A stretch of DNA of 64,000 nucleotides from Limnephilus marmoratus (lineage: Eukaryota; Arthropoda; Insecta; Trichoptera; Limnephilidae), in NCBI GenBank assembly GCA_917880885.1, contig OU862913.1, positions 24,561,286-24,625,285 on the forward strand, written 5' to 3'. The notes under the pieces are model-generated. The model was not told the DNA's origin. It searched no databases and saw only the letters and a list, made by a program, of their open reading frames with translations. A program made the translations under genes and the position numbers. Shown here piece after piece: positions 1 to 64,000 of this stretch (its first letter is position 1; every line of letters begins with the position of its first letter).

Positions 1-1188
1 CACTGCCTAATACTAATAAAAAAAACCTCATAGAAGCAAATTCAAAACGACGGTTCTACTCCGTGCTATGTGCATTTCGTTAACATTATACCTATTATAT
101 CTTGTATGAAGTTAGCTCCTAGCAGAAATAATTCCTGCTTAAGCCGCATTTTTAGTGAGGCAGTGGGAGGGCGCGCGTGTAGTTTCTAGTAACAGTTTAT
201 GCCACGTTTGTAGTATGCCGTTCGATGAGGCGCTCGCGTAGTTTCGGTTGCTCAGATTTTTCGCGCTTAATTTTGAAAGTGTGTATTTATTTTAGCAATA
301 ATTTAATAAATTATAATATTATTTACAAGCTAATGTTTTACAAATACGGTAGGGTAGGCAGTGCTTATGTGCCTATATGGAGTGCACGCCCCTGCATCTA
401 TGCATTATGATAAAGCATTTCAATAGCTTCGTTTTCAAATAAGTGACTGGCCGGGGAAATGTTTTAAATAATTACAATAAATGTTTTACGAATGGTAGGA
501 AAATGTAGTCCAATTTTGGACCGCTATCAATCGCAGAAAAATAAAAGTTGTCCATTTTTCGACCATAATCGCTCCAGTGGCTAAGTAGCAAACTCCCATT
601 AACTAAGAAACATGGTGCCTGCATTATAAATATGCGAGCCTGAGGTGTGTAAATAACCCCAGACCCTCTGGGCTTAATACCCAAGAATTATGATTTTGAA
701 AATCTATTTGCGCGAACAAACAAATATCACAAGGAATGACAATTAGACAGCTCCAGGGAAAATAACAGATCCACCAACCTTGTTTTGTAGTTATATACAG
801 CTTGGAGGCCTCCGTAATCTTATCCGCTTAAAATTCAGGTCTGTAATTCCTTTTGTGACTTGAAACTTGCACAAGAGGTGAGATTTGTCAATTAACTCAT
901 AAGTTTTCACAATGACAAGAAAAATTTCATAAAAACAGACGATGTCAGTTATTTTCAGTTTGAATTCTATTTTCAAACCATCAGGTGTCTCTGTTAAATC
1001 CAAAGAGTACCTACCCAACTACCATCCTTGTGATATAAATAGATTTATTTAAATATTAGAACAAACAAAACATATTGCAATGCATAACCAGTGCCAATCA
1101 GAATTCAAGAAATTAAAGAGCGCCGCCCAAATTGTGTATTTTTACATAAAATTGAAGTATCTCCCCCCGGGGAGAGGTTTGTAGCAAT
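1..1188. other. Intronic/intergenic AT-rich stretch with a repeat fragment
   Basis: No host exon recognised. Positions about 405-595 are a truncated copy of the R2 repeat also seen at 8329-8922 and 16341-16935 (shared words CATTTCAATAGCTTCG and CTCCAGTGGCTA). A minus-strand frame at 791-1018 is listed separately. Confidence 0.5.
791..1018 (-). CDS. Unrecognised 75-codon minus-strand frame
   Basis: Reads MGRYSLDLTETPDGLKIEFK, then LKITDIVCFYEIFLVIVK and ends RLRRPPSCI. The mix of residues looks protein-like rather than low-complexity. No family is recognised, no splice sites link it to the protease gene, and it could be a transposon remnant. Confidence 0.2.
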   Translation of the reverse strand: MGRYSLDLTETPDGLKIEFKLKITDIVCFYEIFLVIVKTYELIDKSHLLCKFQVTKGITDLNFKRIRLRRPPSCI

Positions 1189-1685
1189 AGGCCACTTGTA
1201 TGGATTTCATAACGACTTGGAAAAAATTGTGTGGATAGATTTTTTTTACTAAGATTACGAAAACGATAGTAAATTTTTTTAGAAATGTACAGTTTATTTT
1301 TTTGTGACGTCACTACATGAAAATGTCCCGTCTCCGAAAATGTTCCTATTAATTTTGTAAAATTCCACACTGATTTATTTTTTTTAAATGGCAACACTTT
1401 GATTTCAGGCAAATTTTTGATTTGACATTTAACGTTCACTAGATTTATTGTTTGTTCTCTACGTACTTATCATTTGGTTTGAATTTTGATGTTATGAAGA
1501 GAACCCCGTACATTTTATACTGTATGTACGTGTTTTAGAGGTATAATGGTGCTGATTTTAACAAAATCTAATTTTTAATATTCTTATTATTATTATAATT
1601 TACAAGTACAAGTTTAGTACATTGGATTTAGTAATATAGACGTTGAACATTATAATGATTTATGATCAATAAGATGGATCAAGGA

Positions 1686-2096
1686 TTGACGGCCGGCGAC
1701 GTACAGCGGTAAGGCGCTTGACTTGCATTCCGAAGGACGGGGGATCAAATCCCTGCGTCGCAAATAAGTTTTATTTGATTAATTTGTGTATTTCACAATT
1801 GAATTCATTTAAAATAATATATAGTGTATTTGCGGCACGTTCCAGAGTGGAATATACTCTCAGTATCGCCCTGGTGTAAGACCACCATTAATTGAAACGT
1901 TGCTTGAAATGGCTTCTGCCGTGTTTGGTGACCAGATCTGAATAGCTAGGTACTTCCCCACCTTCCTCTTCCCTATCTCCTTCCCCTCCCCACTGCCTTC
2001 AGCCTCACAACATACCCCAATTGGGGATGCCATAGTCCCACTGGCTCCAGACGGAAGCAGTTGGGACTCTTGTACGGTATTCATGTAAAAAAAAAA
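1686..2096 (+). mobile_element. tRNA-derived SINE
   Basis: The sequence is absent from the same point of the two other R1 copies. It starts with a tRNA-like head, has a unique body and ends in a run of 12 A. AAGGA flanks both sides as a short target duplication. Confidence 0.7.
1695..1762 (+). tRNA. tRNA-like head of the SINE (pseudo-tRNA)
   Basis: GGCGACG at the 5' side pairs with CGTCGC at the 3' side. An A-box-like GCGGTAAGGCGCTTG and a B-box-like GGATCAAATCCC lie between. It is not a credible functional tRNA, but the internal pol III promoter is recognisable. Confidence 0.5.
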
Positions 2097-2390
2097 AAGG
2101 AAAAAATATTTATGAAATGTAATATTTTTGGTATGCCTTGTTATTCTCCTATGCCATTCGTGTGGAAAACGTTCCTTTTTAAAACAATTTCGGCTATGTA
2201 ATTATCGTTTTTTCACACCTATAAAATTATTTATTTTATTTCCGGTTTATAAAAAATGGTCTGATTTTTCAGATTGAAATTTTCAAAAAATCACCAGGGT
2301 CTCAAAAATACGATTAAAAAAAATATATATGGAATGTCTTAGAATATTTGCCCAAACCCGAATTTTTTTTAAATGTGATGTAAGTGTCCT

Positions 2391-2589
2391 ATTACTAACC
2401 AAATTGGTTTGAGAGCTTTAAAATTTCAAGATTAGCATTTATAAAAAATATTTAATTAAATGAAGACAATATAAGCGAAACTCAATCGAAAATCTGAAAA
2501 ATCAGAAAAAGATTCATTTAATTAAACATTATAATTTGAGGTTTTACTCATATAGTTAAAAAAACGATTGTACTTTAGACCACACAACT
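2391..2589 (+). repeat. Fragment of the tRNA-unit repeat family
   Basis: About 2448-2568 contains AAGACAATATAAGCGAAACT, ATCAGAAAAAGA and TAATTTGAGGTTTTACTCAT. The same words flank the tRNA-like elements at 20126-21530 and 28228-28770. The tRNA-like part is missing here. Confidence 0.5.
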
Positions 2590-2918
2590 GAAGTAAAACT
2601 TCTGCTTCATCTATATGATAGGAAGAGAGAAAGAAAATGTGCGCGCGCACTGCTCTCTCTTGCTCCTATAGTGTGATACAGATAATAGGCCTGCAGTGTG
2701 TAACGTAACTGGCTATGAGAGAAAGAGAGAAAGAAAATGTGTGCTTGCACCTCTCTCTCTTGCCCCTACAGTAATATATGAAGCGAAACTCTCTCTCTTT
2801 CTATTTTCACTAATTTATATCTCCCTCTCAACTACCATTCGCCTCGCTTTTCGTAACGCTCTCTTCACGCATTCGCCAGCTTACTCCCCAAGTCAAGCGT
2901 GCGTAAAGAAGTTTTACT
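2590..2918. mobile_element. R3 repeat copy with GAAGTAAAACTTC ends
   Basis: Inverted ends GAAGTAAAACTTC and GAAGTTTTAC. The interior is rich in GAGAGA/TCTCTC tracts, and the right half (CGCCAGCTTACTCCCCAAGT) recurs at 48395-48640 and 41870-42000. Confidence 0.55.
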
Positions 2919-3335
2919 TTAAAAATAAAATATAGATAATATATTCATTTTTGATACATTTTGTTGTTGGTAATATAGGCACAGCACAAATTTTCGAATT
3001 TAGTAAAAGCCAAACGGATTCGATTCCAAAAATGACTGTTTCCTTCTAAAAATACTATCAGGCGATTTAGTATTTGATTTTGGAAAATGATATGTTTGGT
3101 TACACATTTATCTTTTCATTTTTTTAAACTCTTTTCGGAAAATTGGTCGGAAAATAGGTTGAGATTTAAAAAAAATCTTTTTTAAATTATGATTAGTTAG
3201 GAATTTGTCCATGTTGTTTTTTTTTAAACTTGAAAAAAATTCTTCCGGAAGCATTGGAATATCAGGAAAATTTTCTAGGAAAATAAATTATTAAATGTGT
3301 CGGGAATTTTTTACAAAAAAACTTTCAGACATTTA

Positions 3336-4336
3336 GAGCCCGCGCAGACAGCTAAGCGTTCAGCGTTCAGCGTTCCCCTAGCATTCATCCGGTTGCGTTC
3401 TACGCGAGTTCTAACACACACAGCACATGGTCAAAAATGCTGCGTTCCATTTTCCCAACAAAGCTTGTACGTGAAACATGTATTTCGATAGTTCGTCTTC
3501 AGAAGACAAAGCATTGCTTTTGTTGACTTTGGAAGAGTCTAAAAAGAAAAGAAGATACTGGGTGCATCCGATTAACACTGAGCGAAATTAAATGGAGAGT
3601 TCAGAATTCTTTTTCCTAAATTACTTGAAGATGAAAAACGTTTTTTTTATTTACTTCCGAATGTCAATAGGTACTCCTAGCTTTAATGAATTGCATAATT
3701 ATATAAAAAAAGGAAATAGTTCTCCACACGCTCAATCCAAATATAAATCCGCGGTGGTAATCGGCCGCGAAATTTCAATTTACGCGGATATATATCGTAT
3801 TTAATGAATTTATTTCGAATAGGCATCTGAATTTGGAGGGTTGGCCGCGACAGGATTCAGCCGCAAAAATTCGATTTACGCGAAATAAATCGTAGTTTTA
3901 AGAATTTACTTCAAATATATTGTATTTTTATAAATTTATTCCGAATAGGTATTTACTCGGAAAATATCATATTTTTGTGAATTTACTTTGAATATAGGGT
4001 TGACCGCGGCGGTAAACGACTGCGAAAATTCGATTTAACCAGGGAATAAGTCGTATTATTACGACTTTATTCCGAAGAACCATCCCGAATTTGAATTTGC
4101 AGCCGAGAAACTCAATTTTCGGCAATTTTTTACAATTTTTTTTTCGTAAAATTTCAAATTACATGGGAATTCGTTAATTCGAAATTTTATTTTTGATGTC
4201 CCGTGGAGCGGGCGAGGCGTTTCACGAGTTCTTTGTATTTCTGACAATAGAACGCAAGCGTTCACACTGACCGGCGCGGTCTGACTGCAGGACGCGGAAC
4301 TCGGAACGTTTGAATGCTTTCTGTCTGTGCGGGCTC
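3336..4336. mobile_element. PIF/Harbinger-type MITE, 1.0 kb
   Basis: TIRs of about 16 bp, GAGCCCGCGCAGACAG at left and the inverse of GAGCCCGCACAGACAG at right, flanked by the 3-bp duplication TTA (3333-3335 and 4337-4339). The interior carries several diverged copies of a GCGAAAxTTCxATTTACGCG motif. No transposase. Confidence 0.75.
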
Positions 4337-5020
4337 TTATCTTTTTGATTGTGTTATTTGAAGTTTGGATAATTTTCATGCTGGGAAAGTTTTGTACTGG
4401 AAACAATAATTTTTCAGAAAAAAATGTAGGGAAATTTTTAAAGACATTAAACTGTTAGATATTACGTGAAGTTGGAAATTGTTCATGTTTGGAAACTTAT
4501 TTTTCTGAAAAAATTCTTTCGACAAAATTTGGTATAAAGGAAATTTTTTGCTTAGAAAATTGGTAGGAAAATGACCTGGAAATTTTTATATAAACATTTA
4601 ATTGTTTAACTTTGTTAAGTGATGTTTTGAAAATTTTCAAGTTTTCACAATTTAAAAAATTGCTTTCGGGAAAATTGGAAATTTGGAAAAAAAATGATCG
4701 GAAATGGGTGAGGAAATTGTATAAAATTTTTTGGAACTACAAAATTCAAAGTTTTGTTAATTTTGTCTTTGACATTGTCTCATCTGGGATGCTGTTTGAA
4801 ACTTCAACGGTTTTATTTGAAAATAACAGAGGGCACTACTTGGAATTGGAAATGTATAAATCTTCATATAATAATACCATCAGATTTTGTCAAACTCTAC
4901 GAAAGGTTTTTGTTTGTAACAAGATTTAAGTGAAACTTCCGGAAACAGATTAATTTCAAACAGTTTTTCCATTGCCGTTTTTCCTTTACCGTTTAAGTAT
5001 GAAATAAAAGGATTTAGTAC
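4337..5020. other. AT-rich sequence, no gene seen
   Basis: Only short, low-information frames on either strand. The phase-0 exon that should follow exon 12 was looked for here and below and was not recognised. Confidence 0.4.
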
Positions 5021-5124
5021 CTGTGGTATAAGTCCTCTACTGCCGACCTCCATCGCTGTCCGGCAGTTGGCGAGTGGTCTACACACTCCTGCTAACCCAG
5101 TGTCAACCATTGTGCAGTTGCTAC
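5021..5124 (-). CDS. Exon 12: N-terminal half of a CLIP-like domain
   Basis: Encodes SNCTMVDTGLAGVCRPLANC and RTAMEVGSRGLIPQ. The spacing C-x10-C-x5-C with a Gly before the second Cys is that of CLIP domains, which usually precede a protease domain in haemolymph proteases. The second half (normally ending in a Cys-Cys pair) was not found in the remaining 5 kb. Donor ACAG|GTACTA, phase 0. Confidence 0.55.
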
Positions 5125-8100
5125 CTACAGACACACAGACACACAACTCACAATGATTGATATTAAAATATGTAGAGATATTTTTTCTTTTTAAACTTTA
5201 TTGCGGAAAGCAAACAATTCTATTAATGATTGATGGATGATAAGTTTGCTACAAAATAAGAAAGGACTTACTGCTACACACCGGTGACTTGGACCACTTA
5301 TCGTCTTGTCCACAAACGGAATTCTTTTCCGAGATGACAAAGTGTTGATGGCAGGAGTAAGTCAGCACGGTGCCTGCGGGGACCCTCTCTCCGGGAATGA
5401 TGGCTTTTTTGCGCTCTGAGACGCTGTACTGCCCGTGGTGTGGGAGAACTGGCAGTGGACAGCCGGACCTAGATAGGTATCAACATAACCACCAATTATT
5501 AATTCACTCAATTATATATCATTCTTTCAAAGTTAAACTTTGTAAAATATAATTTTAATTTTGTTATGTTCAAAATGTTTTCCTTGAGACAGGCTGTTGA
5601 TGGTTAAATAAATCGGTTGATACGGCGCAAACGAAAGTTTAATGAATGAATGTGGTATATGCCTACAATCATTAAAAAAATACTTTTTTGTTGCTGTGTT
5701 TTATGCTAGTCTCACACAAGCGCTGTACTCTCATAATATATGATGGATTAGTCTGCTTCACCATGGTGAAATAAGCTAAGAAGAAAACTAGTATTAACTC
5801 ACTGTCAAACACATCCCAAATTTTGTCTGTTCTTACGTATATGTAATATAAATGGTCCAGTAAATAATTAATTATAATGCAGATAATACCAACTTCATTT
5901 GTCTGTAAACTCTTATTAAGATGCATATGTTTTACGTCAAAAATGAACTAAATGACTTCTCGAAAGTCAAGCTACACAATACACAAAGGCTGTGTACTGA
6001 CTACTGTCTACACCAGTGGTCTTCAACCTTTTTGAGCCGGCGTACCCCTTGTCTCTCACTACCAATTTGTTGTTCCCCGTACCCTTTATCTATCTTTTTT
6101 ACATGTGTAATGAAAGACGTGTATCATTTGTAATTTTTAATACTCTAATTATTACATGATTTTAACAATCAAGTCACACAAATACAATTAAGTACCTAAT
6201 ACAATTTTATTCAGAGTGTAACACGACTTAAGGCATTTTAACCAGTGATTTTACATGCTTGCCACATTATTGCGTACCCCTAATTTGGCTTCGCGTACCC
6301 CCAGGGGTACCACAGGTTGAAAACCACTGGTCTACACAATACGTAATAAAGTCGGATTGAGATTTCTGTATGATACATTAGATTATTAGGTACAACATGT
6401 TTCAACACTAATTTTAAAACTTACCTGGGAAATTCTTTGGGTGACAAACGGAGGACAGGCTCTGCAAAGAACAAATATCACAGGTTACTTATTACTACAA
6501 AAGTTAGTGGAAGAAAAAAAAACTAAAAATGGACAAAAACTAAATATTAGACATGACCATATATTGTAACACTCAAATGTCACAGCAACACCATACATTA
6601 TAGCATTCAAATGTCAAAACAACACTCAAATGCGTTTCGAGATACTTGACATTTTTGTTTATTTATTTTGAATTTTATTTCGAACATTTAAATGAGGTAT
6701 AAAAGAAAAATCTTTAGTCAAAAATTAGACCAAGGTCTTCAAATTGTTCAACTTTTTTAGATAGGTAAGTAAATGTTACTGATACTATGTATACATGGTG
6801 TCCCGGAAACTCGTAGTACAAGCGGGAAACTGGTAAATCTACATCACATTCGGAGTCGATTTGTGATATAAGTTTTTTGATTTGAGCTTTCGTTTTCGAG
6901 TAAATCGGATCCGAAGATGGAATTTTTTTGGTTAAATTTGAAAAAAAAATTCACTAGGAGGTTGATTTCAGCTGTGTAATATCTTATAAAATGCATCGAA
7001 GGGTAAACCGGGCTCAAAATTTTTTTTAACCCTTTAGTTGCCGAAAAAATTGAAAAATAGAAAAAAATATATATTAAAATCGAAATGCTCAGATCGACAA
7101 AAATAAGTTTTTTGGGTTCTCTACGTGATGTAGATTTACCAGTTTCCCGCTTGTACTACGAGTTTCCGGACACGTTGTATAGACATACATATAATGAGAT
7201 CTTTCAATCTAATCGAAAGTTATGATTCGACATTTATTCAATATTGAGGAGCAGTTCATTTCGAGTGCACCACTCTGTAGATACGTATAAAAGTTTTATT
7301 TTCTGTACGTAGTGGTTGATAAATTAGAAATAAATTTGTTGTATATTGTAAGATCACTAAGAATGTCTCTAAAACTCCATAAAAAACGGGAGTAATGTCT
7401 TGAATAAACAAAGAAAACAAAACAGGTCCCAGGTGTGACCCCTGTAGTATGCCTTTGAATATATCAAACCGATGTGAAAAGCATTGAGATTAGAATTTCA
7501 CATAGATTTTGAGGTATGTATTTGCGAAAACTTAAAGGTTTAATGAAAAATGACATCTCACCTTGGTAAACTTTACGCTGTAAAGAATTTGCGTGTATCT
7601 CCGAGAGAATCCAATCCTTCAGCGTGTAAATCTTGGTGAAGGCAGTGTAGGTGTCTTCTCTGCAATTGAAATCTGTATCACGCAGCATTGCCGATACGCT
7701 GACCACCCCGCGCAGGTACCACCGCTTCACCAAGTCTCCACTACGGAATACCAGGCCAGCGCCGCTGTCGCCGTTGCAGACGGCTGTGCCTACGATAACA
7801 AACCCACTTATTGTAAAAACATATATTTTCATTTTTTTAAAGACATATTATGTGAATCTGGATATTTTCCTAGTAAAATGGGTCGGAATTTTTTTTATAA
7901 AAACTTTTATCTTTTTTGACTTTTTTATGCGATATTTGGCAATTATTAACAAATCAAAAAAATTTTCCCGGAAAATTGGGAATTTTTGTTAATTAAACAT
8001 TAATGTTAATTAAACATTTTCTCATCCGGGATGCTGTTTGAAACTTCAACGGTTCTTTTTGAAAACAACAAAGGTTGTCCCTTCCGTTTACAACAATCAA

Positions 8101-11100
8101 AAATGTACAGTCCTTTGGAAAAATAATACTCAGAATCAGATAAGCATGTTCACTAAAATGCTGTCCTTTGGATAGTAATACTTTCAGATCAGATAAGCGT
8201 GTTCAATAAAAATGTTCCTAATATAAATCTTTGTTGGAAATAGAGTGTAACATAATCAGCAACTGTACGCAAATGGTTAAAACGTATGTAGTAATGTTGT
8301 AAAAACCTAATAAAAAATTAATAAATTTGCCTCGATTGCTTGAGATTTCCCAGAAGGTAATTTTTTTAATTTTTCGCCAACATTGAAAAAAATCATACCT
8401 TCGAATTTTAATATGGAGACATAAAAAATTATTATAGTGCTATGTAGCCAATTAATTAACCTGTATTTTACCGTTCATCTCATATTTGAAGGATTTATAA
8501 AAAAAATTAAAAAAACGTTAAGTTTATAATTGCGCAAATCCTGGGTGTTTTTTACTTGAAACTGCCATGAGGGATACTTGCTCGGATCAACATAGAATAT
8601 TTTCGGTTTCTGTATGATGTCTGTGGTATAATTGACAATTAAAGGTGCATATCTATGGAAAAAGGATTTAATTTTAACCGTAAACAACTGATGTTGAAAA
8701 TAATTTTTTTTTAAATTTAAAATTTATTTTCAACATTGTTCTAAAATAGTCTACGAAGTTCAGATTTGCAACATCTATGGTCATAATAGATAAAGCATTT
8801 CAATAGCTTCGTGTTAAAATAAACGGCTGGCCAAGGAAATGTTTTTAATAATTACAATAAATGTTTTACGAATTGTAGGAAAATGTGGTCCATTTTTGGA
8901 CCGAAATCGCTCCAGTGGCTAGGAGAACCTGTACTGTATGTGATTCGAGTGTAGAGAATGTGTATTCAAGAGTAAATGATTTGTTTCTAGGTAATGGTAG
9001 AGTTATTCTTTAATAGCTTTTTCCAGAATTTTTTACAAATTATTTAGAAGAGTAATGGACCTATGGTTGGTGATATCATTTTTTGGTCCTGACTTAATAA
9101 ATAGAAATTACTAGTCCCTTTTCTGCGGAAATACTTTATTTTAGACTATGGTATTCTCCGTATGCTGTGATCTTCCTTCAAGTCACATTCTTCATTCAAA
9201 CCTACGTAACTGACTGTTTCTAATGATTGTTTAAAATTATAATTTTTTTAATTTTTGTGTGTGAAGAAGATTGTGTAAAATAAAAGTAATTTGTGACTGA
9301 ATTAAGGTAAAATAAAGGTTTTTCACAAACCATTTTTATATCCTCCGCAGAATTTGTCGTAGGTGAAGTGATTCTGAATGCCGTGTTTGGTGAACTCCCG
9401 CCTGCATTCATCGTCCGCGATGACAGGGAGGCTCAGGACTCTAAGCACTTCCGAAGACTTCCTAGTCTCGGTGACCCCCCATCCCGCTACCTGCAATATT
9501 ACGCACTTCAATTATTATACACTTTAAATATTCAACAGGTTGATGATTGAGGAGATGTAGGACTATCAGGGGTCAGAGATCTCATCCGGTAGTATTCCAG
9601 AACTTCTAGAACTATGGCATCCGATACGTTGTGTGGGGAAGGACTGAGCTGTTCAGGTCGAATGGATAAAGTGAATTTGAGCAACGTGCAGTTCCCGAAT
9701 GCTATTCTTTCACCAGTGCGATCTACTGCTCTGGGACGTGCCGCGGATTTGCGGTTGAGGATCTTAACCGCTCGGACATGCAAGACGGCAAAAGACGAGC
9801 ACGATCAAGATTTTAAAACATCCAAAATACTCAAATGGTGAGAAGAAAGCAAGATAGTCCCAGCAATACGAGTGGACTCCACTGTGTAATGCGGTCACAG
9901 GTGAGGACTAGCTTCAATATTATCAATAATATGGAACAATAGGCCACTTGCATGGACTTCATAACGACTTGGAAAAAATCGTGTTGATAGAGTTTTTTAC
10001 TAAGATTACGAAAATGTTAGTAAAAATTTTTGGAAATGTACAGTTTTTTTTATTTTTAAATAAATAAATCCATTATTTGGGCTCGTGACGTCACTACATG
10101 AAAATGTCCCGTCGCCGAAAATGTTCCTATTAATTTTATAAAATTCCACACTGATTTATTTTTTTATATGGCATCACTTTGATTTCAGTTCACTAGATTT
10201 ATTGTTTGTTCTCTGCGAACTTATCATTTGGTTTGATTTTTTGACAGATGTTCTGAAGAGAACCCCGTACAATTAATGGGTACGGGGTTCTCTTCAGAAC
10301 GTGAAGATGATGTCGGTACATGTTTTAGAGGTATAATGATTATGGTGCTGATTTTAACAAAATAAAATTTTATAATATTCTTATTATTATTACAATTTAC
10401 AAGTTCAAGTATATTACATTGAATTTAGTAATATAGACGCTGTACATTATAATGATTTATGATCAATAAGATGGATCAAGGAAAATAATATTTATGAGAT
10501 GTAATATTTTTGGTATGTCTCGTTATTCTCCTGTGCCATTCGTGTGGAAAACGTTCTTTTTTTTTAAAATGATTCTCGGCTATGTAATTATCATTTTTTA
10601 ACACCTATAAAATTATGTCCCGTCTTTCCGGTTTATAAAAGATGGTCTGATTTTTCGGTTTGAAATTTTCAAAAAATCCCCAGGGTTTCAAAAATACGAT
10701 TAAAAAAAAAAAAATACAGAATGTCTTAGAATATTTGCCTAAACCGGAAAAAATTTTTAAAAAATGTGATGCAAGTGGCCTATTAAATAAGTATTCGCTA
10801 ACTCAGATTCCGCAGAACTCAGGAAGAGTGTTCTGGTCTCCCGAGACATCTGTACTGTAGAAGAGAACAAGCATTTATACTGTACCTTGCCCATACTGGG
10901 AGGAGTAAGTTGATGTGTGTTGAAAATCTCATTATTCAGATCCAAGCAGATCGCCATCACATTTTCCGAGAACTCCAAGGGTGTTTTTAGGAAAAGAAGA
11001 GCCAAGTCGCTTGCGTAACCCAAATTACTGCCGTCGTACCGGTCGTGTATACCAATCCGCGAAATCTAAAAATTTCGGAAAGCAAACATTTTTAGGTACA

Positions 11101-14100
11101 ATTTTTCATGAATGCTTTTAGTGTGATATAATATAGCTGTATAACGCTTCCTACAAACCTCTGATGTTTGATTTGCAAAATCATCTTGGTGCCCCCACGA
11201 CCGGTAATGTTTGTTCGCAACCACACGGTAGAACTCGGTGGAATATGCTTTTCCGTTATTGTTACTGAAACAATGTGCCGCTAGAAGAAAGAAAATTATT
11301 TATATATGTAAACTAAATAGTGTTAACAAAATACTAAATCGGTTGTGACTATATCATATCAGATGTGTTTATATCATTATCGACATTACAATAATTTCAG
11401 ACCGTATCCCCCCATTTTATTTTCATGGGGTTTTCAATAGCGCGCACTGATCCATGACCAAAGGCAGGTTGTATATAGTTTTACAAGTTCGGTAAGAATA
11501 ATATTTAATTAAATTAAGACAATAAAATGACAAGTGCAAATTTTAAATAACTATTATGTGTCTGTCCCAAAGCCTCAATAAATGAAGAGGATACGTCTCA
11601 GTTTCTGGGCACGTCAATAGTGTCACAGAATGATTGTGAGATTACACGCGCCATTACGCAGGCAGTTATCGTGTAGATGTCATTACCCGCCAGAATAATA
11701 TGTATGTTATGTTTCTATTTACCTTTTTCTTTTTTAAAAAGAACGAATCTAAAAATATGTAGCTTGAGTTACGTGTGTATTTTAAATGGACACACGGTCT
11801 GTAATACACAAAAAAAAAAACAATGGTAATGTTCTGGTAAATATATAGACCAGAAAAGACGAGAGGCAAAATAATAATAACAAACCTATTCAATTCTTAT
11901 TGAATGAATATAATATCATAATAATAGATGTAGTCGAAACAATGACATTTGAAAAATCTATAAACATTTTCATTAATTTATAATATCACGTTTACCTTCA
12001 GTACTGTTCTGTATCTTACCACTTATGATGATATGAGTGCTGATTATGGTTCCGCCGCATATCTGGTCGAATTTATCGTCCACTTTCTGATATACGGCGA
12101 CGTTCCAAGGCACAGTGTCCCTCCTAGCTTCAGGCGTTCTGACGATAAGGGGGGTTACGTCGGACTGCTCTCTCCCACAATCTGTAGGTAGTGAATAAAC
12201 ATTGATTTTTAAAAGGTTCACTTAGCACTCCCCTGTAACCCCTGTATACAGAGCAGGAAACTCTGGAAGTGAAAGCACGGCCAGAGCACACGGCCAACCA
12301 GTGGCACAAAGCCTTCAAGCCTTTACTGGAGACCTTTCAATGTTCAGCCTTCTGTGTGCTGGTGCAACACAGTGCTTCCCACATCCAAGATGGCGTGGCT
12401 TCTTTAATCCGTGTAATGCAATAATAACAATACCAGCCTGATTTGTTTCCCATTTCCCAAACATGTTGTATTACCACTGTGAGAATGGTCACTAATAAAA
12501 CTACATCTTTTAATAAGAACACAATACAATATATTATAGATTTGATATAAATACATGGCTTAATGGCTCTTTCTGTCAACTCTAACACATGACCTTGAGA
12601 AAACCCACGTTCTGAACAGAACGTTCAATGTTTTCACAATTCGACATACTGTTGCGATATTTTCCCACATAACGCAAAAATAAACTCCATGCTGGAGATA
12701 GATTCTACGTTTATTGTAGTGGCCTTCACATATAATACTTTAATAGGGAAAAAAGCATTTCATTGAGCCGCAGATCTTCAAAGTTAAATGTTTAATATTA
12801 ATTGCTGAATTGTTTGCGTGTGATTTCACTAAATATTGTTTGACATAAACTTTGTCAATACTAAATCGAATGCAATTTTATAAAATATACCTTTACAATT
12901 TACTGAAGTAGGAATTTACATTTATTAATAACTAGCTTTTTCCCTCGGCTTCGCTCGCATGGTGTAAGGGGGGTTCCCACTCCGCCTCCTCCACCTCCCC
13001 CCTCCCCACCTCCCCTCCCCTCTCCACCTCATCCCCCCCTCCCACCCCTCGCCCATCTCTCCCTCCCTCCCGCTTTCCATACATTCAGATTTCAAACCTC
13101 GCGTGCCTCCAATAGCAATTTTTTTATACAAATTTCATAATGCCAGAGCTCACCGGAAGTTTTATAAAAAACTTGTCCTGACCAAGGGCGGATCCAGGGG
13201 GGGGGGGGTCATGGGGGTCATGACCCCCCCCCTGGGCTGGGTCCAGGACCTAGGTGGACCTACTTTTTACTTGTATCTATTATTATCAAAATTAAATTAT
13301 AACTTCTAGTGACTTGACCATGACTACGTGACCCCCCCCCTGGCGCCAAAGCTGGATCCGCCCTTGGTCCTGACAATAACAAACATACAAAAAAGAGAAT
13401 TATCCAATTTGGTGCAGTCGTTCGAAAGTTATGCGCTTAGCAACACATTCAGCGATTCATTTTTATATTATAGATTATGCACGGAAGCTAATGTAGTATC
13501 ATACTGTGACAGCTAACTCGAGCGCTCATTCCATACAATTCACAACACAAATAATATTCTATTCAAGACTTCCAACAAGTAGTTATTATATCGATGGTTG
13601 AAGGCCGACAAACACCAAAACTAGGAGAAAGGGCTGTTACGCAATAATAAATAAATATTGGTTTGAACATGTCTTACCTGGAACACAATCGGGCAATGGG
13701 ATGTCCCACCTGCCATCATTGCGGCATTTCATACTGCCCAGTCTCTGTGTTGGAGAAAGCATATGTCCTTTTTTACAAGCGAATTGTACAGAAGCACCGT
13801 AGAGCATATTCCTCCGGCAAGGGATGCTCTCTACCTCGGGGGAGAAACACGCGTAATCTACGGTGTAGGAGGAGAGCAGAGTGCAGGATTCTGGAAATAT
13901 AACGCGCAACACCATTAATCAACTAGATAATATACCAGGCATAACAATGACTAGAATGTCGACAATGGCCTCATTAAGGCAGACCGCTTACCGGCTCTGG
14001 AAACTGTTCACGAGGACCAACGAGACAAAAGTATACGTACGTAGCTCTATCCTACCGACTTTCTTCTAGATATGTCCAGAATGAACCATCTTTGGATCAG

Positions 14101-17100
14101 CACAGATGCACACATTACACACATTTCTTCAAACTGTTTCGTGGATGATTTGAAAATTCGGCTCTCTCGAGAGCATTCATTTCTACGTTGCCGATGGTTA
14201 TCTCTGTCACCGACAGCATAGATTATTCTATCTGATGAAGCTGTCTTTAAAGACAAGATCTATTACTTTTTGTGTAGTTGATATAACAACTGTTTATTTT
14301 TATGTAATTCTCTTTTTCAAATATACTTAACCCTTCCGAAAATCGCCAATATGCACTTATAATATCTCTAACGAAATGACATTTTACGAAAACTTTGTGT
14401 TATAACCGCTTCACAGTTAAAGCTCTATAAATGAAACATTTCTGAACGTAGCCGAATAGTAAAAACTGTTTTAGAAAGGTTACAAAATAAGTTTTCAAAT
14501 TATTATATTACAAATAAATATTAACATTTGTAAATATTAAAATTTAGAATGCAAACATCAAAGATAGGTAAAAATGACTAACGTGATGTTTATATGTGAA
14601 AACGGTACTAAAATCACAGATTATGTAAACAACAATACTTATGCTGTTGTATAAGTGTGTAATAAACACTTTTGTCACCTTACTTTTTTATCATTTCACT
14701 TAAAAATATTTAATAAAAATTAACAATGTCGAGCGCCGGTAGTGAATTTGGCAGGAAAAAATTTATGTCAACTGCACGACTGACAGGATATTCTTGTTAT
14801 GTATTTCTATGGACAACTTGATAGAGATGTACAGCTTGATCCACTATCGATCTTTTACTTTTTGTTTTAGGGATGTAACTAAAACAATAACGGAGTTAGA
14901 ACGATTTCGTAGCTATCGTATTTTTAAAGCATATATCTGCTTAAGCTGCGGACCGGTTAAGAACGCACCAAAATTAATAATTTTGTAATGTTTTTAAAAC
15001 AAACATTGAATTGAATTTATATTACATTAATAAGGCGTCTCCTCTTTCAGGAAACGATCCGGTCTGATGCTTCATTAACAATAAGAAAAAGTAGGCAATT
15101 ACTTTTGCCCCAGCGTTTTCCAAAATACATCCCATCCATCAAAATATATTAGATCCTGAAAAGGTTACCAAACTTAGCTTCGGGGCTGCTTTACTTTGTA
15201 GCACGATCGGGATAAGAGATATTATGTAGTTTGGGTTGATGGGCGAAATGTTAGCTGTCTAGGAGCCTCTTAGGATTTTTTTTATATTAACTTTACAGGT
15301 ATGGGGGCTCCATTGAAGCCAGAGTTAAGTTAGCCTGCAGATACTTTAATAGTACACAACTGCTAACCCTGTACAAATCACAAGTGCGCCCCACGGTTGA
15401 ATTTGGCAGCCACTTCTGTTCTGGAGCTCCAAAATACCTGAAAAAAACCCTCGACTCTGTGCAGAAACGGGCAGTCCGTCTGATAGATTCTCCTAATTTA
15501 ACTCTATTACTATTTTCTCCTAAGGGGAATCTATCAAACTGACCGTTTCGCACAAAATCAAGGGTTTTTTTTTTCAGATAATTTGGGACTAAAGACCAGA
15601 GGTGACTGCCAAATTCAATATTGAGGCATACTTGCGATTTGTGCAGGGTCAGCAGTTGTGTACTATCCGCAGTATCTGTGGGCCCTGTACGGTACGCCCA
15701 GTTTTTGAGAGGCTAACTTGATTCTGGCTTCGATGGAGCCTAGAGTCATTTAGAGTTATGTCAAGCATATCAATGGAAGGCGTGTTGTGAATATTGCTTC
15801 CATTGAAGGAGACTAGATTGTCATTTCGAACCCTTTTAGCCGTAAACAGACATGATTGGGTCTTTGAAACATTAATTCAACTAGGTTATTTGAGGAAACT
15901 CTATCGAGGTAACCGTCCATTCTTTGCTTCAAAGCCCTCCCGGTTTCTGTTGGGAGTTTGTGCACCCTTGGGCTTATTCCAGTACTAATACTAGCACTGT
16001 TTCAGACAGCCTAACGTCAAACTAGAGGATTGGACGATACACATAGAAATAGAAGTCTCTACTTACTGTAGCATTTTGGCTGCGCTGACCACTCGTTATT
16101 CTCTTCGCACACGGAATAATTTTTGCTTGTACTCAGATGAAAGCGCTTGCCTATACAATAATAAGTTATTATTGTAAACGTCTCTACGAAAGCTCCCGGT
16201 TCAATGGTCTTATTGTAATTTGGAACCACGTACATTCCGTGGCGAGGGATGCGGGGCAGGGCACAACCGGAGTCGGAGCTGTGGAAAATAAAACATGGTA
16301 TTATTATTCAACTCGATACCGTCATACAATGTCCATCTTACCACTGGAGCTATTGTGGTCAAAAATGGACCATTTTTTTTACCATTTGTAAAACATTTAT
16401 TATAATTATTTAAAACATTTTCATGGCCAATAACTTATTTTAAAACGAAGCAATTGAAATGTTTTATCTATAATGACAATAGATATCGCAAATCCAAACT
16501 TCGTAGACTATTTTAGAACGATGTTAAAAACTAATTTTGAAATTTTTTTTTCACGCCGAATTTTTGATCAGCTGTTTACGGTTAAAATTAAGTCCCTTTT
16601 CCATAGATATACATCTTCATTATCAAATATACCACAGACAACACACAGAAATCGAAAATATTCTATGTTGACTCAAAAAAATACCCCTCACGGCAATTTC
16701 AAAGTAACAAACACGCAGGATTTGCGCGGTTATAAAAATTACGATTTTTTTTAATTTTTTTTATAAATCCTACGAATATGAGATGAACGGAAAAATACAG
16801 GTTAATTTATTGGCTATATAGCACTATAATAAGTTTTTATGTGTCCATTTTAAAATTCGATGTAATGATTTTTTTAATGTTGGTGAAAAATTTTATAAAT
16901 GATCTTGTGGGAAATCTCGAGCAATGGAGGCAAATATATTTATTTCGCATGCTCGCTCCTGTGGTTAAAATAATTTCACAATAGCAAGCGTTGACGTAGA
17001 AGATGTGAAACATATGGGATGGGAAAATTAGAAGTTCTTCATCGGACGGCCAAAAATTTTAAAATTGTTTTTCAATATTTTGGTCACTGGTGAGGAACGA

Positions 17101-20100
17101 CAAATACAAGATAATCAAACTGATTATCGTGAGATCGGAATTGTAAATTCTTAAGGAAGACCGATCTCACAACTTGTTTAGTTGGCTTCTGAATAGATAT
17201 GAACCATCCTGTAACTGAGAAGGTGAAGTGAACCAAAGATATGCCCAAATTTCAGGCGTGACGGTCGATAAAAAAAATATCAATATTTCAGCCTTACATT
17301 TTTTTAAATAAATGTATTTATATTTTAAGAATTCACAAAAAAAAAATTTTAAATATATATATTTCACGATGTTACACGCTGTTGAAGTAGAGAGGGAAAA
17401 AAAATGTGTCCATCTTGTCACTATTTCAACCCTTCTGGTCATCTGAAAAATAAAAAAAAGTTAGATTCTTTATCAGTACAAATGTCATTATGGCAGGAAC
17501 CAACAAAAATGAAAAAAAATCAATTTTCTCGCAAAATGGCGGCTACAAAAAAAAAAAAAGATTTTTTCAGCTATTTTTTGACTAATCAGAATTTTTTAAA
17601 GTGGTAAATTTTTTTTTTTTTTTTTTTGGTTCCTACCATAGAGGGATATATAAAGAAAATTCATGGCAAATTTCAATAAAATCGGTCAATTAGAACTTGA
17701 GATTTCGTGACACACGTTCCGAAAAAAGTAGTTTTGAGAAAAACGCGGTTAAGGGCCTTTAACCAGCCAGCGGCCGAGAATCAAATTTCGTCGAAAGATG
17801 TTCTTACGATTGTACAGGGCGGTTAATTATTCTCCGAACCAGCTTTTTAAAAATTACAACTCAATATCAATTTTATTTCATTCGAAAATTGCTTTAATTT
17901 ATACCTACATCCAAAAATGCTAAAAGACGTGATGATAAAACTAATAAAATTATGTACTTTTTGTAATTAATTTTTGATCATAAGTATTTATAATTTTTTA
18001 ATAATGTTTAAGCAAAATAATGTAAAAAAAAAATTCAAAATAATATATTAGTTTGTAAAACTGTAAATAAATAGACAAACTGAAGTATTTTCGTCACAAA
18101 GCACATGTGCGGATATTTTTTTAATGATTTCATTTAAATTAAAATTAAAATTCTGAAACATAGCTTTCCCAGATAATTATTGATTTATTTTACTGCATGA
18201 TTATATGATTTAAAATGTGTGTTTATTGTTTATTGTGTGAAAATTTAAGAAATCTGCCTTCGACCTATGGTATAACCTTATTATACTTAAAATAAACATT
18301 TTTTCTCAAAATTTAAAACATACCTTTAACAGATAAAAGAACAATCTTTCAAAATTAATTTATAATTTTTTAACAATTATTATAAGCAATAATTATCAGC
18401 CTGAAACACTCATCCACATTGAAAAATCTTCCGAGAAAAGATACATGACGCCAACGGGACTTGAACCCGTGTCCTCTCGATTGCCGGTCGATTGCTCTGA
18501 CCACTGAGCTATGGCGGCTTATCTCGTACCCGCCAAATGATTCAATATATGCTAGTGTTTCATTCAACAATTACTGCTTATTATATTTTTTCCACCTGAA
18601 AACAACCAACTTTATTTTTGCGAGAGAAACATTGTAAGTGTTAAATCCCTCGCTAGGTGGCGTCGAGACAAATTATGTCTTCATTTATTGGGGAAATACT
18701 TAAACTTGTCAAATATTAATTATTATTTTTAATTGTAAAACTAACGTTTTTAAGACAAGATTTTTTATGCATAGCACAAAGGGTAACAATTATTATAAGC
18801 AATAATTATCAGCCTGAAACACTCATCCACATTGAAAAATCTTCCGAGAAAAGATACATGACGCCAACGGGACTTGAACCCGTGTCCTCTCGATTGCCGG
18901 TCGATTGCTCTGACCACTGAGCTATGGCGGCTTATCTCGTACCCGCCAAATGATTCAATATATGCTAGTGTTTCATTCAACAATTACTGCTTATTATATT
19001 TTTTCCACCTGAAAACAACCAACTTTATTTTTGCGAGAGAAACATTGTAAGTGTTAAATCCCTCGCTAGGTGGCGTCGAGACAAATTATGTCTTCATTTA
19101 TTGGGGAAATACTTAAACTTGTCAAATATTAATTATTATTTTTAATTGTAAAACTAACGTTTTTAAGACAAGATTTTTTATGCATAGCACAAAGGGTAAC
19201 AATTATTATAAGCAATAATTATCAGCCTGAAACACTCATCCACATTGAAAAATCTTCCGAGAAAAGATACATGACGCCAACGGGACTTGAACCCGTGTCC
19301 TCTCGATTGCCGGGTCGATTGCTCTCGATTGCCGGTCGATTGGCGTCATGTATCTTTTCTCGGAAGATTTTTCAATGTGGATGAGTGTTTCAGGCTGATA
19401 ATTATTGCTTATAATAATTGTTACCCTTTGTGCTATGCATAAAAAATCTTGTCTTAAAAACGTTAGTTTTACAATTAAAAATAATAATTATAATTTTTTG
19501 TGGAAAAGAGTCAATACGTCTAAAACTTGATTTAAAAGTGACATATTTCCGGTTTTCTCTGGTTATTACCCACAGGAGTGGGTTTCCCAATGCTATGACA
19601 CTTGTGAATGCAGCTACTAATATCCTTTAGATGCTTCTTGCAACATGTTTCAGGAATTTTTGTTTTGAAAAGTTTTATTTTTCGATGTACATTTGTTACT
19701 TTTAATTATAAATTTTTTTGCTACTTGCTCATCAATGACACGGACGTGTCGAAACCGGTAGCAAAAAAATTTAAAATTAAAAGTAACAAATGTACATCGA
19801 AAAATAAAACTATTCAAAACAAAAATGTCTAGAAATTGTTACATAGTCAGTGCCCAAGAAATACAAAAAAATGTTTCAGGAATCCTCTTGGTCTCCCAAC
19901 CAAGCCTGTGCAGTAGGTCTCGGTTCAACTACAGGGATTCCCCATTCCCAGTGACATCTCGCACTGTGAATTGGCTCCCTTTTTCAGATATTTTGGCTTT
20001 TTTGTGTAGAACGAATTCATGAAAAATAATAATTTTGCTAAAAAAAAAATTATGATTTTAAAGATTATTTTATTCATTTTGATTTTTAACTTTATGAATA

Positions 20101-23100
20101 AAATCTCAAATTAGAATTGAATATAGACCCCTTAGCTCGGTTGGTAGAGCACTTGCCATGTAAGCTAAGGGTCCTGGTTTCGAGTCCCAGAGGTGTCAAT
20201 ATCTTTTACTGATTTTTCTGTCTCCAGATTTTCGATTGAGTTTCACTAATATTGTCTTCATTTAATTAAATACAGGGTGTCCCAAAAGAAAGTTGATATT
20301 TAGTGGATCGGTTTAAAAAAAAGTAAGGGTTCTATCGAAAAAATGTTTATTAAATACTAAAATACACAATTTGGGAATTTATTTCTGAAAAATAATATCG
20401 TCCAAATGTAAACCCTCACGTTCGCAGCATTCATTTAATCGAAGAGAAAAATTTCTTATGACGGCTCGCCAGGTAGGCTTCGTGATGGCTGCCATTTCGT
20501 GATGGATATTTTCTTTTAATTGCATCAGGGAAGTCGGATTTTTGGCGTACACTTTAGATTTGAGATAACCCCACAGGAAAAGTCCATAGGGGTTAGGTCA
20601 GGACCATGAGGAGGCCAATTTATGTCACCTCTCCTGGAGATCAATTTGCCAGGGAAAATTTCACGAACTCTTGGCAGAGACGTATTGGACATATATTATG
20701 TAATGTTGCTCCGTCTTGCTGGAACCATGTTCTTTGGTTATAGCCAGTAAGTTTGTAGGGGTGCAGCATTAGGTCTTTGTGCAAAATGCTGTGTAACAAT
20801 GATCTATGCACATTTAAAGCACTTGTGCGCTTCGGAATCGAAAAGTTTGAGTCGTCACGAAAAGACTGATAAACACTCTACGTTTTCTACCGTTCTCGAT
20901 GACCTTGGTCGCCCGGATTTTGGTTGTGACAGCGTTGTAACGATCTCTTCAAACTTTTTGACCCATTTTCGAATGAGAGGAATGCTTGGGGCATCATTGA
21001 ATTGACGAAAACCTCAAATATTGCAAAATCTTCTACGCGCTACAGTCGCCGAATCACCATTTTTGTAAAACTTACGTACGCACAACGCGCGGTCGCTCCC
21101 GAGAAATGCTTCATAGCGACTAAATTCCCAAGAGCTAGACTACTGATTGACCTACCCCTCGCACCCCTAGGAAAAGTTAAGTTCACACAGAAAGCAAAAC
21201 AAATATCAAATTTCTTTTGGGACACCCTGTATTATAATTTGAGATTTTACTCATAAAGTAAAAATATATATAAATATTCATCTTAGACTTTCAGAAAAGT
21301 CAATAGATGTCGCGTATTGAAAATAAAATGGAAAAAAAATTATCCAGACACTATCTAGATAGCATTTAGTTCGAGTTGAATCTTGCAATCATAATATATA
21401 AAGAAAGCAGCCAATAATATGTGCGTTAAGAAAATGAAGATAATGTTGGTAGTTCTTAGTCGAAGCATGATACAGTTAAAGGCGACCGAATTGAATATAG
21501 ACACCTTCGCTCCGTTGGTAGATTTGATGTTAATTATTAACGGATTGAGAACTTACCTGGAAACAGGAATGTTTGCCGCTTCCACTGAAAAACCAAAATA
21601 AAACTGAATTAAAATACAATATTATTAATATTTCTATTTTTGACACTGCTAATTCGTGGTAGGTCTCCATTATAATAATACTAGCAGACCCGGCCACACG
21701 TTGCTGTGGCTAACGAAACACAACGCTATTTAATTACCCAACCTTTATAAAATCCACACTACACGCTTGCCAGCTGCCCGCTGCCTGAATTGAATATTTG
21801 AATTTCTCGGATTTTCTCTACTATAACAAGCATGTATTAAACATATAAACCTTCCTCTTGAATCACTCTATTGGTGAAAACCGCATGAAAATCCGTTGCG
21901 TTGTTTAAAAGATCTATGCGCACATACATTTTGAGCGACTTCTTTTTATACTTTTTATAACATGAAACAGAACAAGACACTACACAAAAATAAAAAGGTG
22001 ACGGTCGCAACTGGGAATCGAACCCACAATCTCTTGTCTTACCGGGACACTGTGCCTTTACCAACTTGGCCATTGGGACCTATTTCTAAGAAATTTTTGT
22101 CACTCAAATATTTTCAGAAATATCAATATTATCGTAGGAAAAAGCTAACGCATGTTGCAAATAAATAAAATCGGAGACATTATCTAATTATTTATGCATT
22201 AAACCGCTTACTCGTTAATACAGAATATTTTTTATTCAAACAGTTAGATTTAGCTTTATTATTACGAAAAGTGAGTATTTATGTCGTGGAGACAAAAAAA
22301 CATGCAAAAAATATGCATTTAACATTTTAATTTTGTAAAAACTAATTCACTCTTGCGGTAATGCCATTGTTTATTCATCATTTTTATTTTAAAATTTCAT
22401 AGACAATGCTGCCAATCATAGAAAAATATTTTTGCGTAAAACAAAGTGAATGCATCATTGACAAGTTTGTACCTGTATTTATAACAGTAGAACATGGAAA
22501 GAAATGTATTAAAATAATTACACAAACCCGCTAGACAAACCCTGCGTAGCCAAACAAACCATTCAAAAACGTAGGCTGCTTTTTAAAGTAAAGATAACAT
22601 ACACAAGCCCGCGATGAAATGCAAGTTTATTTTAGACAATTTATTTAATAAGATTGGTACTACCGACAAATGTCATATTTGATTGTCTATTAGTTAAAAA
22701 AGGAACATTCCGTATTATCCGTGCATCAAACTTCCACAACACGAACGTTCCGTATTATCCGTGAGGTGGACTAACTGCATATTTACCATTATCTATTATC
22801 TAGGTTACAAATAAATTCGTAAAGAGCTTTGTAATAAATATAAGAGATAGCAGCCAAAATGTGGGAGAAATATTATTAATTTTGAATTTTAAATATTTGA
22901 TTAACAAAAATGATGTAGAAATAGGTCTCAATGACCGAGTTGGTTAAGGCGCTGTCTAGTAAGAAGAGATTCTGGATTCCGTTCCTAGTTGGGATTGTTA
23001 ATTTTTTTTTATTTTGTTGTGCTTTGTTCTATTTCATATACAGTATATAGAATATAACTCTACGTTATGGTCTCCCTTTTACAATATTCATTCTGACAAC

Positions 23101-26100
23101 ATTGAAAAGATTCAACACTAGTTCCTAAGGTATATACACAATAAATTGCATATGCCTGTACAAAACATTAAATATAATTACCAACTGGATAAAATAAAAA
23201 TAAAGTCCATTTAAAAACTTTCAGAAAGAAGAATAAACACAGATTTAATACTATTATATAAAATACTGCATTAAAAAATTGACTGTCCTGAATTACTTCA
23301 ATTAATCAACATCCATATTCCCAAAAGATCTTGCCTGCATCTACTACCCTTTTACTGTAACAACACCAGGCCCCCTAGCATGGTCGATCGATATAGGTTT
23401 TATCGAAAATATAGGTAACTTGCGATCGCTACCGAGCACGACTGCAGGCCGCTAACGAATAAACAACAGTTTACGTCAAATATATTAGGAACCCCTAGTC
23501 ATTGTAAACTATTGTTTGTTCGTTAGTGGTCTGCAGTCGTGCTCGGGAGCGATGGCAAGTTACCGACATTTTCGATATAACCTATATCGATCGACCATGC
23601 TAGGACCCCTGGACACTGTCTTACCAAAATTCTCCGATTCCGAGACTTCATAGTCTCGTAAATAAATATTCTGATCTGGGAGATATATTTCACCTTAAAA
23701 ATAATCAGTACAAATATTAATTATTTCAATTCTTTTCTATTTATGAGTCGTTCAATTTCTATATCCGCTATATCAACTTCCACTGATTCGGAGAAAACCG
23801 CAAAAAACTGTCACATCTCTAGCGTAAATAAAAAATTGCATTTTTTATTTTTATATAATGAATTGGAGTAATATACATTCGAAAAGTGTTCATTTGTCAA
23901 TGTATGTCTAGAAATATTTAAGTAATTTGGATAAATAAAATGGATATATCGGATTTTGATACTCACTTTGTGATTTATATGGAATATAGAAGCTTTTGAA
24001 AATCAACTGACCTGAGGGGCGTATTTCTACACCCACTATCTTGACAAAATAACTGCTCATTATTGGTTGAATTCCGAAACAGCGGGTTTTGATAGTAACT
24101 TCTTGAATGATATAGCGGGTTTTGTTTCTCACTTGCAGTTTTAACATGGTTTTTGGTTGTGATAAGGGAGGTTTTGAAACTCAATTTTAGGTTAGTCTTG
24201 TTCCTCTTGTATTGAAATTATAGGACTCTTATGTGAAACTTCTTATCATTTTTATCTATGTTTTGTATTATATGTTTTTGTTGTTTACATTTTTTTTCAT
24301 TGTATTATATTTTTTTATTGTTTTAATTTTCAAGTATTTTAAATAAATGTGATAGGTAGGTACTCAACTTATAAATTAGAATGTAAAAGCCCATCAGGGC
24401 GTGTAATAAATAAATAAAAATATGCAATATTTTTCTATTCCGGTTACTGAATTACTTTATACTAAAGACCGGATTATATGCAACAAAAACAGCCCAAAAT
24501 ATGCATGCAAATAAGCAATAAAATTAGATAAAATATGCATGAAAATCCATAAAAAGGGCCAAAATATGCAACATGGAATAATACAGAAAGTTATATTTTT
24601 AAATATTTTTTATTTTAGTAAGTTATTAGTTCTCAAGGATAACAATCGTATTTTCGAAAATATCAATTACAAAATGTATTTAACAATGAAATTTACAATT
24701 TACCTTCTGAAAACGTGTATGACTAAGTATTGTTCTAAATGTAACTAACTAACCATCACGCCGTTTCGCCGCAGGGGTAGGCAGAGAGGACGGACTGCCA
24801 AACAACTCCATCTTGGCACAAACTCCTTGCCTCGTTACATTCATACATCATCTCATACAGGGGCGGATCCAGGATAATTTTCTGGGGGGGGCACAATGGG
24901 CGGACGGGCAAAAAAATCAACAATTACTGTTAGGATTTTTTTTCTGGGGGGGGGGGCACAAGGAGCGGACGGGCAAAAAAATCAACAATTACTGTTAGGA
25001 TTTTTTCTGGGGGCCCCCCCCCCCACAAGGGGCGTACGCAAAAATCAACAATTACTGTTAAGATTTTTTTTCTGGGCGGGCACAAGGGGCAGACGGGCAA
25101 AAAATCAACAATTACTGATAGAAATAAACTTGAAGTATCATACTTCAAGTTTATTTCTACAAGTTCAAGTATGTATAGGAAGGTTTATGAAAGTGTCAAA
25201 ACAATAGAAAAGTTTAATGTTTAATAAAGACAGTTTGCTGTACTGTGATGGAATCTCCACAGTACACAAAAATACCGTCTGGGGGGGGGGGGGGGCACGT
25301 GCCCCGTGCCCCCCACCTAAATCCGCCCTTGATCTCATACATGCTCTTCTATTATTCCGACTCTTCACATGGCCCGATACAAGTATCGGATTCACTTGGT
25401 CGTGCCATGTCTTCCTCGGGCGTCCCCGAATTCTTCTACCATTCACATTTGCGTCATATTCTACTTACACTCCTTTCCCCGTTTATTCGCTCTACATGCC
25501 CAAACCATCTAAGGGTCCCTTTCTTGTTCTAAATGTTCTGTAGACAAATGGTGTCTACGATCGCTTAATATATTTTTGTAAGCGGAAAAAGAGCGTTCTA
25601 CGTCCACTGATGTGACTGGACAGAATTTAAATTTGGTGCGATTTTTGAACTTATTGTGACGGGCAAAATTTCACCTGCCCCGTTGATGAAGCTATCAATT
25701 TGGAACAAGGGTTCAAACCCTGGGTTATTGTTCAGTAAGTTTTCAGACTTTTCTTTGAGCTTACTCGGAAATAGCTTTGGCAACGAGGAATTCATAAGGC
25801 GAATTTTTTTCGTAACCTAAATATATTCATTCAACGCCAATCCATGAGTTTCAAGCGTTTTCACTAGCCGCGGAGCGATCAGTTCACTAGCCGAGCACTA
25901 TTTATAATGTCACTATGTGAAAGATGAACGAGATCGAGCGTAAATATGCAAGATTTCAATTTTTTTGCTAAAATATGCAACCACCGCTAAAAGTGTCTAA
26001 ATATGCAAATGCATATGCAAATATGCATTTGCATATAATCCGGTCTTTACTTATTACTTAACTGTAATATACCTAGTACGAATTGTTTTAATTTTTTAAA

Positions 26101-29100
26101 GTGTATTTTGAGCGTGGACTCGATAGGGAAATATTTACCAATAATTAATTGTTATTGTTTATTGAATTTCAATAGCATTACTTGTATTGTACGACATTCC
26201 TCGCCCCAATTTAAGCGGGCTAAATCTCCCGCTGAAGTTTTGCTAAGCCGCAGAATAGTTCCTATTTTAGACGCCGAGGCGCTAGCAGTCATATGCCAAA
26301 TCTGACATTTACGGAAATAATATTTGAATACTTTCCCTATTGATATTTAATACACTTACCACAAAGAACTGCCATTACATTAGAAAGATACATTCACATT
26401 CACAGTCTACAATCTTCAATTTCAATAATAATCTAGATGATTGTTTTATTTACTTCAATTAATCGTTTCACGCAGACAGCCAATTGCCTGAAACATTACA
26501 TTGATGCGAAGAATTGACACTTTGTTTTTAACTATTTATTATAATTCACGGGAGTTTAAAATAAACTAAATACAGATAATTCAATTACGAATACACTGAC
26601 GTATAAATATGCAATAAAAATCGGAATTAAACCAACACTTTCGCCATTTTAACAAGCCCTCGTCCGAGTACAAAATTTAAACATCGACAAATTGACACGA
26701 CATGATGACATTGAATATAAACTATAAATAAACAATAAACAATATTGAATTTTAGAAGTTTCGAGGAAAGTAGTTTGGCTGTAGTAGGTCGATTTGAGAC
26801 ATCTATTGATAAAATGGGAAAGTATTATATCAGCTTACTAACAACGCAGACCGCAAATTGCGGGGAAATTTTTATAAAAAGGAAGCTAAACTTGGCTAAT
26901 ATTATTAGGCCACTTCATTTGGATAGGGAGCATATTATTTATGATAGGGAGCTTCACTTTTTAACCTTGTTCTGAGATACAGATAATATGAAGTGTCTAA
27001 CACCCGTATTCAGAGTCGATCCTTAAAGTTGTCTAAGTCAAGTGTCGGCCTTACCTTAGCAAAGGTAAGAACCGTCCTTACCTTTGACGCTTCTATTCAG
27101 AGTCCACACTTTGAGCTTCCTTTCCTAAGGTAGAGACCTTTTGTCTACGCCGAAAGAAAGGTGTGACGTCATCCGAAACTTGTCGATGCCCTGCTTCTAC
27201 GGAAACAACATGCCCCGTTTTGGGACAATCTGTGTGCTTTTCTATGTTGGTATCTATGGATTTATCAGGCGTCTGTCAGTTTTGTTTATTTATGCATCGT
27301 TGGCCTGTCAAAGTTCTGTCCGGTTCTAGCGTTACGTATCTCGTTTTAAAATGAATTCACGGATTATGATTACGCCAAGCGAAAAACAGTGCTTATTAGA
27401 TTTGATAAAGAAATACCCCGCGGTTGCCAGTATTTCGACGAATCATCTGCAGCTTGGCGAGAAGAAAAACGCGTGGGCCAAGTTGACAGATGATTTCAAT
27501 TCAATCGCCGACAATCAAAAGGTTTGTATCTTTTGTAATTTAAATATTAACTAGCCATCACGTCGCTTCCCCGCAGGGTTACTCTTTCTTCATTCACATA
27601 ATACTCTTCTATTGTTCAGACTCCGTAATACTATTATAATACTATATTGAATTCCTTTATAGAGGACCCAAGCCCAGCTCAAGAAATGTTGGGACAACTT
27701 AAAAACCAAAAGGAAGATGGAGCTCTGCGAGGAGAAGAGGAGCAGGTTGAAGACTGGAGGGGGCAGGATGTCGCCAAGTGTCTCGAATGAGCACCATCCC
27801 ATTGACGGCATGCTGGATTTAGCCACCGATATAGAGTTAAGCTTCTGCAATGACAGCGATCGCTCTATTTGCAATTCATACGATGGTTAGTTTAAAAAAG
27901 TTATGCGAAATATTTTGGCTACTTGTTTATTTAACATTGGCCTTATTTCTTATTCAAAATATTAAGTTTCAGATACCGCTGCCAGCACGTCTGCTGTATT
28001 CAGCATGCCATGGGCTGACCAATCGACGGAAGTGCCGGTGTTTGGTAAGTCAGTTTTTGATAATGTAATTGATTCTTTTCAATTTTAAATTTAAATGAAT
28101 GTGGAGTATTTATTTGTATTTAGATGGTAGCATTCGCATTTCTCTGTAGGAAATCAATACAAATTGTTGTTCTGTGAACATAATTTTATCATTTTTATTT
28201 TAACTTTATGAGTAAAACCTCAAATTGTAATATTTAATTAAACAAAGACAATATAAGCGAAAGTCAGTCGAAACTCTGAGAACAGAAAAATCAGAAAAAG
28301 ATATTGACACCGCTGGGACTTGAACCCAGGACCTCTTCTTCGTTTAATTAAATATTACAATTTGAGGTTTTAATCATAAAGTTAAAATAAAAATAAAAAT
28401 ATTCACATCCGAGACTTGCAGAAAAGTCAATAGATGTCGCATATGAAAATAAAATGGATAAAGATTTATCCAGACACTATCTAGAGAGCATTTAGTTCGG
28501 GTTTGAATCTTGCAATCATACATAAAGATAGTTGCCAATAATATATGCGTTAAGAGAATGAAGATAATGTGGGCGGTTCTTAGTCGAAGTATGATACAGT
28601 TAAAAATGACCGAATTGGATATCGGCACGGTGGCGCAGTGGTTAGCGCGTTTGCCCGGAAAGCAAGAGGTCCCGGGTTCAAGTCCCAGCGGTGTCAATAT
28701 CTTTTTCTGATTTTTCTGTTCTCAGAGTTTCGACTGACTTTCGCTTATATTGTCTTCGTTTAATTAAATAATTTTATCAGTTGTCATGCAAATCTTACGT
28801 AATATTTGAGATAAAAATATCGTAAAAAGTGTTTTTGATTTTCAGATTTAACAAGAACACCGGAGGAAAATTCAACCCCCCAGCTCAAGACGAAGACAAG
28901 ACGCATTATTCTCAAGAAAGGTGACTATGTTTACATCTCTATTTGCACTTATCTTGCACTTGAATACTTGCACTTCCCTACATAACAATGCTCGGAAAGC
29001 TTTAGTTTAACCTCTCATTCTCCACCATAAAGAAAGAGGAGCCTTGTTGAAGATGCTGTATGGGGGGGGGGGTGTTTTTGAGGAAGGAGTGAAGATAGGT

Positions 29101-32100
29101 CTTGAAGAGACACATGTTGTAGGAGAGAGGAAACACAGAGGCCGGCAAATCGTTCCACAGCTGAAATGTCATGCCACAATGAAAAAGTGAAATGTCATCC
29201 ATGTACATGCATTGGGCGCGTATTTCCCGACTATGCACCTGTGCCGAGGGGATCGATGACGCTAGTTTCTCAGAGCGTCTTCCATTAGATATAATTTTGT
29301 TATGAGTTTAGCACAGTATAGGTTGTCCAGGGAGAGCAGAGCACGCTCTCATCTTAAATAATATTCCAGATAGAAATATTGCAAGTGTTTTTAATTTTCA
29401 GATATAACAAAAACACCGGAGGAATGTTCAACGCCCCAGATCGAGACGAAGACGCGGCGCATTATTCCCAAGAAAGGTGACTATGTTTACATCTCTATTT
29501 GCTATGATTACTTGCACTTCCCTACAAAGGGATAAATAATGCTCGGAGAGCTTTACTTTAACCCCTCGTTCTCCACCATAAAGAATGAGGGACCCTGTTG
29601 AAGATACTGTGTGGTGGGTGTTTTTGAGGAAGGAGTGAAGATGGGTCTTGAAGAGACCGAGCTGTTGATGACAAATGTCATCTGTGTTCATATTTATGCT
29701 GGGCGTGTTTCCTGACTATGCACCGTTGCCGAGGGGATCAATGACGCTAGTTTCTCGGAGCGTCTTCCATTGGATATAATTTTGATATGAATTTAGCGCC
29801 GTATAGGTTGTTCAGTGACGCTCTCGCTCCCCGCCATAAGCATCTCATGTAACAGAGGCTAAACACAACCTCTCCTTGGAAAACCTAAACACCTCAGCAG
29901 TAGATTGTCCTGGAGTGGCTTGAACCTGTTATTTACATTGATGACTAATCAGTTTATAATTTTGTGTTGTTTCAGACTTGATACCATCTAGTGGGCAGGT
30001 GGTTCGGGATGAGGTCCAAGTGCGTTGCCTTAGAAGCACTAACCTAACTAAGTACGATGAAGAAATCCACCTAGTAAGGTTGGAGACTGCCCGGGAGCAG
30101 AGGGAGACTGCCCGTCAGCAGAAGGAGGCTGCCCGGGAGCAGAGGGAGACTGCCCAGGAGATTGCCCGGGAGCAGAGGGAGAATGCCCGAGAGCAGAGGG
30201 AGACTGCCCAGGAGATTGCCCGGGAGCAGAGGGAGACTGCCCAGGAGATTGCCCGGGAGCAGAGGGAGAATGCTCGAGAGCAGAGGGAGACTGCCCAGGA
30301 GATTGCCCGGGAGCAGAGGGAGACTGCCCAGGAGATTGCCCGGGAGCAGTTGATAGGAGCCCGTCTGCAAAATGAACTGTTAGAATTAAAAATGAAAAAA
30401 GCAAAGGCAGAACTCGAAAGAGCGCTGGCGAATAATCTTGAATAAAAAAATATTAATCTCCAATAGATGTTTTATTTATTTTCCATTCTATTTTAATTTT
30501 TTTGATAATGAAGAGTTTCGCACTACCTTGATACACACATTATATATACATACATACGAGCGGTATATATTTAAGATCAACCCTTGTGCTTTTTCATAAT
30601 TCAATACACAGCATAATTAAAACATATTACAAAAATATGACTTCACTATTCATTAAATTAAATATGATGTCCTTTTATAGGTCATTACACAGCACAATTA
30701 CTATACATTACAAAAATATGACTTAACTATTAATTAAATTAGATATGGTGTCCTTTCACAGTTCATTACACAGCACAATTACTATACATTACAAAAATAT
30801 GATTTCACTATTCGTTACATTAGATATGGTGTCCTTTCACAGTTCATTACACAGCTACACATTACAAAAATATGACGTCACTATTCATTAGATACGGTGT
30901 CCTTTCACAGTTCATTATACATCACGTAAAATGTCTTTGGATAAACGCATCTCTTATTGTTCTGCCTGAAGCAGACTGCACCACTGAATTAACAGGTATA
31001 TTTATACCCTCAAACCGCCCAAAATGCTGGTCGTTTGAAGATATACATAAGTTATGCAAAATGGCACACGCAACTATGATGTTCGTAGTATTAGCCAATT
31101 TATTTTCTAATTTCCTCCTCAGACAAGGAAACCTCCTCTTCCACACACCAAATAATCTTTCCACTACATTCCGTGTGGAAATTTGCGCCTTATTATATTT
31201 TTCCTGTGCTTCGTTAGCAGGATTTAACACTGGAGTGAACATATAATTTGTCTGCCCATATCCGCTGTCCCCGAGAAGAATGCCTGTAATTCTTTTCTCC
31301 TCAAACTTTATGCGGCACGCGCTATTTTGGAATATCCTGGAATCGTGGGTAGAACCAGGCCACCTGGCAACGATGTCCAAAAATTCCAAACGTGGACCTG
31401 AAACAGCTTGCACATTCAAAGAGAACCATCCTTTCCTGTTGCGAAAAGATTCCCCTATTGTTCGGCTTGGGCTCTTGATGGCAATGTGGGTACAATCTAT
31501 GCACCCGACGACTCCTGGAAATTGCGCTCTTGAATAAAAGAGTTTCCGATTTTCAGCGTAGTCCTCGGGCCGTTGAGGAAAATGAATAAATTCCGTTAAC
31601 CGTTGTGCTAATCCGGAGGAAATCTTTTGCACCACTCTGCTGGAGGTTGGTTGGCTCAGCTTGTGAAGATCTCCGGCAACAATCTAGAATCATGTATATA
31701 TATATGTAGGTAGTTAATGGAAAATGGAAATAATTACAAGATGATCCAGATATTTTATACATCTAAGGGCATCTGGTTAATTTTAGGTTCACATCAAGAT
31801 TTCATTTATGAATTCTTTGTCGATTTCAAATCAGTATTGACATAATGTAAAGAACAGGTTTCATCATAGCTTTTCACATAGTGCAATATTTTAGTTTCAA
31901 AAAAGTAGAATAGAATTTTACAGTAGATATCTAGTAAAAAGATGCATTTACCTGATAATTACCAGTAGCGTAGAATCGCAGCGCGATAGCTACCTGAATA
32001 ACAGGAGGTATTGGCAAGCCTCTATTATTTACTATAGCATAATTTGGAAATAATAGAGGTACTAATATATGCATAACTGTTGTTTTCTCCAACCGATAAC

Positions 32101-35100
32101 GATTCTTAAATTGGATGTCACTATAAAACTCCACGGGATTTTCAAAATCGCGTAAATATCGCCGTACGCTGCCCGTGCCAATGTCGCCACGTGTATGGTA
32201 TGGATCAACGACGTAATCCAAAAATTCGTTATCCGTTTCCATAATTTCCATCTCCATTGTTTTATGTTTACGACAGTAACGACAGGAACAAAAAACCGAC
32301 TTGACAAGTTAAAGGTACCCTTCCCACCAACCTTTGCTTTTGACAGCTAAAAATCAAAGCAAGCAAGAATGCGCATGCGCAGTATCGTAGAGACTTACGT
32401 AGTGACGTCTCTGAATACAAAAATTTTGTAAATCTTAAGGAAGGTAGCTACCTTATAAAGTGACGTCACACCGACCTTAGATGTGTCTCTGAATACAAAA
32501 CGGCGTTCCTTAAAGGAAAGGAAGGCTCCTTGAACTAAAGGATCGACTCTGAATACGGGTGAAAGTTTGCAAAGACATGCCGCACTGATACTGATGCACT
32601 CATTTTATCTATATAACAATTTCCGATTTTGATGTGGAATCTTGTGTAAAGTATTTTAATTGAAAATATGTTAATGGCATAGACATCCAAATGTATAGAC
32701 CAGAAGATACAGGTGAGGGGTAAAACCAAACTATGGGGGGGCGAAGAGGGGAAGAAGACTGTGATTAGTTGAAAAATCAATCTGACAGTATATAGGCATC
32801 TCGTATTATAATATCACCATTTAGTTCTTAAAACCAAAATCTGCTTTGAATGAATAGACCTTTTTACATGGGAGCGCGAATTGCTTGCCACGATAATAAA
32901 ATATTTGCGTAGGCCAAATGTACACCCCAAAAAGATTCGCTCGTTTTCACATAGCAATATTTTGTTTCCGTGTTTAGTTAGACACTTTTACAAATGTTTC
33001 ATAATTTACTTACCCCTGTAACCAGCGACGAGCACACTAAGGAACCGCCCACATTCGCTATGTGCTTATTGATATGTAGGTATGTTGTATAGCACAAGCT
33101 ACTGTTTTGGCGTGTTATTTTTTCGTTAAATGTATAGATGTTAGCTTCGCGCTGCTCACGGCAAGAATGATGACGTCACACATTTTAGATTCAAGCGATT
33201 CTCTATCCCCTCCACATGGGGCGAACTGGCGCCAAGGAGGAGCTCCAGCCGGTTCCATGGCGAGGGGGAAATAATACGTTTTTATCACTTAGGGCAGGTC
33301 CAGATATATTCATATGTCCGTGGTTAATGGAATATTTTTAAATATGACGTATACGTCCCATTTTAGAACATACCTAAACATTAAAGACAATTTTATTTAT
33401 TTGAAAAAAAATCGTCTGACGTCATCGACATTCTGTTAGATGCCGCTGTATCGTTTATGAAGATGATGGTCTTCTTTTAGATCATCTCAACGTGGGCGAT
33501 AACGCCCCCTTGTGGGCGTTTGAGATTGTCAGGGGCGGTAGAAGACGCAGAGAAAATTAGGGAGCTTTGAGACTGTTAGGGGGGCGGTAGAAGTTGAGAT
33601 GGTACAGGGAGAGGGAGGGTGTGGGCAGGTAACAAAAATGGTATAAAAAAGACAAAAAACACGCTTATCACGTAAGTACTAATAAAGCAAAGTAATCTTT
33701 AATATTGGTTAATTTTTTATATTGTATGTATTGTAATCATTTTTATCGTGTGTGCAATAATTCACATATTTCGGTAGTTCGGGAATTGGGTAAAATTTGA
33801 ACTCAAAGATTCCATTACTGTATTTTAGATCTAGGTACCTACATTAAATTGGATGAAATGAAATTTTTACATATTTTATGTAACACCCATTTATATATAT
33901 GTGACCAGCAATGGATGGAATTAGCAGCCTAGCAAAAATAGAAGAAGAGGAAAAGTTTCCGGTTGGAATCGGAAGAAGAGAACGGAGAGAACTGAAATGC
34001 TAGTTAGGTACGTCAAATTGTGTTTGAATCATAAATAATTATATACCTACAGATTACAGATTATTATTTGATATTTTCCTGCATACGTTATTTAGTGTTA
34101 CAATAACTAATTTAATAGTTATTTAATAATTTTAATTATTTAATAATTTTTACTTGCTAAACAAAAAGGTATAACAAATAATTATATATATTTTAATCGA
34201 TTTATTAATTCCGTGACAGAGTTGAACCCTCCCCTCCGTAAGTAAAAAAAATTGGGGGCTCTAGAACTTTTTTTTTTCTCAAAGTCGGCGGTGGGCAAAA
34301 TAAGGTTGAGAACTTATGTTTTAGGGGCCGTTCAAGTATTACGTAACGCACTTGGGGGGGGGGGGTCTTGTGAAACGTTACTGTGCGTTACGAGGGGGGG
34401 GGGGGGAGGGGGGGTTGAAACAACGAGTTACGTAACATGTTTTTCTTTATTTAGATAAAAAAAACTAGGGAATTAAAATTTTCCTAGTTGGCAATCCTTT
34501 TCGTTCTCGAAATCTCTTGTTTTATTTATTACCTCAAACGCGATTAAAACAAGAAAAAGGTATTTATGCTACTCTCCAGTACTTTGCGCAACTTAATTGT
34601 GACTTTCAGGTAAAAATTGTCACTTGGGCGTTGCGTAACGTTTAGGGGGGGGGGGGGGGGAGGGTACGGAAAAAAACGTTACGGCGCGTTACATGGGGGG
34701 GAGAGGGGGTCAAAAATCTTCAAAAATTGCGTTACGTAATACTTGAACGCCCCCTTAAATGATAACCGTAGTTGAATCAATCGAAGGATATGATTATTTA
34801 CAGGACCACAGTGGTATAGGTACTTACTAGTTTATTTTATGAAGGCAACCGAAGTTAATTCATTCAAAGGGGTTTGTCAATTAGTTGAAGGACCCTTGAG
34901 GTTGTTTTGTCCATCCAATCTTGTCTTGCAAACGATATGTTTCAGGGGATGTGGTGTGCAGTTTGAATTATTATTATTCGTAACCGATTAAAATTTGTTT
35001 TATAATTTATTATTTGTGGTCAAGTTAAATTGTGGCTAAGCCAAATTGTAGTTAGTTGAATTGTGGTTAAGCCAACAGGATGTTTATCCTGGATTTATAA

Positions 35101-38100
35101 AAAAATATTTGATAAGTCAGTATCATTTACATGTACTTCTACGATAGTAGGTACTTGTAATAATAGGCAAACGAGATTACAGGATTGTAACAGTTCGTCC
35201 TCTTCTTTCTCACGCGTCTTGTTTGAAAACGAAAAAGACAGAAGATACTAGAACTCTGACGTAATCTTTCCCCAGCGGCGCGGCACCGGTAGCTTGTAGC
35301 TTCGTTCCTTTCTTATGATTCGTGGCTCGGCTCGCAATCATATTCGCAAATGTTTACGCAGCGTAAGTATTGCATGTTGTATCCGCGGACAACTTGCTCT
35401 AGTCAGAATATCTACTCCGGATAGGCACACGGAAACGCTCACAAGCCGCGTACTGATTCTGCTTATCTCTGCATTTTTGTTAATTCCAACTGTGGCCACC
35501 TGCACTCTAGCACAAAACTGCTCAACTAAATGTTTTATTTCATTTAAATTTAAAAAAAAATCACTTCTCTTCTCTAGTCTCTACATCTCTACATATTATA
35601 AATTAAAGACCCCCGCATAGTCTGTCTGTCTGTCCGTTCGCGATAAACTCAAAACTACTGAACGGATTTTCATGCGGTTTTCACCAATAAATAGAATGTT
35701 TCGTGAGGAAGGTTTAGGTACATAATTTATCATGGCTTTGTGTAAATTTGTTGAAACATAACGATAAAATTGTTAGAAGTGTCGGAAAAAGTCAAGCCGC
35801 CTGGTAGCTTTCATCGAAAACGCTGCCTAATCCTTTTGGGATATAACAAAACAATGCATGGTGGGATATTCCTCTTTTATAGATCTAAAAAAAAGTCCGC
35901 GAAGGCATATATCTATTTTTTACGGATAGCTTACTATACCCATTCTATCTTCCAAAAATAGTCACGTAGGTACATTGCGGTAATTGATAGTTATTTAGAC
36001 GGATACAGTATTAATCCTTATTAACATACGTTAGTTACCCCAAGCATTTCATGCACATTATTATAATCTTTCACACCATCTCTACGTATTATAAATTAAA
36101 GTCCTCCGCGGCATCTGTCTGTCTCTTCGCGATAAACTCAAAGACGGCGGTGGTTATAAAGGTTGGATAACCATCCAGTAGATGACGTTCTGTTTTATTA
36201 GCCACAGCAAAGCGTGGCCGGGTCAGCTAGTTAAAATATAAATTTATTGGGTGAGTATTTTAGGTACCTAAAACTATGCAGATTCGTGGAAAGTAATATT
36301 TTTTTAAACAATAATTTGATTAAAAAAATTACCCTCAATTAACAACTTTTCACACTAACCCCACACAGGTGGCCCACGAGGAAAAATAATTCCCTCAGAT
36401 AGTGTGTGGAGGATCTTTTTAAGGAAAGGAAGAAGACAAAGTTCTGGGAAGGAATAAAACATGAGGGTGGATAGGAATCTAGGAGTTGATGTAGCCAGGG
36501 TTGACAGACGTATGAATCCATCCCTCCCGCTGTGGTGCAAGACGATGGGTCGAGAGAGACCAGGGGCCACCCATAAATTACGTCACACGAATTTCATGAT
36601 TTTTTGGACCTCCCCTCCCGTCCCAGTCACACATCGTCACATTTGTGAGACCCCTCCCCCCTAGTGTGACGTCACATATTTTGCAATTACATCTAAAAAT
36701 AATCAAAACAGTAACAATTCAATTTTTTTTACTTGTGATGTCACAGAGCTGATGACCCCACATACCCCTTGTAGCACAATGTCACACTTGTCTACTCCCC
36801 CCCCCCTTAAGGTGTGACGTAATTTATGGATGGCCCCCCAGTTGGAGAGGCGGTGGAGTAGCGTGCCTTGGAGGGGCCCTGTATTAAAATTAGTTGGGGG
36901 GCCCAAATGAAGGATAAAGATTTCTCACTAAAAAAAAAACAAAAGGCCTCTATAGCACGGGGGGCCCGTATCATTGATACGGCTGATACGGCGGTAGCTA
37001 CGCCCCTGTGGAGAGGTCAAAGGGTATCCCCAAACCGGCCTCTCCCGATCCACCCCACCGCCCGCAGATACATCCGCCATCAAGACCTAAACACACCTAA
37101 CCCGATAAATCCGGGAACCCCTGCTAATTCGCCAAACGTAGCTTGTCACTTAGGCGATCTGTTCCAGGGTGTTGATTATCCGATAAATGGTTCCCGGGGT
37201 GACGGTAGATATAGTCGTTTCAAACAACATTATTTTGGATTCTGAGTGACATTTCTTCACCAGGGCGATACTGAGAGTATGTAACACTTCAAACGTTGTA
37301 CAAAAATAGATATTAGATTTTGTTTAGTGTTTGTGTTGACCTCTCTGCCCTCTGCGCCCGGGAAATTTATTATTAGATTGAAATAAAAAGCAATCTACAC
37401 ATTCTGTTAGAATTCAGCAAACAGGAAAAATAATGTATTTTCGTCGAACATAAATATGTTTGAAGTAATTACCAACAATGTGTTTATGCACTGCAAGATA
37501 GCGGAAAAACCCACGCCACCCCACGCGTTTTATTTTACCAACACAATATAGGTATTTACGTATTTATCTCTGAGTAAAATGATATTAGTAAGTCGTCCAC
37601 AAATATTTTCTCTGTTTTATAAATAAATTAATCGTTTTTGGCGTGTAGCCCGTAAACACAGAAAATATGAAATATTTCAAAATGCATGTTTGTGAATACC
37701 ACATTACATTTATGTTTAACCATTTATTTTACAGATTCTTCATCTCGATTCGACATCTAAAACTGAAATATAACAAACACTGTGAAAAATATGTCGGTAA
37801 TAATACTCGTATGCTATCTGATTGAAAAACCTAAAATTTCTGAAAGATGCTATGAACGGTAGGTATTATGTTTCGGTATTGAAAATGGCCACAATTTTAT
37901 TTATTCTAACCTTGCTTTATAAAGCCATCTCATCTCAAAGGTCCACCAACAGAAGCTAAGGCTTCTGTCAAAATGTTTTTATTTTATTTATTATTTAAAC
38001 CTGACAGGACGATTTAACTTTATAGGACGATTTAACTTGATAGGATGAGTAAACCTGATGGGACGATTAAACCTGATAGGATGAGTAAACCTGATGGGAC

Positions 38101-41100
38101 GATTAAACCTGATAGGATGAGGAAACCTGATGGGACGATTAAACCTGATGGGACGATTAAACCTGATATGACGATTAAACCTGATATGACGATTAAACCT
38201 GATATGACGATTAAACCTGATAGGATGCTCCTGATAGGAGCAAAAGAAGAAGGGAGAAACTGATTCACTGATCAAACATATAAATGGTATACCCAAAATC
38301 GTCAAGTCTCATCAACTGCAGAACTAAATACACCGTATCAAACTACTTATGTTTTATTATGAGATATTGCTACTCTCAGAAACCTGGCTGAATCACAACT
38401 TAAGCTCTTCTCAACTACATATTATTCCGTATAGACCGCAACAGTTCCACCAGTATCTAAACCAGAGAAGGCGGTATACTTGTACACGATTAAATTATTG
38501 TAGAAAGCAATCACTTTGTGGTTTGACATATTTCATAAAATAAAATACTTTTTTTTGTTTGAAACCACGAAATTTATTAATTTTTTAACCGACCGGTTTC
38601 GCTTAACTTAAGCCTCGTCAGGGTACAAATTAATAATGTATTAATTTGTACCCCTTCGCTTAACTTAAGCCTCGTCAGGGTTTGTACCAATAGTTTTAAT
38701 TTGTACCCTGACGAGGCTTAAGTTAAGCGAAACCGGTCGGTTAAAAAATTAATAAATTTCGTGGTTTCAAACAAAAAAAAGTATTTTATTTTACGATTAA
38801 ATTAAATTGCAAGTTAAACACAAAGATGTGTAATAATTATTTCTCATGTTCAAATTGCAATCAAGAAAAATAATAATTGTTTGCGTTCGTATACCTACTA
38901 CATTTAACAAAACTGCACATTTATAAAAACCATATTGAAGATATGAAATACTTCACGCTAAATAGATAACATATGTCAAAAATCATCCTGACTGGCGATT
39001 ATAATCTTCCAAATATTACATGGTAACATGAAGATAACATTGCGGATGCTATATTGGGATGTGAAGCAGACTGCGTGAACTACCGGATGTGAGAGCATTC
39101 CTTGGATTGCTCCACTTCCACAAAGTTCGCAACAAATGTCAAAGGACATCGGACTTAGTATTCTCAACTGATCCCAACAATTTAGTCGAACAATTGGATT
39201 TTAAAAGACATTTTAAAAGACTTGTATCATTCTATTATTATTAGTTTTGGGGTATTATGCCGTGTTGCGCTACCTCCTTCTTTAGCCAACGTTTCGGACA
39301 GCGTTGCAGTGTCCATAGCGCAACACGGCATAATACCCCAAAAACTAATAACAAAATAATTTTTGGCCGTGAAAATCTAAAATCGTATCTGTATCATTCT
39401 CAGTGGCGGACTAAGCCCGTCAGAGGCCCGGGGCGGCAAAGCTGAATGAGGGCCCCCCCATAGTAAAAGTTGATTTAATTTTACAAGATTTTTATTCAGA
39501 TCACACGGGCCTCTGGTCCTGGGGGCCTCCAAGCACCTCCGTGTTCCATTTATCAAAACCTAAACAAGGCGTTGAGGCACCAGGGCTCTATAAAATTTAT
39601 TTCCTTTTATTTTTTATTTTTTCTTCCCTTAAAGATGCATTTATTAATAATGCTATCATAAAATGCATTATGAAAATTCTAAAAATTCACGGAGATACAC
39701 CGTTTTATATTAAACCGTTTTAAACATTGTGTATGTTGAATTATCCTTCAGCAAAAATTTTAACGCGTTTTTAACATATTAGAAAAACTGACAACATATT
39801 AGAAATAATGATTCGATAACATATTAGAAAAACTATACATCCGATTTGCATGCACCAAGTCTTAAACTAATCCAGTCACGATTGCACAACATAGGGATTT
39901 TTTAAAGGCCCCCTTAGATAGGTACTAAGCACATTTTAAAGGCGCCACGACACAAAAAAAAATTGTCACTTTTTTTAATTCATTTTCTAAAAGATGCATT
40001 TGTTAATAATCTTTCACCATATACTGAGGGAAATTCATAAAATTGATGGAGATACAGCATCTTATATGGAACCGTTTGTGTGTTGTATTATCTTGGTTTT
40101 TGTGTCTTTTGTTCTTCAACTTGGTTGACAACATATTAGAAAAACCCCGCATTGTGTAGGGTCCCCTAGGGTTAAGGGACCCCGAGACGAGCATTGTCTA
40201 GGGGCCCCAACGTGTTAAGGCCGGTCCTGGCAGGGCCCGATTGTCTATAAGGCAGTATAGGCCATTGCTTAGGGGCCCGCATCGGGTAGGGGCCCCTAGG
40301 GTAAAGGGGCCCTGAGACGTGCATTTCTTAGGGGCCCCAACATGTTTAAGTCGGCCCTGCCAGGCAGTGTAGGCCACTGCCTTTGAAAATCCAGTCACTG
40401 TAGCCAGGGCCGTATTATTATTATCCATAAGACGTGTAGTCAACTGCCTAGGTGCCCCGCATCGGATAAGGGCCCTTAGGGTAAAGGGGTCCCAACATGT
40501 TTAAGCTGGTCCCGGCAGGGCCGTATTGTCCATAAGGCAGTATAGGGCACTGCCTTTGAAAATCCAGTAACTATAGCCAGGGTCGTATTATTCATAAGAA
40601 GTGTAGGCAACTGCCTTGGGGCCCTAGAGCAAAGGGGCCCAGAGATGTGCATTGCCTAGGGGCCCCGACATGTTTAAGCCGGCCCTGGCAGGACCGTATT
40701 GTCCACACAGCAGTGTAGGCCACTGTCTAAGGGCCACGCATCAGCTAGGGGCCCCTGTGGTAAAGGGGCCCCGAGGCGTGCATTGCCTAGGGGCCCCAAC
40801 ATGTTTAATCCGGCCCTGACTATGACACCACGTAGGGATTGTTTATAAAGGGCCCCCTTCCAATTTATTCTTATTTTAATGAACGATGAAAATTTACTAT
40901 AAAAAAATGAAAATAAAATTCGCCGGCCGCCATTTTTATCTTTTTTTTTAGATATCGAAATTACCTTACATTGAATACAAATCGTATGTATAGTTTGTTT
41001 AATATGTTATCAACCAGGTTGAAAAATTTCGAGAAACGGCATTCAAAGTTTTGCTGAAGGATAATTCAAAAATGTTTCAAACGGTTTCACATAAAATGTT

Positions 41101-42733
41101 GTATCTCCATCAATTTACCGAATCTCTTTAAAAAATTTGGTGAGAGCATTCTTAACGAGTGCATCTTTCAAAAAATGAAAAAATAATTTTACAGTGTCCT
41201 GGTGCCTTAAAGGCATGTTTAGGATTTGATCAAGGGAACATGGAGACGTTTGGGGGCCCCCCAGAAGCGGGGGCCCGGGGCGGGCCGCCCCCCCCCCCGC
41301 CCCCGCCTAGTCCGCCACTGATCATTCTAAACCTTTCTCAACGACATGGGCACTAATAACTTTAATAAGGTCGACTATATAAAATTTATCGAATACTGAT
41401 TTATCTTTTCTGGTATTTATTAAAATAACTTAGATAGTCAAGTTGATCAGATCTATTCATTGTAAAATACAATAATTAAACTAAATGCTCCACTCCTGGT
41501 ACCTTACAAACTATCTTAAATGGTTTTCGAATAAGTTTAAGGACTTCATCTACAATAAAAAATAGCTCATCCTATTATAATATTATAAAGGTGAAAGTTT
41601 GTATAGATGTATGTTTGTTACTCTTTCACACAAAAACTACTGAATGGACTTTAAAAATTCTTTCACTAATAGAAAGCTACATTATTAGATCCGACATATG
41701 ACGGTCATATTTCACACCAATGTCATATGATATGACATTGGGGTGAAATATGACCACAGGAAGACCTACGACCTTGGGGTGACCTATGACCTTGGGGTGA
41801 CCTACGACCTTGGGATGACCTACGACCTTGTGATGACCATCCTTATCCTTATCATTCCCCGAGTAAGGCCCGTCCGTTCGCCTAGCAACCGATCACCGTT
41901 CACATCGATTACCGTTCGCATGACATTTTTCGTAACAATCACCACTTTTCGTAACGCATTCACCAGCTTACGCCCCAAGTAGAGCGTGCGTAAAGAAGTT
42001 TTAGTCAGTCTGAAGATGGCTTTAACGAGCTGAAACCGGTTACGGTCAAATAAAATTAAGTGGAATAAAGTTTTATATTCGTTTTATTGTAATATATTAT
42101 AATGTAATTCCACCATGAATTATCACTCTCAAAAATAGAAATATCAAAAATAAATGTTTCTCTGAATTTCATGTTACGTAACACCGCACAAATCACCGAA
42201 ATAATATTATAATATTTCTTTATTTATAATATGAACTAGGTAGTGACGTAGCGAGGGGGGGGGGGCGGACCGCCCGGGTGCCACCCTACAGGGGGGGTGA
42301 CACTCGACTGTGGAAAAAAAAATACTAAGGATATTGTCACCAAAGTATTAGGACAAGTTAGAACACGGTCTGTTTCTTTCATATGTTCCCCGTGGAGTGC
42401 TCCGAATTTTGTGTCTAGGTCTTTTTATAGGCGAACATAGCCCATATTTGTGGAACAATCTGAAATTCTCTAGCCACCCCCTCCAGGATGGACCAATTTT
42501 ATGAAGTCGAAATTAGCGTTTTGAATTTTTCTCAAGTAAACTTAAATAGGGGGGGGTGACACGCCCTGGGGGGTGACATCCACCCCGGGTGCCACCCATG
42601 CTAGCTACGCCACTGGAACTAGGTATTGCGTAAAGTATGAAAATACATATTTTTAATTCTTACCTTCTTGCAGTACTCCAGAAAAGGAAGAAAAGATGAG
42701 AACGGCGGACACAATCGCGGTGAGAAAATACAT
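5021..42733 (-). CDS. HP14/ModSP-like modular serine protease gene, 12 exons, possibly composite
   Basis: Exons (minus strand, in transcript order): 42733-42664, 21584-21557, 16278-16067, 13890-13678, 12181-12020, 11280-11159, 11065-10886, 9490-9331, 7789-7562, 6461-6425, 5468-5272, 5124-5021. All have AG acceptors and GT donors, and the phases agree throughout, giving 571 codons with no stop. Seen: signal peptide, sushi domain, second cysteine-rich module, S1A protease domain with AAHC, SDLAL and GDSG, then sushi and CLIP-like exons. Known: lepidopteran HP14 and Drosophila ModSP are secreted initiators of the Toll/prophenoloxidase protease cascades, with LDLa repeats, sushi, Wonton and protease domains. 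Inferred: this is a paralogue acting in haemolymph. No LDLa exon was found, although the 21-kb first intron could hide one. Whether the last three exons belong to this transcript is open; the phases allow it. The 3' end is not in view. Confidence 0.75.
5272..5468 (-). CDS. Exon 11: sushi/CCP domain 2
   Basis: Encodes SGCPLPVLPHHGQYSVSERK, then PGERVPAGTVLTYSC, NSVCGQDDKWS and PVCS. It has four cysteines, the Gly-Tyr pair and the conserved Trp, and is clearly homologous to exon 3 (LP.xP.HG.Y and W-S-x-x-P-C). 197 bp; acceptor ATCTAG, donor GTAAGT; phase 2 in, phase 1 out, as in exon 3. Confidence 0.8.
6014..6329. mobile_element. hAT MITE, 316 bp
   Basis: TIRs CAGTGGTCTTCAACC and the inverse of CAGTGGTTTTCAACC. 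A perfect 8-bp target duplication GTCTACAC lies at 6006-6013 and 6330-6337. Confidence 0.92.
6425..6461 (-). CDS. Exon 10: 37-bp linker after the protease domain
   Basis: Acceptor TTTGCAG, then 37 bases, then GTAAGT. It encodes PVLRLSPKEFP flanked by split codons (phase 1 in, phase 2 out). It is placed before a sushi exon exactly as the 28-bp exon 2 is, and the phases match, so it looks like a duplicate of that linker. It could instead be an internal exon of a second, tandem gene whose signal exon was not found. Confidence 0.55.
6794..7177. mobile_element. Tc1/mariner-type foldback MITE, 384 bp
   Basis: Inverted arms of about 50 bp (GTGTCCCGGAAACTCGTAGT at left, mirrored at right), with TA on both sides. 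Confidence 0.8.
7330..7445 (-). pseudogene. LINE reverse-transcriptase scrap
   Basis: The minus strand reads ILQGSHLGPVLFSLFIQDIT, the RT motif normally GVPQGSxLGPxLF of Jockey-like non-LTR elements. It is too short to place further and has no catalytic block. Confidence 0.6.
7562..7789 (-). CDS. Protease exon 9: catalytic serine and C-terminal helix
   Basis: Encodes TAVCNGDSGAGLVF, then WYLRGVVSVSAM, YTAFTKIYTLKDWILSEIHA and a 10-residue tail SLQRKVYQ. The active-site Ser is intact in GDSGAG, where most S1A enzymes have GDSGGP. The residue at the S1-pocket position (189 in chymotrypsin numbering) appears to be Ala, so trypsin-like Arg/Lys cleavage is not expected. The donor CAAG|GTGAGA is good and splices in frame to the 37-bp exon. 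If it is not used, the frame runs 32 more codons to a stop at 7464. Confidence 0.85.
8329..8922 (+). repeat. R2 repeat copy
   Basis: About 590 bp starting GCCTCGATTGCTTGAGATTT and ending CGCTCCAGTGGCT. An inverted copy lies at 16341-16935 and a fragment at about 405-595. No coding capacity; a non-autonomous transposon is likely. Confidence 0.7.
9331..9490 (-). CDS. Protease exon 8: GWG segment of S1A domain
   Basis: Starts VAGWGVTETRKSSEVLRVLS and ends YDKFCGGYKNG, just before the catalytic serine exon. Conserved S1A landmarks are the GWG and the cysteine pair DDEC and KFC. Acceptor ATTGCAG; the donor GTTTGT leaves phase 1. The sequence NG at the end followed by TAVC in the next exon closely resembles HP14 enzymes. 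Confidence 0.87.
9941..10781 (+). mobile_element. R1 TIR element, copy b
   Basis: AGGCCACTTGCAT at the left and its exact inverse ATGCAAGTGGCCT at the right, 841 bp. The uninterrupted ATCAAGGAAAATAATATTTA here is the empty site for the SINE in copy a. The GTACGGGGTTCTCTTCAGAA segment is partly palindromic. Confidence 0.8.
10886..11065 (-). CDS. Protease exon 7: catalytic aspartate exon
   Basis: Encodes ISRIGIHDRYDG, then SNLGYASDLALLFLKTPLEF, then VMAICLDLNNE. SDLAL carries the catalytic Asp, and the following hydrophobic strand plus AICL is standard for S1A proteases. 180 bp, phase 0 at both ends; acceptor TTTTTAG, donor GTACAG. Confidence 0.88.
11159..11280 (-). CDS. Protease exon 6: catalytic histidine exon
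   Basis: The exon-exon codon gives Ala and the exon continues AHCFSNNNGKAYSTEFYRVV, so the catalytic AAHC motif is present. Downstream it reads ANKHYRSWGHQDDFANQTSE. Acceptor TTCTTCTAG, donor GTTTGT, 122 bp, phase 1 in and phase 0 out. Confidence 0.85.
11281..12019. other. Intron, nothing recognised
   Basis: The AT-rich intron between the CGGT exon and the His exon contains no repeat or frame that could be identified by eye. Confidence 0.4.
12020..12181 (-). CDS. Protease exon 5: start of S1A domain
   Basis: Encodes DCGREQSDVTPLIVRTPEAR, then VPWNVAVY and CGGTIIS, ending in THIIIS before the catalytic His exon. The segment TPLIV stands where HP14-type enzymes have their activation junction. 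There is no canonical R-IVGG site, which fits the atypical activation of this family. Acceptor CTACAG, donor GTAAGA; phase 1 in and out. Confidence 0.85.
12182..12931. other. Intron, nothing recognised
   Basis: Left part of the intron between exons 4 and 5, up to the Helitron. No recognisable gene; short frames only. Confidence 0.4.
12932..13474 (-). mobile_element. Helitron (Lep1-like), split by a hAT MITE
   Basis: Read on the minus strand it starts TCTATAATATAAAAATGAAT and ends with a hairpin-like tail and AAAAAGCTAG followed by T, as Helitrons do (TC...CTAG inserted between A and T). A related copy without the inner insertion lies at 59094-59529. Confidence 0.8.
13183..13366. mobile_element. 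hAT MITE nested in the Helitron, 184 bp
   Basis: TIRs CAAGGGCGGATCCAG and CTGGATCCGCCCTTG. A perfect 8-bp duplication GTCCTGAC lies at 13175-13182 and 13367-13374. The related Helitron near 59430 carries a single GTCCTGAC, giving an empty site. Confidence 0.93.
13678..13890 (-). CDS. Protease exon 4: Wonton-like/CCP-like cysteine-rich domain
   Basis: Encodes SCTLLSSYTVDYACFSP, then IPCRRN, GASVQFACKKGHM, MKCRNDGRWD and PLPDCVPDCG across the next junction. The six-cysteine layout just before the protease domain matches the HP14 Wonton module better than a standard sushi domain. The exon is 213 bp, phase 1 at both ends. It begins 'AA' after a TTTCCAG acceptor, so the spliced first codon is AAA (Lys), not the Glu read from the genomic frame. 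Confidence 0.8.
13891..15299. other. Intron, no gene or repeat recognised
   Basis: AT-rich sequence between exons 3 and 4. Short frames only, and none has a recognisable domain. Confidence 0.4.
15300..15522 (+). pseudogene. Non-LTR RT C-terminal scrap, plus strand
   Basis: Translates in pieces as TQLLTLYKSQVRPTVEFGSH, then FCSGAPKYLKKTLDSVQKRA followed by VRLID. This is the segment after the RT palm in R1/Jockey-like elements. It faces a second copy on the other strand. Confidence 0.7.
15524..15775 (-). pseudogene. Non-LTR RT C-terminal scrap, minus strand, inverted partner
   Basis: The reverse complement repeats the preceding segment with about 20-25% change, including the words for ACAACTGCTGACCCTG and GAATTTGGCAGTC. 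It contains stops. The two copies meet at their 3' ends. Confidence 0.6.
16067..16278 (-). CDS. Protease exon 3: sushi/CCP domain 1
   Basis: Encodes about 70 residues with the sushi pattern: GCALPRIPRHGMYVVPNY at the start, ITYYC in the middle, SVCEENNEWS and PKC at the end. That gives four cysteines and the conserved Trp. Acceptor CCACAG, donor GTAAGTAG; phase 2 in, phase 1 out. In HP14 and ModSP this domain follows the LDLa repeats and helps recognise upstream partners. Confidence 0.85.
16341..16935 (-). repeat. R2 repeat copy, inverted
   Basis: Begins TACCACTGGAGCTATTGTGG and runs to GAAATCTCGAGCAATGGAGG, the reverse of 8329-8922. It ends 62 bp before exon 3 of the protease gene. Confidence 0.7.
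16936..18370. other. Intron, AT-rich, nothing firm
   Basis: Contains A- and T-runs near 17540-17625 and the phrase AAATCGGTCAATTAGAACTT, typical of old transposon interiors. No gene is recognised. Confidence 0.35.
18447..18518 (-). tRNA. tRNA-like sequence, unit 1
   Basis: 72 nt starting GCCGCCATAGCTCAGTGGTC, with a B-box GGTTCAAGTCC. It folds as a cloverleaf with one acceptor mismatch. The anticodon loop is CCGGCAA (anticodon position GGC), lacking U33. Likely a tRNA-derived repeat rather than a working tRNA. Confidence 0.55.
18860..18931 (-). tRNA. tRNA-like sequence, unit 2
   Basis: Identical in sequence to the copy at 18447-18518, one 413-bp period later. Confidence 0.55.
19273..19350 (-). 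pseudogene. Rearranged tRNA-like sequence, unit 3
   Basis: The 3' half (GACGCCAACGGGACTTGAAC) is intact. The middle is a repeated TCGATTGCTCTCGATTGCCG scramble, then the sequence turns into its own inverse. Confidence 0.6.
19658..19826. repeat. Palindrome with a hammerhead-like hairpin at its centre
   Basis: Arms of about 65-70 bp (TTTTATTTTTCGATGTACAT and inverse). The loop at 19737-19762 is GACACGGACGTGTCGAAACC, a 6-bp hairpin followed by GAAACC. It resembles the GAAAC half of a hammerhead, but the CUGANGA half is not intact. Confidence 0.6.
20126..20197 (+). tRNA. tRNA-like sequence in a repeat unit
   Basis: Starts GACCCCTTAGCTCGGTTGGT and ends CCCAGAGGTGTC. The acceptor stem pairs with one mismatch and the T-arm is good. 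The anticodon position reads UGU (Thr) but position 33 is A. The same repeat body carries another tRNA-like head at 28624. Confidence 0.5.
20198..21530 (+). repeat. tRNA-unit repeat body, split by a mariner relic
   Basis: 20198-20272 and 21230-21530 match the order of 28696-28770 and 28353-28625. The next unit's tRNA-like head begins near 21497 (GACACCTTCGCTCCGTTGGT) and stops after the D arm. So the family occurs as head-to-tail units. Confidence 0.65.
20273..21229 (-). mobile_element. Tc1/mariner-superfamily relic, 957 bp
   Basis: TIRs CAGGGTGTCCCAAAAGAAA and inverse, with TA at both ends. The minus strand encodes a broken DDE transposase: NWPPHGPDLTPMDFSCG, then after a frameshift YLKSKVYAKNPTSLMQLKEN and AAITKPTWRAVIRNF. 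The empty site is visible at about 28350 in a related repeat. Confidence 0.85.
21557..21584 (-). CDS. Protease exon 2: 28-bp linker micro-exon
   Basis: A pyrimidine-rich acceptor ending TTTTTCAG precedes 28 bases, followed by the donor GTAAGT. It encodes EAANIPVS plus split codons at both ends (phase 1 in, phase 2 out). The phases match the signal-peptide exon and the sushi exon exactly. A 37-bp exon at 6425-6461 has the same phases and position before the second sushi exon, which suggests the two are paralogous. Confidence 0.6.
21681..21960 (-). mobile_element. Helitron 3' portion
   Basis: The plus strand begins CTAGCAGACCCGGCCACACG, the inverse of a Helitron tail. Inwards it has the conserved segment about Met-free ACGGATTTTCATGCGGTTTT. 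No 5' TC end was found; it is cut off by the tRNA-like repeat at 22003. Confidence 0.65.
22003..22080 (-). tRNA. tRNA-like sequence
   Basis: 78 nt from GGTCCCAATGGCCAAGTTGG to GTTGCGACC. Acceptor stem 6 of 7 paired and T-arm GGGTTCGATTCCC. The loop CCGGTAA again shows CCGG in place of the usual CU. Probably a tRNA-derived repeat. Confidence 0.5.
22924..22996 (+). tRNA. Degenerate tRNA-like sequence
   Basis: GGTCTCAATGACCGAGTTGG with an A-box-like GTTGGTTAAGGCGC and a weak B-box (GGATTCCGTTCC). It is closest to the copy at 22003-22080. Not functional by eye. Confidence 0.4.
23375..23605. mobile_element. Foldback element
   Basis: Two arms of about 100 bp, CCTAGCATGGTCGATCGATA at left and the inverse ending CGATCGACCATGCTAGG at right, about 85-90% matched around a 25-bp centre. 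Type unresolved. Confidence 0.75.
24270..24420 (+). repeat. LINE 3' tail
   Basis: Ends GCCCATCAGGGCGTGTAATA followed by AATAAATAAAAA, a short-repeat tail as in several insect LINEs. No coding part remains. Confidence 0.4.
24745..25545 (-). pseudogene. LINE fragment, nested in the TAAAGACCGG element
   Basis: The minus strand encodes GRRIRGRPRKTWHDQVNPIL, a C-terminal signature of RTE/Proto-like non-LTR elements also present at 43389. The plus-strand end is ACTAACCATCACGCCGTTTC, shared with 43380. Split by the MITE at 24858-25331. Confidence 0.7.
24858..25331. mobile_element. hAT MITE with internal tandem repeats, 474 bp
   Basis: Ends CAGGGGCGGATCCAG and the inverse of CAAGGGCGGAT. A perfect 8-bp duplication ATCTCATA lies at 24850-24857 and 25332-25339. 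Inside are four or five copies of a roughly 55-60-bp unit containing AATCAACAATTACTGTTAGG and G-runs. The uninterrupted LINE at 43480 is the empty site. Confidence 0.9.
26050..27000. other. Intronic stretch, nothing recognised
   Basis: No repeat family or exon was identified. The 3-bp TAA at 26998-27000 is the target site of the adjacent Harbinger element. Confidence 0.4.
27351..30445 (+). CDS. Harbinger Myb/SANT-like accessory protein, six exons
   Basis: Join 27351-27521, 27663-27885, 27973-28044, 28846-28920, 29402-29476, 29976-30445; all junctions are GT/AG with matching phases, giving 361 aa. Residues 1-90 (TPSEKQCLLDLIKKYPAVAS, then AWAKLTDDFNS and QLKKCWDNLKTKRK) form the trihelix Myb/SANT-like domain of insect Harbinger partner proteins, related to Zeste and FSBP. 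In this superfamily the partner binds DNA and brings the transposase to the nucleus. Exons 4 and 5 are tandem duplicates encoding near-identical 25-aa pieces. The C-terminal third is a coiled coil built on an 11-residue repeat, EIAREQRETAQ, with variants ending EN. Start chosen as the ATG opening the domain. Confidence 0.85.
28228..28770. mobile_element. tRNA-like repeat inside a Harbinger intron
   Basis: Arms of about 110 bp inverted at the ends (GACAATATAAGCGAAAGTCA and inverse), each next to tRNA-like sequence: a half copy on the minus strand at 28306-28341 and a full one on the plus strand at 28624-28695. Interior shared with 21230-21497. Confidence 0.7.
28624..28695 (+). tRNA. tRNA-like sequence in the Harbinger intron
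   Basis: 72 nt from GGCACGGTGGCGCAGTGGTT to AGCGGTGTC. D, anticodon and T arms pair well and the acceptor has one mismatch. The loop CCGGAAA gives anticodon position GGA without the long variable arm of a tRNA-Ser, so it is not a normal tRNA. Confidence 0.55.
28980..29290 (-). pseudogene. LINE C-terminal scrap in Harbinger intron, copy 1
   Basis: The minus strand reads CGMTFQLWNDLPASVFPLSY followed by NMCLFKTYLHSFLKN, the conserved end of the RT protein in several insect non-LTR elements. Duplicated together with the neighbouring exon. Confidence 0.7.
29525..29790 (-). pseudogene. LINE C-terminal scrap in Harbinger intron, copy 2
   Basis: Repeats 28980-29290 with deletions (GLFKTHLHSFLKN remains). 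Part of a tandem duplication of about 550 bp that also copied exon 4 as exon 5. Confidence 0.65.
30595..30921. repeat. About 82-bp tandem repeat between the two Harbinger genes
   Basis: Four diverged units, each with CATTACACAGCACAATTACT, ACATTACAAAAATATGA and GTGTCCTTTCACAGTTCATT. It sits in the 3' convergent spacer and ends at the transposase stop codon. Confidence 0.85.
30922..32257 (-). CDS. Harbinger DDE transposase (HARBI1-like), two exons
   Basis: Exons 32257-31952 and 31683-30922 (GT/AG, phase 0), 355 aa, close to the usual 350 of HARBI1-type nucleases. Exon 1 carries the N-terminal helices (YDRLEKTTVM-like region RYRLEKTTVMHILVPLLFPN). Exon 2 carries the catalytic core: GVVGCIDCTHIAIKSPS (first Asp), GILLGDSGYGQTNYMFTPV (second Asp) and NVVERLFGVWKRRFPCL (Glu). 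All three acidic residues are present and no stop or frameshift interrupts the frame. Expected role: cut and paste of the element with its Myb-like partner. The frame overlaps no other gene; the partner ends 477 bp away on the opposite strand. Confidence 0.92.
32680..33320 (-). repeat. R4 repeat copy
   Basis: About 640 bp matching 60060-60720 in inverse order, including TTTTTACATGGGAGCGCGAA, TGTAACCAGCGACGAGC and AGGGCAGGTCCAGATATATT. No coding; family unrecognised. Confidence 0.75.
33321..34323. other. Intronic stretch, nothing recognised
   Basis: AT-rich with a short GGGCGG-containing part near 33500-33620. No gene or known repeat ends seen. Confidence 0.35.
34324..34754. mobile_element. 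MITE with GTTACGTAAT-rich ends, 431 bp
   Basis: TIRs GGGGCCGTTCAAGTATTACG and inverse with one change, flanked by TTA at 34321-34323 and 34755-34757. Long G-runs lie inside. Confidence 0.85.
34755..35585. other. Intronic stretch, nothing recognised
   Basis: No exon or repeat identified. The frame at 35315-35620 shows no domain. Confidence 0.35.
35586..35760 (+). mobile_element. Helitron 5' end
   Basis: Starts TCTCTACATATTATAAATTA and continues with the conserved AACTGAACGGATTTTCATGC. No matching CTAG end before the next element. Confidence 0.6.
36079..36230 (+). mobile_element. Short complete Helitron, 152 bp
   Basis: Starts TCTCTACGTATTATAAATTA and ends with the hairpin CCACAGCAAAGCGTGGCCGG followed by GTCAGCTAG, inserted A|T. 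Internally deleted relative to the copy at 35586. Confidence 0.8.
36340..36562 (-). pseudogene. LINE C-terminal scrap, split by a MITE
   Basis: The minus strand includes TPRFLSTLMFYSFPELCLLP and FLKKILHTLSEGI, diverged from the Harbinger-intron LINE tails. The homology resumes at 36841-36870 after the MITE. Confidence 0.4.
36563..36837. mobile_element. Foldback MITE with ATAAATTACGTCACAC ends
   Basis: TIRs GGGGCCACCCATAAATTACG and inverse, flanked by CCA at 36560-36562 and 36838-36840. About 275 bp. Confidence 0.8.
36886..37012 (+). repeat. Fragment of a GTAGCTACGCC-ended repeat
   Basis: Matches 61968-62075 in inverse: AATGAAGGATAAAG, CAAAAGGCCTCTATAGC, TATCATTGATACGGCTGATA. The end GTAGCTACGCCCCTG is like the hAT ends elsewhere in the window. 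Confidence 0.6.
37013..38004. other. Intronic stretch with a SINE-like tail
   Basis: Near 37255-37300 the phrase CAGGGCGATACTGAGAGTAT also occurs near 62610 and, in inverse, near 1860. Otherwise nothing recognised. Confidence 0.35.
38005..38230. repeat. Minisatellite, about 18-bp unit
   Basis: A dozen units of GATGGGACGATTAAACCT and variants GATAGGATGAGTAAACCT and GATATGACGATTAAACCT in changing order. Open in several frames only because the unit is a multiple of three. Confidence 0.95.
38586..38621 (-). ncRNA. Hammerhead-ribozyme-like motif
   Basis: CTGACGA, then hairpin GCTT-AAGTT-AAGC, then GAAA, then CCG-GT-CGG and TTA. Both conserved core boxes are exact. Stem I could not be confirmed. 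Confidence 0.5.
38708..38743 (+). ncRNA. Hammerhead-ribozyme-like motif
   Basis: The mirror copy of the previous motif, identical in core: CTGACGAGGCTTAAGTTAAG, then CGAAACCGGTCGGTTA. Confidence 0.5.
39238..39351. repeat. Palindrome with GAAACG centre
   Basis: Arms of about 35 bp, TTAGTTTTGGGGTATTATGC and inverse, almost perfect. On the minus strand the 45-bp loop reads CTGTCCGAAACGTTGG, again a GAAAC after a short hairpin. The core is too degraded to call a ribozyme. Confidence 0.75.
39401..41320. mobile_element. hAT-type element, 1.92 kb, no transposase
   Basis: Ends CAGTGGCGGACTA and TAGTCCGCCACTG. A perfect 8-bp duplication ATCATTCT lies at 39393-39400 and 41321-41328. The interior includes an array of another hAT-like repeat (40140-40830). 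No open transposase frame. Confidence 0.93.
40140..40830. repeat. Tandem array of a hAT-like GGGGCCCC repeat
   Basis: Four to five diverged units, each with CAGGGCCGTATTGTCCATAA, AGGCAGTGTAGGCCACTGCC and TAGGGGCCCCAACATGTTTA. A single copy with its own duplication is at 55748-56093. Confidence 0.8.
41570..41710 (+). mobile_element. Helitron 5' end
   Basis: Starts TCCTATTATAATATTATAAA and continues GTATAGATGTATGTTTGTTA, matching the complete copy at 59542-59852. Truncated before the 18-bp repeat. Confidence 0.7.
41753..41837. repeat. 18-bp minisatellite
   Basis: Four to five units of GACCTACGACCTTGGGGT with single changes. Confidence 0.9.
41860..42060 (+). repeat. R3 fragment leading into a ribozyme-like sequence
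   Basis: CGTAACGCATTCACCAGCTT and GCGTGCGTAAAGAAGTTTTA match R3 at 2590 and 48395. The following 50 bases differ from those copies and contain the motif at 42010. Confidence 0.6.
42010..42047 (+). ncRNA. Hammerhead-ribozyme-like motif
   Basis: CTGAAGA, a hairpin GGCT-TTAACG-AGCT, GAAA, a second hairpin CCG-GTTA-CGG, then TC as the cleavage site. This is the order expected for a type I hammerhead of Penelope-like elements. Confidence 0.55.
42241..42615. mobile_element. hAT MITE, 375 bp
   Basis: Ends TAGTGACGTAGCG and GCTACGCCACTG (inverse of CAGTGGCGTAGC). A perfect 8-bp duplication GAACTAGG lies at 42233-42240 and 42616-42623. It sits 48 bp from protease exon 1. Confidence 0.9.
42664..42733 (-). 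CDS. Protease exon 1: signal peptide
   Basis: Starts at ATG 42733-42731 and reads MYFLTAIVSAVLIFSSFSG followed by VLQE. This is a typical hydrophobic secretory signal of about 19 residues. The donor is GAAG|GTAAG, ending in phase 1. Spliced to exon 2, the split codon becomes Val. The next exon lies 21 kb away, so a missed exon between them is possible. Confidence 0.7.
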
Positions 42734-43200
42734 TATGATTTTGTATAGCAACGAAGAATTTAAAAAGTTAGACAAATTTCACTCGAAGCACGATAAAATT
42801 AGCACAAAGCGCAGTACCTCTCAAGTTCAGATTTGAAAGCACACTGCCGTGTAGAAGTGTGTCGTTCCGGCCGGAACGAATCCGATGATTCCGAGTCCGA
42901 ATGCGTTTGATTCGCTCCGAGACCGCAAAATGTAATGAATCGATTCCGGAGTCACTCGCACACGGGCGAGGTTGAGGCGGAAGGAGGTGTGCGGCGCGGG
43001 CCGGGCGGCCGCGGCGTTGATAGTGATAGTACAAGAATCATTTACTGGTGTAGGTGCGCGGCGCGGGCCGGGCGGGGTTTTGTCACCCTCTCACTCGGGA
43101 ACGAGTGACAGAGTGAGAATACAGGACTCATTCACGGGATGAGGTGTGCGGCGTGAGCGGGGTAGCGTTGTATTTCTCTAGCGGGGCGCGATGACAGCGT
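42734..43200 (-). promoter_or_regulatory. GC-rich region upstream of the protease start
   Basis: The 5' flank of exon 1. GC rises sharply here, with GTGCGGCGCGGGCCGGGCGG at 42989 and a near copy at 43052. It should hold the promoter and 5' UTR, but no TATA box or initiator can be singled out, and the repeats may be transposon-derived. Confidence 0.3.
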
Positions 43201-43386
43201 GCATGAAAACATTTTTCGAAAAGAAATAGCATAATCTCTTAGTCAAAAATATAGCAAGGAGCATTGCTTTTTACGTATTGTCGGTCATCACGGAGCAAAT
43301 TTGCCTTCCCGCAAGTTCGCGCCGGTGATACTCTGGTGAATTACTAGTTTTATGAAGAACGTAAAATATCTAACTACCTAACTAAC

Positions 43387-43862
43387 CATCACGCCGTTTC
43401 TCCGCAGGGGTAGGCAGAGAGGAATGACCGCCAAACAACTCGATCTTGGCACACACTCCTTGCCTCACTCACATTCATACATCGTCTCAAACATACTCTT
43501 CTTTTATTCTGACTTTTGACATGGCCCGACTCAAGTATCTGATTCACTTGATCTTGCCATGTCCTCCCCGGGCGTCCCCATCTTCTTCCACCATTCACAT
43601 TTTGCCATATATTCTTCTTACACTACTTTCTTCGTTCATTCGCTCTACTTGCTCAAACCATCTGAGGGTCCCCTTTTTAATCTTACTCATTATGCTTACA
43701 TCAGCCTTACATTCTTTACGGATCTCCACATTTCTCTCACGATCATACACAGTTTCACCACAAATACGCCTCAGGGATCTCATTTCAACAGCATTCAGTT
43801 TACTTTCATCCTTCCTCTGCCAGTTCCATGGCTCACTGCTATACAAGGACTCCATTGTTCGT
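43387..43862 (-). pseudogene. LINE RT C-terminal fragment
   Basis: The minus strand reads SKLNAVEMRSLRRICGETVY, then IKKGTLRWFEQVERMNEESS, and after a frameshift GGRRWGRPGRTWQDQVNQIL. These are the hallmark C-terminal motifs of a common insect non-LTR element. A related piece is at 24745-25545. Confidence 0.85.
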
Positions 43863-44039
43863 AAGTGTCAAATTTAACGTAAATATCTTACACGGTTCTC
43901 ATAAAGCCGACAAAGATATCAATCATCTCAAACACATTATTATTAACTATATAAAGATAAGACTTCTCGCTCGCAATAAACAATAACATGTTAATGTACA
44001 CACGCCCGGCTACATAAACACGATTCCCCAACTCCGTAA

Positions 44040-44400
44040 CGTTCCACGATTCCACCGATTACGGCGAGTCCAGCAGAATCAACTCTCGGCATTGAATCAG
44101 CAGGAGTCAAATTGAGTTTGGTTCCGGCCGATTCAACGACTCCGGCGGAGCGCCACAATGAGTTTGGTTCGGCGAGTCCGGCGGAATCAACTCTAGGCAT
44201 TGAATCAGCAGGAGCCAAACTGAGTTTGGTTCCGGCCGACTCCGGCGGAGCGCCACAATGAGTTTGATTCGGCGAGTCCGGTGGAATCAACTCTAGGCAT
44301 TGAATCAGCAGGAGCCAAACTGAGTTTGGTTCCGGCCGACTCCGGCGGAGCGCCACAATGAGTTTGATTCGGCGAGTCCGGTGGAATCGCCGGAATCAAA
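44040..44400. repeat. About 100-bp tandem repeat
   Basis: Three to four units with GAATCAACTCTAGGCATTGA, CAAACTGAGTTTGGTTCCGG and CCGGCGGAGCGCCACAATGA. The run ends near ACCCACCTCTAC (44461), which resembles a hAT terminus. Confidence 0.9.
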
Positions 44401-44854
44401 GGAGCGAGTCCAGTGAATCGAGTCCACTCAGTCGAATACAAAAGTAAAATGAGTAAATCAACCCACCTCTACTTGGGGCTTGGTTAACATATTTATTTAA
44501 GGCGAATGACTGTTAAACTTGGCATTCACTGCACTACGTATTTTTGGAACTTGTAAACATATTCGACCGCTGGGAGCCCGGCCTGTATTTCGAAGTGACG
44601 TGGGTACTGGAGATACCACGGATTGATAATACATATAATGTAATCAGCATTTTAATAAGATACGAAATAAAAGTACACTTGCTTTATAAAATTTAAATTT
44701 ATTTGCTCTATAATGGATACAACTTGACGCACTAAAAATCCTATTGTGGAATGGCGCAGATAGCTCATAAAAACATTTTTTTTATAATTCTCACTTTACT
44801 AATAAATTGCCAGTATTTTGACAAAAAAGATTTCTGGTTCATGTCTTTGATTGA

Positions 44855-45400
44855 ATGGTTTGTATGCGTCAGTTAACTGTTTTCTTATATGATTATTTAT
44901 CTTACACATTTGAAGCTACCAGTGGCGTACCCCAAGGTTCGCATCTCGGTCCTATACTTTTTAATTTATTTATTAACGACGTAACTAAAATATTCACCCA
45001 AGCTCTTATTTTAATGTTTGCAGATGATATGAAGTTATTCAGAATTCTTGGTAATATTGAGGACAGTTTGTCACTACAATCTAATCTTAATTGCTTTTCT
45101 GATTGGTGTTTAAAAAATAAATTAACTCTCAATGTAAAAAATAACTTTTATTAAACATATTAATAATATATCCAGTAAAGCTATGCAAATGTTGGGATTT
45201 ATCTTGCGAATTTCGAAGGATTTAAAAAAATTTAAAACTGTCAAACTCGTTAGAAGCCAACTAGAATTTAATTCCACCATTTGGAATCCATATTACAGTA
45301 GGTACACATGAATATTCCCTTGAGCGTGTCCAACATAAATTCTTACGTCACATTAATTTTAAATTAGGAATATCAATAGAGAACTCCAGTCCATTTTTTT
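44855..45400 (+). pseudogene. Jockey-like LINE reverse transcriptase fragment
   Basis: Encodes ATSGVPQGSHLGPILFNLFI, then LILMFADDMKLFRILG with the FADD catalytic box, then CLKNKLTLNVKN. After a frameshift near 45140 it continues ISSKAMQMLGFILRISKDL and FNSTIWNPYY. Both ends are missing. Confidence 0.85.
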
Positions 45401-45609
45401 TATTTTTTTTAATGAATAAAGACCTTCAAACTTAAATAACTGCATTTTTATTTTTATTTTTATAGTTAGTTTTAATAGTTAAAATAATTGTCAAAGTTTT
45501 AATTTTTCTAGACCATCAGAAAAGCACCATATCTATGGTGGATTGTTAATATGATGATATGGTCTTCACCCACCGATAGTTTATTAACCTTCGAGTTGTC
45601 ATATTGAAT

Positions 45610-46259
45610 CAGTGATGTTATGTCGAGGGAAATTTCCCTATATCTAGGGGAGAAAAATATTTTTTAGGGATAAGGGAAATCAGGACAAAATCTAGGGAAA
45701 TTTCGAACTCTGGCAAAATGTTTATTACATATGACAATATTACTGGTATTTTTGTATATATATTATATACGTATACATATATATTTTTTGGAATTCCTAT
45801 GAATCTTAATTATTGTTCATGTACTTACATGCAATGTTATTTTTAACACTGACAACTCAAAATGATATTATATGTATCTAAAAAGATAAATGGGACCTCT
45901 GAAAAAAAAATTAATTTATGTTTTAAGTTCTGTTTTTTCGGTGATTGTGGTTAATTTTTATTTTGGAAAGTGTTTTTTTTTTATTTGGAATTCAGTTTCT
46001 AATTCAGTGGTGAGTGCATTCGTACTTTTAAATTATTACTTCACGTAGCAAAAAGTGTTTTATTTGGAAAAGCACAGTATTATTAGTATATTTACCAAGT
46101 TCCGATATCTTTCCAATTAATTAATCATATTAATTAACATATAACAGGATTAGTGTTACACAATCAGGTGGCTACGTAGGTAATTGTGTAAATGTGAAAT
46201 TCTAGGGAAATTTCACTTCGAAATCTAGGGAAATAATTTTTTTGGGCAGAACATCCCTG
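45610..46259. mobile_element. Possible old hAT element, 650 bp
   Basis: Ends CAGTGATGTTATG and CAGAACATCCCTG are inverse with two changes. Flanks TATTGAAT and TTTTAAAT match at 5 or 6 of 8. The words CTAGGGAAATTTC lie near both ends. Confidence 0.45.
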
Positions 46260-47150
46260 TTTTAAATGATAAACAATATGGCGGAATCATGAATCATGAG
46301 GCTACTATGACATGACAATTAGGTGTGAGAAATCGTTTTTTATTCAAGATTAACTGCTTTTAATATTGGAAAACATTGGTAAAATGTCCACATTTCACCG
46401 CTACTGTTATTGTATTTAATCAAAGTGCAATATAAAAACAATAAATCTCTCTCTTTCATTGTTAATACATGTGACATCGTGTTTTGTGTTAGGCGTTACT
46501 TTGTAGGTACATTGTTTATGTATAACACATACAGAAACTGGTATTTATACCTAATACTGATCATGACGATTGTGTGTATAAAAAGCCCTTGATACTAAAA
46601 TGAATTTGAAAATACGATCGATGTATCGTCAACCAAATGTCAAATATGACAATAGGCAAAATTTGTTGCAGATTTTCCGCAAATATAGCCCCTTTCGTAA
46701 ATTGTTGAGGGCCTAAATTATATTTCAATAAACACAATAACTATTATTTATCTAAATCTCTATAAACAGTATGAAAATAAACCAAAAACACGAAATGTTG
46801 AATTGCGTATGTGCACTTGTCATTTCAAATGTCAATACAATACAATAAACGCGATCACCAGGTGACAGTGGGTGAGTGTGACGCGTGACGTCACCATTCA
46901 CCATTTCAGTAATGCCAACTTAACGCTGTGTTTTCAGGAGAGGTTGAAAAATGCACTTTTTAATAATTTTTTAAAAACTCTGCGTTTAATATTATGAAAT
47001 AAAAGTTATATATTCAGAATCAGCGTTTATTGGTCTATATGAACATATTTTTTTAAAGCCATAATATTTTTCACTGGAGTTCCTTATTGAAAACATTAAT
47101 TACTTCTCCCTGTAACATCTACTGGGACTTGATTCATTAAAAGAAAGAAG
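46260..47150. other. Intergenic stretch, nothing recognised
   Basis: No gene or repeat ends identified. Confidence 0.35.
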
Positions 47151-47189
47151 AATTTGTTCTGATTTATTTTATTTATTTAAAATTGTTAA

Positions 47190-47712
47190 TAACTTGTTGA
47201 ACTCTCCTCAACTTCTTTCGTTAATATGTTTTCATGTACCGAGTAGATCAGTTCGCCACAAATTACCTTACCATTGTAATAATACAGGATCTAATGCTGA
47301 ATTATATGCCATAATAAATCGCCTGCATATACTTGGTAACAAATATGTTGTTGATGATATGATAAATATTGAAAGATTATCAACATACAGACATTATATA
47401 ATTAAAGCTGTTTGTCAGCGCTTCTCAGTTAGATTATAATCTAATATACGAGTACTTTGAATATTTATATTACTTACGTAGTAATTTTTTAGTTCATAAT
47501 ATATTGTACACAATCTTGTACATGATGTTTTCTTTTTCTTCATGTTTGTATTTATAATAGATTATTATTTTTACTTTATACTGTCACTTCAATATGTGCT
47601 TTTTAATTTTTTGTCATATTATTTTTTTTTCTTAACTTATACTTTCAAATTATTGCAATTCATATGTAAAAGCTGTTAATCGGCGTTAATTCATAATAAA
47701 TAAATAAATAAT
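47190..47712 (+). pseudogene. LINE 3' end with AATA tail
   Basis: LLNSPQLLSLICFHVPSRSV, then NAELYAIINRLHILGNKY and RFSVRL* form the terminal part of a non-LTR RT protein, followed by a 3' UTR and an AATAAATAAATAA tail near 47700. Confidence 0.7.
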
Positions 47713-47801
47713 GACCGTAACTATAATAACTGATGTGTATAGGTAATGTTACCAATAAACAATGGGTGTGAATAAATACATTTCTTAATATTAGCTTAGA
47801 C

Positions 47802-48343
47802 CAGTGGCGTAGCGTAGTGGAGGCGGCCGAGGCAGCCATAAGAGGCGGCAATATTTCACAATAAAAAATAATAATATCCAGTAAAAATTTGAACCATCTC
47901 ATTTCATAATTTTGTCGCACCGACGATTCGGACCGATTGAAATGAGCACGGGATTTTTCATTACTTATTCTGTGAGGTAACCGGGGAATCTCCTTTCTCC
48001 AAATGAATGTTTAATAATGACGTCTTGCTTACTGTGGCGACTGCATTGCAGGAATTTACCTATTTTATTTTGCGGTTGAATTGGTTATGACTATATATGT
48101 GTAAGAATTTTTGTAATAAATGTAATTATTATATTGAAAACATATATATACATGACATTTTAAAATTTATTTTGTGACCTGTACAATACACAACAATGAA
48201 GATCACTCTTGTTGAAAAGTTCTTTAGAATTACTATATATTTTAGGCTATTAAATTGAAGTACATAAATAATTGGAGGGAGGTGGGGGGGGGGGGCAAAA
48301 TTTTCCTTCGCCCCGGGCGGTTGACACCCAAGCTACGCCACTG
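47802..48343. mobile_element. hAT MITE, 542 bp
   Basis: Ends CAGTGGCGTAGCG and AGCTACGCCACTG. Flanks GCTTAGAC (47794-47801) and GCTTATAC (48344-48351) match at 7 of 8. Same end type as 42241-42615. Confidence 0.88.
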
Positions 48344-48394
48344 GCTTATACGTACATAAAGAAGAACGAGGCACATACAACAACAAAAAAACGA

Positions 48395-48640
48395 GTGTGC
48401 TTTAGACATTTAGACCACACGACTGAAATAAAACTTCACTTATCTCCCTCTCAACTTCCGTTCGCCTCGCCCGACCATTCGCCTCGCCCGATCACACTTT
48501 TCATAACTATTCATTAGCTTACTCCCCAAGTCAAGCGTGCGTAAAGGCCCGACCGTTCGCCTCGCCCGATCACACTTTTCGTAACGCTCTCGTCACGCAT
48601 TCACCAGCTTACTCCTCTTTAAGAAGTTTTACTTCAAAAA
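48395..48640. repeat. R3 repeat copy
   Basis: Shares ACTGAAATAAAACTTC, TTACTCCCCAAGTCAAGCGT and GAAGTTTTAC with 2590-2918. Part of the interior is duplicated. Confidence 0.6.
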
Positions 48641-48814
48641 CAGTCCTAAGATATTTTTTTTCACGTAGTCAGCAAAATATCCTACGGTAAATGTATAAAC
48701 CTGTAGCTTTCTTTGCGACTATTAAAGTTTTTGAAATGTATGAAATGTGCATCTTACAGGTGAAATTGAAAATAGTTACCTATATATGTAGGTTTAAAAT
48801 AAATACCTTCAATT

Positions 48815-50465
48815 ATAGACTGGGATGCGAGATAGGTAAACCCTACGTCATCGAGTACACGGATGAAACTACTTTGTAGTGATAATGGACATTTAGAAAA
48901 CCTTAAAAAAGCTGGTCTGCCGGTGCGCCTTTTGGCAGGAGCCGCGCAGTCATGGAAATAGTGTGCGATTTTTTTCGAAAAAATTACGGCATCGAGTACA
49001 CGAACGGCAATGGTCTCAAATGATAAAGGTCGATTAAAAAATGAGAAAAAACAGGTCTGCCAACCGGCAGCCTGGCACGTTCGAAGGCAGCCGGCGACAA
49101 AGTGGGGTAAAAAATAGTAAATTTTACGTCATCGAGTACACGAATGAATAACTAACGAATAACGAATGAACAACTATAGTCCAGATCATTCCATTCCAGA
49201 ATTTCTTGGTCTGCCGACCAGCAGCCTGGCAGCTTTTTGTGTACGATTTTTTAATTATTATTATTATTTTTTTTTTTTTTCTTTTATCTTTAATATTATT
49301 TTTATTTCACTATATTTTTAAAAACTATGAATGCCATATTTTAAAAAAATAATTGAAAATTATTAAAAAAATAATTTGAGAGTTCCGAGTGTACCCATCC
49401 GTCAGGCGAGCCTTTCGACGCCAAACCACTTACGAAACCTGCCGCGGTGCCCCTCACCGCTGTCGCGTGTCGATATTTTTGTTCAAATTTATAATAATAA
49501 TAATCCTTTTAAGACTTCCTAATAGTCCATGGGAGTTGGAAGTTCGAACAATCAACCTACCGTCGCCGTAAGAGCTGCGTTCGTCCGAAAATTTCCGAAC
49601 CCCATCCGTTTCATATCGGTTTCGCTTGCCCTGCTGCATCGATTACATCGAATAGAAGATCGAAACTAATGAAAACCTGTAGTCTAGATCATTCCATTTA
49701 TGATTTCCTTGGTCTGCCGACCAGCAGCCTGCCAGTTTTTTGTGTACGATCTTTTAAAGTTTTATTTTTTTTTATTTAAAAAATGATATTTTTAATATCT
49801 TTATTATTTACGTTTTTCCGACGAACGCAGCTCTTATGGCAACGGTGCGGTGGTTGTTCGAACTTCCAACCACTACGGACTATCAGGTTATCTAAAAAAG
49901 ACTGTTATTACTATAGTCCAGTAACTTTGTCGCCTGAATGTATGGGGTAGTATGCGTTAAATCCGGTAGTTCTGATTTTTTGCAGACTTTTTTATGATGT
50001 TGGCCTAATGAATAATCCAAGTTTTCGACCGTGAGTGTCGACCGCAACTTTGTCAAAAATCGAAAAAACCGCGAAAAAAAACGTTATTTTTTGAAGTTTT
50101 GGCGATTATAACCCTAAAGGACTAGTTTTTTCAAAATAAATTTTATAACGTTTTTAAAGTTAACTAAATTTGCTACAATATGATACTAAAATTGTCTCTG
50201 TAGCCTCAATATTTTTTGAGATTAAGCCTTTCAAAGTTTGTGACCTCGAGCGCAAACCGCGAAAAAATCGTTTTTTTTTTCAAATTTTGACGATTATAAC
50301 CCTAAAGGACTAGTTTTTGAAAAAAGAATTGTAAGAAGTTTTTAAAGTAGACTAAGTTTTCTACAATATGATACTAGAATTGTCTCTGTAGACTTCATGG
50401 TTTCCGAGATTTAACCTATTAAAATTTACAATTTTTTTCGAACTTCGCAATTTTTTGCAATATTT
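48815..50465 (+). repeat. Left long terminal inverted repeat
   Basis: Contains three CATCGAGTACACG words, two copies of a GGTCTGCCGACCAGCAGCCT block (near 49208 and 49709), and at the inner end two about 170-bp tandem units with CGATTATAACCCTAAAGGAC. Confidence 0.8.
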
Positions 50466-51945
50466 TAGACGTCACTCGAATAACTCTCACGGGATAAATT
50501 TTCAATTACCTTCGACGTGTGAAGTCACGAATGTGACCCACTTGTAACACGTTTTTAACCCGAGGATGTGGTATGACTGACAGTGTACTCTCAATGTACT
50601 CGATGGACATTAGGCATGGTGTATCTACATAATATCTGCATGAAGTGAAAACATACTGTGAGGTTACTACTGCAACAACTGAACAACATGTTGACATGCA
50701 ACCATCTCGTGTCACCAGAGATGAATTAGATACTGAAAAACTCTGTAGATGGTTTGCACAGCACCCTCCATTCCTTACAGCAGATTTCATTATGTCCATC
50801 AGCAGTGGCCTGGTTGGAGAATCTAGTGTCAACTGCCACATGGCTCTAGAGATTGGGAGAGAATCGATGCTAAAGATGGTTGGCCAGAACTTCCAGGAAG
50901 TGAAATTCAAACGTAAAAACAATGTGGTGTCCCTTTCTTCAGCTGTACGAACTATTACTGTTGGCAATAAACAGGTAACTGTTGATCCTCTAACACTGTT
51001 TCACAGGATGTGTGTCTTAAAACAGTCGGATGAAGAATTGCGAGAGTTCTTCAAGAGTTACGAGTTACGAAGAGTTTCGAGAGTTACGAACTGTCACCAA
51101 TCTCAATGGCATTGTTCTCTGAAGAGGGGATGAGAAAGGGCACAAAATCCACCTTGTATTCAGTATTTGAACCTGTAACCTTAAACGAGAAGCAAGGGTT
51201 AACGAAGTTTGTAATAGTGGATGGAGGGCATCTACTTCACAAAGTTGTGTGGCCTCGAAGCTCATCATTTGGTGCGATAGCTGACAGATACATACAGTAC
51301 ATTACTGCCCACTATGGCTCAAATGTGGCAGTAGTTTTCGATGGTTATCCCATAGATGCTGTGCAGAAAAACACAAAGAGCTCTGAGCGTCTTCGAAGAG
51401 CCAAGTTACACTCATCGCGAGAGATAATCGTTGATGAGAAAACCGTCGCACAGGTTCCGCAACAGAAATTCTTGTCAAATGACAAAAACAAGATTCGTTT
51501 CATAAAACTGCTGACAACAAAATGGGAAATCATAACATTCAAGTACTCCAAGCAGAGGAAGATGCTGATAGGCTAATCATCACTACAGCTGTAACTGCTG
51601 CCTCTACCTATGGTATAGTGGTAGTCGTTGGTGAGGACATTGACTTGCTGATCATCCTCACTGCGATCTCCAACCAACGTGAAATTTTTTACAATAAATG
51701 TGGAAGAGGCAAAGCATCAGATGTCATGTATTCCAGCATCGCTTCTTCAAAATCCTTTTTAAAAACAGAGCTTTTCCTCTTCATCCATGCCTTTAGTGGT
51801 TGTGACTCGACATCCTGCTTCTTTGGCTTAGGGAAGATACCAATGATGTCCATAGTCGAAAAAAATCCGGACGTTAAAAAGCAAGCTGCGATTTTTCTCG
51901 ACACCAACTCTACACCTGACGATATAGCAGCAGCAGGAGAATTTT

Positions 51946-53200
51946 ATTTTTTTATTTTTTTTTATTTTTATTTATTTATTTTATACATTTTACAAATATA
52001 AGACAAAAAGTCCCGATAAACTACTTTTTAGCAGTTTGTCTAACGGGTTCTTTACAATAAAGATCTTATTATAGAGATTTAAATAGTTACATTTTTACAG
52101 TTAAAGATATAAAATAAAATTAAATTTTTTACAGAAGATATAAATACTTAGATAAAAAAAAAAAAATTATGAAAACATGAATAACAATTTTAAAGTCTTT
52201 AGAATAAGTAATATGTTATTGTAAGCTAATACAAATGAATTCTTTCCATAAGCCAAGTCTTCAGTAAGTTCACCAATTGTTTGTTTTGGGTACAGTTTTT
52301 AATTTCAGCTGGAAGCATATTTAAACAACTGGGAATCATGTAATTTAACGTTCTTTGTCCATATTTATTTGTATGTTTAGGTACAATTAGTCCTTCATTA
52401 AAGTTAAAACGAGTATTATGGTTGTGTTCCAGCCTGTTTATATATAAAGGGTTATTTATGTGCTGAAATATAATTTTGTACCACATAATTGCTCTCACTG
52501 AAAGAATTTTGAGACTTTGATAAAAGTATGGAATATTATGCCTTTCTTTGTATAAATTTTTTTCAGCTAATAATTTAACCAATGAATTTTGCACTGATTG
52601 AACATGGTCTATATTTGTTTTACAAGAAAATCCCCAAGCTGTTATTCCATACCTTATAACAGATTCAGCTAGAGATAAATAAATTATTCGAAGTGTGCAG
52701 AGAGGAACAAAAAATTTTAGTTTATACAATCTGTTTACAATTGATCTTAATCGTGCACAAACTTTGTTTATTTGTATATCCCACTTGAAAAAGCAATCAA
52801 TAATAACACCTAAATAAACATACTCTTTAACTAGTTCCATATTTTCACATGTACACGATGCTGGAATACCATTGTGTAAGCAATCTGATGTATGTGTCTT
52901 TATTTCAGGTGTAATACATACCTTAACATTAGGGGATCTTATGTGTAACAATTTAGTTTTTTTGGCATTTATAATTAAGCCAGAGTCGTGAGACCATTTT
53001 AAGAGTTCAATGTAGTCTTTTTGTAAAAGATCTCTACAAGTTTGCAAATCACTGCTAGAAATAACTAAAGCAGTATCATCCGCGTATACAAAGTACTTTA
53101 CATGTCTAAAAATGAATTTAATAAAAGATACATATATAATATACAGGATTGGACCTAATATGGAACCTTGAGGAACGCCGGTTAGAGTAGAGGTTAGAGT
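51946..53200 (-). mobile_element. 5'-truncated Jockey-like LINE inserted in the nuclease gene
   Basis: The minus-strand frame is open from about 53190 to 52226: LTGVPQGSILGPILYIIYV, KYFVYADDTALVISS (YADD catalytic box), INAKKTKLLHIRSP, EYVYLGVIIDCFFKWD, SVIRYGITAWGFSCKTN and the C-terminal LNMLPAEIKNC ending LMERIHLY*. The 3' tail is A-rich (51946-52010 on the minus strand). The endonuclease and first half of the RT are missing. The frame has no stop, so the insertion is fairly young. Confidence 0.88.
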
Positions 53201-53245
53201 TAGAGGTTACCTCCGTATAGAGTTATAATCACTCTATACGGAGGT
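53200..53245. repeat. 18-bp hairpin at the LINE 5' junction
   Basis: GGTTACCTCCGTATAGAG and its exact inverse CTCTATACGGAGGTAACC are separated by TTATAAT(C)A. The right arm is the nuclease coding sequence (LYGGN), so the left arm is an inverted copy of target DNA. Confidence 0.85.
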
Positions 53246-53869
53246 AACCCCAACACCCATAACCTTGACGAGCTGAGGTACCAACTATTCGCCAGGGCTG
53301 CGACGAAAACCAGCTTCAATCTAGCCAGGTTACCTCCTACACGAGACTCTGCTCGATTTCACTCCTTGCGGACATACCATCAGGTAAAAATTTGTCCTTG
53401 CATCAGTAACATATCATTCATCCTTTTCTATTCTCATGTACAATCTTCTTACAGGTTCAGGCGTGGTTGGGAGTCACACTGAACCCTCTCTCCTGGGGGT
53501 GGATATCCACGCCACAAGGCCTCAACCCCAAAATGATGACCAAAGATGCAGCCCCACAACACCTCTTGCGGATGATTTCTTGTGGCTGCACGAAGGGTTG
53601 TGGGAAAGCGTGCAGCTGCAGGAAGGCAGGATTAAAATGCTCATCAGTCTGCAGGCACTGCAGCGGGGCCTCTTGTGATAATATACCTGATGTTGAAGTA
53701 ATAGATATCCCAGAAGGCGACGATCTGTCCGACGTCGAAATGAAGGATGACTTGTGGGCACAAGACTGTACTTCATTATTCGTAGCTTAGCTTAAACATC
53801 ATCATACCATCATAAAAGTACAGGGCTTTGATAGTATAATCAGGGTCAAAATTCATTCAAAACGACAGA

Positions 53870-55451
53870 ATTGCAAAAAATTGCGAAGTTCGAAAAGAAT
53901 GATAAACTTTGAAAGGCTTAATCTCGGAAACTATTGGGTCTACAGAGACAATTTTAGTATCATATTGTAGCAAATTTAGTCAACTTTAGAAACGTTTAAA
54001 AAAAAGTTTTAAAAAACTAGTCCTTTATGCTTATAATCGCCGAAATTTGAAAAAAAAAACGTTTTTTTCGCGGTTTGCGCTCGAGGTCACAAACTTTGAA
54101 AGGCTTAATCTCGGAAACTATTGGGTCTACAGAGACAATTTTAGTATTATATTATAGCAAATTTAATTTGCTTTAAAAAGGTCTTAAATTTTTTTTTCAA
54201 AAACTAGTCCTTTACGGTTATAATCGCCAAAATTTGAAAAAATAACGATTTTTTCGCGGTTTTTTCGATTTTTGACAAAGTTGCGGTTGGCACTCGAGGT
54301 CGAAAACTTGGATTATTCATTAGGCCAACATCATAAACAAGTCTGCAAAACATCAGAACTACCGGATTTAACGCATACTGTGATGTATAAAGTTACTGGA
54401 CTAATAAATTTGTATAATAATATGCGCACGCGATGGCGGCGAAGGGCTCCGCGGCCAGTTTCCAGTAAGTTGTTTCGCGTCGAAAGGATCTCCCATCCGA
54501 TGGGTACAATCGAAACACTCAAAAATTTTTTTTTATGATTACAAATTATTTTTTAAATTCTGGCATTCTAAGTATTTAAAACCATATTGAAATAAAAGTA
54601 ATAATAAGATATTGAAAATATTTTTAAAATATTTAAAAAAAAATTTAACTTTAAAAGATCGTACTCAAAAAAACTGCCGGCCTGCTGGTCGGCAAACCCA
54701 AGAAGTCATAAAAGGGATGATCTAGAGTATCTAGACTACAGGTTTTCGTTAGTTTCGATCTTGTATTCGATGTAATCGATGCAGCAGGGCAAGCGAAACC
54801 GATATGAAACGGACGGGGTTCGGAAATATCCGTCGTTTTTCGGACGAACGCAGCTCTTACGGTGACGGTGGGTTGGTTTTTCGAACTTCCAACTATTAGC
54901 GACTATTAGGCAATCTTAAAAGGACTATTATTATTATAAATTTGTACTAAAATATAGACACGCGACAGCGGTGGGCAGGTTTCGTAAGTGGTTTGGCGTT
55001 GAAAGGCTCGCCTGACGGATGGGTACACTCGGAACTCCCAAATTATTTAAAAAAATATTTTTTGTTATTTTTTAAAATATGGCATACCAAGAAGTTATTC
55101 GTTGGTTTCATTCGTGTACTCGATGACGTAAAATTTACTATTTTTTACCCCCACTTTGACGCCGCGCGCCGGCTGCCTGCGAACGTGCCAGGCTGCCGGT
55201 TGGCAGACCTGTTTTTTCTCATTTTCTAATCGACCTTACTTTATCATATGAGACCATTCCCGTTCGTGTACTCGATGACGTAATTTTTTCGAAAAAAATC
55301 GCTCACTATTTCCATGACTGCGCGGCTCCTGCCAAGAGGCGCACCGGCAGACCAGCTTTTTTAAGGTTTTCTAAATGTCCATTATCACTACAAAGTAGTT
55401 TCATCCGTGTACTCGATGTCGTAGGGTTTACCTATCTCGACTCCCAGTCTA
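53870..55451 (-). repeat. Right long terminal inverted repeat
   Basis: Mirror of 48815-50465, including AATCGATGCAGCAGGGCAAG and CGAACGCAGCTCTTACGGTG and the terminal CATCCGTGTACTCGATGTCG. The tandem CTAGTCCTTTA units lie at its inner end. Confidence 0.8.
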
Positions 55452-55453
55452 CA

Positions 55454-55651
55454 ACGTGGGTTGAAAGTTTCAAAATTATAGTCACGGCTAATAGTGTTGT
55501 AAGGGTCTACGGAGACGTCACGGTGCGATGTGTGAGAGAGATGCAAGAAAATTATGACTTTTCCTTTAGAGGAAACAGACCTACATACATTGTGTATCTC
55601 ATCGTTTGAAAGATCTGCAGCATTATAGACTTCGCCTTTCAGCCCATACAA
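55454..55651 (-). pseudogene. Unrecognised coding-like fragment beside the long-TIR element
   Basis: Minus strand: LKGEVYNAADLSNDEIHNVC, then VIIFLHLSHTSHRDVSVDPY. It reads like protein and runs on into the TIR. No family recognised. Confidence 0.25.
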
Positions 55652-55747
55652 AAAGGATACCCGGGAAAAAACACTTTTCTACCCCGAAAATTGCACGAAA
55701 TGAATATTTTTTTAATATTACCTTCCAGAAGGTAAAAGCTATGTTGG

Positions 55748-56093
55748 CAGTACCGGATTATCCCTAAGGCAGAGTAGGCAACTGCCTAGGGGCCCCGCGT
55801 CGGTTAGGGGCCCCGCATCCCGAGAAAAAATGACTTGCTTCAATTAGTATTTATACTCGAAATATACTTGAATCGAGCATGAGGGCCGGTCGCTTGAAAC
55901 GCCGTTCCTTCGTTAGTTTTGCTCCGATTTACTTGAAATTTTGACACAATACTCAATATAGTTACTGACATGTTTTACATTCAGAAAAAAAGTTTTTAAA
56001 CTTTACCCCCCCCCCCCCCCCGCCCTTAGAGCCTTGTAAGGGGCCCCGAGACGTGCATTGCCTAGGGGCCCCGACATGGTTAATCCGGCCCTG
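55748..56093. mobile_element. hAT MITE, 346 bp
   Basis: Ends CAGTACCGGATTATCC and GGTTAATCCGGCCCTG. A perfect 8-bp duplication TATGTTGG lies at 55740-55747 and 56094-56101. Same family as the array at 40140-40830. Confidence 0.92.
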
Positions 56094-56648
56094 TATGTTG
56101 GTATGTTTTTAAATTTTCGATGTGTTTTGTATTAACGTAAGTATTCATTGTCAAACATGTGTAATTTATCGGAAAATATTATTTATGGAAAAAGTGCTGC
56201 TAACTCAATTCTCATAGAGAATTACAAAATTATAAAAACATACCGACATAGCTTCTTCTTTCGAAAACATGTTTTTGTTTTAAAATTAAATTTTTGTGAA
56301 AGTTTCGCTGTAGAAAAGTGTTTTCTCCCTAAACCCTTTTTCGAGCAATTCCCGTAGGTAAATTAGAATTTTTACGGCAGTTGTCTTAGTTAACTTACAA
56401 GTTGTTTTACGATTGAGCTTGTTTAGAGCAGAAAGTCAAGACTGGAGACTACTGGAAAGCGAGTTTGGACGCCGGCAAACAATGCTCTTAAGGAACGTAT
56501 GTTTATTGCCCTTTGTATGCCGTCGCGGCACCGTTACCGTGAATCGTCACAGTAATTATAAAAGCGTCTAATCGATCCATATCATAAAGTTGTTGCCTGT
56601 CTTCCATTCTTGCTGGGTTCTGTCGAACAGATCGTTGTCTAATGCTGG

Positions 56649-57431
56649 GGTTAGACCGTTAGACTCATAACATAATCAAAATTTACGGATTACATAAGAT
56701 TTTGACAGGTCGCTCACAGGAGCGTTTACACATGCATCCGACTTGTGTTATTTGACTTATTGTGGTAATTAATGCTCACGGTAGTTGTTCGGAAGTTCGA
56801 CCTGTGTAAATGCTCATGCGACCGTTTACATCTGTAAATTTATTTGCGGTAAGATGGCTTCCTGCCAACAACGACCTGCTACTGTCAAATTTACTCGATT
56901 TTATCAATAAAGATGAAAAGGTCCCAATAAAGTGTTGAAATAGATTTTGGCTTTAATTAAACAATTTTCCACGCGCTTTTATGCCGTCAAAGGCGGCAAT
57001 TAATTTCGTTTTATCCGAATGACAGCTACCTGACATCTGCTAACAGCAACCGACTTCGAATTCAAAATTTTGAAAAACGTAAATGTTAAAAACAAAAACA
57101 TTAAGTTTGGAAAGGATTGGACCGATAATTGAAAAGAAGGATGCTCATTTTCCAGAAAACTTAAATAAGTGTAAATAAATACTAGTTTTGTAGAAAAAAA
57201 ATCCTATGAGAACAATTGTCTTTTAATTTTTGACATTTCGCAACTGTAAGAAGGCTGAAAATTCGCGCGGGCGTGATTAGACCTGTCAAAAAACTTCTGA
57301 AAGAATAAGTTCTGTAACTTGCTATAAATTACGTTAAGTGACTTTTGGTGTCATTTACATTGGTAATTTGGCCAAAAATCGCTTACAAGAGCGATTTACA
57401 GGAAAAAACTTACGAGTCTAAACCCAACCTT
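56649..57431. mobile_element. TIR element, about 780 bp, no gene
   Basis: Ends GGTTAGACCGTTAGACTCAT and the inverse of GGTTGGGTTTAGACTCGTAA; inner GCTCACAGGAGCGTTTACA is mirrored as GCTTACAAGAGCGATTTACA. The target duplication was not resolved. Confidence 0.5.
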
Positions 57432-57448
57432 ACAAATGTTTTCAGTAA

Positions 57449-57867
57449 AGCCTCGATGACACACGGCTAGTTTACAAGCTACTATCTGGGAAATTCACTA
57501 TCTGTTAGTAAACTCGTCCAGTGTCATCGTGTCACTTGCTAACTAGCAGCAACTAGCAGATTGTTGATAATCTACGAAAAAAAGTTGAAAGGTCGTCAAC
57601 TTTACTCGCCTACACGCTTGCTCCGCTTGCTCGTGATTGGTTTATTTACGTTTCCAACATGGCTTCCGATAAACAGCTGATTTCGACTGTCAAAAATCTG
57701 AAGAATTAGTTCACGCAGGCGTCGTTATTCTTGTTACTGGCGCTAAAAGCGACCTCAGTTTGTGTGTCAACGCTTTGTGTGTCATCATGACAATCTCACT
57801 CGCCGATTTTCCCGCTTTTAAACTTAGTAGATAGTAGCTTGTAAACTAGCCGTGTGTCATCGAGGCT
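57449..57867. mobile_element. PIF/Harbinger-type MITE, 419 bp
   Basis: Perfect 40-bp TIRs beginning AGCCTCGATGACACACGGCT, flanked by TAA at 57446-57448 and 57868-57870. Confidence 0.92.
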
Positions 57868-58202
57868 TAACGCTCAAATATTGAGAGAACATTTTTGTCG
57901 AAAAATTCCCTCCCACACATTTCTGAGAACTCCTTGTGCGCATTTTCTTTAATATTTCGTATTTGTTTTTTCAACACCTGGTTTAATTGTTTTTGGCAAT
58001 CATTCCTCTTTGGTCTCTCACAAACTATATTCCTTAAGTTCAAGAGCAATACCCTCCTGCAATGATTTTCTTTGTTCTCCTTCTGAAATTCTTCAAATCT
58101 ATTAATACTACCAAATGTTTGTGCGCTTTTGGTGACAAAGGCGATATCTCTTGGTATGTCTTTATACATAGAATAAAACTGGGGTGTTCCACAGAAATTC
58201 AA
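57868..58202 (-). CDS. Unrecognised 111-codon frame
   Basis: Minus strand MNFCGTPQFYSMYKDIPRDI, then INRFEEFQKENKENHCRRVL and ending FFDKNVLSIFER*. Charged and helix-prone (KQLNQVLKKQIRNIKENAHK suggests a coiled coil). An acceptor-like ACACCCCAG precedes FYSMYK, so it could be a last exon. The stop codon is next to a Harbinger MITE. No family recognised. Confidence 0.35.
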
Positions 58203-58330
58203 ATGTTACTTTTTTTTGTTTATTTTTGTTTTAATTTTTTAAATTTTTTATGTACAATTTACCTACTAGAGTTCTGTTGACTATCATACTAGACTCTCGC
58301 CCGTATCATGGTAGTCGTACATACTCGTAT

Positions 58331-58996
58331 CTTCTTATATATAAAAATGAATCGCTAAATGTGTTGTTAAGCGCAAATCTCGAAAGCAGTTGAACCGATT
58401 TCGCTAATTCTTTTTTTAGAATATTCCTTGAAGTACGAGGATGGTTCTTACGGAGAGAAAAATTAAGAAAATTGCGCAGAAAATTGGATAATTTCAGAAA
58501 ACCTAACGACTATCGCAAGTTTGACAGTTCGCGTGTTTGAAAATGATATTGTTAAATCAGGATTCTATTTTTGAAAATCTTTAAGTTGATAAATTTATTT
58601 AAAGTAGGTACTCCCCTAATAGTTTGAATTGAATCAAGAATTTTAGATTTTTTAAATAGGTACCTATGTTAGGTACCAAATTTAATATACATTAAAAATG
58701 GAAATTTGAATAAAAATTGTAAAAGGTGGCACGCGGGGTGTTTAAAAACTGACTGTACTGGGATTGAATATATGGAAAGCGGGAGGGAGGGAAGAGGGGG
58801 AAGGGTGGAGAGGGGGAAGGGGGGAGAAGTGGAGGGGGGGTAGGAGGGGGACGGGGTGAGGAGGATTGTGGAAGGGGGGAGGGGGGAGGGATGGCGGTGA
58901 GAGGTGGGGGGAGGGGGCGGGGGAGGGAGGGAGGTGGAGGAGGTGGAGTGGGAATCCCCCTTACACCATGCGAGCGAAGCCGCGGGAAAAAGCTAA
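58331..58996 (+). mobile_element. Helitron, 666 bp
   Basis: Starts TCTTCTTATATATAAAAATG and ends GCGAGCGAAGCCGCGGGAAA followed by AAGCTAA. Contains a G-rich run at about 58780-58940 (GGGAGGGAGG units). Confidence 0.85.
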
Positions 58997-59093
58997 AAGA
59001 AAAACCATAATAATATAATAATATTATAACAATCTCGAAGAATCAAAAGGCATTATGCGGCAATACATAGTAATAAGCGTCAGATCCTCAAAA

Positions 59094-59529
59094 CTAGCTG
59101 GTTCCCGGCATGCGTTGCTATTTAATAAAGAAATTGTTTCTCTCTGCGTGACCTTTCCCATTCGTCTCGTTCCCCTCCCGCCTCCCCTTCCTCTCCCGCT
59201 TCTCTTTCCCTTCTTGCATTCCCACTCCGCCTTCTCCACCTTCGTTCCCCGAACCCCCTTCCCGAGTTCCCCTCCCCCCCATTCCGCTAACCCCCTAACT
59301 GAGTTCCCTTCCCCCCTCCCGCATTCCATACATTCAGTTATCAAACAGCTCGCGCGCCACCTATTTCAATTTTTTTATACAAATTTCATAATGCCAGAGC
59401 TTATCAGTATTTTTATACAAACCTTGTCCTGACAATAAAAAACACAAAAAAAAGAATTGTCCAATTTGGTGCTATGCACGGAAGTTATGGACTTACATAC
59501 ATTTCGGCGATTCATTTTTATATTATAGA
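59094..59529 (-). mobile_element. Helitron, minus strand
   Basis: Minus strand starts TCTATAATATAAAAATGAAT and ends GCATGCCGGGAACCAGCTAG followed by T. Relative of the copy at 12932-13474; carries the undivided GTCCTGAC site near 59430. Confidence 0.85.
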
Positions 59530-59541
59530 TACGAGTATATA

Positions 59542-59852
59542 CTAGCTTTTGCCCCTGGTTTCGCACGGTCCACTCTCCCCCCCCCCCCCTCTCCCCCCCC
59601 CCCTCTCCTACGACCCCCCCCCCCCCCCCCAAAAAAACGTCGTTTCCAAGGCAACAATGTGTTTGCTTTTCTTCTGACTAGCCAGAGCTTATTCATAACG
59701 CCAGAGCTTACCATTATACACAGCCTATGTTACTCGCAAATGATGTAGCTTTCCATTAGTGAAAGAATTTTTAAAGCCCATTCAGTGTTTCTTGAGTGAA
59801 AGAGTAACAAACATACATCCATACAAACTTTCGCCTTTATAATATTAATAGG
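59542..59852 (-). mobile_element. Helitron, minus strand, 311 bp
   Basis: Minus strand starts TCCTATTAATATTATAAAGG and ends GTGCGAAACCAGGGGCAAAA followed by GCTAG and T. Long C-runs near 59575-59632. Confidence 0.88.
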
Positions 59853-60059
59853 ATAAGATACTGTCACTTTTTCCTGGCGTTATTTATATCGCTACTGCTG
59901 CTTGTTTTCTGCATTTTTAATAGCAGCCAACACAAAAATGTATTATCTGTAATGCCTCCTACTATCCAACTCAGAAGGTCAGTGGATTTATCAACGGCTC
60001 TCACAGCTGTTGTTCTCAATCAAACTTACGAGTAAATACTCTGGAACGGAATATCACAA

Positions 60060-60720
60060 ACATTCTTATGCCGGTTGTGAACGAAAATGGTAGAAAACCA
60101 TGGACATATGAACATATCTGGACCTGCCCTAAGTGATAAAAGCGTATTATTCCCCCCTCCCCATACCGGTTCCATGGAGCCGGCTGGGCTTACGAAAGCC
60201 TCGCCTGAATCTAAAAAATGTGACGTCATCATTCTTGTCCTGACCAGCGCCGAGCTCACATCGTACATTTTACGAAATAACACGGCAAAAATGAGAGCTT
60301 GTGCTATACATGCTATACCCTAAAATATGTGGACATAGCGAATGTGGGCGGTTCTCTAGTGAGCTCGTCGCTGGTTACAAGGGTAAGTAAATTATGAAAC
60401 ATTGGTAAAAGTGTCTTAACTAAATACGGCAACAAAATATTCCTCTGTGAAAATCGGCGAACTTTACTTTGCCGCATTTGGACTTCGCAAATATGTTAAT
60501 AACGTGGCGAGCGATTCGCGCTCCCATGTAAAAAGGTATATTCATTCAAAAGCAGATTTTGCTTTTAAAAACTAAATGGTGATATTATAATGCGAGATGC
60601 CTATATACTGTCAGATAGATTTTTTAACGAATCACAGTCCTCTTTCCCCTCTTCGCCCTCCATAATTTGGTTTTACCCCTCATCTGTATCTTCTTATTTA
60701 TTAAATTTGGATGTCTTTGT
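60060..60720 (+). repeat. R4 repeat copy
   Basis: Inverse match of 32680-33320 throughout, about 80% by eye. A frame at 60087-60323 is a by-product. Confidence 0.75.
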
Positions 60721-60787
60721 AGAAAACTCAATAGGTAAATTCCAGATGGATGCCGAACTTAGGTATTTTGATATTGGATTTGAGTTC

Positions 60788-61068
60788 AGTGTGCCAGTGG
60801 CATGAGTTTTCAGTGAGCTAGAGTGCTAAGATTGAAAAATACGACATTACTGATGTGATTGTAGCTGAAAATAGTTTTATTTGTTCAATTCTTTCAGTAT
60901 ATGGATGCGCCGCATCCCTCTGAAAGAATCCTGAAGATCTTCATACAAAAAGTTGAAATATTGAAAAAAATAATAATTCATTTTCAGCTACAACAACGTC
61001 AATAACGTCATATTTTTCAATCTTAGCGCTCTAGCTCACTGAAAACTCACGGACCGCCACGGCAGTGT
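60788..61068. mobile_element. Foldback element, about 280 bp
   Basis: Arms of about 75 bp (GAGTTTTCAGTGAGCTAGAG and inverse) with CAGTGGC at left and GCCACGGCAGTG at right. The hexamer-rich centre holds GAAAGAATC repeats. Confidence 0.75.
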
Positions 61069-61084
61069 ACCCCAAACTCCATAA

Positions 61085-61899
61085 AGGCCACTTGCATGGA
61101 CTTCCTAACGACTTAGAAAAAATCGTGTGGTTAGATTTTTTTACTAAGATTACGAAAATATTAGTAATTTTTTTAGAAATGTACAGTTTTTTATTTTTAA
61201 ATAAATAAATCCATTATTTGGACTCGTGACGTCACTACTTGAAAATGTCCCGTCTCCGAAAATGTTCCTATTAATTTTTTAAAATTCCACACTTTTATAT
61301 GGCATCACTTTGATTTCAGGCGAATTTTTGAATTTGACATCTTCTAACGTTTACTAGATTTATTGTTTGTTCTCTGCGAACGTATCATTTGGTTTGATTT
61401 TTTGACAGATGTTTTGAAGAGAACCCCGTACATTTTACGTTGTCCGTACGTGTTTTAGAGGTATAATGATTATGGTGCGGATTTTAACAAAATCTAATTT
61501 TATAATATTCTTATTATTACTATAATTTACAAGTACAAGTAAGTATATTACATTGGATTTATTAATATAGACGTTGTACATTATAATGATTTATGATCGT
61601 ATCAAGGAAAAAATATTTATGATATTTAATACTTATTTTTGGTTTGCCTCGTAATTTTCCTGTGTCCGTGTGGAAAACGTTCTTTTTTTTTTAAATGATT
61701 TTCGGCTATGTAATTATCGTTTTTTCGCACCTATAAAATTATGTCCCGACTTTCCGGTTTATAAAAAAAGGTCTGATTTTTCTGATTGAAATTTTCAAAA
61801 AATCGCCAGAGTTTCAAAAATACAATTTAAAAAAAAATCAGAATGTCTTAGAATATTTGCCTAAACCGGATTTTTTTTAAAATGTGATGCAAGTGGCCT
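61085..61899 (+). mobile_element. R1 TIR element, copy c
   Basis: AGGCCACTTGCAT at left, ATGCAAGTGGCCT at right, 815 bp, without the SINE. Confidence 0.8.
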
Positions 61900-61967
61900 A
61901 TTCCGATTTTGAACCAAATCGGTAAACAACTCAAAAGTTCAAGATGGATGCCGAAATGAAGCATTAT

Positions 61968-62075
61968 GACCAGTAGCGTAGCTACCGCCGTATCAGCCGT
62001 ATCAATGATACGGGGCCCCCGGGCTACAGAGGCCTTTTGTTTCTTTTGTGAGAAAGCTTTATCCTTCATTAGGGC
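61968..62075 (-). repeat. Fragment of a GTAGCTACGCC-ended repeat
   Basis: CAGTAGCGTAGCTACCGCCG then TATCAATGATACGGGGCCCC; inverse of 36886-37012. Confidence 0.6.
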
Positions 62076-62138
62076 TAAGAAAAAACCGATTATTTATGTA
62101 AAAGTCACATCCCTACTACGGACAGCCATTGGAGGCAT

Positions 62139-62552
62139 CTACTAATATCTACAGGAATTCCAAAAACTGAAAAAATCGAATTAATATCTATGAGAACCAA
62201 AGTGTTGACGAATATCTACAGCTCAAACTGCTGACTAATATCTTTGGGAACCAAAGTGTTGACGAATATCTACAGCACTGGCAGAGGTTGGATTTGCAAT
62301 TATGTATAGCATATTGGAATAACGTAATATTGCGTATGTAGTTTAAAAAACTTAATTTATGTATGTATGTATGTAAAAATCCCTAATATCGGACTATTGG
62401 ACACATTTAGCTGATTAGTCCAACCGAAGGTCTGTAGATATTAGTTCAACCTACGCTCTGTAGATATTAGTCAACACTCTGAAGTTCGTAGATATTAGTT
62501 CAACATATGAGCTGTAGATATTCATCCGACATACAGGCTGTAGATATTAGTA
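62139..62552. repeat. Array of a 12-bp motif in two opposed halves
   Basis: Left half: about five AATATCTACAG or near copies at 62141-62274, spaced 22-40 bp. Right half: five CTGTAGATATTAG or near copies at 62431-62550, spaced 24-30 bp, in inverse orientation. The 150 bp between them have none. Confidence 0.8.
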
Positions 62553-62559
62553 ACTGGAG

Positions 62560-62994
62560 TCCAGCCATTTCAAGCAACATCCAAAATCCGAAAGGTAGTT
62601 TCTCGCCAGGGCAATACTGAGAGTATCTAGCACTTTAAATAATGTACTAGATGCTATTATTTTACTTTTTTAAGTGTCAGCGAATTAACTTGCATTAAAT
62701 TTTATATCTGCAACCTCTCTGACCTCTAGGCCCGGGACAAGGAGATTACCACTTATCTTATAGTCGCTTAAAGATAACACAATCAAACACTTTTATTTTT
62801 TCAGAACTGGAAAAAGTCGTTCGTTTCGATAACAGCTCTTATTTGACTTTTTTATCGGCAAAGTATTTATTCACAGCAAGTGGGAAAACCAACGCCGTAA
62901 TACTGTTTGTTTGCACATATTTATCTCTAGCTGATTAAATAATATCTGGTGGAGCGTATGAGCTTCAACAAAGGCGGACTTTATACCCTAAGAA
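62560..62994. other. Stretch with a SINE-like phrase
   Basis: GGGCAATACTGAGAGTATCT near 62610 matches the phrases at 37257 and (inverse) 1855. Nothing else recognised. Confidence 0.35.
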
Positions 62995-63125
62995 ATATAT
63001 TTATTTATTTATTTATTTTATTTATTGCTTCTTCACAATTTATAAACATATATTTTTAGCATGTAATTATTAACCCCACTAGGGTTCGCCTGTATCGGGG
63101 TTAATAATTTCACAATTTAATAAAA
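62995..63125 (-). repeat. LINE-like 3' tail
   Basis: TTTATTTATTTATTTA run followed on the minus side by ACCCCGATACAGGCGAACCC; like the tail at 24270-24420. No coding part. Confidence 0.35.
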
Positions 63126-64000
63126 ATAACACACGCAAATATCGGTCATGCAAAACAGTTAAGTAAAAGCAAAACAATAAAATTTAAAAATGAAATGATA
63201 AACAGAGAAAATAATAAGTAATAAAAATATATGAATTAACAACAAAGTGTTAAGAGATCAGACAAAATGTTATCATTCATTATATCATTAGTTCATACCA
63301 TTTTCAACAATAGATAAAATTAAAAAATATATATGTCCTTAGTTTTTTTTAAATATGTGTAAAAAATAAAAAATGAAAAAAACAAAGATTTATAAGCGAT
63401 TACATTAGAGCGAATCTTTCTTATGAAATATTAAAGTGACTATCAAATAATTATGAAATAAATATGAAAGAAACCGTTTTGATCAAAACATTATTGTTTT
63501 CATTCCATTTAAGCGCCCGTTTTCATTAAAATATGATTGTATTTTATAGTGTGACATCTTAGAAATGCCATCCGTGTGATCTTTTAGTTTTGACAAAGTT
63601 ATGGGATACAATAACCCCTATATATTTATTTATTTATTGTTTCTTTACCTTTTTAATTTAGGTGTTATTGTTTAAATTGAAATTTTGAACTTTATTTTGA
63701 CTTGAGATTAACAATTTTATAGAGTACACAAAATAATATAGGTGTTGAAAGTTGAAAGACAATATTGTTACAATAATATTACAATAATATTTTCTCATGG
63801 GCCTCTACTGCACTATAGGAACAAATAATACATTATAACGTAAAACATCAAACAATATTTCACCTAATAAATAATGTGCTCATTCTGACTGTCTTAAAAC
63901 GGTTAAAATTCTTAGTGGGACAGTCAAACATCATTGTAATATGTATTTTTTTAAATAAATTTTAATTAATGACGCACGCGTCCAGTGGGATGCTTCCAAA
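63126..64000. other. AT-rich end, nothing recognised
   Basis: No frame above noise, no TIR and no RNA gene seen. Confidence 0.4.

Follow-up and report, generated by a model that had tools for sequence, protein, structure and literature searches.

What kind of mobile element carries 1.6-kb inverted repeats and a nuclease gene without a DDE transposase core is the question raised by positions 48816–55451 of the window, the stretch of 64,000 nucleotides of Limnephilus marmoratus DNA analysed here. The original prediction had described a single mobile element of this kind and had named Academ as its nearest known relative. Our analysis found the locus to be ordinary in kind: it consists of nested transposons, of which the inner one is a non-autonomous deletion derivative of the AcademX type. 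Taken as a whole, the nested pair, the derivation from a transposon with DDE, XPG and CxC parts, and the fit to AcademX are very probably the best explanation of the locus.

Architecture of the locus

The inverted repeats end in outer tips at 48816 and 55451, and their arms agree at 92.8% in the outermost 360 columns of the alignment and at 83.5% in the next 502. Long repeats are indeed present, as had been predicted, yet empty sites and independent copies revealed that they do not form one terminal inverted repeat (TIR) but two pairs of arms belonging to two nested transposon families (Table 1; the inward limits of the inner pair are approximate).

Table 1. Features of the locus in window coordinates
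Feature	Position	Strand	Description and evidence
Outer element	48816..55451	.	Non-coding, foldback-like, tips TAGACTGGGA; hosts the nested insertion
Outer left arm	48816..49913	+	Segment common with 19/20 other loci
Outer right arm	54404..55451	-	Segment common with other loci; arm alignment
Inner element, AcademX-type deletion derivative (DDE+XPG/FEN+CxC transposon)	49914..54403	+	Exact tips, empty sites, independent copies
Inner left TIR/subterminal region	49914..50527	+	Two ~187-bp sub-repeats: 50066-50239, 50254-50427
Inner right TIR	53870..54403	-	Two sub-repeats: 53904-54067, 54091-54254
Deletion junction	50528..50554	+	Downstream frame corresponds to the full-length protein from codon ~865 on
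Broken exon, linker and most of the FEN/XPG-like nuclease	50555..51941	+	tblastn, P0099 residues 865-1315, 81-90% identity
5'-truncated LINE in the nuclease exon	51942..53218 (about)	-	RVT_1 E 2e-14; absent from L017
Remainder of the nuclease exon, to a presumed intron	53219..53389	+	tblastn, P0103 residues 1307-1363
Last exon, CxC (tesmin-like) cysteine cluster	53428..53790	+	tblastn, P0103 residues 1353-1477, to 53766

The inner element has inverted ends of its own, TAGTCCAGTAACTTT...AAAGTTACTGGACTA, with the tips TAGTCCAGTAAC. When the outer flanks of the window copy were joined, they aligned without the insert to 13 of 20 outer loci (within the best 14 alignment rows), which represent paralogous empty sites. 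At least 40 genome matches to the inner arm were obtained, the window and its duplicate included (40 scored of 420 candidates), and the inner boundary was exact in all 20 loci read. Outer sequence surrounds the inner element only in the window (L029) and in its duplicate (L030), whereas none of the 18 other inner loci has outer sequence within 1496 bp of flank. Because of these empty sites and because all 18 other loci are free of outer flank, the inner element is a transposon in its own right, nested within the outer one.

Genome copies also yielded the target site duplications (TSDs), as had been proposed, and these are 3 bp long in both families. Five inner copies were read, and each of the four two-ended ones carries a 3-bp TSD (TAA, TAT, TAA, CTA); the window's inner copy is flanked by CTA and ATA, with one mismatch. 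Tandem sub-repeats at the inner ends of both repeats had been noticed before, and they correspond to units of ~187 bp in both inner arms, one of the two arrays being reported also by TRF. Upstream of a diverged full-length family on C5 (protein 51% identical), a 32-bp segment of these units was found again with 90.6% identity, and no comparable match was present in L056, upstream of a C1 family that is 42% identical. This recurrence supports, without proving, the earlier idea that the sub-repeats are putative binding sites.

The outer element family

In the genome searched (1.63 Gb, 67 contigs), in which the window occupies C8:24561286-24625285, the outer end had at least 40 near whole-length matches, window included (40 scored of 2205 candidates); like the matches to the inner arm, these exceed what chance would give. 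Like the window, 14 of the 20 loci fetched show both outer tips; the remaining six (L020, L021, L025-L028), of which one end lies inside the fetched stretch, show one. All of these loci except L017 match the window only at about element positions 1-1100 and 5589-6636 (12 longest matches per locus), and this shared part contains no recognisable coding sequence. L017 is an inverted segmental duplicate of the window insertion, 1.2 Mb away and ~97% identical, which shares the window's flanks and is therefore not an independent insertion. Perfect 3-bp TSDs were present in 12 of the 14 two-ended loci, that is, in 12 of 13 independent ones (TAA five times, TTA three times, and TAT, ATT, TAG and CGA); they were absent from L018 and from L017, the latter being the window insertion itself. 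When, as a control, the left flank of one locus was paired with the right flank of another, 3-bp identity occurred in 26 of the 156 pairings among 13 loci.

The outer element resembles foldback (FB-like) transposons in its long inverted arms, which are built of sub-repeats and non-coding in the shared part, and in its dispersed copies with TSDs. It differs in the 3-bp length of the duplication, and the likeness is one of architecture. A 3-bp TWA-like TSD is typical of PIF/Harbinger, and eight of the 12 outer TSDs are TAA or TTA, but none of the outer ends was found associated with a Harbinger transposase. An open reading frame (ORF) with DDE_Tnp_4 was seen at 30922-31683, 17 kb from the element. 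A search for an autonomous outer partner in the 1.3 kb upstream of two full-length families (L055, L056) detected no TAGACTGGGAGGCGA tip with up to four mismatches. Transib was considered as the enzyme of the family, as a 725-aa ORF in the outer copy L012 matches HzTransib (E 2.6e-122); it was dropped because this ORF lies in a Transib of its own, nested there, which has the ends CAC.../...GTG and the 5-bp duplication CGACG.

The full-length protein family

The inner gene corresponds to the C-terminal ~40% of a protein of ~1400-1500 aa. Among the 7993 best candidates of a read-through query, 92 were relatives; with residues 1-500 of P0018 as the query, 572 relatives were obtained. Many of the 120 listed are 1400-1500 aa long, and where names are given they are mostly 'hypothetical', 'uncharacterized' or 'Tesmin/TSO1-like CXC domain-containing', with one spider record called Exonuclease 1. 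Hosts among the relatives listed are spiders, ants, wasps, beetles, moths, butterflies, aphids, thrips and other insects, a soft coral (Dendronephthya) and, in one record, a rust fungus. Conserved blocks of the N-terminal half are FDNADxN..T.DG..TFH.MGG, VTFDQPLYxKA, RLGGFHLLMSF and AERxGxW, and those of the nuclease are VDGG, VFDGY, DADxLI, GEDxDLL and SGCDTTS, followed by a C-rich tail.

The FEN/XPG nuclease of a closely related protein (81-91% identity) is preceded by an N-terminal DDE domain of RNase H fold, with a P-element-like predicted model. A second structural aligner placed P element, Hermes and Transib in the first nine rows for this predicted RNase H-like model; with Foldseek, the N-terminal model had no significant fold match. 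Among sequence profiles, PF20231 (DUF6589, function unknown) matched seven of 30 family members in alignment A2 (best E 4.2e-8) and NCBIfam matched neither of two family proteins, while the word DUF6589 was found nowhere in the literature searched. A PDB sequence search with profile A1 returned only Exo1, at E 0.024 and weaker, and one with a window piece gave no match. The parts of the literature that were searched contained no paper on a protein combining DDE, XPG and CxC. The full-length protein would thus, as judged from the models, comprise an N-terminal Cys/His-rich region, a predicted DDE domain with an RNase H fold of the P-element/hAT kind and a helical insertion, the FEN/XPG nuclease and the C-terminal CxC cluster.

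Origin of the nuclease-only gene

The window gene is a series of broken ORFs in which both the FEN/XPG-type acidic pattern and the CxC cysteine cluster were recovered as described in the original prediction. The nuclease motifs read VDGG, VFDGY, EDAD, GEDID and SGCD, and the frame changes near 51.05 and 51.5 kb. When Pfam was run on pieces of the window, the curated cut-off was passed by the LINE only. P0099 is 81-90% identical to the window gene and mostly 87-91% identical to L017, and it matches only from residue 865 of 1405 onwards.

A search of the element's own genome with P0099 gave 36 rows (33 scored of 9863 candidates). In nine places, some or all of the N-terminal half is encoded, with 42-51% identity, and six of these are free of internal stops; 23 further rows begin at or after residue 803. 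Diverged full-length families are located at C5:59111266-59115348, C1:4556801-4560871 and C3:163368-167438. A relic of the same subfamily at C27:639035-641856 covers residues 234-1183 in four pieces at 80-92%. Its 5' side (L054) was read and contains the exact inner tip, 89.6% identity to the inner left arm over 615 columns and then the N-terminus of P0099 (residues 4-40, 89%); the stretch fetched for the 3' side is LTR-element-like sequence. Homology between L054 and the window ends at about window position 50527. A closely similar junction sequence is present in L036 and L041, and the search string found none in L031 and L044. Residues before 865 were seen in none of 20 inner copies, window and duplicate included (~2.1 kb examined each), a set picked by similarity to the window's TIR and therefore biased to its subfamily; in four of these (L038, L039, L045 and L048), the match begins only at residue 1027.

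Because the close relative has a DDE domain and a relic with an identical TIR has the missing N-terminus, the window copy derives from a DDE+XPG transposon by internal deletion and is non-autonomous. The claim that a DDE core is lacking holds for the window copy, but not for its family, in which the predicted RNase H-fold domain exists and from which the window copy lost it by internal deletion. A DDE domain in the missing part had been named beforehand as the outcome that would contradict the original reading, and that outcome has occurred, as the relative's model and the C27 relic with the same tip show.

Selection on the nuclease remnant was assessed by counting single-base changes at 457 usable codons in 17 copies; L017 was left out as a duplicate, and L037 and L043 were left out as having little of the gene in the stretch. 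Private changes amounted to 166 nonsynonymous, 73 synonymous and 11 stops, and shared changes to 83 nonsynonymous, 35 synonymous and three stops. As the ratios to the neutral expectation for the same base changes are 0.91 (private) and 0.95 (shared), the counts reveal no selection on the nuclease-only gene, and its decay is near-neutral, weak selection being possible.

Relation to known superfamilies

The nuclease of Academ is of the XPG type, and AcademH was reportedly defined by Kojima in 2020. AcademX has TSDs of 3 or 4 bp and its difference from AcademH is tied to nuclease and helicase (PMC10045372), and Academ is one of the DDD/E superfamilies (PMC9587614). The inner copies have 3-bp TSDs, and the full-length element has a DDD/E domain according to the predicted model, which the window copy lost by deletion. 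A nuclease is part of the transposon-encoded protein, as published for AcademX, its XPG/FEN type being the one generally associated with Academ. The full-length element thus fits the AcademX lineage in the features compared, namely nuclease, 3-bp TSD and DDE, and Academ was rightly named as the nearest known kind. Differences are the window copy's lack of the DDE part and the CxC cluster, which the available parts of the AcademX descriptions do not mention.

P elements and hAT transposons generate 8-bp duplications and are not known to carry a FEN/XPG nuclease. The predicted RNase H fold with a helical insertion before the last acidic residue resembles P element and hAT (Hermes), but the inner family differs in its fused nuclease and in having 3 bp instead of the 8-bp TSD of the P superfamily.

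Alternative explanations

That the long arms arose by local inverted duplication and are not transposon ends has next to no probability. The entire insertion does sit in a segment of which an inverted duplicate exists, but dispersed copies over many contigs have the same tips and 3-bp TSDs, which refutes this reading. The original prediction of a mobile element was right. It is extremely unlikely that a single autonomous element with 1.6-kb TIRs is moved by its FEN-like nuclease without a DDE domain. In the window, the two arm pairs adjoin each other on either side of the gene, and none of the 20 TIR-similar inner copies (window and duplicate included) has the DDE part; empty sites in outer loci, independent inner copies, a DDE-bearing copy with an identical tip and the lack of detectable selection on the nuclease-only gene all argue against it, and the first three refute it.

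Two further proposals accept the nesting. In one, derivatives with nuclease and CxC only would be a functional partner, whose active nuclease aids transposition while full-length copies provide the DDE domain. Long open frames in some nuclease-only copies, six places being stop-free, are in its favour, but substitutions are near neutral, both shared (0.95) and private (0.91), and some copies have suffered further deletions (those matching from residue 1027), so that it is judged very unlikely. In the other, the DDE+FEN+CxC transposon would be a superfamily distinct from Academ, the TSD length being coincidental. Pfam and NCBIfam provide no informative name (only PF20231 in 7/30, NCBIfam 0/2), which speaks for it, whereas Academ is known to bear an XPG nuclease, as the original prediction also had it. 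The published features of AcademX also include a nuclease and TSDs of 3-4 bp (PMC10045372), and a distinct superfamily is rather improbable. Equally doubtful is the related claim that the full-length family stands as its own superfamily apart from Academ, with many 'Tesmin/TSO1-like CXC domain-containing' proteins as its transposases; if true, many arthropod records, a soft coral and a rust fungus would fall in it.

Mechanism and implications

The outer element inserts with a 3-bp target duplication, and the inner element jumped into its middle. For the nested, AcademX-type reading, a mechanism may be proposed. Full-length copies would supply the protein in trans, as we infer, and this would bind the tips and subterminal repeats, while the DDE domain would cut and join the ends with a 3-bp stagger. 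The nuclease would presumably trim flaps or gaps at excised or integrated ends, and the CxC cluster would presumably bind DNA. The window copy retains the ends and a nuclease remnant and, having lost the DDE part, is decaying.

The puzzling 'nuclease-only' transposon thus descends from a DDE+XPG element and has decayed; it is no new kind of system. A number of proteins named for their cysteine cluster (tesmin-like) and one spider Exonuclease 1 record are transposon proteins, and the use of the result lies in the annotation of such proteins together with the P-element-like DDE model. The predicted fold offers a structural link that can be tested, for a lineage in which a DDE transposase is fused to a flap-type nuclease.

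Segmental duplication and adjoining repeats

The entire nested insertion (inner element within outer element) is contained in a segmental duplication, in which positions 48006–57247 of the window, plus more pieces up to 62561, recur at locus L017 (C8:25801522–25810814) in inverted orientation and 1.2 Mb away. The LINE insertion has an 18-bp inverted repeat at its 5' edge (approximately 53205–53249). Part of this repeat consists of the target gene's sequence, and it may have arisen as a by-product when the LINE integrated. Two identical 300-bp direct repeats (18371–18670 and 18784–19083) are adjoined by 157-bp inverted arms, and both repeats contain a minus-strand tRNA match. Next to the 3' part of the full-length, DDE-bearing relic lies L057 (C27:637000–638100), which by eye looks like gag/protease/RT of an LTR element.

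Other transposons

The ORF piece within the window (Table) is of PIF/Harbinger type. The open frame of the Transib element matched HzTransib (E 2.6e-122), and a 5-bp duplication (CGACG) was found at this element.

Table. Further transposon features
Feature	Position	Strand	Details
Transposase ORF piece	30922–31683	-	DDE_Tnp_4, E 3.5e-33
Transib element nested in outer-family copy	L012:4432–7686		725-aa open frame

Protein family

Among the matches listed, names on spider members of the DDE+FEN/XPG+CxC transposon protein family include Exonuclease 1 and Tesmin/TSO1-like CXC domain-containing, and probably stem from automatic annotation. PF20231 (DUF6589, function unknown) matches seven of 30 family members; in the relative P0018 the match covers residues 242–428. 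PF20231 appears to be related to part of the transposon family's protein.
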